From contig JACRPC010000012.1 of assembly GCA_016214125.1 (NCBI GenBank), forward strand, positions 1-64,000: 64,000 nt of DNA, written 5' to 3'. The stretch is from Rhodospirillales bacterium. Lineage in GTDB: Bacteria > Pseudomonadota > Alphaproteobacteria > Rhodospirillales > WMHbin7. Numbering within the stretch: position 1 is the stretch's first letter; every line of letters begins with the position of its first letter. The notes beneath the pieces were generated by a model. The model saw nothing but the letters and a program-made list of their open reading frames with translations. It was not told where the DNA came from and searched no databases. A program made the translations under genes and the position numbers. Below are positions 1 to 64,000 of the stretch, piece after piece.

Positions 1-45
1 ATCAATAACCCGATCCCGTAAATCCTGCGAATAGGCTTTTGCCAT
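1..45 (-). mobile_element. IS630-family transposase, N-terminal 15 codons
   Basis: Read leftwards from an ATG at 45, the frame gives MAKAYSQDLRDRVID, which matches the typical N-terminus of IS630-family (DDE, Tc1/mariner-like) transposases, where the opening residues lead into a helix-turn-helix. A GGAGG ribosome binding site lies at 56-60, ten bases before the ATG. The gene leaves the window at position 1, so length and catalytic residues cannot be checked. It opens an AT-rich patch that differs sharply from the rest of the window and marks a recent insertion. Confidence 0.75.
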
Positions 46-75
46 CTCATGCTGACCTCCTTCCCAGCCAACATG

Positions 76-120
76 TTGAATCAGAATTTGACCTCTTTGG
101 GAATCCCAATTCCGATTCAA
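76..120. repeat. 13-bp imperfect inverted repeat beside the IS630 transposase
   Basis: TTGAATCAGAATT (76-88) faces AATTCCGATTCAA (108-120): 12 of 13 positions pair, around a 19-nt spacer. It lies between the transposase start and the remnant gene at 167. It may be a subterminal structure of the IS end or a small transcription-stop hairpin. The exact IS boundary cannot be fixed from one end. Confidence 0.5.
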
Positions 121-166
121 TCTATTCACAGAGGGCTCTAAGAAAACACTTTCGATTACCGACGAC

Positions 167-481
167 TTGCTGAAAATTGTAAACGAAATTGAACCTAAGG
201 CCACACTAAAATATAATAAAAATTACATTGGCATCGGCATTGATGGCGCACCTTTAAATTTTGTTGCGTTCGTCCCTAGAAAAAATAGCGTAACGATGTA
301 CATTAAGCTTACGAGATCGAAAGAGATAGACGATCAGCTAATTGACGCTGATATTGAGACATTAGATTATGTCTCTCGATGGCGGCAATATCGAGTAAAA
401 TTTGACGCAGTAATTGAAGGAAAAAAGAGAGAAGTATTGCTCGACCTGGTCCGGCAGTCACGAGAAAGCTTTGGAAGGTAG
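167..481 (+). CDS. Hypothetical protein, DUF5655-like C-terminal remnant
   Basis: This is an AT-rich frame with a TTG start at 167, unlike every other gene here. Its 104 residues run NFVAFVPRKN, then IDDQLIDADIETLDY, then a C-terminal helix LLDLVRQSRESFG. I recognise this pattern from the DUF5655-type C-terminal domain of predicted transport or restriction-associated proteins. The frame stays open back to about 92, where a TGA (89-91) stops it, and no good ribosome binding site precedes 167. It is therefore probably the tail of a longer gene cut off by the adjacent IS element, not an intact gene. It converges on the SDR gene at 489 with only 7 bases between the stops. The family call is from memory of the motif pattern. 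Confidence 0.45.
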   Translation: MLKIVNEIEPKATLKYNKNYIGIGIDGAPLNFVAFVPRKNSVTMYIKLTRSKEIDDQLIDADIETLDYVSRWRQYRVKFDAVIEGKKREVLLDLVRQSRESFGR

Positions 482-488
482 CCCCCCC

Positions 489-1223
489 CTACACCCTCAC
501 CCGCTCCCCTTGCCGCTGACACCCGGCCTCGGCCAGTTCGACGAAGCGATCGGTGATCGCCTCGGGGGGCGTGAGCTTGGCGGCGTCTTCGCCTGGAAAG
601 GCGGTGGCGCGCAGGCGCGTGCGCACCACGCCCGGATCGAGCAGGTTCACCTTCACCTTGGTCTTGGCCAACTCGCCGGCATAGGTCAGCACCAGGGCTT
701 CCAAAGCGGCCTTGGTCGCCGCATAGGCCCCCCAATAGGGAAAGACGCCTCGGGTGACGCCGCTGGTAACGAAAATCCCCCGCCCAGCCTCGCTTAGGCG
801 CAAGAGCGGGTCCATCGAGCGGATCAGCCGCCAATTGGCGGTCAGATTCACCGCCACGGTTTCGTCCCACACCTTGTGGTCGATATGACCGACCGGCGCC
901 AGCATGCCCAGAACGCCGGCGTTGGCGACCAGCACGTCGAGGCGGCCGAAGCGCTGGTAAAGGGCGGCGCCGATCTTGTCGATCATCGCGAAATCGCGCA
1001 GATCGCCGGGCACCAGCACCGGCGGCGGATGGCCGGCCTGGCGGATGGCATCGTCCAATTCCTCGAGCGCGCCCTGGGTGCGGGCCACCAGCACCACCGT
1101 GGCCCCCTCTTGGGCGAAGCGTTTGGCCACCGCCGCCCCGATGCCGCGCGACGCGCCGGTGACCAGCGCCACCCGCCCGGCCAGCCGCCCAGCTAGCCGC
1201 CCGCCGCCCTCGCCGGCGCTCAT
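489..1223 (-). CDS. SDR-family NAD(P)-dependent oxidoreductase
   Basis: A 244-residue short-chain dehydrogenase of classical size. The Rossmann motif TGASRGIG is near residue 20, NAG near residue 95, the catalytic serine lies in VTSGVTRG, and YAATK supplies the catalytic Tyr and Lys. The substrate cannot be read from the sequence; the overall pattern resembles YciK-like SDRs. The start at 1223 is chosen because its ATG overlaps the purF stop as ATGA, the same coupling seen repeatedly in this operon. A longer frame up to 1316 would lie inside purF. It is the last gene of the leftward superoperon. Confidence 0.85.
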
Positions 1224-2674
1224 GATTCGGCGAGCAGCGACAATTGGCGGTTCACTTCGCCGCCCTGCTGATCGGAAAGCGGCACCGGATAATCGCCGGT
1301 GAAGCAGGCGTCGCAATAGCGCCGCGATTCGCCCAGGCGGGCGCCGGTGCCCACCGCGCGGTAAAGCCCCTCGATCGAGATGAAGGCTAGGGAATCGACG
1401 CCGATTTCCTTGGCCATCCCGGCCAGATCGTAGCGCGCCGCCAAAAGCTTGTCGCGCTCGGGCGTGTCGATGCCGAAGAAGCAGGAATGGGTGGTGGGCG
1501 GGCTCGAGATGCGCATATGCACCTCGGCGGCGCCGGCCTGGCGCACCATGGTGACGATCTTGGTCGAGGTGGTGCCGCGCACGATCGAATCATCGACCAG
1601 GATCACCCGCTTGCCGGCGATCTCGGCCCGATTGGCGTTGTGCTTCATCTTGACGCCCAGATGGCGGATGCCGTCGGTGGGTTCGATGAAGGTGCGCCCG
1701 ACATAATGGTTGCGGATGATGCCAAGCTCGAAGGGCACGCCGGCTTCTTCGGCATAGCCGATGGCGGCCGGCACGCCGGAATCGGGCACCGGAATCACCA
1801 CATCGGCCGGCACATGGCTTTCGCGGGCCAATTCGGCGCCGATGCGCTTGCGCGTCTGATAGACGCTCACCCCTTCCAGCAGGGTGTCGGGGCGGGCGAA
1901 ATAGATGTATTCGAAGATGCAGAAGCGCCTAGGCGCCTTGGGGAAGGGCTTGATCGAGCGCACGCCCTGATCGTCGAGGATCACCAATTCGCCTGGCTCG
2001 ATGTCGCGCACGAACTGGGCGCCCAGAATATCGAGCGCGCAAGTCTCCGAGGCCAGGATGTGGGCGTTCTCCAGCCGGCCCAGCACCAGCGGACGGAAGC
2101 CATGGGGATCGCGCACCCCGATCACCGAACGCGCCGTCAGCGCCACCAGCGAATAGGCGCCCTCGACCTGCCTGAGCGCGTCGATGATGCGGTCCTCGAC
2201 GGTGGAAAAGGCGCTCTTGGCGATCAGATGGATGATCACCTCGGTATCCGTGGTCGATTGGAACAGGCAGCCGCGGCGCACCAGATCGCGCCTTAAGCCC
2301 AGCGCGTTGGTGAGGTTGCCGTTATGGCCGATCGCCAGGCCGCCGAACTCGAACTCGGCGAACAGGGGCTGGACGTTGCGCAGCAGGGTCTCGCCGGTGG
2401 TGGAATAGCGGACATGGCCGATCGCCCGGCTGCCCTTCAATTCGCGCATCGTCGCTTCCTGGGCGAAATGGTCGCTCACCACGCCCAGGCCCTTGGCGTT
2501 GAAGAAGCGCTTGCCGTCCGAGGCGACGATGCCCGCCGCCTCCTGGCCCCGGTGCTGGAGCGCGTGCAGGCCCAGCGCGACGTGCGCCGCCGCGCTGGGA
2601 TGGCCGAAGATGCCGAAGATGCCGCATTCCTCATGCGGGCGGTCGTCGTCGCGGGGCCCTGGGGCGGGAAGCAT
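1220..2674 (-). CDS. purF: Amidophosphoribosyltransferase
   Basis: Catalyses the first committed step of purine synthesis, PRPP plus glutamine to 5-phosphoribosylamine, in the cytoplasm. The N-terminal glutamine amidotransferase (Ntn) domain begins with the nucleophile in [10 protein letters not shown]. The roughly 16 residues before that Cys would be a removable propeptide. The PRPP-binding motif [13 protein letters not shown] lies in the C-terminal phosphoribosyltransferase domain. Length (484 aa) is normal. The ATG at 2674 is preferred because GAGG sits six bases upstream; a TTG at 2686 is possible. It lies between cvpA and the SDR gene, the common cvpA-purF arrangement. Confidence 0.96.
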
Positions 2675-2691
2675 GGCGTTCCTCAACCTTC

Positions 2692-3360
2692 CTATTGCGT
2701 CGACTTGATCAGCTTGTCCATATCACGACGTTCGGCGTTGCCGTAACCGCTTTTCGACTTCTCGGGCTCCGCCTTGGGCTCCGGCCGGGTCAGCTTGTCC
2801 AGCAACTTCTTGGTCTCCAGCGCGTCCTTGGCCTGATCGGCGGCCTGTTTGGCGGCCCGCTCGGCGCCGCCGATCTCGTTGGGCAGCAAGGATTCGATCA
2901 ACGCCACGCCTTGTTCCAGCAACGGCCGGCTCTTGGCCTTCATCATCCAATCGGGGCGCTCGTCCTCGGGCAAGATCCAGATCGCGCTCATATAAAGCAG
3001 GCAGACGATCACCGCGCCCCGTGCCAGCCCGAACAGGAAGCCCAGCGAGCGGTCGAGCATGTTCAACTGGCTGTCGCGTACGCTGGACGAAATCGCCTTG
3101 GTGATCATCGACAGCACCAGAAGCGAAACCAGGAAGATCGCCGCCCCGGCCGCCAGATCGGCCAGCCAGTTGATCGATATATAGGCGCGGGCGTAGGGGC
3201 GCGCCAGGGGCAAGCCGTAAAGGGCGGCAAAGGCGGCGCCCACCCAGGTCGCCATCGCCAACAGCTCATGCACCAGACCGCGCGCATAGGCGAAGAGCCC
3301 GGACAGCAGCAGCACCACGGCCACCGCGATATCGGCCCCGTTAACCGGCCAACCTTCCAT
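2692..3360 (-). CDS. cvpA: CvpA-family inner-membrane protein
   Basis: A 222-residue protein with about four hydrophobic segments in its first 130 residues, followed by a charged, lysine- and glutamate-rich cytoplasmic tail. This is the usual CvpA build. The first segment (IAVAVVLLLSGLFAYARG) carries the typical CvpA ending. The family is linked to colicin V production and envelope homeostasis; its biochemical role is not settled. The ATG at 3360 overlaps the end of radA by 20 bases, so its ribosome binding site lies inside radA. purF follows closely, as in many proteobacteria. Confidence 0.85.
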   Translation of the reverse strand: MEGWPVNGADIAVAVVLLLSGLFAYARGLVHELLAMATWVGAAFAALYGLPLARPYARAYISINWLADLAAGAAIFLVSLLVLSMITKAISSSVRDSQLNMLDRSLGFLFGLARGAVIVCLLYMSAIWILPEDERPDWMMKAKSRPLLEQGVALIESLLPNEIGGAERAAKQAADQAKDALETKKLLDKLTRPEPKAEPEKSKSGYGNAERRDMDKLIKSTQ

Positions 3361-4753
3361 GGGAATCCGCCTTGAGGGGCTTGGGGTTGGGTCGTTTGAA
3401 GAGCGCCACCAGATCATGCAGGTGGCCGATCTCGGTCAGGGCGAAGCCGCCGGGCAGATTGGCGCTCTTGCGCCCGGCCCGCCTGGGCAGGCAGGCGCCG
3501 GCGAAGCCCAGCTTGGCCGCTTCCTTGAGCCGCGATTCCTCCTGACCGACCGGACGGACCTCGCCCGACAGGCCGACCTCGCCGAACATCACCCGATCGG
3601 CCGGGGCCGGCTGATCGGTGGCCGAGGAGAGCAGCGCGGCGGCCACCGCCAGATCGGCCGCCGGCTCGGAAATGCGCAGGCCGCCCGCCACGTTGAGATA
3701 GACGTCGTTGCCGCCCAGCGACAGGCCGCAGCGCGCATCGAGCACCGCCAGGAGCATCGCCAACCGGCCGCTGTCCCAGCCGACCACGGCGCGCCTTGGC
3801 GCGGCCAGCGACGAGGGCGCCACCAAGGCCTGCATCTCGACCAGCATCGGCCGCGTGCCCTCGACCCCGGCGAAAACGCAGGAGCCGCTGACATTGCCGC
3901 GCCGCTCGGCCAGGAACAGGGCCGAGGGATTCTCGACCTCGACCAGCCCCTTGTCGGTCATCTCGAAAACGCCGATCTCGTCGGTGGGGCCGAAGCGGTT
4001 CTTGACGGCGCGCAAAATGCGATAGGCATGGCCGCGCTCGCCCTCGAAATAAAGGACGGTGTCGACCATGTGCTCGAGCACGCGCGGACCGGCGATCTGG
4101 CCTTCCTTGGTGACATGGCCAACCAGGAACAAGACGAAGCCTTTCCGCTTGGCGATGCGGATCAGTTCGGCCGCCGAGGCGCGGACCTGGGCCACCGTGC
4201 CCGGCGCCGAATCGAGCGAATCGAGATAGACGGTCTGGATGGAATCGATCACCACCAGCCCGGGCGGGTTGGCGGCGTCCAGGGTGGCGGCGATGTCGCG
4301 CACGCTGGTGGCCGCCGCCAGTTGCACCGCCGCGCCGGAAAGGCCCAGCCGCCTCGCCCGCAGCCGCACCTGATCGACCGCCTCCTCGCCCGAGACATAC
4401 AGCACGCCGGTCTGACCGGCCAGCCGGGCGGCGGCTTGGAGCAGAAGGGTCGATTTGCCGATGCCGGGATCACCGCCCACCAAAAGCGCCGAGCCGGGCA
4501 CCAGCCCGCCGCCGGTCACCCGATCAAGCTCCTTGATGCCGGTGGTCTGGCGCACCAGGGGCGCCTCGGCGCCCTCGAGACCGACGATCTCGATCTTGCG
4601 CCCGGCCTTGCCCGACAGGCCCTTGGGCGGCGCCTGGCGCGCCGCCTCCTCGATGATCGAGTTCCAGGCGTTGCAGGATTCGCAGCGCCCGCTCCATTTC
4701 GGCGTCACCGCCCCGCATTCCTGGCAGACATATTGGGCGGCGGCGCGGGCCAC
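3341..4753 (-). CDS. radA: DNA repair protein RadA
   Basis: A RecA-like ATPase that promotes branch migration in recombinational repair. It has a C4 zinc finger (C10, C13, C24, C27), a Walker A motif GGDPGIGKST near residue 95, the RadA-specific KNRFG motif, and a C-terminal Lon-protease-like domain. The GTG at 4753 is chosen because the zinc finger begins ten residues later and the upstream ABC gene ends two bases before it. A longer open frame to 4966 would run inside the ABC gene. Length (470 aa) fits the family. Confidence 0.95.
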   Translation of the reverse strand: MARAAAQYVCQECGAVTPKWSGRCESCNAWNSIIEEAARQAPPKGLSGKAGRKIEIVGLEGAEAPLVRQTTGIKELDRVTGGGLVPGSALLVGGDPGIGKSTLLLQAAARLAGQTGVLYVSGEEAVDQVRLRARRLGLSGAAVQLAAATSVRDIAATLDAANPPGLVVIDSIQTVYLDSLDSAPGTVAQVRASAAELIRIAKRKGFVLFLVGHVTKEGQIAGPRVLEHMVDTVLYFEGERGHAYRILRAVKNRFGPTDEIGVFEMTDKGLVEVENPSALFLAERRGNVSGSCVFAGVEGTRPMLVEMQALVAPSSLAAPRRAVVGWDSGRLAMLLAVLDARCGLSLGGNDVYLNVAGGLRISEPAADLAVAAALLSSATDQPAPADRVMFGEVGLSGEVRPVGQEESRLKEAAKLGFAGACLPRRAGRKSANLPGGFALTEIGHLHDLVALFKRPNPKPLKADSHGRLAG

Positions 4754-4755
4754 GA

Positions 4756-5529
4756 TCAGACCTTCACTTCCATCTTGATCGGGCCCTCGGCGCGACCGTG
4801 GATGAATTGATCGACATAGGGATTGCCCGATTGGTCGATGGTCTTGGTCGGCCCCTGCCAGACGATCTTGCCCTTGTAGATCATGGCGATGCGGTCGGCG
4901 ATCTTGCGCGCCGAGGCCATGTCGTGGGTGATCGACAAGGCCGAGGCGCCCAATTCGCGCACGCACTTGATGATCAGGTTGTTGATGACGTCGGCCATGA
5001 TCGGGTCGAGCCCGGTGGTCGGCTCGTCGAAGAAGATGATCTCGGGTTCGGCGGCGATGGCGCGCGCCAGGGCGACGCGCTTTTGCATGCCGCCCGACAG
5101 TTCGGCCGGCGACAACTCACCCACTTCGGGCCCCAGCCCCACCTGGGCCAGCTTCTCGATCGCCTTGTCGCGGGCCTTGGTCCGTTCCATGCGCCGGCCC
5201 TGAATCAGGCCAAAGGCCACGTTCTCCCACACCGGCAGGCTGTCGAACAGGGCCGAACCTTGAAAGAGCATGCCGAACTTGCGCAGCACCTCTTCGCGCT
5301 CGGCCGGGTCCATGCCCAGCACCTCCTGGCCGTCGACCTTGATGCTGCCCTTTTCGGGCACCAGAAGGCCGAGTACGCATTTCAGCATCACCGACTTGCC
5401 GGTGCCCGAGCCACCGATCACCACCACCGATTCGCCCTTGCCCACGGTGAGCGACAGGCCGTCCAGCACCACTTTGGGGCCGAAGGCCTTGTGGACGTCG
5501 CGCAGTTCGATCTTGGGTGCCTCGGTCAT
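4756..5529 (-). CDS. ABC transporter ATP-binding protein, MlaF type
   Basis: A 257-residue ABC ATPase with Walker A GGSGTGKS near residue 40, signature LSGGMQKR, and Walker B IIFFDEPTTGLD. The MQKR form of the signature and the partner MlaE permease place it with MlaF/Ttg2A proteins of the Mce-linked systems, which maintain outer-membrane lipid asymmetry. The ATG at 5529 overlaps the TGA of the permease gene as ATGA. No MlaD, MlaC or MlaB gene is present here, so those partners must lie elsewhere. Confidence 0.9.
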   Translation of the reverse strand: MTEAPKIELRDVHKAFGPKVVLDGLSLTVGKGESVVVIGGSGTGKSVMLKCVLGLLVPEKGSIKVDGQEVLGMDPAEREEVLRKFGMLFQGSALFDSLPVWENVAFGLIQGRRMERTKARDKAIEKLAQVGLGPEVGELSPAELSGGMQKRVALARAIAAEPEIIFFDEPTTGLDPIMADVINNLIIKCVRELGASALSITHDMASARKIADRIAMIYKGKIVWQGPTKTIDQSGNPYVDQFIHGRAEGPIKMEVKV

Positions 5530-6302
5530 CGTGAAAAGAACAGTTCGGTGATGAAGTAGTTGAAGACCAGAATGAGGATCGAGGCCGAGACGACGGCGTT
5601 GGTGGTCGCCGCGCCGACGCCCTGGGCGCCGCCCTTCGAATGGTAGCCGTGATAGCAGCCCATCAAGGTCACCAGGAAGCCGAAGACGGCGGCCTTGACC
5701 AGGCCGGACACGACGTCGATGGTTTCCAGATATTCGAAGGTCTTGGTGATGTAGGTGGCGGCGTTGAAGCCAAGCTTGTAGACGCTGATCAGGTAGCCGC
5801 CGAAGATGCCGATGATGTCGCCCACCAGCACCAGGATCGGCAGCATGGTGAGCCCGGCGATCAGCCTGGGCGCCACCAGATACTTCATCGGGTTGGTCGA
5901 CAGCGTGGTGAGCGCGTCGATCTGCTCGGTCACCCGCATGGTGCCGATCTCGGCCGCCATGGCGGCACCGATCCGCCCGGCCACCATCAGCCCGGCAAGC
6001 ACCGGCCCCAGCTCGCGGGTCATCGAGAGCACGACCACGGTCGCCACCGCGCCCTCGGCCGAGAAGCGGGCGAAACCGGTGTAGCTTTGCAAAGCCAGCA
6101 CCATACCCGAGAAGATGGTGGTCAAGCCCACCACCGGCAGCGAGTAATAGCCGATCTCGACCATCTGGCGCAGGATCAGGCGGAAGAAGAAGGGCGGTCG
6201 CACGCAATGCCCCACCGCCTGGGCGGTGAACAGGGACAACCGTCCGGTAGTGACCAGAAAGGCGATGATCACCCGGCCGATGGTGGCGAGAAAATCGAGC
6301 AC
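5526..6302 (-). CDS. MlaE-family lipid ABC permease
   Basis: A 258-residue inner-membrane permease with about six hydrophobic segments and the MlaE signature EIGTMRVTEQIDAL near residue 130. With the overlapping ATPase gene it forms the core of a phospholipid ABC transporter. The start is GTG at 6302, three bases after the alr stop. It lies in the dnaB-alr-radA operon. Confidence 0.9.
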   Translation of the reverse strand: MLDFLATIGRVIIAFLVTTGRLSLFTAQAVGHCVRPPFFFRLILRQMVEIGYYSLPVVGLTTIFSGMVLALQSYTGFARFSAEGAVATVVVLSMTRELGPVLAGLMVAGRIGAAMAAEIGTMRVTEQIDALTTLSTNPMKYLVAPRLIAGLTMLPILVLVGDIIGIFGGYLISVYKLGFNAATYITKTFEYLETIDVVSGLVKAAVFGFLVTLMGCYHGYHSKGGAQGVGAATTNAVVSASILILVFNYFITELFFSR

Positions 6303-6305
6303 GTT

Positions 6306-7394
6306 CTAATCCCCGATATAGCGGCGCCGGTAGCGCCGCCCCAGACGGGTGAGGATTTCATAGCCGATGGTGCCGGCGCGCGCGGCCACCGCATCGACCG
6401 GATTGCCGGGCCCGATGAGGTCGATGAATCCGCCCACCCGCGCCAAGTGGGGATCGGCGTCGGTCACGTCGAAGGTGATCAGATCCATGGATACCCGTCC
6501 GACCAGCGGCACCGCCCGTCCCCCCAGATAACCCTCGCCCCGGCCGCTTAGCGAGCGCGGATAGCCGTCGGCATAGCCGGCGGCGACCGTGGCGATCCGG
6601 CTCTTGCGGCCGATCGCGTGGGTCGCACCATAGCCAACGGTGGCGGGGGTGTCAACGTCGCGGACCTGCAGGATTCTTCCTTGCAAATGAACGACTTGAG
6701 CCATCGGTTGGGCCGCGCCGGGCGTCGGGTTGACGCCATAGAGGGCGGCGCCCGGGCGAACCAGATCGAGGTGATAATCCGACCCCAAAAAAATGCCCGA
6801 GGAATTGGCCAGGCTGGCGCGCACGCCCGGCAGTTCGGCCAGCAATTCACGAAACCGGCCAAGCTGGGCCGGGTTCATCGGATGGTTGGGCTCCTCGGAA
6901 CAGGCAAGGTGGCTCATCGCCAGCACCAGCGAGCCCTTGGCCAGCCTTGGCGCCAGCCGCTTGGCGTCGTCGAGGGACAGCCCCAGCCGGTTCATGCCGG
7001 TGTCGACATGGAGCGCCGAGGGGAAGCGCCCCTTGCTGGTGGCCAGCCACGCTTCGACCTGATTGGCGCTGTTCAAGACCGGAATGAGACCCTGTTCGAC
7101 GAACAGGCCTTCGGCCCCCGGCGCCGGACCTTCCAGCACATAAAGCCGGGCCTGGGGCAGCAGCGGTTTCAGCTCCAGCCCTTCCTCGGGGGTGGCGACG
7201 AAGAAATCGACGCAGCCGGCCCGAGCCAACGCGGGCGCCACCTTGGCGGCGCCCAGACCGTAGGCATCGGCCTTCACCACCGCCGAGGCCTGCGCGCCCG
7301 ATTTCAGGCGCCCGGCCAAGAGCCGCCAATTGGCCGCGATGGCGGTCCGATCGATGGTGAGCACCGAGGCCGGATCGGCGGCCCCGCTAGTCAT
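6306..7394 (-). CDS. alr: Alanine racemase
   Basis: A PLP enzyme converting L-alanine to D-alanine for peptidoglycan. The PLP lysine lies in VVKADAYGLG (Lys41), and the AAGYADGYPR segment typical of Alr is in the C-terminal beta domain. Length (362 aa) is normal. The ATG at 7394 overlaps the last bases of dnaB by 8 nt, and dnaB-alr is a conserved order in Alphaproteobacteria. Confidence 0.95.
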   Translation of the reverse strand: MTSGAADPASVLTIDRTAIAANWRLLAGRLKSGAQASAVVKADAYGLGAAKVAPALARAGCVDFFVATPEEGLELKPLLPQARLYVLEGPAPGAEGLFVEQGLIPVLNSANQVEAWLATSKGRFPSALHVDTGMNRLGLSLDDAKRLAPRLAKGSLVLAMSHLACSEEPNHPMNPAQLGRFRELLAELPGVRASLANSSGIFLGSDYHLDLVRPGAALYGVNPTPGAAQPMAQVVHLQGRILQVRDVDTPATVGYGATHAIGRKSRIATVAAGYADGYPRSLSGRGEGYLGGRAVPLVGRVSMDLITFDVTDADPHLARVGGFIDLIGPGNPVDAVAARAGTIGYEILTRLGRRYRRRYIGD

Positions 7395-8916
7395 GGCTTT
7401 CGGGGAGGTGGTCGTCCGGGACGTAATCGGCGAACTTGGTGAGCGAGCCCTCGAAGAACAAGGTCACGGTGCCGATCGGGCCGTGACGCTGCTTGGCGAC
7501 GATCACCTCCGCCTTGTTGCCCGACTTGTGCAGGCGGTCGTGCCAGTCCTCGTAGCGCCTGTTGTATTTGTCGTCGGTTTCCTCGGGCCGCCGGGCGGGT
7601 TCGGCCCGGGACAGATAGTATTCCTCGCGGAAGACGAACATCACCACGTCGGCATCTTGCTCGATCGAGCCCGATTCACGCAGATCGGCCAGTTGCGGGC
7701 GCTTGTCTTCGCGCTGTTCGACGGCGCGCGACAATTGCGAAAGCGCCAGCACCGGCACCTCCAACTCCTTCGCCAGGGCCTTGAGGCTGCGGGTGATGTC
7801 GCTGATTTCCTGGACCCGGTTCTCGTTCTTCGAGCCTTGGGTGGGGCGAAGAAGCTGCAGATAGTCGATGACGATCATCCCCAGCCCCTGCTGGCGCTTC
7901 AGACGCCTAGCGCGCGTGCGCACCGCCGAAACGGTGAGCGCCGGCGAATCGTCGATGAACAGCTTGAGCGAAGCCAGCTCGTTCGAGGCGGTGACCAGGC
8001 GAGGAAATTCCTCGTTGGCCAATTCGCCTTGGCGAATCTTGTGCGAGGGCAGGCCGGTGCGCTCGGCCAGGATGCGGGTCGCCAACTGCTCGGCGCTCAT
8101 TTCCAACGAGAAGAAGGCGACCACGGCGCCGTCGATCGTTCGCCGCTGCCCGGCCTCGTCGACCTCTTCGCGCAGCGCCTTGGCGGCGTTGTAGGCGATG
8201 TTGGTGGCCAAGGCCGTCTTGCCCATCGAGGGCCGGCCGGCCAGGATGATGAGGTCCGAGGGATGCAGGCCGCCCAGTTTCTTGTCGAGATCGACCAGCC
8301 CGGTCGGCACGCCGGACAGCTTGCCTTCGCGCTGATGCGCCGCCGCCGCCATCGCCAGCGCATCGGACAGCGCCTTGCCGAAGGGCGACGGCCCGCCCTC
8401 GTGCTGGCCGGTCTCGGCCAGATTGTAAAGGCGGTTCTCGGCCTCCTCGATCTGGTCGGTGGCGGTCTCCTCGATCTTGGAATCGAAGGCCTCGTTGACC
8501 ATGTCCTCGCCCAGCGCGATCAGCTCGCGGCGCAGGAACAGGTCGTGGATGATCCGGCCATAGGATTCGGCGTTGATGATGGTGACCACGCTGGCCGCCA
8601 GCCTTGCCAGATACTGGGTGCCGCCGATCTCGGCCAAAGCGCCGTCGCTTTCGAAGAAGGCCTTGAGCGTCACCGGATTGGCCAATTGGCCGCGCTCGAT
8701 CAGCTTGCCCGCCGCTTCGTAGACCCGGCCGTGAATGGGATCGGCGAAATGCTCGGGGCGCAGGAATTCCGACACCTTCTCATAGGCGCGGTTGTTGGCG
8801 AGGATGGCGCCCAGCAGCGCCTGCTCGGCCTCGTCGTTGCGCGGCGGCTGGCGGAAGCGCGGCAGCGCTTCGCCAAACGAGGACGCCAGATCGGGAGGTG
8901 TCAGGGTGGTCGGCAT
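7387..8916 (-). CDS. dnaB: Replicative DNA helicase DnaB
   Basis: A hexameric 5'-3' helicase of the replication fork. The N-terminal domain (AEQALLGAILANN near residue 35) precedes a RecA-like domain with Walker A AGRPSMGKTALA and Walker B MIVIDYLQLL. There is no intein. The ATG at 8916 gives 509 aa; a TTG at 8940 is possible but has a poorer context. The usual upstream neighbour rplI is separated from it here by an inserted methyltransferase gene. Confidence 0.96.
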   Translation of the reverse strand: MPTTLTPPDLASSFGEALPRFRQPPRNDEAEQALLGAILANNRAYEKVSEFLRPEHFADPIHGRVYEAAGKLIERGQLANPVTLKAFFESDGALAEIGGTQYLARLAASVVTIINAESYGRIIHDLFLRRELIALGEDMVNEAFDSKIEETATDQIEEAENRLYNLAETGQHEGGPSPFGKALSDALAMAAAAHQREGKLSGVPTGLVDLDKKLGGLHPSDLIILAGRPSMGKTALATNIAYNAAKALREEVDEAGQRRTIDGAVVAFFSLEMSAEQLATRILAERTGLPSHKIRQGELANEEFPRLVTASNELASLKLFIDDSPALTVSAVRTRARRLKRQQGLGMIVIDYLQLLRPTQGSKNENRVQEISDITRSLKALAKELEVPVLALSQLSRAVEQREDKRPQLADLRESGSIEQDADVVMFVFREEYYLSRAEPARRPEETDDKYNRRYEDWHDRLHKSGNKAEVIVAKQRHGPIGTVTLFFEGSLTKFADYVPDDHLPESHD

Positions 8917-9039
8917 GGGAGAGGACCCTAGCAGGGCCAAGGTCCCCCGCGTGTGACGAGAGTTGTGGGGAAAACGTGGTACCGGGGGACAGTTCGCTGG
9001 CGGAACGGAATGGACGCGACGGCGATCCTTAAATCGGCG

Positions 9040-9063
9040 CGAGGCGCCCCTAGGGGCGCCTCG
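9040..9063. repeat. 24-bp perfect palindrome upstream of dnaB
   Basis: The arms GAGGCGCCCC and GGGGCGCCTC meet at a central TA, and one more C/G pair closes the outside, so the element is perfectly self-complementary. No U-run follows on the minus strand, while a short A-run follows on the plus strand, so it is not a standard terminator for either. It may be a protein-binding site or an RNA hairpin in the leader between the methyltransferase gene and dnaB. Confidence 0.5.
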
Positions 9064-9090
9064 GCAAAAAACGATGCGGGAAGGCCGCTT

Positions 9091-9175
9091 AGAGCCTGAC
9101 CGAAAAAAAGTCTAGTGAAATCCGCAGGTTATGGCTTCATTGGCCTGCGGCGACACAATGGAAAACAGATGTCCG
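9091..9175 (+). repeat. 85-bp direct repeat, copy 1
   Basis: This copy begins AGAGCCTGACCGAAAA and ends CAATGGAAAACAGATGTCCG. It matches 9991-10074 in the same orientation at roughly 80% by eye with a single-base gap. The two copies bracket the methyltransferase gene exactly, one just after its stop and one just before its ribosome binding site. No open frame of its own is convincing. Confidence 0.75.
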
Positions 9176-9227
9176 AAAAGCTGTTGCGCGGCGCAGCCAT
9201 TGGCAATCCGCCGGATGCCCCAACCCA

Positions 9228-9974
9228 TCACCGCCTCATCAGCGCGAACACACCCCAGCCTAGGTATTCACGCGTGTAAGCGGCGTAGCGCTCGGGCTCC
9301 GAGGTCAGTTTGGCTCGAACATCTTTCGCGAGCTCGTCGCCGGGATTGGCGTCAAGCCATCGGCGCATGGTGAGCCATTTGGCCGCCTCGTATCGGTCCC
9401 AGCCATCTTGGTCGGCCAGAACCATTTCAACGACGTCGTAGCCAAGGTGGCCAAAAGACGCGAGAAGTTCAGGAAGCATGAGGAAGTCGGAGATTGAGTT
9501 GGCTAGACACCCCTTGGCAACATCTTCCGTCGGTGGTAACTGCCGCCAGTAGGGCTCGCCGATGAGGATGATCCCGCCGGTGCGCAGGCTCCGCGCCAGA
9601 AGCGCGATGGTGCCGACGACACCACCGGCGATCCAAGTGGCACCGACACAGGCTGCCACACTGGCCTTCTCGTCAGAGACATAGCCGGCAGCATCGCCAT
9701 GGATGAACTCGACTTGATTGGCGACACCGAGTTCTACCGCACGGAGTTTCGCTTGCTCGGTGAACAACTGGCTCATGTCGATGCCGGTGCCGATGACGCC
9801 GTGATCCCGGGCCCAGGTGCACAACATCTCCCCCGAACCGCTGCCGAGATCGAGCATTTTGGCCCCCGATTCCAGACGCAGCGCCGCGCCGAGAGTGGCG
9901 AGCTTTTCGGGGGTGATCGGGTTGTGGATGCGGTGAGCACTTTCAGCGATGTTGAATATCCGTGGGATGTCCAC
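9228..9974 (-). CDS. SAM-dependent methyltransferase, YjhP-like
   Basis: A class I SAM methyltransferase of 248 residues. Motif I is LDLGSGSGEMLC near residue 40, followed by GTGIDMS (acidic residue binding the SAM ribose) and GDAAGYV. The segments CVGATWIAGG and GEPYWRQLP are very like E. coli YjhP, whose substrate I do not know. The start is GTG at 9974, since GTGGACATCCC corresponds to the MDIPRIF start of YjhP and AGGGG lies 11 bases upstream. The gene sits between rplI and dnaB, which are usually adjacent, is flanked by direct repeats, and is visibly less GC-rich than its neighbours. It was probably acquired. Confidence 0.85.
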   Translation of the reverse strand: MDIPRIFNIAESAHRIHNPITPEKLATLGAALRLESGAKMLDLGSGSGEMLCTWARDHGVIGTGIDMSQLFTEQAKLRAVELGVANQVEFIHGDAAGYVSDEKASVAACVGATWIAGGVVGTIALLARSLRTGGIILIGEPYWRQLPPTEDVAKGCLANSISDFLMLPELLASFGHLGYDVVEMVLADQDGWDRYEAAKWLTMRRWLDANPGDELAKDVRAKLTSEPERYAAYTREYLGWGVFALMRR

Positions 9975-9990
9975 TGGAAAAGTTTCCCCT

Positions 9991-10074
9991 AGGGCCTGAC
10001 CGAAAAGAGTTGAGTGAAAACGGGAGGCTATGATTCCATTGATTTGCGACGACACAATGGAAAACGGATGTCCG
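9991..10074 (+). repeat. 84-bp direct repeat, copy 2
   Basis: This copy begins AGGGCCTGACCGAAAA and ends CAATGGAAAACGGATGTCCG. It is the partner of 9091-9175. It begins immediately upstream of the methyltransferase ribosome binding site (9986-9990), so the gene's promoter may lie inside the repeat. From 10075 to the rplI stop I see only unremarkable non-coding DNA. Confidence 0.75.
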
Positions 10075-10227
10075 GGACCGAGATCGCGCACCGCCAAAAT
10101 CGGCGAGAACGCTTACGTTATGCAAGCGATACAGGGCTGTCACCTGGGTCGTCGCCGTCCGTATCCGGAGATTGACACGGAGGCTCGCAACGTCTTGATC
10201 CGACAACCGTCTTTTTGAGTCAGCCGC

Positions 10228-10761
10228 TCAGGACTGGGCGGCTTCCTCTTCCGTCGGCTCGGCGGCTTCCGCCGGCGCTTCCGCTTCCTCGGCGGCGGCG
10301 CCGCGATCGGCCTCTTCTTGCGAGCGGGCGACGGTCACCGTCACCGGCACCGAAACTTCCGGATGGAGCGCCACCCGCACCGAAAGCGTGCCCAGGGTCT
10401 TGATCGGCTGGTCGAGCCGCACCTGGCTGCGGTCGATGACGTAGCCCGCCTCGCCCACCGCCTCGGCGATGTCGCGCGCCGAGACCGAGCCGTAGAGCTG
10501 ACCGCCCTCGCCCGCCTGACGCACCATCAGCACCGACAGGCCCTGCATGCGCTTGGCGACCGTCTCGGCCTCCTCGCGGCGCTTCAGGTTCATCGCCTCC
10601 AGCTTGGCGCGCTGGGCCTCGAAATAGGCGAGATTGTCCTTGGTCGCCCGCATGGCCTTCTTTTGCGGCAACAGGAAGTTGCGCGCGTAGCCGGGCTTGA
10701 CCTTGACGACCTCGCCCATCAGCCCCAGCTTCTCGACCCGCTCCAACAGGATCACGTCCAT
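10228..10761 (-). CDS. rplI: 50S ribosomal protein L9
   Basis: A structural protein of the large subunit. The N-terminal domain [13 protein letters not shown]...[14 protein letters not shown] is the L9 signature, followed by the long connecting helix and the C-terminal domain. An extra acidic Glu/Ala-rich tail of about 30 residues makes it 177 aa, as in other Alphaproteobacteria. Its ATG directly abuts the stop of the DUF2232 gene with no gap. Confidence 0.96.
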
Positions 10762-11703
10762 CTAACCGTCCTCCTTGACCGCCGGCCCGCCAACGCGTTG
10801 ACGCAAGCCGGCCCAACATTCCACCACGCCCAACGCCGTCACGGCAAGCGCCGCCAAGGCAAAGAAGGGCACCAACGCCACATAGAACCCCGCCAAGACC
10901 AGCTTGGGGTTCGCCAGGCGCCGGACGAGCGTATGAACCACGCCCAGCCCCTGGAAAAAGAAAGGCACCGCCGCCACCACCGCCAGATTGCGCGCCGCGT
11001 AGCGCCAACCTTCACCCAGCAGCAGCGCCGCCGCCGCGAACATCGCCAGCGCCGCCAGCGACCCCCAGGGCAATACCAACCCCGCCAGATCGAGCCGGCC
11101 GCGCCGATGGCGTCCGGTCCGCTCCAACAGCCCCTGCGCCGCCAAGCCGTTGGCGATCAGCATGAGCATCGCGCCCACCGCCGCCCCGGCCGGAAAAAGC
11201 GGCGTCTGCATCGCCACCAATTCGGCCCGCATCGGCTCGGGCAGGTCGGGCGCCATCAGGCCGACGCCCATCTCGACGAACCGCCGCACCTGGGCTTCCA
11301 GCTCGGAAACCGGATCGGCGGCCAGCATCATCCCCAGCGCCAAACCGGCGACGCCCGCGGCGCCGATCCAGGCCAGAATCCGGCCCGCCGGATACCAGAC
11401 CGGCTGGCCTTGTTCGTCGGGGCGCCAGCGCAACGCCTGCGCCACCACCAACACCGCCGGCGCCGCCACCACCAGGCCATAGACGAAACCGGCCTTCGGG
11501 TTGACCATCGCCGCCGCCAGCAACGTTCCCATCGCCGCCGCCCCGGCCGCCGGCCCGGCACCCAAAGCCAGCCCGGACAGGAACAGCGGCATCGGCGCCA
11601 GATAGGCCAACAACACGCCGCCGGCCTGACCCTTGATGACGGCGAGGAATAGGAGCGCGCTCGTCACCCCGCCGCCCGCCGCCAGCAAACCCCGCATCGG
11701 CAT
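10762..11703 (-). CDS. DUF2232 integral membrane protein
   Basis: A 313-residue hydrophobic protein with around eight membrane segments. It lies between rpsR and rplI, where Alphaproteobacteria usually carry a DUF2232 (YybS-like) gene. The function is unknown. The position inside a ribosomal protein operon is conserved. An internal ATG two codons in (11697) is an equally possible start. Confidence 0.8.
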   Translation of the reverse strand: MPMRGLLAAGGGVTSALLFLAVIKGQAGGVLLAYLAPMPLFLSGLALGAGPAAGAAAMGTLLAAAMVNPKAGFVYGLVVAAPAVLVVAQALRWRPDEQGQPVWYPAGRILAWIGAAGVAGLALGMMLAADPVSELEAQVRRFVEMGVGLMAPDLPEPMRAELVAMQTPLFPAGAAVGAMLMLIANGLAAQGLLERTGRHRRGRLDLAGLVLPWGSLAALAMFAAAALLLGEGWRYAARNLAVVAAVPFFFQGLGVVHTLVRRLANPKLVLAGFYVALVPFFALAALAVTALGVVECWAGLRQRVGGPAVKEDG

Positions 11704-11727
11704 GCGGAAGCCCTCCGGAAAGGGCGC

Positions 11728-12000
11728 CTACTTCACCATATAGGGCAGCAGGCCCAGATAGCGGGCGCGCTTGATGGCCTGGGCCAGTTCGCGCTGCTTC
11801 TTGGCCGAGACGGCGGTGATGCGGCTGGGCACCATCTTGCCGCGCTCGGACACGTAGCGGCCCAAAAGCTTCAGGTCCTTGTAGTCGATCTTGGGCGCGT
11901 TGGCGCCCGAGAAGGGGCAGGTCTTGCGCCGGCGGAAAAAGGGCCGGCGTCCGCCGCTGGCGCCACCGCCCGAACGACCGCCCGTGCTGTCCTCGGCCAT
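11728..12000 (-). CDS. rpsR: 30S ribosomal protein S18
   Basis: A 90-residue small-subunit protein. The core KTCPFSG...[19 protein letters not shown] followed by [21 protein letters not shown] is diagnostic. A Gly/Ser/Arg-rich N-terminal extension precedes it. It starts one base after the rpsF stop. S18 pairs with S6, encoded next to it, and the pair probably also binds the leader at 12410-12482. Confidence 0.97.
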
Positions 12001-12001
12001 C

Positions 12002-12391
12002 TCAGTTCTCCTCGCTGGCTTCGAAGCCGCCGCGCGGCCCGCCGCGACGCGGCTTGTCGTCGCGCGTGTTGCGGCTTTGCATCATCGCCGACGGCCCTTC
12101 TTCCAGGGCCTCGACGCGCACCGTGAGATAGCGCACCACGTCTTCATTGATGCCCATCTGGCGCTCCATCTCCTTGATGGCGGGCGGCGGGGCATCGATG
12201 TTCATCAGAATGTAGTGGCCCTTGCGGTTCTTCTTGATCTTGTAGGCGAAGCTTTTCAGGCCCCAATATTCCTTCTTGGTGACCCTGCCCCCGCCGGCGG
12301 CGATGACGCCCGCGAACTGATCAGCCAGGGCGTCCACCTGCGGCGCCGCGATGTCCTGGCGCGCGATGAAAATGTTCTCGTAAAACGGCAT
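12002..12391 (-). CDS. rpsF: 30S ribosomal protein S6
   Basis: A 129-residue S6. It begins [13 protein letters not shown] and contains [22 protein letters not shown] and the [19 protein letters not shown] helix-strand typical of S6, then a basic C-terminal tail. The ATG at 12391 has AAGGAG at 12402-12407. First gene of the superoperon, transcribed from the promoter at 12501-12528. Confidence 0.97.
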
Positions 12392-12409
12392 CGACGTTAG
12401 GCTCCTTTT

Positions 12410-12482
12410 GGCTTGTCTCAGCCCCCCAGGGGAGGCATAGCCGGCACGCCCGCCGGCAAGGAGAGGAACCGGAAGACAAGCC
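12410..12482 (-). promoter_or_regulatory. Candidate S6:S18 autoregulatory leader
   Basis: In the rpsF 5' untranslated region, GGCTTGTCT (12474-12482 read leftwards) can pair perfectly over 9 bp with AGACAAGCC (12410-12418), enclosing CCGG-containing arms. The 3' arm ends just before the AAGGAG ribosome binding site. Known S6:S18 leaders in many bacteria carry a hairpin with a CCG bulge that binds the protein pair and represses translation. The match to that exact bulge was not verified. Confidence 0.5.
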
Positions 12483-12500
12483 CCCGGCCCAAGGGCGCGC

Positions 12501-12528
12501 ACTATACACAATTATCCGCGGCTGGCAA
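12501..12528 (-). promoter_or_regulatory. Sigma-70-type promoter of the rpsF operon
   Basis: Read leftwards: -35 TTGCCA (12523-12528), 16-nt spacer, -10 TATAGT (12501-12506). Both hexamers are close to consensus. The predicted start near 12494 leaves a leader of about 100 nt containing the hairpin described above. Confidence 0.75.
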
Positions 12529-12845
12529 GCCGGGAAGGGGCTGGATTTTCGGGCTCTACGGCCCTTTGGCCCCATCGCCCGATCCCTCGCATCATCAGCG
12601 CCAGCGCCGGTTGGGCCAGGGGCCGATGCGCCATCGCCAAGGGCCTGGCCAAGAGCGGGAACCTTCAAAGGGCAGGCAGCCCGGCTTTCAGCCAAGGTTC
12701 GAAATGCGTGTTTTGCCAGTAGCGAGGCTGGAAAAGGATGGGAATGGCAAGAAGAACAAGGTGGTAGCCATAGGCGCGGTGCGCGGGGCGTTGTTATGGG
12801 GTATGGGGCGTGGGCGCATTGAGCCAGGCGCCAGCTCTCAGGCTT
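12529..12845. other. Intergenic region between rpsF promoter and cpaA
   Basis: About 317 bases without a convincing gene. It is GC-rich in the part near the promoter. I see no clear terminator with a U-run after cpaA. Open frames crossing it have no family features or ribosome binding sites. Confidence 0.5.
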
Positions 12846-13316
12846 TCACCAACGGACATGTTCAACAGAATGCCAGAGCGCCGCCAGGGCGATCGCCGCC
12901 CCATAAGGCACGCCGGCCGGACGGTTCCAAATTGTCTTGAGCCCGGGAAGGCGCGCCGCCACAAGCACCAGCAGCGCCAGCACGCCACCCGCCAAGCCCA
13001 TCACCACCAGGAAAGGGGCCAGCCCGTCCCAGCCCACCCACAGCGCCGCGCCGGCCAGAAGCTTGGCGTCGCCGCCGCCGATCCAGCCCTTGGCGAAAAG
13101 AGCAAAGCCGATCAGAAGAAACGCAAGCCCGGCCCCGAGATGGAGAAAAAAGGCCGTCCAACCCCATTGCGCCAGCAGGGCGTGCAGCGGAAAGACCGCC
13201 GCAAGCGCCATCGCCAACCGGTTGGGAATGCGGTAGGAGGCAAGATCGCAAAGCCCCGCCGCCAGCGCCAGGGCCGGAAAGAGAAGCGCCGTCAGTCGGG
13301 CGGGATCGTCGAGCAT
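12846..13316 (-). CDS. cpaA: CpaA/TadV-type A24 prepilin peptidase
   Basis: A 156-residue membrane aspartic protease that cleaves Flp-type prepilins. The two catalytic aspartates lie in CDLASYRIPNR (near residue 23) and KGWIGGGDAKLLAG (near residue 83), with about five membrane segments. It lacks the methyltransferase domain of PilD, as expected for CpaA. It lies downstream of the Flp pilin gene on the same strand, with a strong terminator between them. No other tad/cpa genes are in the window. Confidence 0.88.
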   Translation of the reverse strand: MLDDPARLTALLFPALALAAGLCDLASYRIPNRLAMALAAVFPLHALLAQWGWTAFFLHLGAGLAFLLIGFALFAKGWIGGGDAKLLAGAALWVGWDGLAPFLVVMGLAGGVLALLVLVAARLPGLKTIWNRPAGVPYGAAIALAALWHSVEHVRW

Positions 13317-13344
13317 GCCCCAAGGCCGATGACAAAATGAAGAA

Positions 13345-13371
13345 CGCTCCCCGGCATCTGGCCGGGGAGCG
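13345..13371 (-). terminator. Rho-independent terminator after the Flp pilin gene
   Basis: An 11-bp perfect GC-rich stem (CGCTCCCCGGC with its complement) with a 5-nt loop, followed leftwards by TTCTTCATTTTG. It sits 36 bases past the pilin stop and should separate abundant pilin mRNA from cpaA. Confidence 0.85.
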
Positions 13372-13407
13372 TCCTCTTAAGCTCGGCGCTTCTCCGATCG
13401 CGGCCGC

Positions 13408-13614
13408 TTAACTACCGCGGGCCTTTAGCTGGGTGTTGACATCGTTGAACATGTTTTGGATCTCTTCGCCCAGCGTGAACACGATGGTGATGATCGCCAC
13501 CGCGATGCCGGCGGCGATCAGGCCGTATTCGATTGCCGTCGCGCCCGATTCATCCGTCAGTGCCCGGCGCAGCCGGTACTTCATTTCCATGACCTTGGTA
13601 TACAGTCGCAACAT
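13408..13614 (-). CDS. flp: Flp-family type IVb pilin
   Basis: A 68-residue prepilin. The leader ends at Gly24 in DESGATAIEYGLIAAGI, with Glu at +5 of the mature pilin as required by the CpaA-type peptidase. A hydrophobic helix follows. The ATG at 13614 has AAGGAG seven bases upstream; longer frames up to 13818 are not supported. Forms the tight-adherence fibre subunit in other species. Confidence 0.92.
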   Translation of the reverse strand: MLRLYTKVMEMKYRLRRALTDESGATAIEYGLIAAGIAVAIITIVFTLGEEIQNMFNDVNTQLKARGS

Positions 13615-13882
13615 CGCGAATCTCCTTGTGTTGTCTCCAATTCTCCGCCGCCCAGCTCCCCCCTTCGGTCCAGCAGCCCGCCCGATCCTGGGATCGAGGC
13701 GTCCTGACGGGCAACAGGCGAAGCGCGAACCGCCGCGACGACCATCAGTCCTCCGCCAGAAAGGATAGTGGAATTTGGGAGTACCGACAACAGGAATCCG
13801 AGGGCCGAATGCGCGCAAGAAATGTTGAATTTGCTATTAATTATCGGCACTTTCGAGTGATCATGCCGTCAAGATTTCGCCC

Positions 13883-15646
13883 GTGACCCTGCATGCCCGC
13901 CCGGTCCTGATCCAAGCCGCCCTGCTCGTTCTCCTCCTGCATGGGGGGTTCGTGGCGGCCGGATTGAGCCCAGCCTTGTCGGGGCTCCTGGCCGATTCCG
14001 ACGGCTACGAGCGGCTCAACCGGGTCCTGAAACTGGCGGCCGACGGCGCCTGGTACGATTCCCGCTGGCCCTTGAGCAACGCCCCTTATGGCGAGGTCTT
14101 GCACTGGACGCGGCCGCTTGATCTCGTCTTGTTGCTGGGCGGCAGGCTGGGTTCGCTCGTCGCGCCGTTCGATACCGCCCTCTACGCTTGGGGTGTGATC
14201 ATCAGCCCGCTGTTGGCGGTTCTGATGATTCCGGTCCTGTCCTGGGGCACCCGCCCCTATCTTTCCGACCGGGCCTTCCTGGTCCTGGGCGCGCTCCTGG
14301 CGCTCCAGGGCGGAATGCACAGCTTCTTCATGGCGGCCAGGCCCGATCATCACAGCCTGATCCTGGCTCTGGCCGCCCTTCTGCTCGCCCTTCTCCTGCG
14401 CCTCTTGGCCGAGCCTGATCGCCCCTATCGCGCCCTGATCGCCGGTCTGGTCGGCGGATTGGCAGTGTGGGTGAGCGTCGAATCGCTTCTGCCGGCCCTG
14501 ACCTTCGGACTTGGCCTGGGGCTGGTCTGGATGCTTGAGGGCGGGCCTTATCTTCGCCTGGCCGGCCGCTATGGCTTCGCGCTCGCCCTGGCGAGCTTGG
14601 CCGCGCTGATGCTCGAACGCCCGCCCGGCGATTGGTCGGCGGTGGAGTTCGATCGCCTGTCGATCCTTCACCCCCTGCTCTTCGCGCTGGCCTCGGCCGG
14701 GCTGGCCTTGATGATCCGCCTCGATCTCGCCTCCCCGACGCGACGGCTGGCGGCGATGGCGGGGATGGCCTTGGCCGCCGGTGGCCTGGCGCTCGCTCTC
14801 TTCCCGCGCCTGGCGGGCGGATTTTTCGCCGACACGCCTCCCGAGATCGTGCGCATCTTCGATTCGATCAGCGAGTACCGCCCGCTTTGGCCGGCCTCGC
14901 TTGCCGACCTCCAGGGCTTGGTCGAGCATTTGGGCGGCACCCTGCTCGCCTTGGCGTCCTGCTTGCTCCTTCTTCGTCAAGGCTCGGCGCCGGAAAAGCG
15001 GATGGCGCTTGCCCTCGCCGGCGCCCTATTGCTTTTTGCCGGCCTTGCGATGATCCAAGTGCGCTGGGCGGCGCACGCGCAGATCCTTTCCCTGTTGCCG
15101 CAAACGCTGCTGGCCGGCTGGCTTTGGCAGCGCCTGATCCGGCCTTGGCGCGCTTTGGCGGTGGTGGCAATCCTCGCTGGCCCACCGCTCCTGGCCGCCC
15201 TGCTCGGTCCGCCGCCCGGCGGCAGCGCCTTCAACCGGCCGCCCGAACCTTGTCGCTGGCCGGCGATGCGCCAGGCGCTGATGGACGTCCGGCCGCCCGG
15301 CCATGTGATTCTCACCCACATCTTTCCCGGCCCGGCCCTGGTCTATGGCACGGGCACCGGAATCGTCGGCACCCCCTATCATCGCAACCCGCAAGGCATC
15401 GCCGACACGCTGGCGATCTTCGCCGATCCCGGCGATCGGACCGCCCGCACCATCATCGATCGGCGCGGCATCGATTTGATCCTGGTCTGCGCCGATTCGG
15501 TGGAAGGGCGATGGCTGCGCGACCGTGCCGAAGGCGATTCCCTCTACCGTCGCCTGGCCGAGGAACGCCCGCCCGCCTGGATGGAGCCGGTGCCGCTCGA
15601 GCGCGATCGGGTCGGACCCTTCCGCCTCTATCGGGTCCGCCCATGA
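13883..15646 (+). CDS. STT3-like GT-C membrane protein (copy 1)
   Basis: A 587-residue polytopic protein with around a dozen hydrophobic segments and a C-terminal soluble part. The first large loop holds DSDGYERLNRV and GEVLHWTRPLD. A later loop has ARPDHH, reminiscent of the metal and catalytic motifs of STT3/AglB oligosaccharyltransferases. The soluble part has FPGPALVYGTG and GTPYHRN, in the place where STT3 proteins carry WWDYG, which is absent. It is therefore probably a GT-C enzyme using a polyprenyl-linked sugar or glycan; the acceptor is unknown. Its TGA overlaps the ATG of the next gene. It is divergent from the pilin gene. Confidence 0.6.
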   Translation: MTLHARPVLIQAALLVLLLHGGFVAAGLSPALSGLLADSDGYERLNRVLKLAADGAWYDSRWPLSNAPYGEVLHWTRPLDLVLLLGGRLGSLVAPFDTALYAWGVIISPLLAVLMIPVLSWGTRPYLSDRAFLVLGALLALQGGMHSFFMAARPDHHSLILALAALLLALLLRLLAEPDRPYRALIAGLVGGLAVWVSVESLLPALTFGLGLGLVWMLEGGPYLRLAGRYGFALALASLAALMLERPPGDWSAVEFDRLSILHPLLFALASAGLALMIRLDLASPTRRLAAMAGMALAAGGLALALFPRLAGGFFADTPPEIVRIFDSISEYRPLWPASLADLQGLVEHLGGTLLALASCLLLLRQGSAPEKRMALALAGALLLFAGLAMIQVRWAAHAQILSLLPQTLLAGWLWQRLIRPWRALAVVAILAGPPLLAALLGPPPGGSAFNRPPEPCRWPAMRQALMDVRPPGHVILTHIFPGPALVYGTGTGIVGTPYHRNPQGIADTLAIFADPGDRTARTIIDRRGIDLILVCADSVEGRWLRDRAEGDSLYRRLAEERPPAWMEPVPLERDRVGPFRLYRVRP

Positions 15647-17412
15647 CGCGGCTGCACGCCGGACCGGCCCTGGTGGCCGTCCTGATGGCGTTGGCGCTCG
15701 TCCAGACCCTGCAAATTCTGGGCGGCGTCACTCCCATTCTCGAGGGCCGGCTGATCGATCCCGACTGCTACATGCGGCTCGATCGGGTGCGGATGCTGTG
15801 GGAGGGCGACGCCTGGTATGAGTCCCATTCGCTTCGCCACAACGCGCCCTTCGGTGAAACGCTGCACTGGACCCGCCCGCTCGATCTGCTGCTCCTGCCG
15901 GCCTATGCGCTGGGCGGCGAGCGGGCGCTTTGGTGGTGGGGCGTCGCCATCAGCCCGGTTTTCGAGATGCTGGCGGTCCTGGCGCTTTCCTTCGCAACGC
16001 GGCCCTTCCTGTCTTCGGGCGGCTTCGCGCTGCTGGGCGTCTTGTTCGTGACCCAGGCAGGACCGGCGGGGGTGTTCATCGCCGGCCGGCCCGACCATCA
16101 CGGTTTCCTGTTGCTGCTGATGATCGCCGGTCTGGCGCCGCTTTTGCGCCGGGTGGCCGGCGACGGCGATCGGCGCCTGCCCGTTTTCGCCGGTCTCGTT
16201 CTCGGTCTCGGCCTTTGGGTGGCGGTCGAGGCCTTGGCCGCTTACGCGCTGGCGCTCGCCTTCCTGGGCGTCCTCTGGCTTTGGCGGGGCGAGGATTGGC
16301 TCGACGCTCTGACCTCCACCGCCAAGGCCGGCGCGGCCATGGTCGCCGTCGCCCTGGTTCTCGAACGTCCGCCCGCCGATTGGCTTACCGCCTCGACCGA
16401 TCGCCTTTCGATCATCCATCTGACGATCGTCCTAGTCAGTGCCGGAGCGGCGATGGCGCTGCGACGGCTCGATCCCCGGCGCCGGCGCCCACACTGGGCG
16501 GCGCTGGCGGCCGGCGCGTCCCTGACCATTCTGGCCTTGCTCTTCCCCGAACTTTTTCGCCCACCTCTGGCCCATCTGCCTCCCGAGTTGGGGGAAGCCT
16601 GGCTCGACGACATCATGGAACGGATGCCCCTCTGGCCCGGCGATTCCGAAGGCTGGCGGCGGTTCGTTCTGCATTTCGGACCCATGGCGATTGGCATTCC
16701 CTATCTGCTGCACAGCCTGCGCCACGGCGAGACCGCCATGCGCCGCCTCGCCCTCGTCCAGTTGATCGGCCTTGCCGTCTATTTCCCGGCCGCGCTGCAT
16801 CAGGTTCGGTTTGCCCCCTTCGCCGAGGCCCTCATGGTCTTGCCCTGGACCCAGGCCGTCCTGGCGCTTGGCCGCCAACGCCTTCCCGTCGGCCTGCGCG
16901 CTTTGCTCACCGTCCTCCTGCTCATGGGACCGAGCCTGGCGGTTACCTTGATCGCCCGGTCCAATCGCGGCTACGCCCCGGCCACACCTTATGACACCTG
17001 CCCCTGGAGCGACATCGCCCCTACCTTGGCGGGCTTGCCGCGCCCGAACGGCCAGCCGCCCCTCGTCTTCACCACGCCCTATCCGGGCCCGGAACTGGTT
17101 TATCGCGCGGGCGTGGCGGTGATCGCCACCCCCTACCACGGCAATGCGCCCGCAATCGTCGCCACCATGCGCGCCCTGATGGGCGCCGACGATCGGGCGT
17201 TGCTCGGGCTGCTGGCCGAGCGGCGGGCCAATTATCTCTTGCTGTGCCGCTCGAGCCGGGAAGGGCAATGGCTGGAATCGCTGGCCGGCGACAACGCCCA
17301 CAAGCGCCTGATGCGCGGCCAGGCGCCGCCCAACTTCACGCCCCTGGCGCTCGACGCCCGACTGGGCGGCGATTTCGTTCTATACACGATCAGCGGCTGG
17401 CCCGCGCCATGA
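15643..17412 (+). CDS. STT3-like GT-C membrane protein (copy 2)
   Basis: A 589-residue paralogue of the upstream gene, joined by an ATGA overlap. Corresponding motifs are DPDCYMRLDRVRML, GETLHWTRPLD, GRPDHH and YPGPELVY...TPYHGN. Whole-length similarity indicates tandem duplication with divergence. Like its neighbour it has many membrane segments and a C-terminal soluble domain. Its last 23 bases overlap the end of the convergent Crp-family gene. Catalysis is inferred from motif similarity only. Confidence 0.6.
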   Translation: MTRLHAGPALVAVLMALALVQTLQILGGVTPILEGRLIDPDCYMRLDRVRMLWEGDAWYESHSLRHNAPFGETLHWTRPLDLLLLPAYALGGERALWWWGVAISPVFEMLAVLALSFATRPFLSSGGFALLGVLFVTQAGPAGVFIAGRPDHHGFLLLLMIAGLAPLLRRVAGDGDRRLPVFAGLVLGLGLWVAVEALAAYALALAFLGVLWLWRGEDWLDALTSTAKAGAAMVAVALVLERPPADWLTASTDRLSIIHLTIVLVSAGAAMALRRLDPRRRRPHWAALAAGASLTILALLFPELFRPPLAHLPPELGEAWLDDIMERMPLWPGDSEGWRRFVLHFGPMAIGIPYLLHSLRHGETAMRRLALVQLIGLAVYFPAALHQVRFAPFAEALMVLPWTQAVLALGRQRLPVGLRALLTVLLLMGPSLAVTLIARSNRGYAPATPYDTCPWSDIAPTLAGLPRPNGQPPLVFTTPYPGPELVYRAGVAVIATPYHGNAPAIVATMRALMGADDRALLGLLAERRANYLLLCRSSREGQWLESLAGDNAHKRLMRGQAPPNFTPLALDARLGGDFVLYTISGWPAP

Positions 17413-18112
17413 GCTGCAGGCGCGGCAGATCGCGGATCACCATCGCCATGTGGCGGCGCTCGATCAGCCCGTCGCGCGCCAGTTCGCCGATCGTCTGGGC
17501 GACCACCTCGGTCGTGGCGCCGGTCCAACTGGAAAGATCCTTGTGCTTGGGCATTTCGGGGATCGTCCAGGCGCCGCCGCGTTTGGGATCGGGCTTGGCC
17601 ATGTGCAATAGCTCGGTGTAGATGCGCTGCTGATCGGAGAGCGTGCTGAGTTCGGTCACCCGGATGTCGAGGGTGCGGATGATGCTGGCGAAGCGGCGCA
17701 ACACTCGGATCGCCACATGCGGGTGCTTCTCCATGAAGGCCATGAATCCGCCACCCTCGATCGAGGCCAGGAGAGTCGGCTCGCTGGCCACGACCTTGGC
17801 CGAACGGGGCCGGTTGTCGATGGCCGCCAATTCGCCGAAATAGTCGCCGGAAATGAAATTGGCCAGCGTCACTTCGCGCCCGTCGCGGGCGTAGCTGGAA
17901 TAGCTAAGCACGCGCACCGCGCCCTCGACCACGAAATAAACCTCAAGCTGGGTGGTTTCCTTGTCGAACACCACCGCGTCGGCGCCGTAGCGGTGCCAGT
18001 GGCACTGGCGCTCGAAGGCATGAATGTCGGATTCCGGCAGACCCTCGAACAGGGCAATGCCGTTCAGCCGACCCAGGGCCTCGCCTGCGGCCATCGCGGA
18101 ATCGTCGCTCAC
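17390..18112 (-). CDS. Crp/Fnr-family transcriptional regulator
   Basis: A 240-residue regulator with an N-terminal cyclic-nucleotide-binding fold (SGDYFGELAAIDNRPRSAKVVA near residue 90, close to the cAMP-binding cassette FGE-L-R-A of Crp) and a C-terminal winged helix. The latter includes DLSSWTGATTEVVAQTIGELARDGLIE, the position of the Crp recognition helix. There are no Fnr-type cysteine clusters. Start is GTG at 18112. A dyad at 18123-18140 suggests autoregulation. The ligand is probably a cyclic nucleotide but this is not proven. Confidence 0.88.
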   Translation of the reverse strand: MSDDSAMAAGEALGRLNGIALFEGLPESDIHAFERQCHWHRYGADAVVFDKETTQLEVYFVVEGAVRVLSYSSYARDGREVTLANFISGDYFGELAAIDNRPRSAKVVASEPTLLASIEGGGFMAFMEKHPHVAIRVLRRFASIIRTLDIRVTELSTLSDQQRIYTELLHMAKPDPKRGGAWTIPEMPKHKDLSSWTGATTEVVAQTIGELARDGLIERRHMAMVIRDLPRLQLMARASR

Positions 18113-18122
18113 TATCCCCTCC

Positions 18123-18140
18123 GTAATCTCTAGGGATTAC
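18123..18140. promoter_or_regulatory. 18-bp dyad, candidate operator of the Crp-family gene
   Basis: GTAATC-N6-GATTAC is a perfect 6+6 dyad lying 10 bases before the GTG start of the regulator. Spacing and symmetry suit a dimeric winged-helix protein, although the half-site is not the classical TGTGA of Crp. Confidence 0.45.
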
Positions 18141-18160
18141 AGACTCGATCCACGGGAAAA

Positions 18161-19141
18161 TCAACGCCTGATTGCGTCCCCATGATGGATCGCAGTCGCC
18201 GGCCGTTGGCCCTCCCAGCCCTGGACGAGAAGCCGGCCGCTGGCCGCATCGGCCAGCACCGAAAGCCTGGTGTCGGGATTGAGGATGGGCGGCTTCACCC
18301 AATCGAAATCCCAGCCAAGCCCATCCCATTGCCCCTCCATCAAGGCCAAGCGGCCCGGGCTGTCATAGCCGCGCGGCGCACCGGTCAGGCCGGGCGTGAG
18401 CCAGTGATTGGCGATCGCCGCCCGCCCCTCATGCAAAAAGGCGCCCCGGGGCGTGCGTTCGATGATGCAGGATTCGTCGGGCTTGACCCCGGCCAAGCTA
18501 TAGAACACCGGCAGGCAGACCGGAATCTCGGCCAGCATTGCCTTGGCTTGTTGGTAATCGGCGGCCTGATCGAAGACCCGGCGCAATAGGTGCGAGGGCG
18601 GCAACGCATCGCCCCGCCAGACGCCCAGCCGCAGCCGCAGCCAATCGAGCGGCAAGGGCAGGCGGGTGCGCGGCATCGGCGCCTGATTGAGGGCGCCGGC
18701 GAAGCGGCCTTGCGCCAGGGCGGTGGTGACGCCCACGAAACCCGGCCAGGTCACCGATTCATAGGGGCCGGCCGGCCCAACGAAACCGGCCAGGGCGACA
18801 TGGCGGCCCAGCCCGTCCAATTTCCAATCCAGCGTGCGCCCCAGCCTGGGCCCCTCGACGGCGCTGGTGCAGGCCCATTCGTAGGACAGGTTGAGGAGCC
18901 AGCCGCCCGGCTGCCCGAGAATGCGGGCGATCTCGGCGATCTCGCCCCGATAGGGATTGCGGCTCCGTTCCAACCATTGGCGGGAAAGGCGATCGCCCAG
19001 CCGGAGCGCCGGCGCGGTGTAGACCCGCCTGGCCTCGGCCAGGATCGCCAGGGCGGCGGGCCGACCGGCCCGCGCCAATTGGGCGGTCGAGGCGACCCGG
19101 TAACGGGGAATGTCCGGCAAGGGCGGCAAAGGCTCCGGCAA
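18161..19141 (-). CDS. Acid-ceramidase/NAAA-like Ntn amidohydrolase
   Basis: About 326 residues. The segment YEWACTSAVEG followed by GRTLDWKLDGL matches the pattern of acid ceramidase and N-acylethanolamine acid amidase, where CTS carries the nucleophilic Cys freed by self-cleavage and the following Arg and Asp (R-x-x-D-W/F) line the active site. FVGVTTALAQGRFAGALNQAPM continues the fold. The substrate is presumably an N-acyl amide. The TTG at 19141, preceded by AGAAGGGAAG, is preferred; a GTG at 19216 would overlap purB. No signal peptide is clear. Confidence 0.6.
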   Translation of the reverse strand: MPEPLPPLPDIPRYRVASTAQLARAGRPAALAILAEARRVYTAPALRLGDRLSRQWLERSRNPYRGEIAEIARILGQPGGWLLNLSYEWACTSAVEGPRLGRTLDWKLDGLGRHVALAGFVGPAGPYESVTWPGFVGVTTALAQGRFAGALNQAPMPRTRLPLPLDWLRLRLGVWRGDALPPSHLLRRVFDQAADYQQAKAMLAEIPVCLPVFYSLAGVKPDESCIIERTPRGAFLHEGRAAIANHWLTPGLTGAPRGYDSPGRLALMEGQWDGLGWDFDWVKPPILNPDTRLSVLADAASGRLLVQGWEGQRPATAIHHGDAIRR

Positions 19142-19206
19142 CGCTTTTCTTCCCTTCTCCGACCACCTATAAGGGGACGGCACGAGGACGATCGAGGACC
19201 GCGCCC

Positions 19207-20511
19207 ATGATACCACGCTATTCCCGCCCCGAAATGGCCGCCATCTGGGAGCCGGCCAACCGCTTCCGCATCTGGTTCGAGATCGAGGCGCATGCCTGCG
19301 ACGCCATGGCGGAACTGGGCGTGGTGCCGAAAGAGGCGGCGCGGGCGATCTGGGAAAAGGGCCGCTTCGAGGTCGACCGCATCGACGAAATCGAACGCGA
19401 AACCAAACACGACGTCATCGCCTTCCTCACCAACGTCGCCGAGCATGTGGGGCCCGAGGCGCGATTCCTCCATCAGGGCATGACCAGTTCCGACGTGCTC
19501 GACACCTGCCTGGCCGTCCAGCTCAAACAGGCCTCCGACATCCTGCTCGACGATCTCGATCGGGTGCTGGACGCGCTCAAGCGCCGCGCCGTCGAGCACA
19601 AGACCACCGTCTGCATGGGCCGCAGCCACGGCATCCACGCCGAACCGGTCACCATCGGCCTCAAATTCGCCGGCTTTTTTGCCGAATTCCAACGCAACAA
19701 GGCGCGCCTGCACGCCGCCAGGGCCGAGATCGCCACCTGCGCCATCTCGGGCGCGGTGGGCACCTTCGCCAACATCGACCCCTTCGTCGAACGCTACGTG
19801 GCCGAGAAATTGGGCCTGGCGGTCGAGCCGATCTCGACCCAGGTGATCCCCCGCGACCGCCACGCCCAGTTCTTCGCCACCTTGGGCGTCATCGCCTCGT
19901 CGATCGAGCGGGTGGCGGTGGAGATCCGCCATCTCCAGCGCACCGAGGTGCGCGAGGCCGAGGAATATTTCTCGCCCGGCCAGAAGGGCAGTTCGGCCAT
20001 GCCGCACAAGCGCAACCCGGTGCTGACCGAGAATCTCACCGGCTTGGCAAGGCTGGTGCGCGGCATGGTGATTCCGGCGATGGAGAACGTGGCGCTCTGG
20101 CATGAGCGCGACATCTCGCATTCCTCGGTCGAGCGGATGATCGGCCCCGACGCCACGGTGACGCTCGATTTCGCGCTGGCCCGCCTGGCCGGGGTGATCG
20201 ACAAGCTGGTGATCTATCCCGACGCCATCAAAAGGAATCTCGACCAATTGGGCGGGCTGGTCTTTTCCCAGCGCGTGCTGTTGGCGCTCACCCAGGCCGG
20301 GATGAGCCGCGAGGACGCCTATGTCGCCGTGCAACGCAACGCCATGAAGGTGTGGGAAGGCGCCGGCGATTTCCTGGCCTTCCTAAAAGGCGACGCCCAG
20401 GTAGCCAGGCATCTGAAGCCGGCCGAGCTGGAAGCCCTGTTCGATCTGGCCTACCACACCAAGCATGTCGAGACGATCTTCGCGCGGGTGTTCGGGGCCA
20501 AGGCACAATAA
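19207..20511 (+). CDS. purB: Adenylosuccinate lyase
   Basis: Cleaves adenylosuccinate and SAICAR in purine synthesis. The fumarase/lyase signature GSSAMPHKRNP is near residue 262, and MTSSDVLDT and GRSHGIHAEP are also present. Length (434 aa) is that of the short bacterial PurB. GAGG precedes the ATG. It is divergent from the amidohydrolase gene, sharing a short promoter region. Confidence 0.96.
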   Translation: MIPRYSRPEMAAIWEPANRFRIWFEIEAHACDAMAELGVVPKEAARAIWEKGRFEVDRIDEIERETKHDVIAFLTNVAEHVGPEARFLHQGMTSSDVLDTCLAVQLKQASDILLDDLDRVLDALKRRAVEHKTTVCMGRSHGIHAEPVTIGLKFAGFFAEFQRNKARLHAARAEIATCAISGAVGTFANIDPFVERYVAEKLGLAVEPISTQVIPRDRHAQFFATLGVIASSIERVAVEIRHLQRTEVREAEEYFSPGQKGSSAMPHKRNPVLTENLTGLARLVRGMVIPAMENVALWHERDISHSSVERMIGPDATVTLDFALARLAGVIDKLVIYPDAIKRNLDQLGGLVFSQRVLLALTQAGMSREDAYVAVQRNAMKVWEGAGDFLAFLKGDAQVARHLKPAELEALFDLAYHTKHVETIFARVFGAKAQ

Positions 20512-20563
20512 GAAAAGCCGACAACTCTCCACGGGCCGGGGCTCTTTGTGATAGACTGACCTC

Positions 20564-20887
20564 ATGAACACGCTTGGCGATGCCCGGTTGGAACGCCTGC
20601 TTGACCGCGTCGTCACGGCGATGCGGCCTGAAGCCGTTTACCTGTTCGGCAGTCACGCAAGAGGCGAGGCCGACCGGAACAGCGATTACGATCTCCTGGT
20701 CATCGTTCCCGACGATTGCAGCCGCGAACGCCGCTCCTTGACGACGGCGGCCACCCTGCCGCGCGACCCTGGCGTGCCCGCCGACGTCATTCCCTGTCGG
20801 CGCAGCGTCTTCGAGCGTCGCCGCCATCAGGTGGGAACGCTCTGCCACCGGGCGACGCGCGAGGGCCGTCTGATCTATGGCGCCTGA
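20564..20887 (+). CDS. MNT-type nucleotidyltransferase (HEPN/MNT pair)
   Basis: A 107-residue minimal nucleotidyltransferase. LFGSHARGEADRNSDYDLLVI carries the GS-x10-DxD catalytic motif. MNT proteins act as antitoxins, neutralising HEPN ribonuclease toxins, in several cases by adding AMP groups. A HEPN gene follows directly but is frameshifted. The stop overlaps an ATG at 20877, and the better-placed HEPN start is at 20892. Confidence 0.85.
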   Translation: MNTLGDARLERLLDRVVTAMRPEAVYLFGSHARGEADRNSDYDLLVIVPDDCSRERRSLTTAATLPRDPGVPADVIPCRRSVFERRRHQVGTLCHRATREGRLIYGA

Positions 20888-20891
20888 TCCC

Positions 20892-21273
20892 ATGCGCGAA
20901 TGGCTGGCGGTCGCCGCCGACGACTTGCGCCAAGTGATCAACAATCTTCATGGCCCGATGCCCTCGCCAACAGGGGCAGCCTACCACTGCCAGCAAGCGG
21001 GAAAAAAAAATCGTCAAGGCCATATGGGCAAGTCAAGGAATCGATTTTCCACGCACTCACGACATCGCGGCCCTGGCCGGCCTCATCGTCGATCGCCATC
21101 CCTTGAAGGCGGAATGTCTCGAATTGGCACGCCTCACTCCTTACGCGGTCGCCTATCGTTATCCGGCGGAAGATGAGTGGGACATTCCCTTGGCCGACGA
21201 CATCGAGCTCTGGCACGGGCATCTGCAAGGGCTCATCGAACGCCTGCTGCGTCCCGACTCGGCCAAACGATAG
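20892..21273 (+). pseudogene. HEPN-domain protein, frameshifted at an A9 run
   Basis: The first part, MREWLAVAADDLRQVINNL...AAYHCQQAG, is in one frame. After nine A bases at 21002-21010 the HEPN sequence continues in another frame as KIVKAIWASQGIDFPRTHD and ELARLTPYAVAYRYP. With eight A bases the whole would read as one HEPN protein of about 126 residues. The RxxxxH element expected of active HEPN RNases is not obvious at its usual place. It could be a true pseudogene, a sequencing error in the homopolymer, a phase-variable gene, or a slippage-expressed gene. Confidence 0.75.
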
Positions 21274-21368
21274 CGGCAACCCGCCACAAACGAGTTCGGC
21301 GGCGGGAGGCTGTTTGGTCTCGCCGCCGCCGATCCCTCGCCAGAGCAACCTTGGGACCCGAGGAGAGA

Positions 21369-22682
21369 TCAGGCCGCCAGGCTGCGGACCTCGCCCATGA
21401 AGCCGTCGACCTGACCGCGCAGGCCTTCCGCCAACTGGGCAAGCTCGGTCGCCGCACCCAGCACCTGGCTGGCGGCGGCGCCAGTTTCGTGAATGAGGCT
21501 GGTGACCTCGTGGGTGTGAGCGTTAACACCCGAAACCCCTTCCGAGGCGTGGGCCACCGACGAGGCGATTTCCTGGGTGGCCGAATCCTGCTGGCCGACC
21601 ACCCCGGCGATCTCGTCGGCGATGCCGATGACATCCTCGATCGAGCGGCTGATGGCCGCGATGGCGCCCACCGTCTGGGTCGAGGCCTCCTGGATCGCCG
21701 CCACCTGGGAATCGATCTCCTCGGTGGCCTTGGCCGATTGCTGGGCCAGCTTCTTCACTTCCGAGGCCACGACGGCGAAACCCTTGCCGGCGTCGCCGGC
21801 CCGGGCCGCCTCGATGGTCGCGTTCAGCGCCAGCAGATTGGTCTGGCTGGCGATGTCGGCGATCAGACGCACGACCTCGTTGATGCGTTCGGCGGCCACC
21901 GCCAGTCCCTGGGCGATGGCGGTCGAGCGTTTGGCTTCGTCGGCGGCCGAGCGAATGCCCTTCGACGACGCCTCCACCTGCCGATTCACTTCCTTGATCG
22001 AGGTGGCAAGCTGGGTCGCCGCCGCCGAAGCGGTCTGGACGTTGCTGGTCGCCTCGTCGGCGGCGCTTGTCACCGAATCGGCGCGCGAACCGGCCTGGGT
22101 GGCGGCGCCTTCCATCTGCTGGGCCGAGGCGGAAAGCTGGCTGGCGGCCGAGGCCACCATGCCCACCATCTTCTGCACCTTGGCCTCGAATTCGTCGGCG
22201 ACCTTGGCGAAGCCATGGCATTTGGCGCCCATGGCGTCGGTGGCGACGTTGATGATGCTGGCGCCCAGGCGGTAATTGCCGGCCATGCCGGTCTCGATGA
22301 TGCGCCGGTAGAATTTCTGCCGGCTGACATGCTGCATCGAGGCCGCCGCCTCGCGCACGAAGGCATCGGCGCGATCGATCAGATCGTTGATGCCATGCTG
22401 GAGCGCGCCCACCGTGCCGTTGTCACCGATGCCGACGATCCGGGCCTCGAAATCGCCCTGGGCCACCGCCTCGACGACCGCGACCACGCGGGCCAACTCT
22501 TGCTCCAACCGATGGACGGTCCAGACGGCGAAGACCGCCAAGACCAGCGCCAGCCCCAAAGCCGCGGCCGGCACGATCGTCCCGCCCCATCCCAGGCCCA
22601 AGGCCGCCAAAGCGCCCAAGCCCGTCAAGCCCATGGCGCCCAGCGCCAGACGGATTTTAAAGAGAGAAGATCCAGCGGTCAT
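21369..22682 (-). CDS. Methyl-accepting chemotaxis protein without periplasmic domain
   Basis: A 437-residue receptor. Two close hydrophobic segments (residues 8 to 54) are followed by a HAMP-like linker and a long helical signalling domain with the conserved tip [23 protein letters not shown]. There is no periplasmic sensing region, so the input must come from a partner. The PAS gene upstream overlaps it by 26 bases and is the obvious partner, giving a split version of the aerotaxis receptor Aer. Confidence 0.9.
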
Positions 22683-23181
22683 AGCTTGCCCCCTTGCTTG
22701 CGAGAAGATCGGCGACCATGCGGTGGGATCGCTCGAGCCCTTCCTTGCGGTCGGGATAGCGGCGCTCCTCGTCCAGGAGTTGGCGGTAGAGCGGCGCGAT
22801 CGTCTCGTCGACGATTCGGCGTTCCGGCACCCGGCGGAAGGAGTGGTAGCCCACCACCTTGCCGGCCTTGTCGTAGCTGGGTGTCGCATGGGCGAACACC
22901 CAGTAGTGGTCGCCGTTCTTACAGCGGTTGACCACATAGGCGAAGACCTCGCGCCCAGCGCCCAGCATGTCCCAAAGCAGCTTGAAGACAGCGCGGGGCA
23001 TTTCGGGATGGCGAAGAATGCTGTGCGGCTTGCCCAAGAGATCGGCCTCGGCATAGCCCGAGATCTTCATGAAGGTCCGGTTGACGTAGGTGATGACGCC
23101 CCGCGTGTCCGTCTTGCTCACGATCACGTCGGATTCGGCGAACCGGCGCTCGGTGCCGGTCAAGATTTGCGGTTGTCCCAT
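22657..23181 (-). CDS. Aer-type PAS sensor protein
   Basis: A 174-residue single PAS domain. [26 protein letters not shown] and [15 protein letters not shown] are characteristic of the FAD-binding PAS domain of Aer, and [13 protein letters not shown] completes the fold. The C-terminus is helical and charged. ATG at 23181, with GGAGAG just upstream. It is predicted to sense redox or oxygen and pass the signal to the overlapping receptor gene. Confidence 0.85.
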
Positions 23182-23355
23182 CGCTCTCTCCTTCGATTGG
23201 CATCCCGTCAAGCAGCGGTCGCATGATTGCGTTTCTTTGAATCGCAATGTCACGCCTTCCGCCCGCCCTGGGAAGGGGGGGCGATGGACTAATCCACCAG
23301 GATGAGTTTTCTAATAATCCGAAAGAATGAGATCGGAGTAGGTAATACCGAACTC

Positions 23356-23685
23356 TTACTTCTTGATTTCGGTTAAGACCTGTTGGCGGGCGATTCCGCT
23401 CAAGCGATCCAGTTCCTTGGCAAGTTTCTCTTCGGCCAGGACGATCCCGCGGGCTTTTAGGTCCTTTTGGACCTTGGCGATGACGTCCGAATCGCCCGGA
23501 ACGGCAAAATCGGCCTCGACGACCGTGCGGGCATAGGCCTGAGCCTCGGAACCGGAAAGGCCCAACTGTTCGGCCACCCAAAGGCCCAGAAGCTTGTCGC
23601 GCCGCACATTGATCTTGAAGGCGGTTTCCTGATCCAGCTTGTACTTGGCCTCAAAGGCTTTTTCGCGTTCCTCGAAGGTCGTCAT
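23356..23685 (-). CDS. ATP synthase inhibitor subunit zeta (DUF1476)
   Basis: A 109-residue helical protein beginning MTTFEEREKAFEAKYKLDQE. The N-terminal segment, followed by FKINVRRDKLLGLWVAEQLG, is the hallmark of the alphaproteobacterial zeta protein, which blocks ATP hydrolysis by the F1 motor as shown in Paracoccus. Start at 23685; a longer frame is not supported. It is divergent from the NRDE gene; the 98-base gap has TATA-like elements on both strands. Confidence 0.88.
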   Translation of the reverse strand: MTTFEEREKAFEAKYKLDQETAFKINVRRDKLLGLWVAEQLGLSGSEAQAYARTVVEADFAVPGDSDVIAKVQKDLKARGIVLAEEKLAKELDRLSGIARQQVLTEIKK

Positions 23686-23783
23686 CACGCGCCGTTCCCA
23701 TTTCGATTCGTTCACATTCTGGCCGTCGGGCCTGCAAGGCTCTATATACTGGCCTCCATCGATATGTAATACCGAAAATCGCC

Positions 23784-24530
23784 ATGTGCACGATCGTCCT
23801 TGAATTCCGGCCCGGCCATCCTTGGCCGCTTTTGGCCGCCGCCAACCGCGACGAGATGGTGAACCGGCCCTGGCGGGGCCCGGCCCGCCATTGGCCCGAC
23901 CGGCCCGATTGCGTGGCGGGTCTCGACGTCTTGGCAAAGGGCAGTTGGCTCGGCCTCAACGACCATGGGCTGATGGCGGCGATGCTGAACCGATTCGCCA
24001 GCCTGGGGCCGGCGCCGGGCAAGCGCTCGCGCGGCGAATTGGTGCTGGAAGCCCTCGATCACGCCGAGGCCGATCAGGCCGCCCAGGCCCTGTCCCAGCT
24101 TGATCCCCTGGCCTACCGCCCCTTCAACATGGTGATCGGCGATGGACGCAGCCTTTACTGGCTGCGCCATGACGGCGAACGGATCGAGGCAAGGCCGATC
24201 GCGGCCGGATTCCACATGCTGACCGCGCACGAACTTGACGACCGCGCCAGCCCGCGCATCGCCGCCTATTTCGATCCCTTCCGGGCGGCGGTCAAACCCG
24301 ACCCGGAAACCGGCGATTGGGGGGCCTGGACCGACCTCTTGGCGCGGCGGCGCAGCCAAGGTCCACCCGGCCAGGAGGACGCGGCGCTTTGCATCGTCCG
24401 CGATGACGGCTTCGGCACCGTGTCGAGTGCGCTCTTGGCACTACCGGCCGATCCGACCGTGAAACCGGTTTGGCTGTTCTGTCCCGGCCGGCCGGGCGAG
24501 TTACCCTACGAGCCGGTCGATCTCGGCTAG
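23784..24530 (+). CDS. NRDE-family protein (TANGO2-like)
   Basis: A 248-residue protein with MCTIVLEF at the N-terminus and AANRDE near residue 20, the motif that names the family. The fold is Ntn-hydrolase-like with Cys2 as possible nucleophile. TANGO2 in animals is linked to heme and lipid handling; bacterial roles are unclear. Its 3' end overlaps the convergent GT9 gene by 30 bases. Confidence 0.85.
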   Translation: MCTIVLEFRPGHPWPLLAAANRDEMVNRPWRGPARHWPDRPDCVAGLDVLAKGSWLGLNDHGLMAAMLNRFASLGPAPGKRSRGELVLEALDHAEADQAAQALSQLDPLAYRPFNMVIGDGRSLYWLRHDGERIEARPIAAGFHMLTAHELDDRASPRIAAYFDPFRAAVKPDPETGDWGAWTDLLARRRSQGPPGQEDAALCIVRDDGFGTVSSALLALPADPTVKPVWLFCPGRPGELPYEPVDLG

Positions 24531-25427
24531 CACCTCGTCGAGGGCCAAATCCGCCAGATCGGGCCGGCGCAGGATGCGCACCCTCTCGGCCCTGGGCGTG
24601 CAGAGGCTGGGATCGGATTCGTTGGAAAACAGCACCAGCGAGGCGGCGCCCGCCGCTGCCGCCAGATGCATGGGGCCGGTGTCGTTGCCCACCGCCAGCC
24701 GGGCGCCTCGCGCCAGCACCGCCAGATCGGCGAAGCTGGTCTTTCCGGAAAGATCGATCGCCGCCGGCACGGCCTGGCGGATCGCCGCCAGGGATTCCTC
24801 GTCGGCCTGGGTGCCGATCAGCACCGGCGCGATCCCCCGCCCCCTCAAGGCCTCGGCCAGCGCCGCGAACCGATCGGCTGGCCAACGCTTGGCGGGCCGA
24901 TGCGGCGCACCGCCCGGCGCCAAGAGCGCGTAGGCGGGCGGCAGGCCGAAACGGGCAATATCGGCCGTCACCCAGGCAAGATCGGGCAGCGGCACCGGCC
25001 GATCGATTCCGGCCATCGCCAATTGCTCGGCCTGGCGTTCGAGGGTGTGCAGAAAATCGCGTCTTGGATTGGCGTGCGGATGCGAGCAGCCGGGCGCAAT
25101 GCCCGACCAGTGCGGTCGCGGCCGGCCCATCAGGCGGAAATACCAGCTCGATCGGTCCGAGGTCTGCAGATCGTAGACGCGCGCGAAGCCGCCCTGGCGC
25201 AGGCGCTGGCGCAGCGCCAGCAGGCCCACCGGATTCCAAAGGCTGGGCTTGGTGTCGATCCAGACCTCGTCGACGAACGGGCACGATTTCAGGAAGTCGG
25301 CATAGGGTTTGGTGGTCAGCAGGACGATGCGCGCCGCCCGGTGATGGGCGCGGATCGCGGCCATCGGCCCCAAGGCCTGCACGACATCGCCCAGGGCGCC
25401 CAGCTTGATGACCAGGATGCGGCTCAC
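24501..25427 (-). CDS. Glycosyltransferase family 9 (heptosyltransferase-like)
   Basis: About 308 residues. ILVIKLGALGDVVQALGP at the N-terminus and PGGAPHRPAKRWPADRF in the middle match the ADP-heptose:LPS heptosyltransferase family. The C-terminal domain has GNDTGPMHLAAAAG, the nucleotide-sugar site. It probably adds heptose to the LPS core in the inner-membrane cytoplasmic leaflet. Start at GTG 25427 gives a 4-nt GTGA overlap with the GT4 gene; GTG 25433 is also possible. Confidence 0.88.
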   Translation of the reverse strand: MSRILVIKLGALGDVVQALGPMAAIRAHHRAARIVLLTTKPYADFLKSCPFVDEVWIDTKPSLWNPVGLLALRQRLRQGGFARVYDLQTSDRSSWYFRLMGRPRPHWSGIAPGCSHPHANPRRDFLHTLERQAEQLAMAGIDRPVPLPDLAWVTADIARFGLPPAYALLAPGGAPHRPAKRWPADRFAALAEALRGRGIAPVLIGTQADEESLAAIRQAVPAAIDLSGKTSFADLAVLARGARLAVGNDTGPMHLAAAAGAASLVLFSNESDPSLCTPRAERVRILRRPDLADLALDEVLAEIDRLVG

Positions 25428-26605
25428 GCCCACTCCAGCACTTCACGATAGACGGCCAAGGTGGCCTCGCACATCGCCGGCTTCGAGAAATGGGCGTGGG
25501 CGTAGGCCTGAGCCTTGGCGATCAGACTCTCGCGGGCCTCCGGGCTGATCGCCAGCACCCGGGCCAGGGTCTGGGCCAGGGCCCTGGGATCGCCGGGCGG
25601 CACCAGCCAGCCGGTCTCGTTCTCCAAGATGGTTTCCACCGCGCCGCCATGGCGGGTGGCGATCACCGGCCGCCCCATCGCCTGGGCCTCGACGATCACC
25701 CGGCCGAAGGCCTCGGGGTCGGTCGAGGCCGAGATGACCACGTCGGTCAGCATGTAGGCGGCCGGCAGATCGTTGCAATCGCCCACCACATGAACGATGC
25801 CGTCGAGCCCAAGGCGGCGCGCCTGCTCTTCCAGTTCGGTGCGGTACTCGTAGCGTCCCTGGTCCGAGCCGACCAGCAGGCAGCGCAGATCGGAGCGGCC
25901 GGTGATGGCGCGCAGTTCCGCCATCGCCTCGATCAGCACCGTCTGGCCCTTCCAGCGGGTGAGCCGTCCGGGCAGCATCACCACCGCCGCGCCGTCGGGC
26001 AGGCGCCAGGCGCGGGCGAGTTGGATGATGCGCTCGGGCGAAACCTGGGCCGGGTTGAAGCGGTCGAAATCGATGCCGCGATGAACCACCCGCACCCGCT
26101 CCCAGCCGATGCCATAATATTGATGGATGTGGCGAGCGATGAAGTCGGAGATGGCGATCACCCGCTCGCCCCGGGCCATCACGGCGTTGTAGGCGCGCTT
26201 CAAGGCCAACGGCCCCATGGTGTAGGTGCCGTGAAAGGTTGTGACGAAATGGATGCCGGTGCGCTTGGCCGCCGCCTCGGCGCTCCAGGCCGGCGCGCGG
26301 CTGCGGGCGTGGATGATGTCGACCTTGTGGGCGCGGATCAGCGCCGCCAGCTTGTCGACGTTCTGCCACATGACGAAGGGATTCTTCGACTGCACCGGCA
26401 AGGTGATGTGACGCGCCCCGGCGCGCTCGATCTCGCGCACCATCGGGCCGCCCGACGAGACCACGATCGATCCCCAGCCGGCCTCGGCCAGCGCCACCGC
26501 GATGTCGACCGCGCCGCGCTCGACGCCGCCGGTGACCAGCGCCGGCAGCACCTGCAACACCACCGGTTGGCGCTTGGCCTCGTTGCTGCTATCGTCCCCC
26601 GCCAT
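25424..26605 (-). CDS. Glycosyltransferase family 4
   Basis: A 393-residue GT-B enzyme. VLPALVTGGVERGAVDIA opens the acceptor domain, PGRLTRWKGQTVLIEA begins the donor domain, and EAFGRVIVE supplies the E-x7-E motif. Likely an LPS-core or surface-glycan transferase acting with the downstream GT9. Its ATG shares two bases with the ATG of the divergent hydrolase gene. Confidence 0.9.
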   Translation of the reverse strand: MAGDDSSNEAKRQPVVLQVLPALVTGGVERGAVDIAVALAEAGWGSIVVSSGGPMVREIERAGARHITLPVQSKNPFVMWQNVDKLAALIRAHKVDIIHARSRAPAWSAEAAAKRTGIHFVTTFHGTYTMGPLALKRAYNAVMARGERVIAISDFIARHIHQYYGIGWERVRVVHRGIDFDRFNPAQVSPERIIQLARAWRLPDGAAVVMLPGRLTRWKGQTVLIEAMAELRAITGRSDLRCLLVGSDQGRYEYRTELEEQARRLGLDGIVHVVGDCNDLPAAYMLTDVVISASTDPEAFGRVIVEAQAMGRPVIATRHGGAVETILENETGWLVPPGDPRALAQTLARVLAISPEARESLIAKAQAYAHAHFSKPAMCEATLAVYREVLEWA

Positions 26606-27377
26606 GACCCCGTCCGATTCGCCTCCCCGGATATTAGCACGCGCGCCCGGCGTCTCAATCGCCTACCATAGCCGGCCGGGACGTTTGCCGGGTGTGATGT
26701 TCCTCACCGGCTATATGAGCGACATGACCGGCGAGAAGGCCCTGCGCCTTGAGGCGCTGTGCGCGAGGCGCGGCCAGGCCTTCGTCCGCTTCGATTATCA
26801 GGGCCACGGCGCCTCGTCGGGCCAATTCCGCGACGGCACCATCGGCCTTTGGGCCGGGGACGCCCTGGCGGTGCTCGACCAACTTACTCAAGGGCCGCAG
26901 GTGCTGGTGGGGTCGAGCATGGGCGGCTGGATCATGCTGCTTCTGGCCCGCGCCAGGCCCCAGCGCATCGCCGGGCTGGTCGGCATCGCGGCGGCGGCCG
27001 ATTTCACCGAACAGCTCATCTGGGAGCGCTACGACGCCAACCAGCGCCGCACCCTGATGGAGCAGGGCTTCTTGGAAGAACCCAACGATTACGATCCCGC
27101 CAAGCCCTACATCATTACCCGGGCGCTGATCGAGGACGGGCGGCGCCACCTTCTGCTCCAGGCGCCCATCCCCATCGCTGCCCCGGTGCGGCTGATCCAC
27201 GGCCAGAAGGACCTCGATGTGCCCTGGCCGACCGCGCAAGCCATCGCCGAGAAGCTGGTCTCCGCCGATGTCGAGGTGACGCTGGTCAAGAACGGCAACC
27301 ACCGCTTAAGCGATCCCGCCGATCTTGAGCGCCTCGAACGCACCGTGGCGGCGCTGCTCGATCAGGTCGGCGGCTGA
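26604..27377 (+). CDS. Alpha/beta-hydrolase
   Basis: A 257-residue serine hydrolase. The nucleophile elbow is VGSSMGGW near residue 110, a DYQGHG oxyanion-loop segment is near residue 70, the acid is likely in HGQKDLDVP, and the histidine in NGNHRLS. The substrate is unknown; the phrase FLTGYMSDMTG occurs in a common alphaproteobacterial family. The ATG at 26604 overlaps the divergent GT4 start. Its 3' end overlaps the convergent TPR gene by 16 bases. Confidence 0.85.
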   Translation: MTPSDSPPRILARAPGVSIAYHSRPGRLPGVMFLTGYMSDMTGEKALRLEALCARRGQAFVRFDYQGHGASSGQFRDGTIGLWAGDALAVLDQLTQGPQVLVGSSMGGWIMLLLARARPQRIAGLVGIAAAADFTEQLIWERYDANQRRTLMEQGFLEEPNDYDPAKPYIITRALIEDGRRHLLLQAPIPIAAPVRLIHGQKDLDVPWPTAQAIAEKLVSADVEVTLVKNGNHRLSDPADLERLERTVAALLDQVGG

Positions 27378-29659
27378 GACTTAAGCCACTCCCGCCACAT
27401 CCCCCGATAGGCCGCTTCGACGTCGCCGGCGATCACGGAGGCCTGCAAGAGCGGCGCCGTTTTCAAGCGATCGCGCAAGGTCAGGCGCAACAGGGCCAGC
27501 CGCTCGGGCTCGCGGGCCAGCGCCTGGGCGATCGCCACGAATCGGGCGTCGGAATCGGCCACCAGCTCGCCCAGTCCCAAGGGTTCTAAAAGCGCCGCCC
27601 CCACCCGGCTGGCATGGGTGCGGCCGGCCCGCGTCACCACCGGCGTTCCCATCCACAGCGCCTCGCAGGTGGTGGTGGTGCCGTTGTAGGGGTAGGTGTC
27701 GAGCGCGATGTCGAACAGATTGTAGGTGGCCAGATGGCCGTCGCGGGCCGGAATGCGCCCGATCAGCTTCAGGCGTTGGGGATCGATGCCTTCTTGCTCG
27801 AAGCGGGCGACAAGATCGGCGCGCGCCCAGGCATCGTCCATGCTGCGGTTCTTCACCGCCAGCAGGCTTTCCGGCAGGGCGCGCAAGACCGCCGCCCACA
27901 GGGCGACGGTGGCGTCGGAAACCTTGGCTTGGTTGTTGCAGCAGCCGAACACCGCCTGACCCGAGGGGCGCGGCGCCAGCGGCGTGATGGCGGGCGAATC
28001 CTCGGGCGCTTGGTAGCACAGAAAGCCGCGCGGCAGCCGCCACAGGCGCTCGGTGTGCCAAGCCTCGGTCTGGCCGGGCGGATCGGCGATGGCGTCGGTG
28101 AGGCGCCAATCGACGGCCCGAAGGCCGGTGGTGTTAGGATAGCCGATCCAGGTCGCCTGCACCGGCGCCGGCTTGCGGGCAAACACATCAAGTCGGTTGT
28201 CGGCGGAATGGCCGGCCAGATCGACCAGAATGTCGATCCCGTCCTCGCGCACCAGCCGGGCCGCTTCGTCGTCATCAAGGCCGCGGATGTCGCGCCAGCG
28301 TTCCGCCATGCCGCGCAGGCGCTGGGTGGTGGCGTCGCCCGACAGTTGGTTGGCGTAAAGCGTCACCTCGAACCCGGTCCGGTCATGGGCCGCCAGGATC
28401 GGTTCGAAGAAATAGGCGACCGAATGGACGCGGAAATCGGGCGAGACATAGCCGATCCGCAGCCGCCGATCCGGATCGCGGGCGTTGGCGAAGACCGGCG
28501 TCCGGTCACGAAACGGCGCCTCGTGAAGGACGCCGAAGCGAAAATGCTCCTGGGCGACCTCGTCGGGATCGGCCTTGTCGCTGTAGCACAGCGTCATCAG
28601 GAGGTTCGAGCGCACCAGGGCCGAGCTGGGATCGGCGGCCAGCGAGGCCTGGAAGGCCTCGATCGCCGGGGCGTTGGCGCCGCGCGCGTTCAAGACATGG
28701 CCGAGCGCCCCTTGATAGACCGGGCTTCGGGGATTGATCGCCACCGCCTTACGCATGGCGGCCTCGGCGGCCCGGTGTTCGCCGACCAGATTGAAGATGT
28801 AGCCGAGATTGACATAGGCGTCGGCGAAATCGGGCTTGAGCGCGATCGCCCGCTGGGCCTGCTCGAGCGCCTCGCGGGCCCCCTCGGCCAAGCGAAGCGC
28901 CAGGGCCAGATTGTTGCGGATCAGCGCGTTGCCGGGATCAAGCGCCACCGCCTCGCGCAGCGCGCTCACGCATTCGGCCAGACGGCTGCGGCGCTTTAAG
29001 GGGTCGCTCAGATTGTTCCAGGCCTGGGCGCTGCCGGGATCGAGCGTCACCGCCGCCCGGTAATGCTCGATCGCCTCGTCGAGCCGGCCGCTCTGGACCA
29101 GCAGACCGGCCAGGGCGGTGTGGATGGCGGCGCGGGGAGCCAACGCCAAGGCGTGCCGGTATTCGGCCAGCGCCTCCTCCTTGCGCCCCATGCCGGCCAA
29201 AATGCGCGCCCGCGCCGCCAGAAGGTCGGCCAGATCGGGCTCCAGGGCGGCGGCCCGGTCGAGATGCGCCAGCGCCTGGTCGCCCTCGCCCGCCTCGGCC
29301 AGCACTTCCGCAAGCTGGTAATGGCCCTCAGCCTCCTCGGGCAGAAGCGCCACCGCCCGTTCCAGATGCTGGCGGGCCGCCGGGCGCCGATCCATGGCGC
29401 GCAAGGCGCGCCCCAGCTCGAGATGGGCCAAGCCCGCCTCGACCCCCTGGGCCAAGGCCCGCTCCAGGAGCGGCGCCGCCACATTGGGCTTGCGCGCCGC
29501 CAGGGCGATTCGGCCCAGCAGCAGCAGGGCGGGACCGTCGTCGGGATGCGATTCGAGGATGGCTTGCGCCGCTGCGGCGGCCTCGTCCAGCCGGCCGTCG
29601 CGCCAGGCCGCGTGGGCGTGGTCCAGGGGGTCGCGGGCGGGCGCGGGCGGAACGGACAT
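27362..29659 (-). CDS. TPR protein with SPINDLY-type O-GlcNAc transferase domain
   Basis: A 765-residue protein. About eleven tetratricopeptide repeats (residues 10 to 380, e.g. AWNNLSDPLKRRSRLAECV and ADAYVNLGYIFNLVGEHRAA) precede a GT41-like catalytic region with LRIGYVSPDFRVHSVAYFFEP, QATWIGYPNTTGLRAVDWRLTD and NGTTTTCEALWMGTPVVT. Bacterial members glycosylate proteins such as flagellin or surface proteins, using UDP-GlcNAc or related donors. The ATG at 29659 is chosen over an ATG at 29740 because TPR sequence begins shortly after it. Divergent from the CgeB-like gene. Confidence 0.88.
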   Translation of the reverse strand: MSVPPAPARDPLDHAHAAWRDGRLDEAAAAAQAILESHPDDGPALLLLGRIALAARKPNVAAPLLERALAQGVEAGLAHLELGRALRAMDRRPAARQHLERAVALLPEEAEGHYQLAEVLAEAGEGDQALAHLDRAAALEPDLADLLAARARILAGMGRKEEALAEYRHALALAPRAAIHTALAGLLVQSGRLDEAIEHYRAAVTLDPGSAQAWNNLSDPLKRRSRLAECVSALREAVALDPGNALIRNNLALALRLAEGAREALEQAQRAIALKPDFADAYVNLGYIFNLVGEHRAAEAAMRKAVAINPRSPVYQGALGHVLNARGANAPAIEAFQASLAADPSSALVRSNLLMTLCYSDKADPDEVAQEHFRFGVLHEAPFRDRTPVFANARDPDRRLRIGYVSPDFRVHSVAYFFEPILAAHDRTGFEVTLYANQLSGDATTQRLRGMAERWRDIRGLDDDEAARLVREDGIDILVDLAGHSADNRLDVFARKPAPVQATWIGYPNTTGLRAVDWRLTDAIADPPGQTEAWHTERLWRLPRGFLCYQAPEDSPAITPLAPRPSGQAVFGCCNNQAKVSDATVALWAAVLRALPESLLAVKNRSMDDAWARADLVARFEQEGIDPQRLKLIGRIPARDGHLATYNLFDIALDTYPYNGTTTTCEALWMGTPVVTRAGRTHASRVGAALLEPLGLGELVADSDARFVAIAQALAREPERLALLRLTLRDRLKTAPLLQASVIAGDVEAAYRGMWREWLKSQPPT

Positions 29660-29738
29660 CGGCGCATCGTGCCGCTCCCGGGAAGGCGGCGCAAGACTCC
29701 TCCTTGCTCCCCAAGAGCCGTACTGGCAGGATTCCCGC

Positions 29739-31175
29739 ATGCCCGCCGCCCCGCCGCTCGCCCTTCTTTGCTACCAGTCCCATCCGGCGCTTTATCCGCG
29801 GCCGATGTTCGCGCCCCGCGAGCTGTTTCTCGGTCCCGACGTCAAGGCCCCCGTCGCCGACGGCGCGTTTTCCGCCCGCCCGGCGCCGATCGGCGATTAC
29901 GATCTCGCGCGGGAAATCGGCGATCTTTCGCCCGACCTGGTGCTGGTCAAGCCCGACGCCACGGGACGCAACGTGCCGCGCAATCTGGGCGCCGTGTCGG
30001 GCGTCAAGGTGCTGGTGCTGGGCGACACCCACCATCTCGATCATCCGATCCGCTGGTTGCTGGGCTACGCGGCGTCGGAACCCTTCGATCTCATTCTTTG
30101 CCATCACGCCCGCCAGCATCTGCATTTCTTCGCTCACGCGCTGCCGACCATTCCGGTCTATTGGGCGCCGCTCTTGTCGGTGAACGTCTTTCCGCCACCC
30201 GACGACCGGACGGTCCGCTATCCCCTGGTCTTCGTCGGCGCCAAGAGCGACTGGCACCGCTACCGCACCCATATCCTCGATCGGTTCGAAGCCGCCGGCT
30301 TGCCCTTGCGGATCGGCGGCGCACCGCAGCCCGACGCCGCCCGGGTTCTGGCCCGCTCGCGCATCGCCCTCAACGTCAGCCTCAACGGCGACCTCAATCA
30401 CCGGGCAAGCGAGATTCTGGCGGCGGGAAGCCTGTTGCTCACCGACCGCCTGGCGCCCGAGGCCGGTTTGGCCCGGCTGTTTGCCGACGGCCAGCAGGCG
30501 GTCTATTTCGACGGCCCCGAGGATGCGATCGAAAAGGCCCGCCATTTTCTCGATCACCCCGATCAGGCCGACGCCATCCGCGCCGCCGGCCAGCAGGCGT
30601 TCCACAAGCAGCACGCGCCGGCCCGCAAGATGCACCAGCTTCACGACCTGGCCTTGAACGGGATCGTCGATCCCCTCTGGTCGATGGAGGGCGAACCCCG
30701 CCACCGCCATGGGGCGCCGGAAAGCCAGGAGGACCTGCTGGTGCGCGTCGCCATCTACGAGGCGGCGCAGGAACTGCACCGCCGTCTTCCCCGCCCCTTC
30801 CTCCGTTTGGGCCCCGGCACCGACCCCGCCTTCGCCTCCGACGCCGCCGATCTGCCGCGCCTTCTCATCGAACGCGCCTGCGCCGACGAGGCGGAATACC
30901 GCCAGACCGAACGCTACCTCGGCCTCACCCGAACCCAGGAGCGCGTCGATCTCGTTCCCCTGCCCTCGCTGCAAACCCCGCCACCCGCCGACAGCCTGCT
31001 GGTGCTGCGCGCGTCCGATCTGGCCGGCTTTCCGCCCGCCGCGCTGTCGCCCAATCTGTTCCTGCCCGATCTCTACTTTGTGCGTGGCAAAGGCCCGGCG
31101 CACGCCCGGCTCGACCAACTGGGTTTCCGCCAGACCGATCACGGCTTCTGGCAGGCCGGTCCCGGCGATGACTGA
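29739..31175 (+). CDS. CgeB-like glycosyltransferase
   Basis: A 478-residue protein. The middle, RSRIALNVSLNGDLNHRASEILAAGSLLLTDR, is the donor-site signature of CgeB/Glyco_trans_1_2 proteins, and DHPDQADAIRAAGQQ follows as usual. The N-terminal part has GVKVLVLGDTHHLDHP. The last 150 residues have no family I recognise. It overlaps the next gene by 8 bases, and the first half of that gene is a paralogue. Target and sugar unknown. Confidence 0.7.
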   Translation: MPAAPPLALLCYQSHPALYPRPMFAPRELFLGPDVKAPVADGAFSARPAPIGDYDLAREIGDLSPDLVLVKPDATGRNVPRNLGAVSGVKVLVLGDTHHLDHPIRWLLGYAASEPFDLILCHHARQHLHFFAHALPTIPVYWAPLLSVNVFPPPDDRTVRYPLVFVGAKSDWHRYRTHILDRFEAAGLPLRIGGAPQPDAARVLARSRIALNVSLNGDLNHRASEILAAGSLLLTDRLAPEAGLARLFADGQQAVYFDGPEDAIEKARHFLDHPDQADAIRAAGQQAFHKQHAPARKMHQLHDLALNGIVDPLWSMEGEPRHRHGAPESQEDLLVRVAIYEAAQELHRRLPRPFLRLGPGTDPAFASDAADLPRLLIERACADEAEYRQTERYLGLTRTQERVDLVPLPSLQTPPPADSLLVLRASDLAGFPPAALSPNLFLPDLYFVRGKGPAHARLDQLGFRQTDHGFWQAGPGDD

Positions 31176-33708
31176 CCAGGCGCCACCAGCCATCTTGCTC
31201 TTTCCCGAGGCGCCGGCCGCCGAACATCGGCCGTTCATCAGCCCGCGCGAGCGTTTCCTTAGCCTCGACGCCACCGGCGATCTCGATATGGCCCGACTGG
31301 CGGGCACCGCGCAAACCGACGAGGCGCCCGCTCTGGTGATCGTCAAGGCCGTTCCCGGCCACCCGCGACCGCGCAACCTGGCGGCCCTGACGGGAATCAA
31401 GGTTCTGGTGCTGGGCGACACCCACCAAGGCGACCATCCGATCGGCGGTTTGCTCGATTACGCGGCCGGCGAGCCCTTCGATCTCATTATCGGCACCGGC
31501 AACCGCCAGCATCTGCATTTCTTCGCCCAGGCCGGGCTGGCCCCCGTGCATTGGCTGCCGTTCCTGGGTGTTTGGCCGCCGGTCCCGCCCGCCCGAACCG
31601 ATCCGCTCCACCCTCTGTCCTTTCTGGGGGCGATCGATCCGGCGCGCCATCCCTGGCGGCAAAGGCTGATCGATCATCTGGGGGCCTGCGGCGTCCCGCT
31701 TCATGTCGGGGGCGGCGCCTTGGCCGAAGCCGCCCGCCTTGCCGCGCAAAGCCGGGTTAGCCTTGCCATCAGCGCCAACGGCGAACTCGACGACCGGGTG
31801 GCGATGGCGCTTTGCGCCGAAGGCCTGCTGCTCGCCGACCGCCTAAGCCCCGAGGCTGGTTTGCAACGGCTGTTCGAAGATGGCCGCCATTTGGTGCTGT
31901 TCGCGGATGCCGACGATCTGGCTGCCAAGGCGGCGGCGCTGTTGGCCGATCCCCGATCGGATTCGATCCGCGCCGCCGGCCACGCCCATTACCGGGCCCG
32001 CTACGCCCCTGACCGGCTTGCCGCTTATCTTCTGTCGCTGGCCCGCGAGGGCCGGGTCGAGCCCGTCTTCGATCTGGCCCAGGAGCCACGCCACCGCCAG
32101 GCCCTTCCCGACGGTCCGGCCGATTTGCTCACCCGCGTCGAGGCCTATGAGGTTGCGCAGGAACATCAGCGGCGCACGGCGGGCAGCGACCTTCTGTTCG
32201 GACCCGGCCTCGATCCGGCGCTGGCTTGCGACGCCGCCGATCTCGTTCGCCTTCGACGGCGCTTGGCGGTGGCCGATGATGCGGCCGGCAACCGGGCGAC
32301 CGATCTTTTGACCAAGACCGCCACCTTGGACCGCGTCGCCCTGGTGGCGCCCGACCGCCTGTTCGAGGGCATCGACCGATCGGCGATGCTGGTGGCCCTG
32401 CCCTCCGCCCTGGCGACCCTGGACCCCGATCGCCTCCCCGATCATCTCGTCTTCCCCGCTTTGCTTTTTTCGCCGCCCTCGCCGGAATTCGAACCGGCAA
32501 TGAGCCGCCTGGGCTTCGTCCGCCAAGGCCGCATCGCCTGGTCGCGGCCGACAACCCCCGGCGGTGCCCAAACCGGGCGCGCCAGCTTCGGATTGGCGCC
32601 GGCGTCCGACCCTACCGGCCCGATCGCTCGGCCGCGCATCGCCGTCGACGCCGTCTTCTTCCAGGATTTCATGACCGGCATCGCCCGGGTGTGGGAGGAA
32701 GTTTTGGCGGTTTGGCAGGCCGACGGCTTCGCCGACCACATTCTCGTTCTCGACCGCGACGGCTACGGCCCCGAGATCGCCGGCCTGCATCGGCGCAACC
32801 TGCCGCGCCACGACTACGAACGCCTCGACGCCGACCGGGCGATGCTGCAAGAGGTCTGCGACGCCGAGGGGATCGATCTGTTCGTCTCCACCTTCTGCAC
32901 CACGCCGCTGTCCACCCCCACCGTCTTCATGGCCTACGACATGATCCCCGAGGAGATCGGCGTCAACGCCAAGGAGGACCCGATGTGGAAGGAAAAGCAC
33001 GACGCCATCCACTATCCGCAAGCGCGGGCCTTCCTGGCGATTTCCCACCACACCGCCCAGGACCTGGTGCGCCATTACCCGCATATGGCGCCGATCGGCG
33101 TCACGGTGGCGCATTGCGGGGTCAACCCGATCTTCACCCCGGCCCCCGCCGAGGACATCGAGGCCTTCCGGGCGCGGCTGGGCCTCGATCGGCCCTATTT
33201 CCTGCTGGTCGGCCAGCGCAAAAGCTACAAGAACGCCCAGCTTTTTTTCGAGGCCTTCCAAAGGCTCGCCAACCGGGACCAATTCGCCATCGTCAACACC
33301 GGCGCCAAGCCCTTGGAGGACGAGTTCCTGCCCTTCGTCGATGGCATTCCCTTTTTCTACGGGCGGATGAGCGACGCCGAGATGCGGCTGGCCTATGCCG
33401 GGGCGACCGCGCTCGTCTTTCCCTCCTTCTACGAAGGCTTCGGCATGCCGGTGGTCGAGGCGATGGCCTGCGGCTGTCCGGTGATCACCACCCCGATGGC
33501 GTCACTGCCCGAGGTCGCCGGCCCGGCCGCCCTCTATGTCGATCCGCGCGACATCCAGGGCATGACGGCGGCGCTGGCCGACATCCAGAAGCCGGAGATT
33601 CGCAACCCCCTGATCACCGCCGGCATGCAGCGCGCCCGCCTCTTCCGCTGGACCGACATGGCGGCCACCATCAAGCGCGTCCTCCTCGACGCGGCGGCGC
33701 TGTCGTGA
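31168..33708 (+). CDS. Two-domain glycosyltransferase: CgeB-like plus GT4
   Basis: An 846-residue fusion. Residues 1 to about 480 are a divergent copy of the upstream protein (GIKVLVLGDTHQGDHP, NRQHLHFFAQ, AMALCAEGLLLADRLSPEAGLQRLF). From about residue 489 a GT4 unit follows: IAVDAVFFQDFMTGIARVWEE, LLVGQRKSYKNAQLFFEAF, and EGFGMPVVE as E-x7-E. The order suggests duplication of the upstream gene and fusion to a GT4 gene, giving an enzyme that may add two sugars in succession. Its stop overlaps the next start as GTGA. Confidence 0.75.
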   Translation: MTDQAPPAILLFPEAPAAEHRPFISPRERFLSLDATGDLDMARLAGTAQTDEAPALVIVKAVPGHPRPRNLAALTGIKVLVLGDTHQGDHPIGGLLDYAAGEPFDLIIGTGNRQHLHFFAQAGLAPVHWLPFLGVWPPVPPARTDPLHPLSFLGAIDPARHPWRQRLIDHLGACGVPLHVGGGALAEAARLAAQSRVSLAISANGELDDRVAMALCAEGLLLADRLSPEAGLQRLFEDGRHLVLFADADDLAAKAAALLADPRSDSIRAAGHAHYRARYAPDRLAAYLLSLAREGRVEPVFDLAQEPRHRQALPDGPADLLTRVEAYEVAQEHQRRTAGSDLLFGPGLDPALACDAADLVRLRRRLAVADDAAGNRATDLLTKTATLDRVALVAPDRLFEGIDRSAMLVALPSALATLDPDRLPDHLVFPALLFSPPSPEFEPAMSRLGFVRQGRIAWSRPTTPGGAQTGRASFGLAPASDPTGPIARPRIAVDAVFFQDFMTGIARVWEEVLAVWQADGFADHILVLDRDGYGPEIAGLHRRNLPRHDYERLDADRAMLQEVCDAEGIDLFVSTFCTTPLSTPTVFMAYDMIPEEIGVNAKEDPMWKEKHDAIHYPQARAFLAISHHTAQDLVRHYPHMAPIGVTVAHCGVNPIFTPAPAEDIEAFRARLGLDRPYFLLVGQRKSYKNAQLFFEAFQRLANRDQFAIVNTGAKPLEDEFLPFVDGIPFFYGRMSDAEMRLAYAGATALVFPSFYEGFGMPVVEAMACGCPVITTPMASLPEVAGPAALYVDPRDIQGMTAALADIQKPEIRNPLITAGMQRARLFRWTDMAATIKRVLLDAAALS

Positions 33709-34439
33709 GCGAGCTTGGCCGCCTCGACGCCCTCATTCTCGCCGGCGGGCTGGGCACCCGGCTGCGCGCCGCCTTGCCCGACCGGCCGAAGGCGCTGGCC
33801 CCGGTGGCCGGGCGGCCCTTCCTTTTCCATCTGCTCGACCATTTGGCCCACCAGGGCATCCGGCGCGCCGTGCTGGCCTTGGGCCATCAGGCGGCGATGA
33901 TCCGCGAGGCAGTGGCCGATTATCGCGCCCTCGATCTGGCGATCTCCGAAGAGAGCCGGCCGCTCGACACCGGCGGCGCGCTGGCGCTGGCCCGTCCGCT
34001 TCTCGGTTCCGATCCGGTGCTGGTGTTGAACGGCGACAGCCTGGCGCCGATCGATCTCGGCCTGCTTTTGCAAACCCATCGAAGCCGCCATGCCCAGGCG
34101 ACGCTGGCCGCGCTGCGCCTGGCCGACGCCGCCCGTTTCGGCAGCCTCGACCTCGACGCCGACGGCGCCATCCTGGCCTTCCGGGAAAAGGGCAAGGCAG
34201 GACCGGGCCTGGTCAGCGCCGGCATCTATCTGGTCTCCCGCGCCGTCTTGGAAAGCCTGGCGCCCGACCAACCTCTGTCGCTCGAGCGCGCCGTCTTTCC
34301 CGGCCTGTGCGGCCGGGGCCTTTACGCCCAGGCCTTCGACGCCCCCCTGCTCGACATCGGCACGCCGGAAAGCTACGCCACGGCCGAGGCCTTCCTTAGC
34401 CGCCATTCTCCGCCGGCCATTCCGGATCGTAGTGAATGA
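33705..34439 (+). CDS. Nucleotidyltransferase, HddC-like (heptose-1-P guanylyltransferase)
   Basis: A 244-residue sugar-1-phosphate nucleotidyltransferase. LILAGGLGTRLRAALPDRPKALAPV is the nucleotide-binding signature (a run split by one unusual Leu-Arg), and LVLNGDSLAP carries the metal-binding Asp. With the HddA-like kinase next to it, the best assignment is GDP-D-glycero-D-manno-heptose formation. Mannose-1-phosphate or glucose-1-phosphate are alternatives. Start GTG at 33705. Its end overlaps the convergent kinase gene by 44 bases. Confidence 0.75.
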   Translation: MSELGRLDALILAGGLGTRLRAALPDRPKALAPVAGRPFLFHLLDHLAHQGIRRAVLALGHQAAMIREAVADYRALDLAISEESRPLDTGGALALARPLLGSDPVLVLNGDSLAPIDLGLLLQTHRSRHAQATLAALRLADAARFGSLDLDADGAILAFREKGKAGPGLVSAGIYLVSRAVLESLAPDQPLSLERAVFPGLCGRGLYAQAFDAPLLDIGTPESYATAEAFLSRHSPPAIPDRSE

Positions 34440-35409
34440 TCGACGAGCCCTGATTGCTCATCCGGAAGGGCACGTGCAACAGATCGACCAGCGCCCATTT
34501 GACGTCAGCGCGCTTCTCGGGCGGCACGAAGAAGAGCAGGAACCCCGATTCCCCCGCCCCCAGAAGCTTGCCGCCCAAGGCGCCGGCGGCGCGCGCCTTG
34601 GCGTAGATGGCGTCGATGCGCTCGGTGCTCACCTGCGGCGAGAGGGTGCGTTTGATCTGCCAGCCCTCGTCCAAGAGGGCGCCGAAGCGGTTGAGCGGCC
34701 CCTCACCGGCCAGCACCGCCAGGGCCTCGTCGACCATGGCGCGCAACCTTTGCAGGGCCTGGGCCTTGCGGTCGAAATTGGCGACCACGGTCTTGGCGAC
34801 CTCGGAGGCAAAGCGGCTGGTGCCGGAATAGAACAGCATCAGATGGCGCTCGAACTCGGCCAGACGCTGGGCCGGCAGGGCCACCGGCTCGACCCGGATG
34901 GCGCCCGAGGTCTGGAACTCGATGGTGTTGAAACCGCCATAGGCGGCGGCCATCTGGTCCTGCGAGCCCACCGTCTCCTTCAACACCTCTTGTTCCAGGC
35001 GGATCGCGGTGAGCGCCAATTCGTGGCGATCGATCATCTTGCCGCGCAAGGCCAAGAGCGCCTTGACCAGACCGACGGCGAAAGAGGAGCTGGTGCCCAT
35101 GCCGCTCCTCGCCGGCAGATCGCCCTGGTAATGGATTTCGACGCCGCGCTGATCGTCGAAGCCCAGTTCCGGCAAGACGCCCCGCACCAGGGGATGCTCG
35201 ATGTCGCCCCAATGCTCGACGGTCTCGATGCGCGACCAGATCACCCGGTGCCGGCAATCGAAGAAGGGGGGAAAGTAGCGGCAGGTGACGTAGCAATATT
35301 TGTCGATGGTGGTCGAGAGCACCGCCCCGCCGTGGCTTCGGTACCAGCCGGGATAATCGGTGCCGCCGCCGAAGAAGGAGACGCGAAAGGGCGTGCGGGC
35401 GATGATCAT
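34396..35409 (-). CDS. GHMP kinase, HddA-like (D-glycero-D-manno-heptose-7-P kinase)
   Basis: A 337-residue GHMP kinase. MIIARTPFRVSFFGGGTDYP at the N-terminus and the ATP loop ARSGMGTSSSFAVGLVKAL near residue 105 are those of HddA. GALGGKLLGAGESGFLLFF is the third GHMP motif. Makes the alpha-1,7-bisphosphate of the heptose in the GDP-heptose pathway. The ATG at 35409 overlaps the upstream dehydratase stop as ATGA. Confidence 0.85.
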   Translation of the reverse strand: MIIARTPFRVSFFGGGTDYPGWYRSHGGAVLSTTIDKYCYVTCRYFPPFFDCRHRVIWSRIETVEHWGDIEHPLVRGVLPELGFDDQRGVEIHYQGDLPARSGMGTSSSFAVGLVKALLALRGKMIDRHELALTAIRLEQEVLKETVGSQDQMAAAYGGFNTIEFQTSGAIRVEPVALPAQRLAEFERHLMLFYSGTSRFASEVAKTVVANFDRKAQALQRLRAMVDEALAVLAGEGPLNRFGALLDEGWQIKRTLSPQVSTERIDAIYAKARAAGALGGKLLGAGESGFLLFFVPPEKRADVKWALVDLLHVPFRMSNQGSSIIHYDPEWPAENGG

Positions 35410-36377
35410 CGGGCCTCGCGCGCCACCTGACGGCGCTGGTAATCGAGCAGATCGGCCAGGGTCTGCTCCATCGCCACTTGGGGCTTCCAGCCGGTCGCCT
35501 TCTGGAATTTCGAGATGTCGGGAATCTGCAAGGTGACGTCCGAGGGTCGAAGCCGGGCCGGATCGACGGCGTGCTCGATCGGCCCTTTCGCCAAGCGCTT
35601 CAGATGCTCGAGGATTTCGCCCACCGTCACCGTGCGCAGGCCGCCGATGTTGTAGACCTCGCCGGGCGGGCATTTCTCCAAGAGCAGCCAGTAGGCGCGC
35701 ACCGCGTCGCGCACGTCGGCCAGCGTGCGCACGCTGTCGAGATTGCCGACCCGCACCGGATTGGGCCGAAGCCCGGCCTCGATCTCGGCGATCTGGCGGG
35801 CGAAGGTGCTTTCGGCGAACACGTCGCCGCGCCTTGGACCGGTGTGGGTGAACATGCGGGTGCGCACCGTCTTCAGGCCCCAGGACAGGAAATACTGCAG
35901 CGCCAGCATGTCCTCGCCGACCTTGGAGACCGCATAGGGGCTGGCCGGGCGGAAGGGATTGGATTCGCGGATCGGCACTTCGTCGGCAGTCACCTGGCCG
36001 TAGACCTCGGACGACGAGCAGATATGGATCATCGGGTCGAGCCCCGCCAGGCGCACCGCGTCAAGCAGGTTGGCGGTGCCCACCACGTTGGTGGCCAGCG
36101 TGTCGGCCGCCTGATGGAAACTGACCGTTACATAGGACTGGGCCGCCAGATGGAAGATGCGGTCGGGCCGCGCCTCCTTCAGCACCGCGACCAGGGAATT
36201 GAGATCGCGCAGATCGCCCTGGTGCAATTGGATGCGCTCGCGGATGGACCGGATGTTGTCCATGGGGCTGCGCCAGCGCACCAGCCCATGCACCGCCACC
36301 CCCGGCTTCTCCGCCAGGATGTAGTCGGCCAGGTGGCTGCCCACCATGCCGGTGATGCCGGTGATCAGAACCCGCAT
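35406..36377 (-). CDS. GDP-mannose 4,6-dehydratase-like SDR
   Basis: A 323-residue extended SDR. ITGITGMVGSHLADYI binds NAD(P), SSSEVYG carries the Ser/Thr region, and SPYAVSKVGED gives Tyr and Lys. It is closest in pattern to Gmd/Rmd enzymes. Next to HddA and HddC genes it could act on GDP-heptose, like WcbK or DmhA, giving a 6-deoxy-4-keto heptose. GDP-mannose remains an alternative. Translationally coupled to the kinase gene. Confidence 0.85.
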   Translation of the reverse strand: MRVLITGITGMVGSHLADYILAEKPGVAVHGLVRWRSPMDNIRSIRERIQLHQGDLRDLNSLVAVLKEARPDRIFHLAAQSYVTVSFHQAADTLATNVVGTANLLDAVRLAGLDPMIHICSSSEVYGQVTADEVPIRESNPFRPASPYAVSKVGEDMLALQYFLSWGLKTVRTRMFTHTGPRRGDVFAESTFARQIAEIEAGLRPNPVRVGNLDSVRTLADVRDAVRAYWLLLEKCPPGEVYNIGGLRTVTVGEILEHLKRLAKGPIEHAVDPARLRPSDVTLQIPDISKFQKATGWKPQVAMEQTLADLLDYQRRQVAREAR

Positions 36378-36439
36378 GCGCGCTCCCTTCCGCCCATTTC
36401 CAGGAAACGATAAAGGGCTTGGCCGGCCGGGTAAAGAAC

Positions 36440-38338
36440 TCAGGCGCGTTTCGCCTTAGCCGATCGCGCCTTCTTGCCGGACTTGGCCGGCTTGGCCGGG
36501 TTGGCGGCGCCGGGAATGGCGCAGACATCGTCGCTGGCCTCGCGAATCCGGTTGCGGCCCTCATTCTTGGCGCGATAAAGGGCGACGTCGGCGCGCTCGA
36601 TGAAGGCGTTGATGGTCTCGCCCTTGCGCCGCACCGCCAAGCCGCCGCTGATGGTCAGGCGATGGCCGGCCAGCAGCCCCTCGAACGCCAGCGCTTTCAC
36701 CCGCTTGCGGACGCGCTCGGCCACCCGACCGATCTGGCCGATGGTGTCGCCCACCAGCACCACGGCGAATTCCTCGCCGCCCAGCCGCACCGCCAGATCG
36801 CCGCCACGCAAGGTCTGGGTCAGCACCTTGGCGACCATGCGCAGCACCACATCGCCCTGATTGTGGCCGAAGCTGTCGTTGACGCGCTTGAAATGGTCGA
36901 TGTCGAAGAGGGCGAGCGCGACCCCGGCCCCCGACTCGCCGCGGTCGTGAAGATGGAAGTAACGGGCCAGGGTGTCATTGAGATAAAGGCGGGTGTGCAG
37001 CCCGGTGAGCGGATCGCGAATCGACTGCTCGTAGAATTTCTGCCGTTCGAGATCGAGCCGGCGATAGATCGATTCGCGCTCCAGCGCCACCTGCAAGGGG
37101 GCCTGGATACGGCTGAACAGGGTGGCGCTGTAATCGTCGATCACCCGGTCCTGGGCGAAATGGATCACCGCCAGGCCGATCAGCGCCTGCCCGCCCTCGC
37201 CGCCCAGAAGCGGCAGCACGACGGCGGCGCGCCTCTTGCCGTTTCGCCCTTTGGCGGTCAGCTTGCGCCAATGGGCGCCGCTCTTGGTCTCGAAGCCGCC
37301 CAGCCCCTTGCGCAGCAGGGCCCGAAGCACCGGCGGAAGCGGATGCGGCTGGCCGCGATAGCGGGTTTCCGGCGCAAAATGGAGCGCTTGGCCATCCTCG
37401 ATCAGGGCATAGAACTCGATCGTCTCGGCCGGCACCATGTCCTTGATCAGGGCCAGAAGCTGATCAGCGATGTCCTGGAAGTCGCGGTAGAGGATGAGGG
37501 TGTTGGTAATTTCGCGCAGGACGCGGTTGAGCTTCGACAGCCGCTCGATCTGGGCGCCCCGCTGCGCCAACAGGAACAGGCCGCAATCGACGCCCTTCAG
37601 CTTGTCGAGAATGAAGGGAACCATCTTGCCGGTCAGGATCGAGCCGTGCTGGGGGGCGATGATGCGCGGCTGGCATTCCTCGGTCTTGGCGATGGCGTTG
37701 AGGAGGATTTCCCGGCTGCCGACATAATGTTCGTGGAAGGGGCGGATCGATTCGAAATGGCTTTCGTCCTCGGCCAGAAGCTGAAACTCGTCGGTCATGC
37801 CGCCGAACAGATCGCTTGAGAACAGGATGCGGCTGGTCGGATCGAAGGTGGCGAAGGCGCCGGGAAAATGGGCGTAGGGCGTGAAGACGAATTTGAGCCG
37901 CCGGCCCTGACCGAGATCGAGCCGCCAATGGTTGGCCTCGACATCCCAAAAGGGCAGGCGGACCGGGTAATGCTTGAGCAACACCGCCGCCCGCCAATGG
38001 GTGACGATCTGGGCATCCTTGCGCTTGACGATCGAATCGATGGTCGGCAGCGCGCCGGTGATGTCGGGGTCCTGATGCGAGCAGATGAAATGGCGGATGT
38101 TGCGGAAGGGCAGGATGCGTTCGATCTTGCGGAAGGTGATGCGGAAATTCAGCTCGGAACCGGGATCGATCAGCACCGATTGGTCGCCATGCTCGATCAG
38201 ATAGCTGTGGCACTGAAAATGTTCGTCGGGCGCGGCGTGCCCCACCCACCAGATGTTGGGGGCCAGTCGCACCGGCTCGTCGGCGCGCGCCTTGCGCCAG
38301 GAGCGGAGCGATTCGAAATGGGTCCGGCTGCGCCGCAT
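36440..38338 (-). CDS. Diguanylate cyclase with ODP-type metallo-beta-lactamase sensor
   Basis: A 632-residue protein. Residues 1 to about 250 are an MBL fold like flavodiiron/ODP di-iron proteins: SHQDPDITG, PYAHFPGA, FSSDLFGG and PQHGS supply candidate ligands. The middle looks GAF-like. Residues 440 to 600 are GGDEF with an active GGEEF motif and a product-inhibition site RGGD five residues before it. A basic Lys/Ala tail ends it. It should make cyclic-di-GMP in response to oxygen or a similar ligand. AGGGAAAGG precedes the ATG at 38338. Confidence 0.85.
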   Translation of the reverse strand: MRRSRTHFESLRSWRKARADEPVRLAPNIWWVGHAAPDEHFQCHSYLIEHGDQSVLIDPGSELNFRITFRKIERILPFRNIRHFICSHQDPDITGALPTIDSIVKRKDAQIVTHWRAAVLLKHYPVRLPFWDVEANHWRLDLGQGRRLKFVFTPYAHFPGAFATFDPTSRILFSSDLFGGMTDEFQLLAEDESHFESIRPFHEHYVGSREILLNAIAKTEECQPRIIAPQHGSILTGKMVPFILDKLKGVDCGLFLLAQRGAQIERLSKLNRVLREITNTLILYRDFQDIADQLLALIKDMVPAETIEFYALIEDGQALHFAPETRYRGQPHPLPPVLRALLRKGLGGFETKSGAHWRKLTAKGRNGKRRAAVVLPLLGGEGGQALIGLAVIHFAQDRVIDDYSATLFSRIQAPLQVALERESIYRRLDLERQKFYEQSIRDPLTGLHTRLYLNDTLARYFHLHDRGESGAGVALALFDIDHFKRVNDSFGHNQGDVVLRMVAKVLTQTLRGGDLAVRLGGEEFAVVLVGDTIGQIGRVAERVRKRVKALAFEGLLAGHRLTISGGLAVRRKGETINAFIERADVALYRAKNEGRNRIREASDDVCAIPGAANPAKPAKSGKKARSAKAKRA

Positions 38339-38411
38339 CCTTTCCCTACCCCCTTATCATTCGAAAAGATGCTAGAGCAAAAGGCGCCCAAAATGCAATT
38401 CGGAAGGGCGT

Positions 38412-40235
38412 TTATTCGACGGTGACGCTTTTTGCCAGATTGCGCGGCTGATCGACGTCGGTGCCCTTGGCGATGGCGACGTGATAGGCGAGAAGCTGGA
38501 TCGGCACGCTCAACAGCATCGGCGCCACGAAGGGATCGACGGTGGGCAGCTCCAGGCAGGCGATGGTCTTCTCCTTGAGGCGGGCCACACCCTTGGCGTC
38601 CGAGATGAGGATCATCTTGCCGCCCCGAGCCGCCACCTCCAGCAGATTGGAGGCCGACTTCTCGAACCAGGGATCGGTGGGCGCCAGCACGATCACCGGC
38701 ATGGTGTCGTCGATGAGCGCGATCGGCCCGTGCTTGAGTTCGCCCGCCGCATAGCCCTCGGCATGCAGATAGGAGATTTCCTTGAGTTTGAGCGCGCCCT
38801 CAAGGGCGATCGGATAGCTGGTGCCGCGCCCCAGATAGATCACGTCGCGCGCCTCGGCCACCTTATGGGCGATGGCCTTGATCGCGCTTTCATGGGCCAG
38901 CACGTCGGCCAGGCGCGAGGGCAGGCTGGCCATCGCCGCCACCAGCCGCGATTCCTCCTTGGCGGCCAAGGCGCCTCGGGCGCGGCCAAGCGCGATCGCC
39001 ACACAGGCCTGCACCGCCAATTGGGTGGTGAAGGATTTGGTGGCGGCAACGCCGATCTCGGGACCGGCCAGGGTAGGCAGCACGGCGTCGGCCTCGCGGG
39101 CCATGGTGCTTTCCATGACGTTGATGATCGCCACCGTCTTCAACCCGCCTTCCTTGCAGGCGCGCAGGGCGGCGATGGTGTCGGCGGTCTCGCCGGATTG
39201 CGAGATGAAGAGCGCCAGCCCGCCCTTGGCCAAGGGCGGATCGCGGTAGCGGAATTCCGAAGCGACGTCGATTTCGACCGGCAGGCGGGCGCAGCGTTCG
39301 ATCCAATATTTGCCGACCAGCCCGGCGTAATAGGAGGTGCCGCAGGCCAGAATGGTCACCCGCTCGATCTTCGCCAGATCGAAGGGCAGCGGCGGCAGGG
39401 CGATGCTCTGGCTGGCCGGGTTGTAATAGGATTGCAACGTGTCGGCGATCGCTTGGGGCTGCTCGTAGATTTCCTTGACCATGAAATGGCGGTGCGATCC
39501 CTTGCCGATCATGGCCCCCGAGAGCTGGGTGAGCGTGGCGGGACGCTCGACCGTCTGGCCGGCGGCGTTCTTGACCGTCAGGCCCTGGCGGGTAAGCAAC
39601 GCCCAATCGCCCTCGGCCAGATAGGTGAGCTTCTTAGTCAGCGGCGCCAAGGCCAGGGCGTCCGAGCCCAGATACATCTCGCCCTCGCCATGGCCGATCG
39701 CCAAGGGCGAGCCGCGCCGGGCGGCGATCAACAGATCGGGATGGCCGGCGAAGATGATGCCGAGCGCAAAGGCGCCTTCCAGGCGGGCCAGCGTCGCCTG
39801 GGTCGCCGCCTCGGGCGACAGCCCCTTGCCCAGGTGCTGATCCAAAAGATGCACGACCACTTCGGTGTCGGTGTCCGAGGCGAAATTGTGGCCCAGCCCC
39901 GCCAGTTCAGCGCGCAGCTCCTGGAAATTCTCGATGATGCCGTTATGGACCACGGCGACGCGCTCGGTGGCGTGCGGATGGGCGTTTTTCTCGTTGGGCA
40001 CGCCGTGGGTGGCCCAGCGGGTGTGACCGATGCCGAGCGTGCCGGCCAGGGGCTGCTGGCCCAGCTTGGCTTCCAATTGGCCAAGCTTGCCCTGGGCGCG
40101 GCGGCGTTCGATCTTGCCTTCGACCAGGGTAGCCAGACCCGCTGAATCGTAGCCGCGATATTCCAAGCGGCGCAAACCTTCAAGAAGCAGCGGCGCCGCC
40201 TCTCCTTTGCCGATGATGCCGACGATGCCGCACAT
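38412..40235 (-). CDS. glmS: Glucosamine-6-phosphate synthase
   Basis: A 607-residue glutamine:fructose-6-phosphate amidotransferase, the first step to UDP-GlcNAc. Cys2 in MCGIVGIIG is the glutaminase nucleophile, HTRWATHG follows, and the two SIS domains carry ACGTSYYAG and SQSGETADT. The end is LAKSVTVE, as in all GlmS. One base separates it from glmU. No glmS ribozyme is expected or seen. Confidence 0.97.
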   Translation of the reverse strand: MCGIVGIIGKGEAAPLLLEGLRRLEYRGYDSAGLATLVEGKIERRRAQGKLGQLEAKLGQQPLAGTLGIGHTRWATHGVPNEKNAHPHATERVAVVHNGIIENFQELRAELAGLGHNFASDTDTEVVVHLLDQHLGKGLSPEAATQATLARLEGAFALGIIFAGHPDLLIAARRGSPLAIGHGEGEMYLGSDALALAPLTKKLTYLAEGDWALLTRQGLTVKNAAGQTVERPATLTQLSGAMIGKGSHRHFMVKEIYEQPQAIADTLQSYYNPASQSIALPPLPFDLAKIERVTILACGTSYYAGLVGKYWIERCARLPVEIDVASEFRYRDPPLAKGGLALFISQSGETADTIAALRACKEGGLKTVAIINVMESTMAREADAVLPTLAGPEIGVAATKSFTTQLAVQACVAIALGRARGALAAKEESRLVAAMASLPSRLADVLAHESAIKAIAHKVAEARDVIYLGRGTSYPIALEGALKLKEISYLHAEGYAAGELKHGPIALIDDTMPVIVLAPTDPWFEKSASNLLEVAARGGKMILISDAKGVARLKEKTIACLELPTVDPFVAPMLLSVPIQLLAYHVAIAKGTDVDQPRNLAKSVTVE

Positions 40236-40236
40236 G

Positions 40237-41577
40237 CTAGGTCTTGTCCTTTTTCCGCGAGGATTTCTTGGATCGGAAGCGTGCCGCCCAGCCCGCCAAT
40301 TCCTTCTGCTCGGACCGGGTAACGGCCAGCGAATCGGCGGCGACGTCCTTGGTAATCACCGAGCCGGCGCCGACGATGGCACCATCGCCGATGGTGACGG
40401 GTGCCACCAGCGCGCTGTTCGAGCCGATGAAGGCGCCTTTGCCGATGTCGGTGTGGCCCTTGTCGAAACCGTCGTAATTGCAGGTGATGGTGCCGGCGCC
40501 GACATTGGCCTTGGCGCCGACGCGGGCATCGCCGATATAGGTCAGGTGATTGACCTTGGCGCCCTCCTCGATCACCGCCTTCTTGATCTCGACGAAATTG
40601 CCGATATGGGCGCCGGCTTCGATCACCGCGCCGGGGCGCAGTCGGGCGAAGGGGCCAATGATGGCGCCGGGCGCGATGCGCGCGCCCTCGAGATGGCAGA
40701 AGGCGCGGATCTCCACCCCATCGCCCACCGCGACGCCGGGACCGAACACCACATTTGGCCCGATGGTCACATCGCGTCCCAGTTGGGTGTCCCAGGAGAA
40801 ATAGATCGTATCCGGATCAAGAAGGGTGGCGCCGCCCGCCATCGCCTTCGCCCGCAAGCGGTCTTGAACGATTTTTTCGGCCTGGGCCAATTCGATTCGC
40901 GCATTGATGCCCAGCAGCTCCTGGGCCTCGCCCTCGACGACGGCGCAAGCGCGGCCCTCGGCGCGGGCCAACCCGACCAGATCGGTGAGATAGTATTCGC
41001 CCTTGGCGTTGGCGTTGCCGACTTTGGCCAGCAGCGGAAACAGCCGGGCACCGTCGATTACCATCACGCCCGAATTGACCAGCCCGATGGCGCGTTCCTC
41101 GGCCGTGGCGTCCTTTTCCTCGACGATGCGCTCCAATCCCTTGGCGCCCATCACCAGACGGCCATAGCCGGTGGGATCGGCGGGGCGGAAACCCAGCACG
41201 GCGATCGCCGGCCGATCCGCGCCTCGGCGCGCCGCGACAAGCTTTTCCAGCGTCGCCACGGTCAAGAGCGGCGTGTCGCCGTAAAGGACCAGCACATCGT
41301 CGGCGAAACCCTCGAGCGCCGGCTTGGCCAGAAGCACGGCGTGGGCGGTGCCCAACCTCTCCGCCTGGATCGCCACCTTATGGGGAGCCGCCAGGGCCTC
41401 GACCGACGCCATACCCGGGCCGGTCACAACCACAATCCGTTCGGGGGCAAGCGCCCCGGCCGTCTCCAGAACCTGGGCCAGCATGGGCCGGCCGGCCAAG
41501 GGGTGCATGACCTTGGGCCGGTCCGATTTCATGCGGGTGCCCAGCCCGGCGGCCAGCACAACGATGGCAAGCGGCAT
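40237..41577 (-). CDS. glmU: Bifunctional GlmU uridyltransferase/acetyltransferase
   Basis: 446 residues. The N-terminal pyrophosphorylase opens LAAGLGTRMKSDRPKVMHPL, and the C-terminal left-handed beta-helix shows hexapeptide repeats up to AGTITCNYDG and GSNSALVAPVTIGDGA. It makes GlcNAc-1-P and then UDP-GlcNAc. The ATG at 41577 with AAGGA upstream is preferred to a longer frame beginning at 41610. First gene of a glmU-glmS pair. Confidence 0.96.
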   Translation of the reverse strand: MPLAIVVLAAGLGTRMKSDRPKVMHPLAGRPMLAQVLETAGALAPERIVVVTGPGMASVEALAAPHKVAIQAERLGTAHAVLLAKPALEGFADDVLVLYGDTPLLTVATLEKLVAARRGADRPAIAVLGFRPADPTGYGRLVMGAKGLERIVEEKDATAEERAIGLVNSGVMVIDGARLFPLLAKVGNANAKGEYYLTDLVGLARAEGRACAVVEGEAQELLGINARIELAQAEKIVQDRLRAKAMAGGATLLDPDTIYFSWDTQLGRDVTIGPNVVFGPGVAVGDGVEIRAFCHLEGARIAPGAIIGPFARLRPGAVIEAGAHIGNFVEIKKAVIEEGAKVNHLTYIGDARVGAKANVGAGTITCNYDGFDKGHTDIGKGAFIGSNSALVAPVTIGDGAIVGAGSVITKDVAADSLAVTRSEQKELAGWAARFRSKKSSRKKDKT

Positions 41578-41674
41578 TGAAAAACGGTCCTTATTTTCCG
41601 TTGCCGGCAAGGTGCCACAGGCGATCCAGGCGATAAAGTCAAAGTTTGTTGCCGAGCGTTACCGGAGCCGGCGG

Positions 41675-41690
41675 GCAAATGATCATTTGC
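41675..41690. promoter_or_regulatory. 16-bp perfect palindrome upstream of glmU
   Basis: GCAAATGATCATTTGC is fully self-complementary, and AAATCAAATGC nearby repeats a half-site. It lies about 100 bases before the glmU start and 180 before the divergent cytochrome gene, so it could be an operator for either. Confidence 0.4.
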
Positions 41691-41731
41691 TTGGAAATCA
41701 AATGCCTTAATGAGGCCATGAAGCGGCCGCA

Positions 41732-41754
41732 AAACCACCTTTAGCGGGTGGTTT
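41732..41754. terminator. Terminator-like hairpin between glmU and cytochrome c genes
   Basis: An 8-bp stem AAACCACC/GGTGGTTT with a 7-nt loop; TTATTAT follows on the plus strand and TTTT on the minus strand. It has the form of a small bidirectional terminator although it lies between divergent genes, so it may instead be an attenuator or the scar of an older transcript. Confidence 0.5.
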
Positions 41755-41868
41755 ATTATCCCCCATGGCGCGGTGTTCCGACCTTTCATCCGCACTTGCA
41801 ACGCGGGCGACCTTCATCGATAATGCCGCACCTTTTCGACAACCCCTCCAAACTGCGGGAGAGAATCT

Positions 41869-42312
41869 ATGATTTCGAGGAAGTTCGCGCTGGGGCTCGC
41901 GCTCGCCGCCGCCGTGACCGTTGTGCCGGGCCTGGCCTTTGCCGATTGCAAGCTCGCGGGCGACGCCGATGCCGGCAAGACGGTCGCCAATGGCTGCAAG
42001 TCGTGCCATGAATTCGCCGCCGACAAGGCCTCCAAGGCGACCGGCCCCAATCTGCACGACGTCTATGGCGCCAAGGCCGGCGGCCGTGGCGACTTCGCCA
42101 AGTACTCCGAAGCGCTGAAGGCCGCCGCGGCCAAGGTGACCTGGGACGACGCGTCGATCGACGCCTATTTGACCGAGCCCAAGGACTTCCTGGCCAAGGT
42201 GAACGGCAAGGACATGAAGCACGCCATGTTCTACAAGGTCGCCGACGGCGAGAAGCGTAAGCAGGTGATCGCCTTCCTCAAGGCGATCAAGGGCAACAAG
42301 GACTGCCCGTAA
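41869..42312 (+). CDS. Periplasmic c-type cytochrome (cytochrome c2-like)
   Basis: A 147-residue protein. Residues 1-25 are a signal peptide ending GLAFA. The heme motif is CKSCH (43-47), and TGPNLHDVYG with a later Met in DMKHAMFYK supplies the usual c2 features, Met being the likely sixth ligand. It is a probable soluble electron carrier for the respiratory chain. The ATG at 41869 has GGGAGAG upstream. A strong terminator follows. Confidence 0.9.
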   Translation: MISRKFALGLALAAAVTVVPGLAFADCKLAGDADAGKTVANGCKSCHEFAADKASKATGPNLHDVYGAKAGGRGDFAKYSEALKAAAAKVTWDDASIDAYLTEPKDFLAKVNGKDMKHAMFYKVADGEKRKQVIAFLKAIKGNKDCP

Positions 42313-42338
42313 ACCTGTCGGCGAACGCTTCCAAAGCG

Positions 42339-42370
42339 AAAACGCGGTGGGCCAATACCCGCCGCGTTTT
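42339..42370. terminator. Bidirectional terminator
   Basis: A 13-bp stem (42339-42351 with 42358-42370, one G-U pair) with a 6-nt loop, starting with AAAA and ending with TTTTTATTT. It serves the converging cytochrome c and TAXI genes; its right arm touches the TAXI stop codon. Confidence 0.9.
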
Positions 42371-43356
42371 TATTTGGCGAGTTTGACTTCCCGGTAATAG
42401 CGGGCCGCGCCGTCATGGAGCGGCGCCAGCACCGAGCCCTGCGCCATCTCGGCCTTGACCAACGCCTCGAAGGTCGGATGCAGGCGCTGGAAGCGCTCGA
42501 AATTCTCGAACACCGCCTTGACGATGGCGTAGGCGGAGTCGGCGGGCAGGCGGGCATCGGTCACGAACAGCGCCTGCAGGCCGAAGGTGACCGTTTCCTT
42601 GGGATGGTTGGGATAGATGCCGCCCGGAATCACCTGGCGGGCCAGGAAGGGCGTCTTGGCGACCAATTGCCGGATCTTGGCGCCGTCAAGTTCCATGAGC
42701 CGGGCGTTGCAGCGCGCCACGCCTTCCTGGACGATCGAGATCGGATGGGCGATGACGTAGAAGGCGGCGTCGATCTTGTTGGCGCACAGGGCTTCCAACT
42801 GCTCGTCGGGGTCCAGTTCCTTGGCCTGGGAGTAGTCGGCGGCGGTCCAGCCTTCGGTCTCCATCAAGAGGTCGGTGAGCAGGCGCTGAGCGGTGCCCTT
42901 CTTGCCCAGATTGACCTTGCGCTTCTTCATGTCGGCGATTTCGGTGATGTTGGAGTCCTTGCGCACCAGCACGGTCAAGGGTTCGCCATGCAGCGCGAAC
43001 AGCACCCGCAGATTGGGATTGGCGCCCTCGACGGTGAAGACGTTGCTGCCCTTGACGGCCTGGGCGAACCAGGCCGACTGCACCACCGCCAGATCGAGAT
43101 CGCCGGCCTTGAGCGCGTTGAGATTGTGGATCGAGCCGGTGGTGCTTTCGACCAGGCAACGCAGCCCGGTGCGCATCCGCCCGGCATTGACCACCCGGCA
43201 GACCGCGCCGCCGGCCGGGAAATAGAATCCGGTGACGCCGCCGGTCCCAACCACCAGGGTGCGCGGCGCGGGCTCCGAGGGCTTGGCGTTCTGGGCCAGG
43301 GCGGGAAGAGCGCCAAGACCCAAAACGATCGCTGCGGCGGCAAGGGCCGTTTTCAT
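42370..43356 (-). CDS. TAXI-family TRAP transporter solute-binding protein
   Basis: A 328-residue periplasmic binding protein with signal peptide [38 protein letters not shown] and [25 protein letters not shown] are the TAXI signatures. TAXI proteins deliver dicarboxylates or glutamate to a fused DctQM permease. No permease gene is in the window, so the partner is elsewhere or it acts as an orphan receptor. Confidence 0.88.
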
Positions 43357-43454
43357 GGGCGGGGATCATACAAGCTGCGGCCCCTTTTCGAAACCGTTTT
43401 CACCTCGTAGGATGGACCGCCCGCAACGCCCGGACCAAGCGAGAGAAACGCCCC

Positions 43455-43970
43455 ATGGACATCAAGGACTACATCCGTCACGTTCCCGACTTCCCCAAGC
43501 CCGGCATCCTCTTCTACGACATCTCGACCGTGCTCTCGCATCCCGACGCCTGGCAGGTGACGATGGGCCGGCTGGCCAACAAGGTGCGCGGCTACCATCC
43601 CGATCTCTTGGCGGGCGTCGAATCGCGGGGCTTCCTCACCGCCGCGCCCTTGGCGTTGAAGCTCGGCTGCGGCTTCGTCATGGTGCGCAAGAAGGGCAAG
43701 CTGCCCGGCAAGACCATTCGTCACGAATATTCGCTCGAATACGGCACCGACACGCTGGAAGTCCAGGAAGGCATGATCGAGAAGGGGCAGAAGGTGGTGG
43801 TGCTCGACGATCTTCTGGCTACCGGCGGCACGCTCAACGCCTCGATCCAGCTTCTGCGCAAAGTGGGCGCCGAGGTGGTGGGCGCGGCCTGCGTGATCGA
43901 ACTCACCTTCCTCAAAGGGCGCGAGAAGCTCGACGTGCCGTTCGTTTCGCTGGTCCAGTACGACTCGTAA
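43455..43970 (+). CDS. apt: Adenine phosphoribosyltransferase
   Basis: A 171-residue purine salvage enzyme: adenine plus PRPP to AMP. It opens [20 protein letters not shown]; the PRPP motif is [13 protein letters not shown] near residue 115, and SRGF and RKKGKLPG are the Apt signatures. Its last 59 bases overlap the convergent phnN gene. Confidence 0.95.
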
Positions 43971-44508
43971 GCAAGACCTTCACGAAGGCCCGCACCGCGT
44001 CGGCAAGGGCGCCGTCATTGATGATCTCGGTGACGTCGGCGCCCTCGGGCGCCCGCAAACCGGCGCGGGTCAGGCGCCGCTCTTGCTGGATGGGCGTCTC
44101 GCGGCCCCGCTTGGCCAGCCGGTCGGCCAACAGCGCGGCCGGCGCGCTGATCCAAATCACCCGCAAAGGCGCGAAGCGCCGCCTTGCCTTGGCGATCACC
44201 GTGCGCGAGACATTGACCACCACCGTCTTGCCCTTCGCCAACTCGGTCTCGATGCCGGCGGGAATGGCGTAATCAAGGCCGTGCGCTTGCCAGGAAAGGG
44301 CAAAGCCGCCTTGGGCCTTCACGGCGGCGAAGCGGTCCGGGCGGATCGGCCGATGGCGCTCGCCCGGCAGATTGCCTTGGCGGGTGATGAAGCGCCGGGG
44401 AAAGACGAAGCGGCGATCGGCCTTGAAGCGGGCCCGCGCGCCGTCGATGAGCGCGTCCTTGCCGGCGCCCGAGGGCCCCACGACCAGAACCAGCGTGCCC
44501 GACGCCAT
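43912..44508 (-). CDS. phnN: Ribose 1,5-bisphosphokinase PhnN
   Basis: A 198-residue guanylate-kinase-like protein. Walker A is [12 protein letters not shown] near residue 12. FPRRFITRQ and [11 protein letters not shown] match PhnN. It phosphorylates ribose 1,5-bisphosphate to PRPP. No other phn genes are nearby. The last 20 residues, encoded opposite the 3' end of apt, look like an unstructured basic tail ([14 protein letters not shown]). It begins two bases after the alaX stop. Confidence 0.85.
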
Positions 44509-44510
44509 GC

Positions 44511-45248
44511 CTAGTCCATCAGCTCGATGGAAACCCGGCGGTTCTGCTTGCCCTTGCTTTCGATCTTGCTTACCCGCACGGCGCCGATCTCGCCGGTGCC
44601 CGCCACATGGGTGCCGCCGCAGGCCTGCAGATCGGTGCCGTCGATGGCGATCAGGCGCACCCGGCCCTGGCCGCGCGGCGGCTGCACCGAGAGCGAGCGG
44701 CACAGATCGGGATTGGCGTCGAGCTCGGCCTCGTCGATCCAGCGCGCCGTCACCGGCCGGTCCTCGGCGACCAGCGCGTTCAGGCGCGCCTCCAGATCGG
44801 CCTTGTCGAGCGCCTGGCCCTGGAGATCGAAATCCACCCGGCCCTTGCCGTCGCCCACCTGGGCGCCGGTGATCTTGCCCGGCACCAAGGCGCTGATCAG
44901 ATGGAGCGCGGTGTGGATGCGCATGCGCCGATGGCGCAGCGGCCAATCGATCGCCGCATCGACCATGAGGCCAGGGCGAAGCGCCGTTTCGCTGGGCGCC
45001 AGCACATGCAGGATGGCGTCGTCGGCCGGGCCGCCGCGCTTGGTGTCGAGAACGTTGAGCACGGTGCCGTCCTCCAGCCTGAGCACGCCCTGATCGCCCG
45101 GCTGGCCGCCGCCCTGGGCGTAAAAGACCGTGCGATCGAGCGACACGCCCTCGGGCGACAACGCCGTGATGCGGGCCGCGCAGGCCTTGAGATAGGGGTT
45201 GTCGCGGTAAAGCGCTTGGGTGGGCGGAAGGGGCTCGGCTTCGCTCAT
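44511..45248 (-). CDS. Alanyl-tRNA editing protein AlaX
   Basis: A 245-residue free-standing editing domain that hydrolyses Ser-tRNA(Ala). Zinc ligands are in HTALHLIS near residue 108 and CGGTH near residue 210, and YAQGGGQPGDQG is the N-terminal signature of the longer AlaX type. ATG at 45248; a longer frame from 45314 is not supported. Confidence 0.9.
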   Translation of the reverse strand: MSEAEPLPPTQALYRDNPYLKACAARITALSPEGVSLDRTVFYAQGGGQPGDQGVLRLEDGTVLNVLDTKRGGPADDAILHVLAPSETALRPGLMVDAAIDWPLRHRRMRIHTALHLISALVPGKITGAQVGDGKGRVDFDLQGQALDKADLEARLNALVAEDRPVTARWIDEAELDANPDLCRSLSVQPPRGQGRVRLIAIDGTDLQACGGTHVAGTGEIGAVRVSKIESKGKQNRRVSIELMD

Positions 45249-45321
45249 GATGGGGGCATCGATCCGACAGGGGGCAGAGGCCCCCAGTTTAGAGCGTCCG
45301 GCCCCATCGGGCAACGCACCC

Positions 45322-46218
45322 TCAGGCCAGGGCGACGGCGCCCTTGGTGGTGCGCTTGACCTGATACATGGCGGCGTCGGCGGCCTTCATCAGCGCCTCC
45401 AGACTGGCGCCATGGGCGGGATAAAGGGCGACGCCGACGCTGGCGCCGATGGTCGCCAGACCTTCGGGCATGTCGAAGGGAAGGCCCGCCCGCTCGACGA
45501 TCCGCTTGGCGATGGTCAGCGCCAAATCGGGGGTAAGCTTTTCCGCCAGCACCAGGAATTCGTCGCCGCCGATACGGGCCACGGTGTCCGATTCCCGGAT
45601 GCAGCCCAGAATCCGCCGCCCCATTTCCTGCAGCACCCGATCCCCGGCCTCATGGCCCTGGCCGTCATTGACGTTCTTGAAGCCGTCGAGGTCGATGAAG
45701 AACAGGCCGAATTGGGTGTGGTCGCGCTTGGCCCGCGCCAGGGCGTCGGCGAACAGGTCCTTGAGCAGCCGCAAGGTGGGCAGGCCGGTGAGCGCGTCGT
45801 GATTGGCGAGCTTGCGGATTTCCTCTTCCGCCTCCTTGAGGGCGGTGATGTCGACGAAGGCGAACAGCAGCAACTCCTCGCCCTCGATCGGAATGTCGGC
45901 CATCGAGGCCAGGCCCCAGACGATCCGTCCGTCGGGCCGGCGCAGGCGCAGCTCGAAATTGCGCACCGATCCTTCCTCGACGAATTTGAGCAACAGGCGC
46001 TCGCGGTCCGACAGATCGACGAACAGATCGCGCCAGGAATTGCCCAGGACTCCGGCGCCCTCGAAACCGAGCACGTCGTTGAAGAAGCGGTTGGTGAACA
46101 GCACGCTGCCGTCTTGGACGCGCACCAACAAGATGCCGGCCGGCACGGTGTCGTTGAAGGCGCGCAGGCGTTCGTCGCCCAGGATCAGCCGTTCAAAGGA
46201 CATGCTGTCGATCGTCAT
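45322..46218 (-). CDS. PAS-GGDEF diguanylate cyclase
   Basis: A 298-residue soluble protein. A PAS domain (residues 20 to 130, with DGSVLFTNRFFNDVLGF) precedes a GGDEF domain with IGGDEFLVL and an RESD inhibition site five residues before. Predicted to make cyclic-di-GMP upon signal sensing by PAS. The start is ATG 46218; ATG 46203 is an alternative. Confidence 0.9.
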   Translation of the reverse strand: MTIDSMSFERLILGDERLRAFNDTVPAGILLVRVQDGSVLFTNRFFNDVLGFEGAGVLGNSWRDLFVDLSDRERLLLKFVEEGSVRNFELRLRRPDGRIVWGLASMADIPIEGEELLLFAFVDITALKEAEEEIRKLANHDALTGLPTLRLLKDLFADALARAKRDHTQFGLFFIDLDGFKNVNDGQGHEAGDRVLQEMGRRILGCIRESDTVARIGGDEFLVLAEKLTPDLALTIAKRIVERAGLPFDMPEGLATIGASVGVALYPAHGASLEALMKAADAAMYQVKRTTKGAVALA

Positions 46219-46320
46219 CGCCGCACCCCCACCGGCTTGGCGCCGGATGTATGGGGCGATCTTAGCGCGCCGCGTCTCTCGGCTGAACGGGAATTTCCGG
46301 CCGGAACCACCCGGAAATCG

Positions 46321-46650
46321 TCAGCCCGCCTTCCGTGTCTGGCGCAGGACGTAATCCCGAAGGGCGCGGTTGATGTTGGTTTGGTAGCCGCGCCCGTCTT
46401 TGGCCTGCCGCTTGAACCAGCTCACCAGATCGGCATCGAGCCGAAGGGTAAGCTGCTGCTTCACCGGCCGATAGAACCGGCCCGTTTGCGCCATCGTCCA
46501 GAATTCCTCGGGCAAGGGCGGAATATCCGATGTGTCGATCGTCTCCTCCGGCCGGGCGGCCAGGGCCTTGAGTTCGGCTTTTTGTTTGCGGGTCAACGCA
46601 ACCGGTTTGGCCGCATCGACGTCACGCGTGACCAGCCCTTTCTTCCTCAT
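46321..46650 (-). CDS. brnA: BrnA-family antitoxin
   Basis: A 109-residue protein. The C-terminal half, QQLTLRLDADLVSWFKRQ...YQTNINRALRDYV, is the ribbon-helix-helix DNA-binding domain of BrnA antitoxins. The N-terminal part should wrap the toxin. Overlaps the brnT gene by 29 bases; in known systems the BrnT-BrnA complex represses its own promoter. Confidence 0.88.
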   Translation of the reverse strand: MRKKGLVTRDVDAAKPVALTRKQKAELKALAARPEETIDTSDIPPLPEEFWTMAQTGRFYRPVKQQLTLRLDADLVSWFKRQAKDGRGYQTNINRALRDYVLRQTRKAG

Positions 46651-46921
46651 AGCGTCTCCTTTCCCGCCTGGTCGCCCGCCGGGCCGAGATGATGCGGACC
46701 GTTTCATCTCCCTCCCCGTCGTCGCGGAAGACATGGGCGACCAGCACAACGGCCACGCCCTCGATCAGCCCGATCGTTTGCCAGCGTTCCTCGCCATCCT
46801 CGATCCGGTCCAGGGCGCTCAAGGCAAAGGGGTCCGAAAAGACGCCAAGGGCCGTCTCGAAGCCGATTCCATGCTTTTGCCGGTTGATTCGGTCCTTCTT
46901 CGGATCCCAAACGCCGCGCAA
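46622..46921 (-). CDS. brnT: BrnT-family ribonuclease toxin
   Basis: A 99-residue DUF497 protein. VWDPKKDRINRQKHGIGFETA at the N-terminus and VRIISARRATRRERRRYEE at the C-terminus are the BrnT signatures; a RelE-like fold that cleaves mRNA is known for the family. The TTG start at 46921 is nine bases after a perfect AGGAGG (46931-46936). Confidence 0.88.
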   Translation of the reverse strand: MRGVWDPKKDRINRQKHGIGFETALGVFSDPFALSALDRIEDGEERWQTIGLIEGVAVVLVAHVFRDDGEGDETVRIISARRATRRERRRYEEERAGHA

Positions 46922-46947
46922 ACCGCCGGCCTCCTGTAACTACAAAA

Positions 46948-46976
46948 ATATAACGCCAGACGCGGCCAACGTCAAC
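46948..46976 (-). promoter_or_regulatory. Sigma-70-type promoter of brnTA
   Basis: Read leftwards: -35 TTGACG (46971-46976), 17-nt spacer, -10 TATATT (46948-46953), start near 46941. It is one of the best-formed promoters in the window and lies 27 bases before the toxin start. Confidence 0.8.
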
Positions 46977-46996
46977 GGCCCGGGAAAGGCCGTCCC

Positions 46997-48247
46997 CTAC
47001 TCGGCGGCGGCGGCGCGCATCGCCTCCATGCGCGGCGTCGGCTTGTCGTTCATGAACATCTGGGCCAGGCCCGCGATGATCCCGATCGCCACCCCGGTCT
47101 GAATGGCGCGGTCGTAATTGCCAAGCGTGTCGTAGAGCAGCCCGCCGCCCCAGGCGCCCAGGAACGAGCCCACCTGATGGCTGAAAAAGGCGATGCCGGT
47201 CAGCGTCGCCATGTAGCGCAGGCCGAAGATCTGCGCCACCAGCCCGTTGATGAGCGGCACGACGCCCAGCCACAGCGTTCCCATGACGGCGGAAAAGAGC
47301 AGCGTCGAGGCCGGGCTGGCCGGCACGATGAAGAACACCGCCAGGGCCAGCGAGCGCAGGATGTAGACCCCGCCCAGCAAGAGATGCTTGGGATAGCGTC
47401 CGCCCAGCCAACCCAAGAGATACGAGCCCAGCACGTTGAAGGCCCCCACGGTCGCCAGCGCCTGGGCGCTCAGCATCGGATCGAGCCCGCAGATTTCCAG
47501 ATAGGTCGGCAGATGGGTGGTGAGGAAGACGAGTTGCAGGCCGCAGACGAAGAAGGCCGAGGCCATGATGATGTAGCCGCCGTGATGGGCCGCTTCGGTC
47601 AAGATGCCTTTGAAAGTCGAATTCTCGTCGGCGCCGGCCCGGCCGCCGCCCACCTTGTCGGCGCCGCCCGCCAGATAGGCCATCGGCGCCATCAGCACCG
47701 CCAAGCCGAGAAAGCCGATCATGGCGGCGCCCCAGCCATAGCCGGCGATCAGGGTTTGCGCCATCGGTGCGGCGACGAAGGTGCCCATCGAGCCGGCGCC
47801 CGAGACGATACCCAACACCAGGCTGCGCTTGCCGGCGGAAACGGCGCGTGCGCTGGCCGCCATCGCCATGTTCGACGCGGTGCAGGACATGGCAAGCCCC
47901 ACCAGCACTCCGGCGCCCAAGGTGAGCGAGAGCGTGCCCACCGCGTTCCACATCAGCGTCAGGCCGGCGGCGTAGATGACGACGCCCAACAGCGCCACCG
48001 GCCGGCAGCCATAGCGGTCGGCCAGGGCACCCATGAAGGGCTGGGTGACGCCCCAGACGATGTTCTGGATGGCGATGGCAAAGGTGAAGTCGGCGGCGGT
48101 GATGGCGAGATCGCGGCTGATCGGCCCCAGGAACAGGCCGAAGCTTTGCCGCATGCCCATGCTGAGGCTCAGCATCACCGACGCCCCGATTAGGATGGCG
48201 GTGGTCTGGGCGTTGAATTCGCTGGTGGTCGCGCGGGCTGGGCGCAT
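46997..48247 (-). CDS. MFS transporter
   Basis: A 416-residue major-facilitator protein with about twelve membrane segments. GMRQSFGLFLGPISRDL near residue 32 and GALADRYGCRPV as the loop 2-3 motif resemble MCT/OFA-type monocarboxylate carriers, but the substrate cannot be deduced. GGAGG precedes the ATG at 48247. Divergent from the barrel gene at 48395. Confidence 0.88.
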   Translation of the reverse strand: MRPARATTSEFNAQTTAILIGASVMLSLSMGMRQSFGLFLGPISRDLAITAADFTFAIAIQNIVWGVTQPFMGALADRYGCRPVALLGVVIYAAGLTLMWNAVGTLSLTLGAGVLVGLAMSCTASNMAMAASARAVSAGKRSLVLGIVSGAGSMGTFVAAPMAQTLIAGYGWGAAMIGFLGLAVLMAPMAYLAGGADKVGGGRAGADENSTFKGILTEAAHHGGYIIMASAFFVCGLQLVFLTTHLPTYLEICGLDPMLSAQALATVGAFNVLGSYLLGWLGGRYPKHLLLGGVYILRSLALAVFFIVPASPASTLLFSAVMGTLWLGVVPLINGLVAQIFGLRYMATLTGIAFFSHQVGSFLGAWGGGLLYDTLGNYDRAIQTGVAIGIIAGLAQMFMNDKPTPRMEAMRAAAAE

Positions 48248-48322
48248 CGTCCCTCCGGTCGAAATCCCGCGTTAATTTAAGCACGAATGACTGGGCGGGG
48301 AAACAAATTCGCGTTGCGCATC

Positions 48323-48352
48323 TCGACTTTCCCCGACAAATCGGATTATATT
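48323..48352 (+). promoter_or_regulatory. Candidate promoter of the TPR-barrel gene cluster
   Basis: TCGACT (48323-48328), 18-nt spacer, TATATT (48347-48352) in an AT-rich stretch. It would start transcription about 35 bases before the GTG at 48395. The -35 box is weak. Confidence 0.4.
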
Positions 48353-48394
48353 TCCAATTCTTCAAAAAAGGCGGGCAAGAAAGGCTGCCGACGC

Positions 48395-49939
48395 GTGACG
48401 GGTGGTATAAGAAAAATCGTTTCTTGGCAATATATTGCCACAATCCTTGGGGTCTTGGTCCTGGGAATGGGCGAAGTCTTGGCTTCTCCTCAGTCCGACG
48501 CCGCCATCCTTGCCGGCATCGCCAAGGCCGAGAAGCAGGATTACGCCGGCGCGCTCAAAGATTTCCAAGCCGCCCAGGCCGCCGACCCTGTCGATGGCCG
48601 CGCCGTCTTCTATCAGGGCTATGCGCTGAGCCGTTTGGGCAAGCTCCCCGAGGCGCTGAAGGCCTTCGAGGATTTCCGCGCCCGACGCATGACGCACCGC
48701 GAACTCGATTTCGAGGAAGGCTGGGCGTTGCTGCTCGCCGGCCGCCCCGGTCCGGCGAGCGAGCGGCTGGCGCGCTACGAACGCGCCAATCCCGCCAAGG
48801 CGCGGGCCAGCGAAATGTTGGGCCGCGCCTATCTGGCCGAAGGGCGCCTTGACGAAGCCGAGGCCGCGTTCAAGCGGGCGATGGCCGGCGATCCCGGCCT
48901 GGTGCCGGCGTCTCTCTATTCCCTGTCCCAATTGGAAAGCCGGCGCGGCAACGCCCGTCAGGCCCAATATTACGCCGACCGGCTGTTGCGCGATCACCCC
49001 GAGGCGCCGGCCGCCAAATTGCTGCGCGCCGCCCAGGCGGCAGCGCGGCCGGACGCGGCCGACAAGGCCTGGTCGGCCTATGGGGCGGCGGCGCTGGGCT
49101 TTAGCGACAACGCCTACGGCTTCAGCGACGATGTCGCCCGTCCCACCGACATCAAGCACATCGAATCCTTCTTCACTCAGGTCGATGTCGGCGGCGAGTA
49201 CCGTTTTGCCCCCACGGCAATCGATCATTTCGCCATCGGCTTCGGCGTCACCTACGCCGAGTATTTCGACATCGGGGCGCTCGACTTCCTCAACAACAGC
49301 GTTTATGGCCGCTATCAGCGCCGCCTCAATCCCTGGCTGGGCGCCACCTTGCAGTTGGGCGGCACCTACGCCCTGGTCGATGGCGAGCGCTTACGCAGCG
49401 GATTCACCGTCCAGCCGACGCTCACCATCCGGCCGATCGAGGGGCTGGGCGTCGACGTCTATTACGAATACGGGCTCTACGATTATCGCGGCCCCAGCCA
49501 GAACCCGCGCGATCTCGACCGCGACGCCGACCATCACACCACCGGGGCGCGCGCCAGTCTGGCGGTGGCGCCACTCAACACCACCTTCCATCTCGGCGCC
49601 GCCGGTCTCTATAATGATTCCGAAGGCACCGACTTCCGCTATCGGGCGGCCGAGATCATGGCCGGGGCCACGGTCAAGCTGCCCTGGCGCGTCGAGGCCG
49701 ATCTGCAGGCCAAATACGGCTGGTACGATTACTGGAAACCCAACAGCCTGACCGCGCCCACCGCCTACGAGAACAAGCGCTTCGACGACGTGGCGCAGTT
49801 CAAGGTCGGGCTTTCCCGGCCGATCTACGGCCCGGCCAGCGGCTTCGTCCAGTATCTCTACACCGATTCCGATTCCAACCTGCCGGTCTTCCGCTACACC
49901 CAGCACGACGCCCGGATGGGCGTCCTGGCCCGGTTCTAG
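48395..49939 (+). CDS. TPR-domain outer-membrane beta-barrel protein
   Basis: 514 residues from the GTG at 48395. Residues 1 to 31 are a signal peptide ending MGEVLAS. Residues 32 to about 225 are TPR-like helices (KDFQAAQAADPVDGRAVFYQGYALS; RLDEAEAAFKRAMAGDPG). From about 235 to the end is a beta-barrel: alternating strands with aromatic girdles such as GVDVYYEYGLYDY, ending in VLARF with the terminal Phe needed by BamA. The build resembles Slam (type XI secretion) proteins and polysaccharide exporters such as PgaA. It is followed after 2 bases by the first of four secreted-protein genes, so export of those proteins is the favoured idea. The assignment is inference. Confidence 0.7.
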   Translation: MTGGIRKIVSWQYIATILGVLVLGMGEVLASPQSDAAILAGIAKAEKQDYAGALKDFQAAQAADPVDGRAVFYQGYALSRLGKLPEALKAFEDFRARRMTHRELDFEEGWALLLAGRPGPASERLARYERANPAKARASEMLGRAYLAEGRLDEAEAAFKRAMAGDPGLVPASLYSLSQLESRRGNARQAQYYADRLLRDHPEAPAAKLLRAAQAAARPDAADKAWSAYGAAALGFSDNAYGFSDDVARPTDIKHIESFFTQVDVGGEYRFAPTAIDHFAIGFGVTYAEYFDIGALDFLNNSVYGRYQRRLNPWLGATLQLGGTYALVDGERLRSGFTVQPTLTIRPIEGLGVDVYYEYGLYDYRGPSQNPRDLDRDADHHTTGARASLAVAPLNTTFHLGAAGLYNDSEGTDFRYRAAEIMAGATVKLPWRVEADLQAKYGWYDYWKPNSLTAPTAYENKRFDDVAQFKVGLSRPIYGPASGFVQYLYTDSDSNLPVFRYTQHDARMGVLARF

Positions 49940-49941
49940 CC

Positions 49942-50442
49942 ATGCGCCCGGCCCCGCTCCTTCGCGCCGGTGCCCTGGCCAGCCTGGCCGCCCTCGCCCT
50001 GGGGTCGGCAAGCCCAGCCCAGGCCTGCAGCGGCGCGGCCACCGATCCCATCCGCTGCATCAACGGCAACCAGAAGATTCTCGGTTTCGGCACCTTCTTC
50101 CGCGACAATCTGATGCCGTTCCCGATCATCATCCTGCCGCCCGATCTTCTTTGGGGCAGCGCTCGCGCGCCCGAGCCGGAACCGCCGGTTTCCATGCAGG
50201 AGCTTCTGAACAACGCCGAACTCGGGTCCAACGATCCCACGACCTTCAAGGTCGGGCTTGCCAAATGGGCCGAGGCGTCGTCCCGCCTGGACCCCGAGCA
50301 CAAGGACACCTATCAGAGCATGGTGAAAACGGCCGACGATCTGATGAAGGCCGGCGCCACGCCCGAACAGATTCGCGAAGGCCTAGCCAGCCCCGGCGGG
50401 CCGCCGACGCCGCCGCCCCAGAACAATGATTTTGGCCGCTGA
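49942..50442 (+). CDS. Secreted protein A with C-terminal NNDFG motif
   Basis: 166 residues. The signal peptide ends SPAQA, so the mature protein would begin CSGAATDPIRC, giving two cysteines ten residues apart. INGNQK and FFRDNLMP follow. A helical module runs from about residue 85 to 150 (LGSNDPTTFKVGL...MKAGATPEQIREGL). The end is PPTPPPQNNDFGR. The lipobox is not standard, so type I processing is more likely than lipidation. Family unknown. The start is two bases after the barrel gene stop, suggesting coupled expression. Confidence 0.65.
   Translation: MRPAPLLRAGALASLAALALGSASPAQACSGAATDPIRCINGNQKILGFGTFFRDNLMPFPIIILPPDLLWGSARAPEPEPPVSMQELLNNAELGSNDPTTFKVGLAKWAEASSRLDPEHKDTYQSMVKTADDLMKAGATPEQIREGLASPGGPPTPPPQNNDFGR
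50017..50118 (+). repeat. Duplicated cassette encoding CSGAA-DPIRC (copy in gene A)
   Basis: 102 bases matching 50549-50650 at a constant offset of 532 without gaps and with few substitutions. The block encodes the signal-peptidase site, the two cysteines and the FFRDNLMP segment. Confidence 0.8.
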
Positions 50443-50488
50443 TCGAGCGCCGCCCGGGCGTCGCTCTTTGTTTCAAGGTTGGCCCGTG

Positions 50489-51034
50489 ATGCGCAAAGAG
50501 ATCGCCGTCTTGTTGGCCTTGGCCGGTTGGCTCGGTTTCGCCGGGCCGGCCCAGGCTTGCAGCGGCGCCGCCTCCGATCCCATCCGCTGCATCAACGGCA
50601 ATCAGAAGATCAACGGCTTCGGCGCCTTCTTCCGCGACAATCTGATGCCGCTGCCCGCCCCCGAATCGCCGGTGAAGACGGTCCGGCTCGACGATCCCAC
50701 GTCCAGGCCCGCTTTGCCCACCGATCTGGCCGCCGAACTGGCGCGCAGCCTGATCAGCGATCTCGTCAAGAAGGGCAAGCGGGCGCCTTCGTCCGATCGC
50801 GAATCCTTCGAGCAGGCGATCGCCCAACTGGCGCGGGCGCTCGAGGCCTATATGGCCGATCCCAGTTCGGAAAACTGGAAGGCCGTCGAACAGGCTTTGG
50901 GGGTGAGCGGTCCGGATGTGCCGGACGACTTGAAACCGCTGCGGCCGCAGGAGTTCGTCAGCCATGGGGCGCCGGCGACCTCCCCGCCGCAGAACAACGA
51001 TTTCGGCGTGCCGGCGGAGGGAAGCGGGCGTTAG
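50489..51034 (+). CDS. Secreted protein B with NNDFG motif
   Basis: 181 residues. Signal peptide EIAVLLALAGWLGFAGPAQA, then CSGAASDPIRCINGNQK, nearly the same as protein A. A helical middle (LARSLISDLVKKG...LARALEAYMADPSSENW) has only faint likeness to the module of A, C and D. The C-terminal part is SPPQNNDFGVPAEGSGR. The DNA for the first cassette matches that of gene A over 102 bp with few changes. ATG at 50489; the frame open from 50426 is not needed. Confidence 0.65.
   Translation: MRKEIAVLLALAGWLGFAGPAQACSGAASDPIRCINGNQKINGFGAFFRDNLMPLPAPESPVKTVRLDDPTSRPALPTDLAAELARSLISDLVKKGKRAPSSDRESFEQAIAQLARALEAYMADPSSENWKAVEQALGVSGPDVPDDLKPLRPQEFVSHGAPATSPPQNNDFGVPAEGSGR
50549..50650 (+). repeat. 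Duplicated cassette encoding CSGAA-DPIRC (copy in gene B)
   Basis: Partner of 50017-50118. The rest of genes A and B has diverged much further, so this block is either under strong selection or kept alike by gene conversion. Confidence 0.8.
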
Positions 51035-51067
51035 CGCGGCTCCGCCCGCAGATCGAGGAGGCCCAGA

Positions 51068-52324
51068 ATGACACGCATGCGCGTTGGGACTCTGATCGGA
51101 ATCAGCCTGGTCCCCTTGCTGGGGGCCCCGCACCCCGCCTTGTCCTGTCCCTGGGATCAGCCCAACTGCCTGGCCGGCAAACCGCCGCCGCCCGGCGTTC
51201 CCTCGGGCGCCGGCCCCTCGCCCACCAACATCCCTGGCAGCCAGCCCAATCTGCGCGACACGATGATCGTGCCCAAGGTGGTGGCACCGCCCACGGTCGA
51301 CGCGGCGCCGACGCCGCTGATCGACATCAAGGCCGCCAATATTCTGGAGCACATCTCGCCCGACGATTGGGAGGCGATGGGACAGGACCCCGAGGCGGGC
51401 CGCGCCTATCTGGCTGGCCGAGGAGTTCCCGCCGACGATATCGAGCCCATCCGTCTGGCCTTGGTCCGCCTGCTCAAGGAGATCGAGGCCGACGAGAGCA
51501 GCGCCGCGGACTTCCTCAAGGGCGAACCACGCCATGGCGCGCCACCCACCCCACCACCGAAAAACAACGATTTTGCGGATGACGATGCGTCGGTGCCGGT
51601 CAAGGGGGTTTCCACCTCGGGACTGGCCTCGCCACCGGCAAACTATTATGCGCCGCCGCCGCCTGATCGAGGACCGGTTACGTCGTGGCCGCAGACCCGC
51701 CCGCCGGCGACAACAAGAGCGGTGCCGGTCCGCAAGCCGGAGGCAAATTCAGAGCCGCCGGTCATCGTTAAGGCTCCTCCCACACCCGCACCTGGGGCAA
51801 AGACCGACAACGCGGCAGCAGCCGGTGACTCGTCGCCCCGCACCGAACCCGCGCCGACAACCTCGGACCGCGATCACACAAGCCGACCTCAACGTCCCAA
51901 CGAGGCGATCGAGCAACAAATAGACGCGTTGCGGGCCGAACTCGATTCCAAGGGCTACAATTCCAACGATCCGGAACGATTCTTGGTGGGCTTCAACGCT
52001 CTGATCGGTCGCGTGATGATGGGCGAGACCAACTCGGAACGACAGCACGTCGACATCGACATCATGCGCCGGGTCAATCAAATGCTGCGCGACGGCGCCA
52101 CGCCAGCCGAGATTCGAGAGGATTGGGGCGAGGTGATGATCGCGCGCGTTTGGCTTCAAATAGATGCTAAGGAAACTGCGGAGCGCCAACGTCGGCGGCG
52201 CGAAGCCGCCGAGCGCGAAGAATCGGAACGCCACGCGGCCTCGGAAGAGAAAAAACGCCAATGGGAGGCTGATCGCGCAAAGCGAACCGTCATCACCGGA
52301 CCACGAGGCGGCAGTGACTATTGA
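51068..52324 (+). CDS. Secreted proline-rich protein C
   Basis: 418 residues. The signal peptide ends HPALS, then CPWDQPNCLAGKPPPPGVP, so two cysteines seven apart near the mature start. NLRDTMIVPKVVAPP follows. The motif PPPKNNDFA lies near residue 165. After a Pro/Thr-rich linker, residues 278 to 360 carry the helical module (KGYNSNDPERFLVGFNALIGR...LRDGATPAEIRED), and the end is a charged Arg/Glu helix. GAGGAGG precedes the ATG. It overlaps gene D by 11 bases. Function unknown. Confidence 0.65.
   Translation: MTRMRVGTLIGISLVPLLGAPHPALSCPWDQPNCLAGKPPPPGVPSGAGPSPTNIPGSQPNLRDTMIVPKVVAPPTVDAAPTPLIDIKAANILEHISPDDWEAMGQDPEAGRAYLAGRGVPADDIEPIRLALVRLLKEIEADESSAADFLKGEPRHGAPPTPPPKNNDFADDDASVPVKGVSTSGLASPPANYYAPPPPDRGPVTSWPQTRPPATTRAVPVRKPEANSEPPVIVKAPPTPAPGAKTDNAAAAGDSSPRTEPAPTTSDRDHTSRPQRPNEAIEQQIDALRAELDSKGYNSNDPERFLVGFNALIGRVMMGETNSERQHVDIDIMRRVNQMLRDGATPAEIREDWGEVMIARVWLQIDAKETAERQRRRREAAEREESERHAASEEKKRQWEADRAKRTVITGPRGGSDY
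51137..51291 (+). repeat. Duplicated cassette encoding CPWDQPNC (copy in gene C)
   Basis: 155 bases aligning to 52383-52537 at a constant offset of 1246 with 16 differences by my count, about 90% identity, several of them silent. It encodes the mature N-terminus up to VPKVVAPP. Confidence 0.85.
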
Positions 52325-54395
52325 CCGGCTTCGCATCGGACTGGCGATCGGCGCCGCGGCGCTGCTTGCATCTTCGGGCCCGGCCTTGTCTTGCCCGTGG
52401 GATCAACCCAACTGCCTGGCCGGCAAGCCGCCGCCGCCCGGCGTTCCCTCGGGCGCCGGCCCTTCCCCCTCCGTTTTGCCCGGCAGCCAGCCCAATCTGC
52501 GCGACACGATGATCATGCCCAAGGTGGTGGCGCCGCCGGCGCCAGGCCCCGGCGCGCCGTCCTTGGGCGCGGTGGGCGCCTTGCCGGGCGTCGATTCGCC
52601 GCCGCCGGCCGGACCGACACCCGGCCTGGCCGAGTTCGGCGACGCCGCCACGAACAAACCCACCGACCGGGCCTATTTCGAGTTGCTGAAGACGCTCGAC
52701 GCCAAGGGCTATTTCTCCGACGACCCGGAAAAGTTCCGCGCCGGCTTTGCCGCCCTGATCGGCCTTCTCATGGATACCGATTACGCCTGGCAGACCAAGG
52801 TCGACTACTTCCACTATCTGCAATTGGCCGACGCCGAATTGAAGGCGGGCGTTTCGCCCTCGGCCATTCGTGAAAAGATGAATCACCTTCTCGACCTGCT
52901 TGGCCGCGATCAAGAGGAACGCGAAGCCAAGGACAAGGAAAAGCAGGCCAAGGAACCGCCGACGGAGAAGCCGTCCGACCGGGTCGCGGCCGTCCCCGCC
53001 GCTGGCGATCGGCTTGCGCCCACCTATTTCGACCTTTTGGTCCAGCTCGACGCCAGAGGCTATTTTTCCGACGACCCGGAAAAATTCCGCGCCGGCTTCG
53101 CCGCCCTGATCGGACGTCTCCTGGCAACCGATTACGGTTTGCAGACCAAGATCGACTATGGTCACTATTTCAACTTCGTCGATGCCGAGCTGAAGGCGGG
53201 GCGTTCGCCCTCGGCGATCCGGGAAAAGCTCAACCATCTGCTCGACCAGCTTGGCCGCGATATCGAGGAACGCGAGGCCAAGGACAAGGAGAAAGAAAAG
53301 GCGAAGGCGAAGGTGAAGGAAAAAGGCGGGGCCGCCGCGGGTCGCCGGGCCGACGTCCAGGGCAAGCGCCGCCTACCGCCCGGCGTCACCCCGGAACTCG
53401 TCGCCCGGTTCATCGTCGCCTTCATGGAATGGCAGGCCGACAAGCAGGCGCGAACACCCCGTCGCAGTGCCTCGCATCCGGCCCCGTCGGCGCCGCCGCC
53501 CGGCGCGAACGAATTCGGCGGCGATGTCGCCCGCCCGCCGCCGCCGGCGCCCCGCAACCAGTTCGCCCCGGGTAAAGTCCCGGCGGCGGCCGTCAAGCAG
53601 AAGGTGGTCGGCGGCGCCCCCGGCCTCAACCAACCCGAACAGCCGACGGTCATCGATTTCCCCAATCTGGTGATGGTGATCTATCCCGGAAGGAGCGACG
53701 AAGGCACGCCACCCCCCCCGCCCCCAGTGCCACCGGGCGCCGTTCCGGTGACGATCGAGCAGGTGCGTGCCGTCGCCAACGCCTTTTTCACCCCAGGCGG
53801 CGCGGGCGCTCCGCCCGAGGGCCAGACCAAAGATCGTCCGCCACCGACGCCGCCGGGCGGCAATTCGCCCAGCGCCATCCTCAGCACCGCCGAATGGATC
53901 AATGTCATCCGGGTTGCGGTCACCGCCTATGTCTATTTTGCCGAAAAGACCGTTGGCGTTTCAAGGGGCGCGCCGTCAACGCCGCCGCCGCAGAACGAGG
54001 ATTTCGGTGCGCCGCCGCCACCACCACCGCCGCCGCCTGCGCCGCAGAACGACAATTCCGGAGCGCCGCCCGAGGGTGAGCCCACCAAGGCCGAAATCGA
54101 GCAGGCGCTGAAGGAAGCCCTTGAGGCATTCGTCGGTTTCGTGGACATCCTGGATGGCCGTCCCCCGGCGCCAGACCGGCCTCCCGGCAACGATTTCGAG
54201 GCGCCACCGGCACCCACGCCGCCGCCGCCGCCGCAGACCAACGATTTCGAGGCGCCGCCGGCGCGCGAGCCCACCAAGGCCGAAATCGAGCAGGCGCTGA
54301 CGGACGTCGCCGAGGAAATGATCGAGCTCTCTAACCCCCGCGACCCGCCACCGCCGCCGCCCGAGCGCCCCGCCAACAACGAATTCGGCAATTAA
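52314..54395 (+). CDS. Secreted proline-rich repeat protein D
   Basis: 693 residues from the GTG at 52314. The signal peptide ends GPALS, and the mature start CPWDQPNCLAGKPPPPGVP equals that of C. Two tandem helical modules (about 116-205 and 233-320; each has GYFSDDPEKFRAGFAALIG and a segment SPSAIREK). A Lys/Glu coil follows, then a long Pro-rich half with at least seven variants of the N-x-D/E-F motif (GANEFGG, QNEDFGA, GNDFEA, QTNDFEA) and two repeats PTKAEIEQAL. It ends PANNEFGN. A longer frame from 52164 would lie inside gene C and hide the signal peptide. Confidence 0.65.
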   Translation: MTIDRLRIGLAIGAAALLASSGPALSCPWDQPNCLAGKPPPPGVPSGAGPSPSVLPGSQPNLRDTMIMPKVVAPPAPGPGAPSLGAVGALPGVDSPPPAGPTPGLAEFGDAATNKPTDRAYFELLKTLDAKGYFSDDPEKFRAGFAALIGLLMDTDYAWQTKVDYFHYLQLADAELKAGVSPSAIREKMNHLLDLLGRDQEEREAKDKEKQAKEPPTEKPSDRVAAVPAAGDRLAPTYFDLLVQLDARGYFSDDPEKFRAGFAALIGRLLATDYGLQTKIDYGHYFNFVDAELKAGRSPSAIREKLNHLLDQLGRDIEEREAKDKEKEKAKAKVKEKGGAAAGRRADVQGKRRLPPGVTPELVARFIVAFMEWQADKQARTPRRSASHPAPSAPPPGANEFGGDVARPPPPAPRNQFAPGKVPAAAVKQKVVGGAPGLNQPEQPTVIDFPNLVMVIYPGRSDEGTPPPPPPVPPGAVPVTIEQVRAVANAFFTPGGAGAPPEGQTKDRPPPTPPGGNSPSAILSTAEWINVIRVAVTAYVYFAEKTVGVSRGAPSTPPPQNEDFGAPPPPPPPPPAPQNDNSGAPPEGEPTKAEIEQALKEALEAFVGFVDILDGRPPAPDRPPGNDFEAPPAPTPPPPPQTNDFEAPPAREPTKAEIEQALTDVAEEMIELSNPRDPPPPPPERPANNEFGN
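52383..52537 (+). repeat. Duplicated cassette encoding CPWDQPNC (copy in gene D)
   Basis: Partner of 51137-51291. Similarity falls away sharply after the VAPP codons, which marks the edge of the cassette. Confidence 0.85.
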
Positions 54396-54449
54396 CCCCG
54401 CTTTGGAATCGGTCTATAGTCGGGGCCAATTTTCATGTCGGGGGTAACG

Positions 54450-55253
54450 ATGAAAAAGACATTCGTGATCGCGGGCGCGGTGGTGGGCGTGATCGTCCTG
54501 GTCGTGGTGGGCGTGCTGGTCTTCCTGGTCTCCAACCTGGACGGGCTGGTGAAGAAGGCGATCGAGACGGTGGGCTCGGAAGCCACCGGGGTCAAGGTTT
54601 CGGTGGGCGCTGTGAAGATTTCGCTCACCGAGGGCAAGGGCTCGATCACCGGGGTGAGCATCGGCAACCCTTCGGGCTTCAAGACCGCCAACGCCTTCTC
54701 GCTGGGCGAGATTTCCTTGGCGCTCGACACCGGCACCGTCACCAAGGACCCGGTGGTGATCAAGGAGATCAAGGTGGGCGCGCCGCAGGTGACCTATGAA
54801 ATGGCCGGTGGCGGCAGCAACATCGACGCCATCCAGAAGAACGTGCAGGCCTTCGCCGCCAAGGCGGGCGGCGGCGGCGGCGGAGCCGCCAAGCCGGCCG
54901 AGAAGGATGGCAAGGCCGGGCCCAAGCTGGTGATCGACCGGCTGGCGGTTTCGGGCGGCGCCGTCACGCTGGCCACCCCCATTCCCGGCGCCCAGGCCAC
55001 CGGCAAGCTGGGCGACATCACGCTCACCGGCATCGGCCGCGACAAGGGCGGCGCCACGCCGGCCCAGGTGGCGCAGCAATTCCTGGACGCGCTGTCGAAA
55101 AGCGCGGTGCAGGCGGCCGGCCAGATGGGCATCGGCAAGGCGCTGGAAGGCGCGGCGCAAAAGGCCGGCGAAGCGGCCGCCGGCGCCAGCGGCGCCGCCA
55201 AGGGCGCGGCCGAAGGCGCCACCGGCGCCGTCAAGGGGCTGTTGGGCAAGTAG
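54450..55253 (+). CDS. AsmA-like single-pass envelope protein
   Basis: 267 residues. One N-terminal membrane segment (FVIAGAVVGVIVLVVVGVLVF) is followed by AsmA/DUF748-like sequence: VGSEATGVKVSVGAVKISL, GSITGVSIGNPSGF, FSLGEISLALD. A Gly-rich linker and an Ala/Gly-rich helix end it. AsmA relatives support lipid transport or outer-membrane assembly. ATG at 54450 with GGGG upstream. A TATAGT at 54415-54420 with TTAACC 17 bases before may be its own promoter. Confidence 0.75.
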   Translation: MKKTFVIAGAVVGVIVLVVVGVLVFLVSNLDGLVKKAIETVGSEATGVKVSVGAVKISLTEGKGSITGVSIGNPSGFKTANAFSLGEISLALDTGTVTKDPVVIKEIKVGAPQVTYEMAGGGSNIDAIQKNVQAFAAKAGGGGGGAAKPAEKDGKAGPKLVIDRLAVSGGAVTLATPIPGAQATGKLGDITLTGIGRDKGGATPAQVAQQFLDALSKSAVQAAGQMGIGKALEGAAQKAGEAAAGASGAAKGAAEGATGAVKGLLGK

Positions 55254-55268
55254 AGCGACGAAGCCGGG

Positions 55269-55313
55269 CCGCTCCGGGTTGCGCCACGCCAAGGCGTGGC
55301 GCAACCGGAGCGG
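55269..55313. repeat. 21-bp-stem hairpin with 2-nt loop
   Basis: CCGCTCCGGGTTGCGCCACGCC (arm 55269-55290, best read as its two halves) pairs with 55293-55313 over 21 bp with one bulged G; the loop is AA. It lies 16 bases past the AsmA-like gene. There is no U-run after it. It may be an mRNA-stabilising or extruding palindrome, or a dispersed repeat. Confidence 0.7.
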
Positions 55314-55340
55314 TTGGGCGCGCCTGCCCGGGAGAGGGTC

Positions 55341-55967
55341 ATGGATAAGGATAAGAACGTCATTTATGTCGGCGATCCCATGTGTTCCTGGTGCTACGGC
55401 TTCGCCAACACGATCCGCGGCCTAAGGGATCTCTTCGGCGCGCGGGTACGCTTTCGCCTCGTCATGGGCGGGTTGCGCCCCGACGGAACCCACATCGCCG
55501 ACGACCAATACACCGGCTTTTTGCGCGGCCACTGGGCCGAGGTCGGGCAGCGTACCGGCCAGCCTTTCCGATTCGATATTCTCAAGCGGACCGGCTGGGT
55601 CTATGACACCGAGAAAGCCTGCCGGGCGGTGGTGGCGATGCGCCGGATCGATCCCCAGGCCGAATGGGATTACTTTGCCGCCGCCCAAAAGGGCTTCTAC
55701 CACGACAACCACGATCCGAACGATCCCCGCTCCTACGCCCGGCTCGCCCACGCCCTCGGCGTTTCCGAAAGCGATTTCCTCGCCGCCTACCAGGGCGAGG
55801 ACGCGATCGGGGAAACCCAACAGGATTTCGCCTGGGCGCGCCAGATCGGCGTCAGCAGCTTTCCAACCGTCGTCTTGCAAGACGCAAAGGGCCTTCGCGC
55901 CTTGACCGTTGGCTACCGGCCCCTCGAAATCCTGCAGCCCCTCATGGCGCAATGGCTGGACGGCTAA
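55341..55967 (+). CDS. DsbA-family oxidoreductase, FrnE-like
   Basis: 208 residues. A thioredoxin-fold protein with CSWC at 15-18 in VGDPMCSWCYGFA, a helical insert, and the cis-Pro in VSSFPTVVL. No signal peptide, so probably cytoplasmic, as for FrnE thiol oxidoreductases. GGAGAGGG lies just before the ATG at 55341. Substrates unknown. Confidence 0.85.
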   Translation: MDKDKNVIYVGDPMCSWCYGFANTIRGLRDLFGARVRFRLVMGGLRPDGTHIADDQYTGFLRGHWAEVGQRTGQPFRFDILKRTGWVYDTEKACRAVVAMRRIDPQAEWDYFAAAQKGFYHDNHDPNDPRSYARLAHALGVSESDFLAAYQGEDAIGETQQDFAWARQIGVSSFPTVVLQDAKGLRALTVGYRPLEILQPLMAQWLDG

Positions 55968-55981
55968 GGGCGCCGACCTCC

Positions 55982-56004
55982 CCCATCGTCATGCCCGGCC
56001 TTCG
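55982..56004. repeat. REP-like 23-mer, copy 1 (degraded hairpin)
   Basis: An exact match, inverted, to 63716-63738. Downstream the partner arm of the hairpin is corrupted (GCCAGGGTAT instead of GCCGGGCAT). The rest of the 55968-56186 gap is non-coding with an AT-rich end before the next gene. Confidence 0.8.
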
Positions 56005-56186
56005 AGCCAGGGTATCCCTGTATTGTGGCGGCGTCCCTGGTGGCGCGGTCGAAAAGCACGGCGCCGCATCGGCCGCAAAGAGCCGTATATTTCTCTGATC
56101 AACCTGCAATTACGGGACTTGCCTTCCCTCCTCGCTGGTTATGTGGTAGAAAACCACAAAATAATTGTGCTTCGCGGGAGGGGGGT

Positions 56187-57521
56187 ATGGAACAGGCAAC
56201 CCAAGCCGCCTACAGCGTGTTGACGCAGGCCGAGGGGCCGGTCGAGCGAAAATTCGCGGCCCGGGAAAACCCTTCACGATTGCTTGGCCTGTTCGCCATC
56301 TTGTCGGTCTTGTCGGTGGCGATGATTCTCGCCTTGTCGGGAATCGGCTTTCACCGCGTCATCCAGAACGAGATGATGACGGTGGCCGAGGAAAAGGCCC
56401 ATCAGTTCGCCAACGCCATCTTCGCCCAGGAACGCGCCACCTTGTTGCATCACGACAAGGGCCGCCCGGTGATCGCGGTCGCCGAGGCCGATTTCGCCGC
56501 GCTCGACAAGCGGATGAAACAGACCCTGATCAATTTCGACATGTACAAGATCAAGGCTTTTTCCGCCGACCGAACCATCGTCTATTCGACCGACCACAAG
56601 ATCATCGGCAAGGTCGAGGACTTGAACGACAAGCTGGCCGAGGTCATCGTCCGCGACACGGTGGTGTCGGTGCTCGAACACAAGGAATCGGTGCGCGATC
56701 TGGCGGGCGAGGAACGCTTCAACATCGACGTCGTCGAATGCTACATCCCGATCAAGGTGGGTCCGTCGGTCGTCGGCGCCTTCGAGGTTTACGTCGAGGT
56801 GACCTCGACCCACGCCCGCATCGAGCGGGCGCTGAAGGGATCGCTGGCCATCCTGGCCGGGGTCTTGGTGGTGGTCTTTGCCCTTTTGTTCCTGCCGCTG
56901 CGCCGAGGCATGATCGGGCTCAAGAGCGCCCAGGACTATCTGCGCGAACTGGCCTCGATCGACACCCTCACCGGCGTCTTCAACCGCCGCCACCTGCTCA
57001 ATCGGGTGCAGGAGGAGCAGGCGCGCCTGCGCCGCACCGCCGGCAAGGCGGTGGCGCCGGTCGTTTCCTTCCTCATGATCGACATCGACCATTTCAAGAA
57101 GATCAACGACACCTACGGCCATTTGGGCGGCGATCAGGTGCTGCGCCAAGTCACCCACCGGCTGAAGAAATGCCTGCGCCAGTACGATGTGCTCGGCCGT
57201 TATGGCGGCGAGGAATTCCTGGTGATGCTGCCCAACACCCGTCTCGACCAGGCTCTGGTGGTGGCTGAGCGCATGCGCCACGCGGTGTGCGGCACGCCCA
57301 CGCCGCTCGAGGACGGCCAGGGCGCAACGGTGAGCGTCAGCATCGGGGTTTCCACCGTCACCGATCACGGCCAGGATATCGCCGCCGCCATTGCCCGCGC
57401 CGATGACGGCCTTTATCGGGCCAAGAACAACGGCCGCAATCAGGTGTGTGCGCTCGACGACACGGCGCGGCTTGACGCCCAGGCCGCGCCGATCGCCGGC
57501 GCCTTGCCCCAAATCTCATAA
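56187..57521 (+). CDS. Membrane-bound diguanylate cyclase
   Basis: 444 residues. Two membrane segments (about 32-55 and 213-236) bracket a periplasmic sensor of about 155 residues that looks like a single Cache/four-strand type fold (YSTDHKIIGKVEDLNDKL). The GGDEF domain has RYGGEEFLVM and an RQYD inhibition site five residues before. Predicted to make cyclic-di-GMP. The ATG at 56187 has a strong GGGAGGGG. Confidence 0.9.
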   Translation: MEQATQAAYSVLTQAEGPVERKFAARENPSRLLGLFAILSVLSVAMILALSGIGFHRVIQNEMMTVAEEKAHQFANAIFAQERATLLHHDKGRPVIAVAEADFAALDKRMKQTLINFDMYKIKAFSADRTIVYSTDHKIIGKVEDLNDKLAEVIVRDTVVSVLEHKESVRDLAGEERFNIDVVECYIPIKVGPSVVGAFEVYVEVTSTHARIERALKGSLAILAGVLVVVFALLFLPLRRGMIGLKSAQDYLRELASIDTLTGVFNRRHLLNRVQEEQARLRRTAGKAVAPVVSFLMIDIDHFKKINDTYGHLGGDQVLRQVTHRLKKCLRQYDVLGRYGGEEFLVMLPNTRLDQALVVAERMRHAVCGTPTPLEDGQGATVSVSIGVSTVTDHGQDIAAAIARADDGLYRAKNNGRNQVCALDDTARLDAQAAPIAGALPQIS

Positions 57522-57561
57522 ATAGGATGGTCGCCCGCCGCCGGGGCGGCCGGGCCCGCCC

Positions 57562-58008
57562 CTACCGCACCCGATAGGTGGCGTGGCAGGCGCGGCAGAC
57601 CAGCGTCACCTCGTGCAGCGCCCCGGTGGCCCAGCGCAGCGATTCCTGGGTCTGCTCGACCCGGGTGCGCTGGATGGCCACGGCGAAGCGGCTGGCGGCT
57701 TGCTGCATTTCCACCCCAAGCTCGCGCATCGTGGGCGGCAGATAGGGCACCAGCTTGCCCTGCACATGCATGTCGATGGCGCTCAAGCCCAGATTCTGCT
57801 CGGCCTCGGCGGCGGCCTCCTCGGCCTTGCCGGCGGCGATATGGGCCAGAATGTTGTCCAGCGTCGCCAGATGGTCGCGCATCCCGGCCAGGAAATGGTC
57901 GCGCAGATAGGGCGGCAGCTTGACGAGCTGGCGCCGATCGAAATCCTGCGCCCCGGCCCCGCCCGAAGGCAGCAGCAAAGCCCCCAGAATCACCAAAATG
58001 CGCAACAT
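57562..58008 (-). CDS. Cytochrome c'-like periplasmic protein
   Basis: 148 residues: signal peptide ILVILGALLLPSGGAGAQ, a helical body, and a C-terminal heme site CRACH (138-142) followed by ATYRVR. A heme motif at the extreme C-terminus of a four-helix protein is the mark of cytochrome c' and its relatives, which bind NO or act in electron transfer. It converges on the diguanylate cyclase gene. Confidence 0.85.
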   Translation of the reverse strand: MLRILVILGALLLPSGGAGAQDFDRRQLVKLPPYLRDHFLAGMRDHLATLDNILAHIAAGKAEEAAAEAEQNLGLSAIDMHVQGKLVPYLPPTMRELGVEMQQAASRFAVAIQRTRVEQTQESLRWATGALHEVTLVCRACHATYRVR

Positions 58009-58196
58009 GTCTTTACCTCCCTCGCCCGCCGATCGGGAAGGCCATTCCTATTCCCATATCTTGGGGTATGCGAGGCGGCTTTGCCACCGCAATTCGCGGG
58101 CCGGTCACCCATGCGGAGAAGCCGGGATCGCTTGCCAAGCACCAAGAACGGGAATGGCCGTAAAATGCGCTGGCCGTATTTCGGTCGCCCTGGCCT
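58009..58196. other. Intergenic region
   Basis: 188 bases with GGCCATTCC near 58040 mirrored by GGAATGGCC near 58150, a possible long-range inverted pair. No gene, and no convincing promoter assigned. Confidence 0.3.
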
Positions 58197-58790
58197 TTAA
58201 ACCGGCCTTCGGGCCTTGAGCGCGGCGGCCAGCGTGCCTTCGTCGAGATAATCAAGCTCGCCGCCCACCGGCACGCCATGCGCCAGGCCGCTCACCGTCA
58301 CCTGGCACTCGGCCAGACGGTCGGCCAGGTAATGGGCGGTGGTCTGGCCGGCCACCGTGGCGCCCAGGGCCAAGACGATCTCGGTGATGGTGGGCGCGCG
58401 GGCGCGGGCGACCAGCGCGGCGATGGCGAGGTCGTCGGGACCGACGCCGTCCAAGGCGGAGAGGATGCCGCCCAGCACATGATAGCGGCCGCGAAAGGCG
58501 CCTGAGCGCTCGAGCGCCCACAGATCGGCGACGTCGGCGACCACGCACAGCACCGAGGGATCGCGCTTGGGATCGGCGCAGATGGCGCAAGGCTCCTGGC
58601 TGTCGAGATTGCCGCACAGCGGACAGGCGCGGATGCTGGCGGCGGCCTCGCTTAGGGCCTCGACCAGCGGCTCCATCAAGGCCTCGCGCCGCTTGACCAG
58701 GGTGAGCGCGGCGCGCCTGGCCGATCGCGGTCCCAGCCCCGGCAGCTTGGCCAGGAGGTGGATCAGGCGCTCGATGGCGGGACCGGGCAT
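58197..58790 (-). CDS. recR: Recombination protein RecR
   Basis: 197 residues. Helix-hairpin-helix [14 protein letters not shown] near residue 10, a C4 zinc finger [16 protein letters not shown] near residue 57, and a Toprim domain ([17 protein letters not shown]). Acts with RecF and RecO to load RecA. Lies downstream of dnaX and ybaB, a conserved order. Confidence 0.96.
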
Positions 58791-58824
58791 CCGCGGACGG
58801 GAAAAGGCAGGGCCTGGCGGCGCG

Positions 58825-59148
58825 TCAGAAGGGCAGCTTCATGCCGGGCGGCAAATTGAGCCCGCCGGTCAGCTTGGCCATTTCGGCCTGCACTTGGGCG
58901 TCGACCTTGTTCTTGGCGTCGTGGAAGGCGGCCAGGATCAGATCCTCGACCACCTCGGCCTCGTCGGGCTTCATGAGCGCGGGATCGATCGACACCTTGG
59001 CCAGATCGCCCTTGCCGTTGACGGTCACCTTCACCATGCCGCCGCCCGCCTGGCCCAGCACCTCGATCTCGCCCAGGCGGCTTTGCATCTCGGCCATCTT
59101 GGCCTGAAGCTGTTGCGCCTGTTTCATCATCTGGCCCAGGTTCTTCAT
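58825..59148 (-). CDS. YbaB/EbfC nucleoid-associated protein
   Basis: 107 residues: [20 protein letters not shown] at the start and [18 protein letters not shown] in the middle are the family signatures. Binds DNA as a dimer. The ATG overlaps the dnaX TGA, with GAGGAGG inside the end of dnaX. Confidence 0.95.
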
Positions 59149-60878
59149 GCGTCCTCCTCGAAGCTGGCGGGCTCGCCGCCCGCCTCGGTGATAAGGGAAT
59201 CGGGAAGCGCCGGCAAGACCGCCGCCGGGGCGTCGGCAAGCGGACGCACCCGTTCGATGGCGGCGTCGGGAAAGGCGGCCAGCACCGCCTTGACCAGCGG
59301 ATGGCGATGCACCGCCGCCTGCTCCTGATCGTGCAGCGTGGCGGCGCCCGCCTGATTGGTGACCGTCACCACCCAGCGCCGGCCGGTCCATTCGCCGAGC
59401 AGGGCGCCCACCTTGTTGGCGAGGTCCTTGGGTGCGTGCTGGTTGGGATTGATCTCGATGAGGCCGGGCTCGAAGCGCACCAGATGGACGCTGGCGGTGA
59501 GATGGGCGTGGTACAGCGCCTCGCGCCGCTCGGCGAACAGGGCCACGACTTCGAGAAAGCTTTTGGGATCGGGCTTGGCGAGCTGGGCGGTGGGGCGGCT
59601 CTCGGCGATCGGCGAGGGCGTGGGCGAGGGCGTGGGCGCGGCCATGGCGGCGCCGCCCTGGGCCAGGGCCCTTGCGCCACCGCCACCGCCGCCCCCGCCC
59701 GAGGGCTGGGGGCCGGACGGACCCGTGGGCTGGGCGCGCAGGGCCTGCACGGCCTCGGCCGGGCTGGGCAGATCGGCGGCATAGGCCAGGCGGACCAGCA
59801 GCATCTCGGCCGCCGCCAGGGGATGCGGCGCCGTGCGCACCTCGGCCAGGCCTTTCAGAAGCATCTGCCAGGCCCGGGCCAGACTGGCCATGCCGAGCGA
59901 TTGGGCCAGCGCCCCGCCCTTGACCCGTTCGGTCTCGGCCACCCCGGCATCGGCGGCCAGATCGGGCGCCACCTTGAGGCGGGTGAGCCAATGGACCAGT
60001 TCGAGCAGGTCTTCGATGACGATGGCCGGATCGGCGCCGGCGGCGTAGGCCTCGGCCAATTGGTCGAGCGACGCCTTCACGTCGCCGGTCATCACCCGTT
60101 CGAGAAGATCGACGGTGCGCGCCCGATCGGCCAGGCCCAGCATGGCGCGCATCATCTCGGCCTCGACCCGGCCGGCGCCATGGGCGATCGCCTGATCCAG
60201 GAGCGACAGGCCGTCGCGCACCGAACCGTCGGCGGCGCGCGCCAAAAGCTCAAGCGCCTGGGCCTCGACCGTCACCCCTTCCTGGTCGGCGATGGCCTGG
60301 AAGTGGCGGACCAGATCGGCCATCTCGACCCGGCGCAGATCGAAGCGCTGGCAGCGCGACAGCACGGTCACCGGCACCTTGCGGATCTCGGTGGTGGCGA
60401 AGATGAACTTCACATGCTGGGGCGGCTCTTCCAGGGTCTTCAACAGGGCGTTGAAGGCGGCGGTGGAAAGCATGTGCACTTCGTCGATGATGTAGATCTT
60501 GTAGCGCGCCTGGGCGGGACGGTAGCGCACGCCCTCGATCAGCTCGCGGATGTCGGCCACCCCGGTGCGGCTGGCGGCGTCCATCTCGATGACGTCGACA
60601 TGGCGATCTTCGGCGATGGCGGCGCAATGGGGGCAAACCCCGCAGGGTTCGATGGTGGGGCCCTTCTCGCAATTGAGCGCCCGGGCCATGATGCGGGCGG
60701 TGGTGGTTTTGCCCACGCCGCGCACGCCGGTGAGGATGAAGGCATGGGCCAGCCGGCCTTGGGCGATGGCGTTGGTCAGCGTGCGCACCATCGCCTCCTG
60801 GCCGATCAAATCGGCGAAGGTGGCGGGCCGGTACTTGCGGGCCAGCACGCGATAGGCGGCGGCGGAGGGTTCGCTCAT
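59145..60878 (-). CDS. dnaX: DNA polymerase III subunits tau/gamma
   Basis: 577 residues; the clamp-loader ATPase. Walker A is GVRGVGKTTT near residue 50, the zinc site is CEKGPTIEPCGVCPHC, and sensor and lid motifs follow (EVHMLSTAAFNALLKTLEEPP). The tau-specific C-terminal region follows a Gly/Pro-rich linker. No standard A-rich frameshift signal was seen. SRP RNA lies just upstream. Confidence 0.95.
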   Translation of the reverse strand: MSEPSAAAYRVLARKYRPATFADLIGQEAMVRTLTNAIAQGRLAHAFILTGVRGVGKTTTARIMARALNCEKGPTIEPCGVCPHCAAIAEDRHVDVIEMDAASRTGVADIRELIEGVRYRPAQARYKIYIIDEVHMLSTAAFNALLKTLEEPPQHVKFIFATTEIRKVPVTVLSRCQRFDLRRVEMADLVRHFQAIADQEGVTVEAQALELLARAADGSVRDGLSLLDQAIAHGAGRVEAEMMRAMLGLADRARTVDLLERVMTGDVKASLDQLAEAYAAGADPAIVIEDLLELVHWLTRLKVAPDLAADAGVAETERVKGGALAQSLGMASLARAWQMLLKGLAEVRTAPHPLAAAEMLLVRLAYAADLPSPAEAVQALRAQPTGPSGPQPSGGGGGGGGARALAQGGAAMAAPTPSPTPSPIAESRPTAQLAKPDPKSFLEVVALFAERREALYHAHLTASVHLVRFEPGLIEINPNQHAPKDLANKVGALLGEWTGRRWVVTVTNQAGAATLHDQEQAAVHRHPLVKAVLAAFPDAAIERVRPLADAPAAVLPALPDSLITEAGGEPASFEEDA

Positions 60879-60911
60879 CGGATTGGGGGCGCCGGCAGGA
60901 CGAAAACGGGT

Positions 60912-61007
60912 GGGAGGCCGGACAACGACCCGGGTCGAAACTCGTTACGGCTGCTTCCTTCCGGACCTGACCGGGTTGGCGAGGAACCCGTCCATCGCCG
61001 ACCTCCC
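60912..61007 (-). ncRNA. ffs: Small signal recognition particle RNA (4.5S)
   Basis: About 96 nt. Read leftwards it has the domain IV core GGTCAGGTCCGGAAGGAAGC, including the GGAA tetraloop and asymmetric loop bound by Ffh. GGGAGG-type ends pair with CCTCCC at the other end. Located directly upstream of dnaX, its usual place in many Alphaproteobacteria. Confidence 0.93.
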
Positions 61008-61013
61008 GGGCCG

Positions 61014-61019
61014 AGTATA
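61014..61019 (-). promoter_or_regulatory. -10 element of the SRP RNA gene
   Basis: TATACT read leftwards, six bases before the predicted RNA start at 61007. A TTGCCG upstream has a 19-nt spacer, long for a -35 box, so only the -10 is assigned. Confidence 0.6.
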
Positions 61020-61051
61020 GCAGAGGCGGCGGCCGGCCCGGCAAGCAAAGA

Positions 61052-61621
61052 TCAGTAGACCTCGATGCGGCCGACCGTGCCCACGATGTTGCCGGCCAGG
61101 AAACCGCCATCGATCTCGTAGACGCCCTTTTGCAGGGCGACGATCTCGACGCTGGCGTTTTGGCCGGCGCCGACGCGAAGCGAGCCGACCTGCGGCCCGG
61201 CCACGCCCTCGAGCCCGGTCACCTTGCCGATGCCGGCCTGGCGGAAAAAGGCGGCGCCGCGCAGCTTGCCGCCGTCATTGCCGCCTTCGAGCTTCAGCAC
61301 ATAGGGCCGTCCGGCCTTCATGCGGATGTAGTTGGGCGAGAAATCCTCGTCGTCGAAATTGACGGTGACGGCGGTGGCCTTCGACCAATCGGTGGTCTCC
61401 ACCGCCTTCTTCACCGTCTCGGCATCCTCGCCCCAGGACAGGTTGACGAGCTGGTCGAGCGTATCGGCGCCCAGGCTGCCCGCCGGCCCGGCGCCCAGCG
61501 AACTGGCGATGACCGCCAGAACGGCGATTTCCGCCGCCCCGGTCATTTGCGCCTTGGCCGGGCTGGCCGCGCCCAGGGCCAGGCCAACCGCCAGCATCAC
61601 CGCCACCGCATGCTTACGCAT
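61052..61621 (-). CDS. Secreted cupredoxin-like protein lacking copper ligands
   Basis: 189 residues with signal peptide AVAVMLAVGLALGAASPAKA. The segment VNFDDEDFSPNYIRMKAGRPYVLKL resembles the strand pattern of cupredoxins. The usual Cys, His and Met ligands are not present: there is no Cys, and His occurs only in the signal peptide. It may be a ligand-free cupredoxin fold. Function unknown. ATG at 61621. Confidence 0.6.
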   Translation of the reverse strand: MRKHAVAVMLAVGLALGAASPAKAQMTGAAEIAVLAVIASSLGAGPAGSLGADTLDQLVNLSWGEDAETVKKAVETTDWSKATAVTVNFDDEDFSPNYIRMKAGRPYVLKLEGGNDGGKLRGAAFFRQAGIGKVTGLEGVAGPQVGSLRVGAGQNASVEIVALQKGVYEIDGGFLAGNIVGTVGRIEVY

Positions 61622-61859
61622 AGAACCCCCATCGAAGCGAAACCGCAACATCTTGTGGATAATAGGCGAAATCAGCGACTCGGACAAGAGCCCTGGTGGG
61701 GGAAGGCGGGGGCTGGGTGTGAGGGGCGCCCGGCGGACGCGTTGGGGTGGGGCAAAGGAGGGGGGCGGTAGTGACGGGGTGGTGGTGGGAGAAATACCGG
61801 GACGACCAAAGCCAAGGCCGTGGGGGCAATCGGCAGGGCCCGTTCCCAATTACGCTGTC
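61622..61859. other. G-rich non-coding spacer
   Basis: About 238 bases, with runs such as GGTGGGGGAAGGCGGGGG on the plus strand near 61690-61800. Several G-runs are close enough to form a G-quadruplex. No gene seen. Confidence 0.4.
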
Positions 61860-62327
61860 TCACCCATGGGGTGCAGTCCAAACCTCTCCTCTTTTTTGAT
61901 AAACGGGTTTATGACCATAAATTATGCTTGCATGCTCAATGCCTGATTGATCAATAGCCATTGATAAACCTGTGTCAATCGAAAGTATTGAAAATATATG
62001 ATTGATGTCTTTAATGGTTCCGGTCTCAATTAACGAACTGTATTCGGATGAATTGATATCAAAATGCAACAACACGGGCTCTTTTCTTTTTACGAAATAA
62101 TTTTTCTCCCCCATGCCATGTTTGCTTCGTGAAGATGACCTGACGATCCGTTCGGCGATGACGTGGTCTGGATGCTGGCGAAGCAAATATTTCGCCACGC
62201 GTTGCTGGCGGGATGTCCGTTCTGGATCGTCGAAACCGAATAAGACCCCGTCGGTGCAGGCGGCCAGCGCCAACGCCCCTAGCAACGGGCCAAGAATGGC
62301 AAGGGCCATCCGGCTACGAAAATTCAT
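61860..62327 (-). CDS. Small lipoprotein, family unknown
   Basis: 155 residues with lipobox LALAAC after a hydrophobic stretch, so probably anchored in the outer or inner membrane. The rest is polar and less GC-rich than the window average. The ATG overlaps the stop of the HlyC-like fragment gene as ATGA. Last gene of the four-gene chain. No family recognised. Confidence 0.65.
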   Translation of the reverse strand: MNFRSRMALAILGPLLGALALAACTDGVLFGFDDPERTSRQQRVAKYLLRQHPDHVIAERIVRSSSRSKHGMGEKNYFVKRKEPVLLHFDINSSEYSSLIETGTIKDINHIFSILSIDTGLSMAIDQSGIEHASIIYGHKPVYQKRGEVWTAPHG

Positions 62328-62506
62328 CCGGCCGCCCCCGTGGTTTTCGGAGGCGTGCGATGGCCTAGCCTTTCGGCAAATTTCTGCGCGTCTTCCCGAA
62401 TATCCTTGCCTCCCCCAAAGGGCGCCACGACATCGACGATGCGCAGGCGATCGCCCGAGCGCCATTCGGTGGGGCCGCTTGCTCGGGCGACCTTGTACAT
62501 GATCAC
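62324..62506 (-). CDS. Short protein like the C-terminal part of HlyC acyltransferase
   Basis: 60 residues from GTG at 62506. PTEWRSGDRLRIVDVVAPFGGG is the conserved C-terminal segment of RTX-toxin-activating lysine acyltransferases (HlyC family, usually 150-170 aa). The N-terminal catalytic histidine region is missing. It has a strong GGGAGGGG upstream and 4-nt overlaps on both sides (GTGA with the previous gene, ATGA with the next), which argues for a translated gene, not debris. No RTX toxin is in the window. Confidence 0.6.
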   Translation of the reverse strand: MIMYKVARASGPTEWRSGDRLRIVDVVAPFGGGKDIREDAQKFAERLGHRTPPKTTGAAG

Positions 62507-62655
62507 CCCTCCCGCCGCGCGAATTTGAGCAAGGTTTCAACGGTGTGAAGCGCCAGCGCCACGCAGATGCCAAATAAATGCGGAATAAAAAACGAAAAAA
62601 ACATTGGCATTCCACTCATTAATATCAATATTCCCTCGGAATTGAACCTGTTCAT
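62503..62655 (-). CDS. 50-residue membrane peptide
   Basis: M-N-R-F-N-S-E-G start, then a hydrophobic stretch ILILMSGMPMFFSFFIPHLF and GICVALAL, ending in a basic RREG tail. One or two membrane passes. The ATG at 62655 overlaps the upstream gene's TGA (ATGA), and its own TGA overlaps the next GTG (GTGA). AT-rich codons at the start. No family recognised. Confidence 0.65.
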   Translation of the reverse strand: MNRFNSEGILILMSGMPMFFSFFIPHLFGICVALALHTVETLLKFARREG

Positions 62656-63488
62656 TTTATGAATACCATTGTCATCTTTTCCAAAATCAAATACGATATA
62701 ATAATACTCAATAAAAAAAACATGATGCCGGCCATGCGGCCAAACAATACCAATAATTTAATTTTTGCAATTATCATATATTGGCGATGAATTCTTTTGG
62801 CGCTGAATGACTGACAGATCGAATGAGTCAGCGTTATCCAGGCCGTGGCGACTACGACAACCGCCTGGAAATGGTAGAAAATGTCGATCATGTGGCTCAT
62901 ATTGTCTCGGCGCATATCGATCAGCCAGCGCGCGAAAACCTCGTCGAGCAACGGCACATGGCTCCTCAGGAAATCGTTCAAGGGAACCGTGTAATACAGC
63001 CAGACGCTCCGCTGGACGTGGCTCGCCATGCCGAAGCCGATGAGGAAGATGGCGTAGAGAAACAACAGGCCGGTCGTCCCCAGCATGATGTCGTAGCCCC
63101 ATTTGTTGGCGATGGCCTCGGCGCTCCCAGGAGCCGGAGCATCTGCGGATTTCCATTCGTGCCGTCGCCGCCAAGCCTCGATGGCGGCGCCCACCCCCGC
63201 CCCCATCGGACCGCCGGCCAGAAAGCCCAACCCGGCGCCCCCGATACGAGCATCCTTGGGCGCCCCCTCCGCCGCCTTGGGCGGTTGCGGAGCCAGCGGG
63301 TTGTAGGGCGGAAATTCGGTGCAGTATCGGATCGCAGCCTTCCCCAATCCAAGCAAACCTTCCTCCCAAAACAACCGCAAAACGGCCACCAGGAAGCGCC
63401 ATACCTTGGACCCGAAAGAAGGATTGCTCGTCGCCTCTTCGGTCTTGCCGGTGATCGGAGGGTCGGGGGCGTGCGGGGCCGCCGTCAC
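62652..63488 (-). CDS. Membrane protein, family unknown
   Basis: 278 residues from GTG 63488, which has AAGGAG seven bases upstream; an ATG at 63548 would add 20 residues. A Gly-rich segment (IGGAGLGFLAGGPMGAGVGAAIEA) resembles a glycine-zipper. Three strong membrane segments follow: GTTGLLFLYAIFLIGFGMA, AVVVVATAWITL and AGIMFFLLSIIISYLIL. The last third is AT-rich. First gene of the overlapping chain. Function unknown. Confidence 0.7.
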   Translation of the reverse strand: MTAAPHAPDPPITGKTEEATSNPSFGSKVWRFLVAVLRLFWEEGLLGLGKAAIRYCTEFPPYNPLAPQPPKAAEGAPKDARIGGAGLGFLAGGPMGAGVGAAIEAWRRRHEWKSADAPAPGSAEAIANKWGYDIMLGTTGLLFLYAIFLIGFGMASHVQRSVWLYYTVPLNDFLRSHVPLLDEVFARWLIDMRRDNMSHMIDIFYHFQAVVVVATAWITLTHSICQSFSAKRIHRQYMIIAKIKLLVLFGRMAGIMFFLLSIIISYLILEKMTMVFIK

Positions 63489-63705
63489 GATCCGCTCCTT
63501 CGATTGCGAGAACGCGGCGACATGCGAATTACCCCCCTTCTTAAGCATTCATCGACCGTCCGGCGTGCTGCACCTAAAACGGTAATCCACCGCAACCAAA
63601 AGTCAACACCAGCTCGCATTTGGATTGCAATCGGATTTCCAAATTGGTCCGGCGAAGTAGTGATCGGCGCCTCAATCTCCTTCCCCGCTTTGGCCCAATT
63701 CGTGG

Positions 63706-63738
63706 ATGCCCGGCGCGAAGGCCGGGCATGACGATGGG
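63706..63738. repeat. REP-like hairpin, copy 2
   Basis: ATGCCCGGC (63706-63714), loop GCGAAG, GCCGGGCAT (63721-63729): a perfect 9-bp stem. The right 23 bases (63716-63738) are the exact reverse complement of 55982-56004. Confidence 0.8.
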
Positions 63739-63810
63739 AGAGATCGGCGCGAAGGCCAAGGGATCGCCAAACGCCATCGGCATCACGAAGCGCCAAGGCA
63801 TTGCCCCCTT

Positions 63811-63840
63811 CATCCGTGTCGATCCGTGTCCACCCGTGTC
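63811..63840 (+). repeat. Three 10-bp tandem units
   Basis: CATCCGTGTC, GATCCGTGTC and CACCCGTGTC in succession. A short imperfect tandem array with no evident coding role. Confidence 0.6.
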
Positions 63841-63935
63841 CGATGTCACCATCGCCCCCGACATGGATCGGCATCGACAAACCCCGATGTGCCAATGGGC
63901 GGCTGAGAAACCTGGTCCGTTTGACCCTGACCTTG

Positions 63936-63983
63936 GAAATTCGGTGACAGGATACCGAAATTCGGTGACAGGATACGAATTTC
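63936..63983 (+). repeat. Two 20-bp direct repeats next to an inverted end
   Basis: GAAATTCGGTGACAGGATAC occurs at 63936-63955 and 63957-63976, followed by GAATTTC, which mirrors GAAATTC. I recall arrays of AATTCGGTGACAG-type repeats next to Y1-type (REP-associated) transposase genes; such a gene would lie just beyond the window. Confidence 0.6.
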
Positions 63984-64000
63984 TGCCCCTCTTCCCTACC

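Follow-up and report, generated by a model that had tools for sequence, protein, structure and literature searches.

The window, a 64,000-nucleotide stretch of DNA, carries a locus of five genes whose first product, a tetratricopeptide repeat (TPR) plus beta-barrel protein, is probably an outer-membrane protein exporter of the type XI secretion system (T11SS) kind, with the four secreted proteins encoded behind it, A to D, as its cargo; this reading draws on sequence kinship and on analogy with Slam loci. The barrel stands constantly beside secreted proteins that at most loci bear the same front-end tag and otherwise differ, a pattern that suggests a branch of protein secretion not yet described. 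We tentatively propose that this branch is type XI-like and that its cargo may be chosen via a portable cassette of about 33 residues with two cysteines, the payload being freely exchangeable.

Layout of the locus and conserved gene pairing

All five genes and the gaps between them were confirmed at exact coordinates from the sequence and the open reading frame calls, which reproduced the coordinates of the initial annotation together with its gaps of 2, 46 and 33 bases and the final 11-base overlap. The features are as follows.

48395..49939, + strand: candidate exporter, an outer-membrane protein with signal peptide, TPR domain and beta-barrel (514 aa when started at the GTG, 48395)
48488..49043, + strand: periplasmic TPR domain, 11 predicted helices (AlphaFold2 pLDDT mostly 81-95, model residues 28-212)
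49064..49936, + strand: predicted C-terminal beta-barrel domain (~290 residues), remote SlipAM/DUF560 relative by comparison with a SlipAM profile
49942..50442, + strand: putative cargo A (166 aa; signal peptide end SPAQA; gap of 2 after the barrel gene)
50026..50124, + strand: N-terminal cassette of A, CSGAATDPIRCINGNQKILGFGTFFRDNLMPFP
50182..50400, + strand: helical module of A
50422..50436, + strand: NNDFG motif, C-terminus of A
50489..51034, + strand: putative cargo B (181 aa; signal peptide end GPAQA; gap of 46 after A)
50558..50656, + strand: N-terminal cassette of B, CSGAASDPIRCINGNQKINGFGAFFRDNLMPLP
50705..50938, + strand: helical module of B, weak copy (28% identical to the D copy; BLAST gave no match)
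51068..52324, + strand: putative cargo C (418 aa; signal peptide end HPALS; gap of 33 after B)
51146..51280, + strand: second-type N-terminal segment of C (CPWDQPNC...NLRDTMIVPKV), 93% identical to that of D
51896..52180, + strand: helical module of C
52314..54395, + strand: putative cargo D (693 aa, GTG start; signal peptide end GPALS; 11-base overlap with C)
52392..52526, + strand: second-type N-terminal segment of D
52659..52931, + strand: helical module copy 1 of D (AlphaFold2 pLDDT 90, pTM 0.81)
53013..53282, + strand: second copy of the helical module in D (78% identity with the first)

The barrel gene has a second in-frame start, an ATG at 48287, and promoter and terminator scans of the locus gave nothing decisive.

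TPR-barrels of this family were found at ten loci, three in the window's own genome and one each in seven other genomes. At all ten, a gene for a secreted protein lay directly behind the barrel gene in the same orientation, 2-30 bases away or slightly overlapping it (signal peptides of the adjacent cargo were judged by inspection at 10/10 loci), and the neighbouring genes varied between locus groups. Chance pairing was excluded, because two paralogues elsewhere in the window's genome and the seven orthologues each precede a secreted-protein gene. Adjacency also fits partners that are not transported. A barrel search of genome contigs returned MAG JAOUPW010000001.1 as its sole match, and cargo B had no relative in a search of genome contigs.

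Kinship of the TPR-barrel protein

Pfam scans and AlphaFold2 indicated that an N-terminal TPR domain (TPR_16 match at 1e-12) and a C-terminal membrane barrel, predicted from sequence, are combined in one protein; orthologues aligned with the window protein over its full length, and its terminal residue is Phe. The initial annotation had called for a comparison of the barrel with DUF560/Slam, and this pointed to remote kinship: the family profile matched a profile of four SlipAM barrels (99.5% over 251 columns) and, less strongly, BBP2_2 (PF10082; 84.9% over 161 columns). The SlipAM (PF04575) cut-off of 22 was passed by two family barrels (L032, 22.3 bits; L093, 26.4 bits), while L092 (18.9), L075 (15.9) and L031 (15.0) scored under it, as did L032 in a six-frame search (20.8). 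SlipAM was not listed in the Pfam scans of the L074, L050, L034 and L094 barrels, and the window protein gave no SlipAM match even at E up to 10. For BBP2_2, the cut-off of 23.7 was passed only by the L074 barrel (29.6), with no match for the window barrel. TPR_Slam (PF24575) had no match in the TPR region of the window protein or of related barrel proteins in Pfam scans; several other DUF560-like proteins matched it below cut-off. By these profiles, the barrel is distantly related to DUF560/SlipAM, the Slam family of type XI secretion.

Structure prediction for the window barrel region, made from an alignment of two sequences only, gave an AlphaFold2 pLDDT of 22-41, too low for a usable barrel fold. 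The count of amphipathic strands was 18 vs 15 +/- 2 in permuted columns, which is not clearly above (compared with a 14-stranded T11SS barrel). Searched against PDB sequences, the barrel profile had no match and a true SlipAM protein had TPR and chance matches only, with no Slam template found by sequence. Two-partner secretion was set aside for lack of POTRA or TPS-domain matches in the Pfam scans.

Slam1/Slam2, NilB and HrpB (T11SS, DUF560/SlipAM, cluster 1) likewise combine TPR with a C-terminal barrel and adjoin genes for secreted cargo, and their barrels share remote sequence kinship with those described here, although the window copy does not reach the Pfam cut-off and has no match to TPR_Slam. 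The same build, with an adjacent secreted protein, recurs in the SlipAM-like TPR barrels that lie beside FecR-like secreted proteins in many Pseudomonadota genomes; there, by contrast, the neighbours look like FecR-domain proteins, a CHASE2-type gene is often present, and no cassette was seen.

The N-terminal cassette and the make-up of the candidate cargo

Conservation across loci falls on the A/B cassette, which in sequence is also the sole cargo element shared outside the window locus. It spans ~33 residues directly behind the signal peptide and holds two cysteines about ten residues apart. The cassette was present in 6/10 barrel loci, spread over two orders, and the six barrels associated with it form one clade (94/95). 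A search profile built only from the three cassettes of the window's own genome (G000) was run against 24 genomes of another order, where it matched exactly the 4 genomes with the barrel (E 3e-17 to 4e-7; next best score, E 0.34), always in the gene next after the barrel. Presence of cassette and barrel thus agreed in 24/24 genomes. Across 317 genomes of the window's own order, a strong cassette occurred only in the window's genome, at A, B and a second locus. The initial annotation had named homologues of the cargo away from any barrel as evidence against its reading, and no cassette homologue lacking the barrel was found in the 317 + 24 genomes. One weak match in G178 (E 0.0014) was taken as chance: its open reading frame reads as molybdenum-cofactor nucleotidyltransferase-like, and no signal peptide precedes it.

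Cargo bodies from different groups, compared after their cassettes were taken off, had no match to each other. In the L033/L050 cargo the cassette match was borderline (2-3 of 300 shuffles), and in C, D and the L032 and L075 cargo the cassette was rejected, since the profile score was not above shuffles; a cassette tag therefore cannot account for every pair. The cassettes described initially as common to A-D proved to be of two types, one in A/B and another in C/D (93% identity over 45 aa), the latter unlike the A/B cassette profile. Only the helical module and the NNDFG motif connect C and D with A and B.

The helical module is indeed common to the four proteins, with one copy in A and C, two in D and a weaker one in B. 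It is a confident predicted helix bundle, for which Foldseek against the PDB found nothing better than E 1; a structural second look against the PDB gave a best Z of 6.7, and with a helix bundle such a score may reflect only a common arrangement. The motif (PPxNNDFG-type), described as C-terminal, is so in A and lies near the C-terminus in B; it is internal in C and repeated in D, a proline-rich protein with seven NNDFG-like motifs. It was confined to the window locus and absent from related cargo (by pattern for L031-L050, by reading for the rest), and is therefore not the common feature. TPR-barrels and NNDFG proteins did not co-occur at the related loci, which have the barrel and cargo free of NNDFG; nor do motif and helical module define the shared elements, as the cassette alone is common outside the window locus. 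An RD[NT][LMF]..P motif was also seen in all four window proteins and in the cargo of L032, with shuffle rates of about 0.001-0.007 for each; it was not used as evidence, because it was chosen after the fact and is absent from other cargo.

The cargo of cluster 1 T11SS ends in an eight-stranded barrel (TbpBBD or lipoprotein C), whereas no cargo here had a Pfam match to either, in agreement with the initial annotation. Fourteen cargo proteins matched neither PS51257 nor a strict lipobox pattern, again in contrast to the surface lipoproteins that are Slam cargo, although the cysteine at +1, as in mature A, may yet be lipidated. A point in common is that HrpB secretes soluble, unlipidated cargo (PMC8406197). 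The L031 and L074/L092 cargo hold pieces resembling outer-membrane barrels, that of L031 being TonB-receptor-like, so some cargo could be membrane-embedded. Compared with known T11SS cargo (PMC12282271), the arrangement is reversed, with a conserved N-terminus and a variable following part. In T11SS cluster 3 of marine Rhodobacteraceae/Roseobacteraceae, a DUF560-type barrel accompanies one to three paralogous secreted DUF1194 proteins (PMC12282271), which also lack the cluster 1 C-terminal barrel; the cargo here differs in having no DUF1194 match in Pfam and in bearing the two-cysteine cassette.

Alternative readings, proposed mechanism and significance

An unlikely but serious alternative is that the secreted proteins are fixed partners of the barrel, such as a plug, periplasmic adaptor or surface subunit, with the cassette as a docking segment and nothing exported. 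Every locus pairs one barrel tightly with one or few secreted proteins, cassette type agrees with barrel clade, a short cassette could equally be a docking site, and the TonB-receptor-like piece in the L031 cargo would fit. However, between groups the bodies that follow the cassette show no relationship, the cargo ranges from 166 to 693 aa, and four proteins accompany one barrel here, which suits interchangeable cargo better than a structural subunit.

The main alternative of the initial annotation, PgaA-like polysaccharide export, drew no support from gene content around the loci: no polysaccharide synthase, other polymer synthase, deacetylase or polysaccharide export gene occurred among the neighbours scanned at the window locus and eight others (a subset of all neighbours). 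That the barrel is a PgaA/BcsC-type or BBP2-type porin, with A-D serving its polymer as accessory or matrix proteins, is thus improbable, even though PgaA, BcsC and BBP2_2 barrels share the TPR plus barrel build and weak barrel similarity, PgaA homologues fall inside DUF560 cluster 5 (PMC8406197), the L074 orthologue exceeds the BBP2_2 cut-off, and GGDEF genes flank the window locus. Pfam scans gave no PgaA or BcsC barrel family match, including any clear porin or polysaccharide-exporter match for the window barrel, the family profile is nearer SlipAM than BBP2_2, and such a porin would leave the coupling of cassette and barrel unexplained. Least probable is an unrelated porin in an inherited gene cluster with no functional link, since, although the strong family members all fall in one class and adjacency could be inherited, three paralogous pairs occupy three sites of one genome, flanks vary between groups, and the cassette tracks the barrel in 24/24 genomes while bodies are replaced.

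The exporter-and-cargo reading, put forward initially by analogy with Slam, is supported by the SlipAM kinship, the conserved gene pairing, the coupling of cassette and barrel and the poor showing of polysaccharide export. A-D would cross the inner membrane by Sec, as their signal peptides suggest, and, by homology to Slam/HrpB, the periplasmic TPR domain and barrel may engage unfolded cargo and pass it through the barrel. The cassette, whose two cysteines could form a disulfide, would be the likely recognition tag for A, B and the cargo of five sister loci, with the variable remainder as payload. C and D are probably co-transported, having perhaps joined through duplication and module exchange within the locus. 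That the payloads have a surface or matrix role is guesswork, prompted by their richness in proline and repeats.

According to a 2025 survey of type XI secretion, cargo is neither known nor predicted for most such outer-membrane proteins, and a C-terminal barrel unifies the cargo of the one cluster studied (PMC12282271). The window locus and its nine sisters offer matched pairs of barrel and candidate cargo, in most of which a short N-terminal cassette is conserved while the bodies are interchangeable. If the proposal is true, the cassette would serve as a compact tag for secretion through a single outer-membrane protein, and the way in which cargo of the large DUF560-type family is searched for would change.

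The five-gene locus of the window

The sequence and an ORF check reproduced the five genes described in the initial annotation, and the spacings given there (2, 46 and 33 bases, then an overlap of 11) are exact. The locus with its flanking GGDEF-domain genes is as follows:

45322-46218, minus strand: GGDEF-domain gene
48395-49939, plus strand: barrel gene; GTG start possible at 48395, in-frame ATG also at 48287
up to 54395, plus strand: cargo (secreted-protein) genes A, B, C and D in this order; D starts with GTG at 52314
56025-57521, plus strand: GGDEF-domain gene

The two GGDEF-domain genes lie about 2 kb on either side of the locus. Pfam and NCBIfam searches revealed no significant domain in A-D. 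The four proteins had been described as sharing N-terminal cassettes, a helical module and a short C-terminal-type motif. One cassette type was common to A and B and another to C and D (93% identity over 45 residues), with no single type for all four. A and C each have one copy of the helical module, D has two and B has a weaker one; the aligned copies yielded a confident AlphaFold2 helix bundle (pLDDT 90, pTM 0.81), and this model had no telling match among solved structures. The proline-rich NNDFG-type motif was located at the end of A and near the end of B, while it was internal in C and recurring in D.

The barrel family and its kinship to SlipAM/DUF560

Pfam recognised TPR repeats in the window barrel protein, and for the barrel part it gave no more than a weak, general barrel match. 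AlphaFold2, given this protein and one relative, gave a high-confidence model of the TPR domain but no usable one of the barrel part. The same genome (G000) encodes two further full-length homologues, C36 (41% identity) and C44 (29%), and another was found in G015, a MAG of the same order (JAOUPW010000001.1). Barrel-only profile searches added strong members in G066, G611, G625, G714, G698 and G701, giving 10 loci in 8 genomes. The searches covered the own order (317 genomes), the class (385), G611's order (24) and the phylum (398). Beyond these loci they gave no strong whole-barrel match, and the family is therefore sparse and, in this sample, limited to the class.

The barrel had been likened to Slam, the type XI exporter. 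The Pfam SlipAM cut-off (PF04575, DUF560, Slam; 22 bits) was passed by the C44 barrel (22.3) and the G698 barrel (26.4), others fell under it, and the window barrel gave no match even at E 10. In a six-frame SlipAM search the C44 barrel scored 20.8, slightly under the cut-off. The barrel of locus L074 passed BBP2_2, not SlipAM, and TPR_Slam matched no family member. Profile comparison supported a remote kinship: a seven-barrel family profile aligned with four SlipAM-passing barrels at 99.5% probability over 251 columns, compared with 84.9% over 161 columns for two strong BBP2_2 barrels, to which the SlipAM profile itself aligned at 24% over 57 columns. The best description of the family is a distant branch within the DUF560 superfamily.

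Additionally, reading of ten loci (L077, L079, L083, L055, L058, L059, L085, L141, L142 and L143) revealed distant TPR plus SlipAM-like barrel genes adjoining FecR-like secreted proteins. Such pairs occur in many Pseudomonadota genomes, several with a CHASE2-type gene, and may represent another unrecognised barrel-cargo pair; two type XI surveys do not mention FecR (PMC8406197, PMC12282271). Other barrels were as follows:

L051:5798-6835 and L052:3786-4826: barrel of about 346 residues without TPR, weakly resembling the window family, adjoining a secreted FecR-like protein whose long tail is rich in alanine
L056:4092-6191 (G121): 699-residue protein reading as polysaccharide-export (SLBB-type), its terminal barrel resembling the window family's last strands

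Cargo genes and the N-terminal cassette

At all 10 loci, the barrel gene has directly behind it, in the same orientation, a gene for a protein with a signal peptide, as judged by inspection; this gene starts 2 to 30 bases past the barrel stop (slight overlap at the G701 locus). Several secreted proteins accompany one barrel in the window, G015 and probably G066, and one in the other loci. The flanking genes varied between groups of loci: the window has a major facilitator gene together with GGDEF and DUF748 genes, and there are molybdopterin oxidoreductase, uracil-DNA glycosylase, histidine kinase, asparaginase, BatA-type, glutamine amidotransferase, GT41 (protein O-GlcNAc-transferase type) and HTTM genes elsewhere. 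Individual neighbours included:

L094:2977-4335 (G701): HTTM/vitamin-K-dependent gamma-carboxylase-like gene (PF05090, PF22777) adjoining barrel and cargo, with a possible role in cargo modification
L093:5288-6493 (G698): sequence resembling that gene at the equivalent position, partly out of frame
L093:64-1995 (G698): TPR plus glycosyltransferase-41 (O-GlcNAc-transferase type) gene, convergent with the cargo gene
L050:8101-8963, minus strand (G066): secreted-protein gene, homologue of L033:5686-6498 (G015), apparently frameshifted

A two-cysteine cassette of about 33 residues directly follows the signal peptide in A, B and the cargo of C36, G611, G714, G698 and G701, with ten invariant positions (A, C, G, D, P, C, G, F, L, P). 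As an independent test, six-frame translations of the 24 genomes from G611's order were screened with a profile built only from the own genome's three cassettes. The results showed matches in exactly the 4 barrel-bearing genomes (E 3e-17 to 4e-7), all within the gene directly behind the barrel, with the next best match at E 0.34. Random placing of four positives would agree exactly in 1 of 10,626 cases, position ignored, although the four genomes are related. In the 317 own-order genomes, a seven-sequence profile matched strongly in the own genome only (A, B and C36 cargo). BLAST of cassette-free bodies detected no similarity between different groups, whereas with the cassette kept, loci from different orders matched at E values down to about 1e-10. 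In the tree, six cassette-associated barrels formed one clade (94/95) and the two with G015/G066-type cargo a separate one (100/100). What is conserved is therefore the combination of barrel and N-terminal cassette, the remainder of the cargo having been exchanged.

C, D and the cargo of C44 and G625 did not score above shuffled sequences with the cassette profile, and G015/G066 cargo was marginal only (2-3 of 300 shuffles equally good). All of these carry a signal peptide followed by two early cysteines, a resemblance rather than an established common origin. The cassette starts with cysteine straight after an AxA-type cleavage site; two lipobox patterns matched none of 14 cargo proteins, and lipidation is therefore not indicated by sequence. 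Within the cargo bodies we also observed:

L031:7827-9098 (C36 cargo): stretch similar to TonB-dependent receptor type barrels (PF25183 at E 3e-4, under the cut-off)
L074:6851-8473 and L092:4500-6428: bodies over the Porin_4 cut-off (35-36 bits versus 27), the latter with an internally duplicated unit of about 60 residues

Proposed export route

The comparisons establish, at sequence level, the kinship of the barrel, the gene pairing and the conservation of the cassette. Most likely, by analogy, Sec would take the cargo across the inner membrane, the TPR domain or barrel would recognise the cassette at the N-terminus or unfolded chain close to it, and the cargo would then pass through the barrel. 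The main rival reads the same pairing as secreted proteins that are non-transported partners of the barrel. A polysaccharide pore, previously the main alternative, is less likely, as no polysaccharide synthase or export gene was present among the neighbours scanned at the window and other barrel loci.

Known type XI systems rely on a single outer-membrane protein, which combines a periplasmic TPR domain with a barrel and moves unfolded cargo outward. Slam1 moves cargo in proteoliposomes with the help of Skp (PMC9090332), HrpB secretes the soluble cargo HrpC (PMC8406197), and a later survey reports that for most type XI barrels no cargo is known (PMC12282271). Our literature search found no description of this two-cysteine-cassette cargo class. 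Known type XI cargo carries its common part and proposed specificity motif at the C-terminus behind a variable N-terminus (PMC12282271, PMC9090332), whereas in the family cargo this order is reversed, with a conserved N-terminus and a variable remainder. Cargo export from the window locus would share the transport principle of the known type XI system, through a remotely related barrel.
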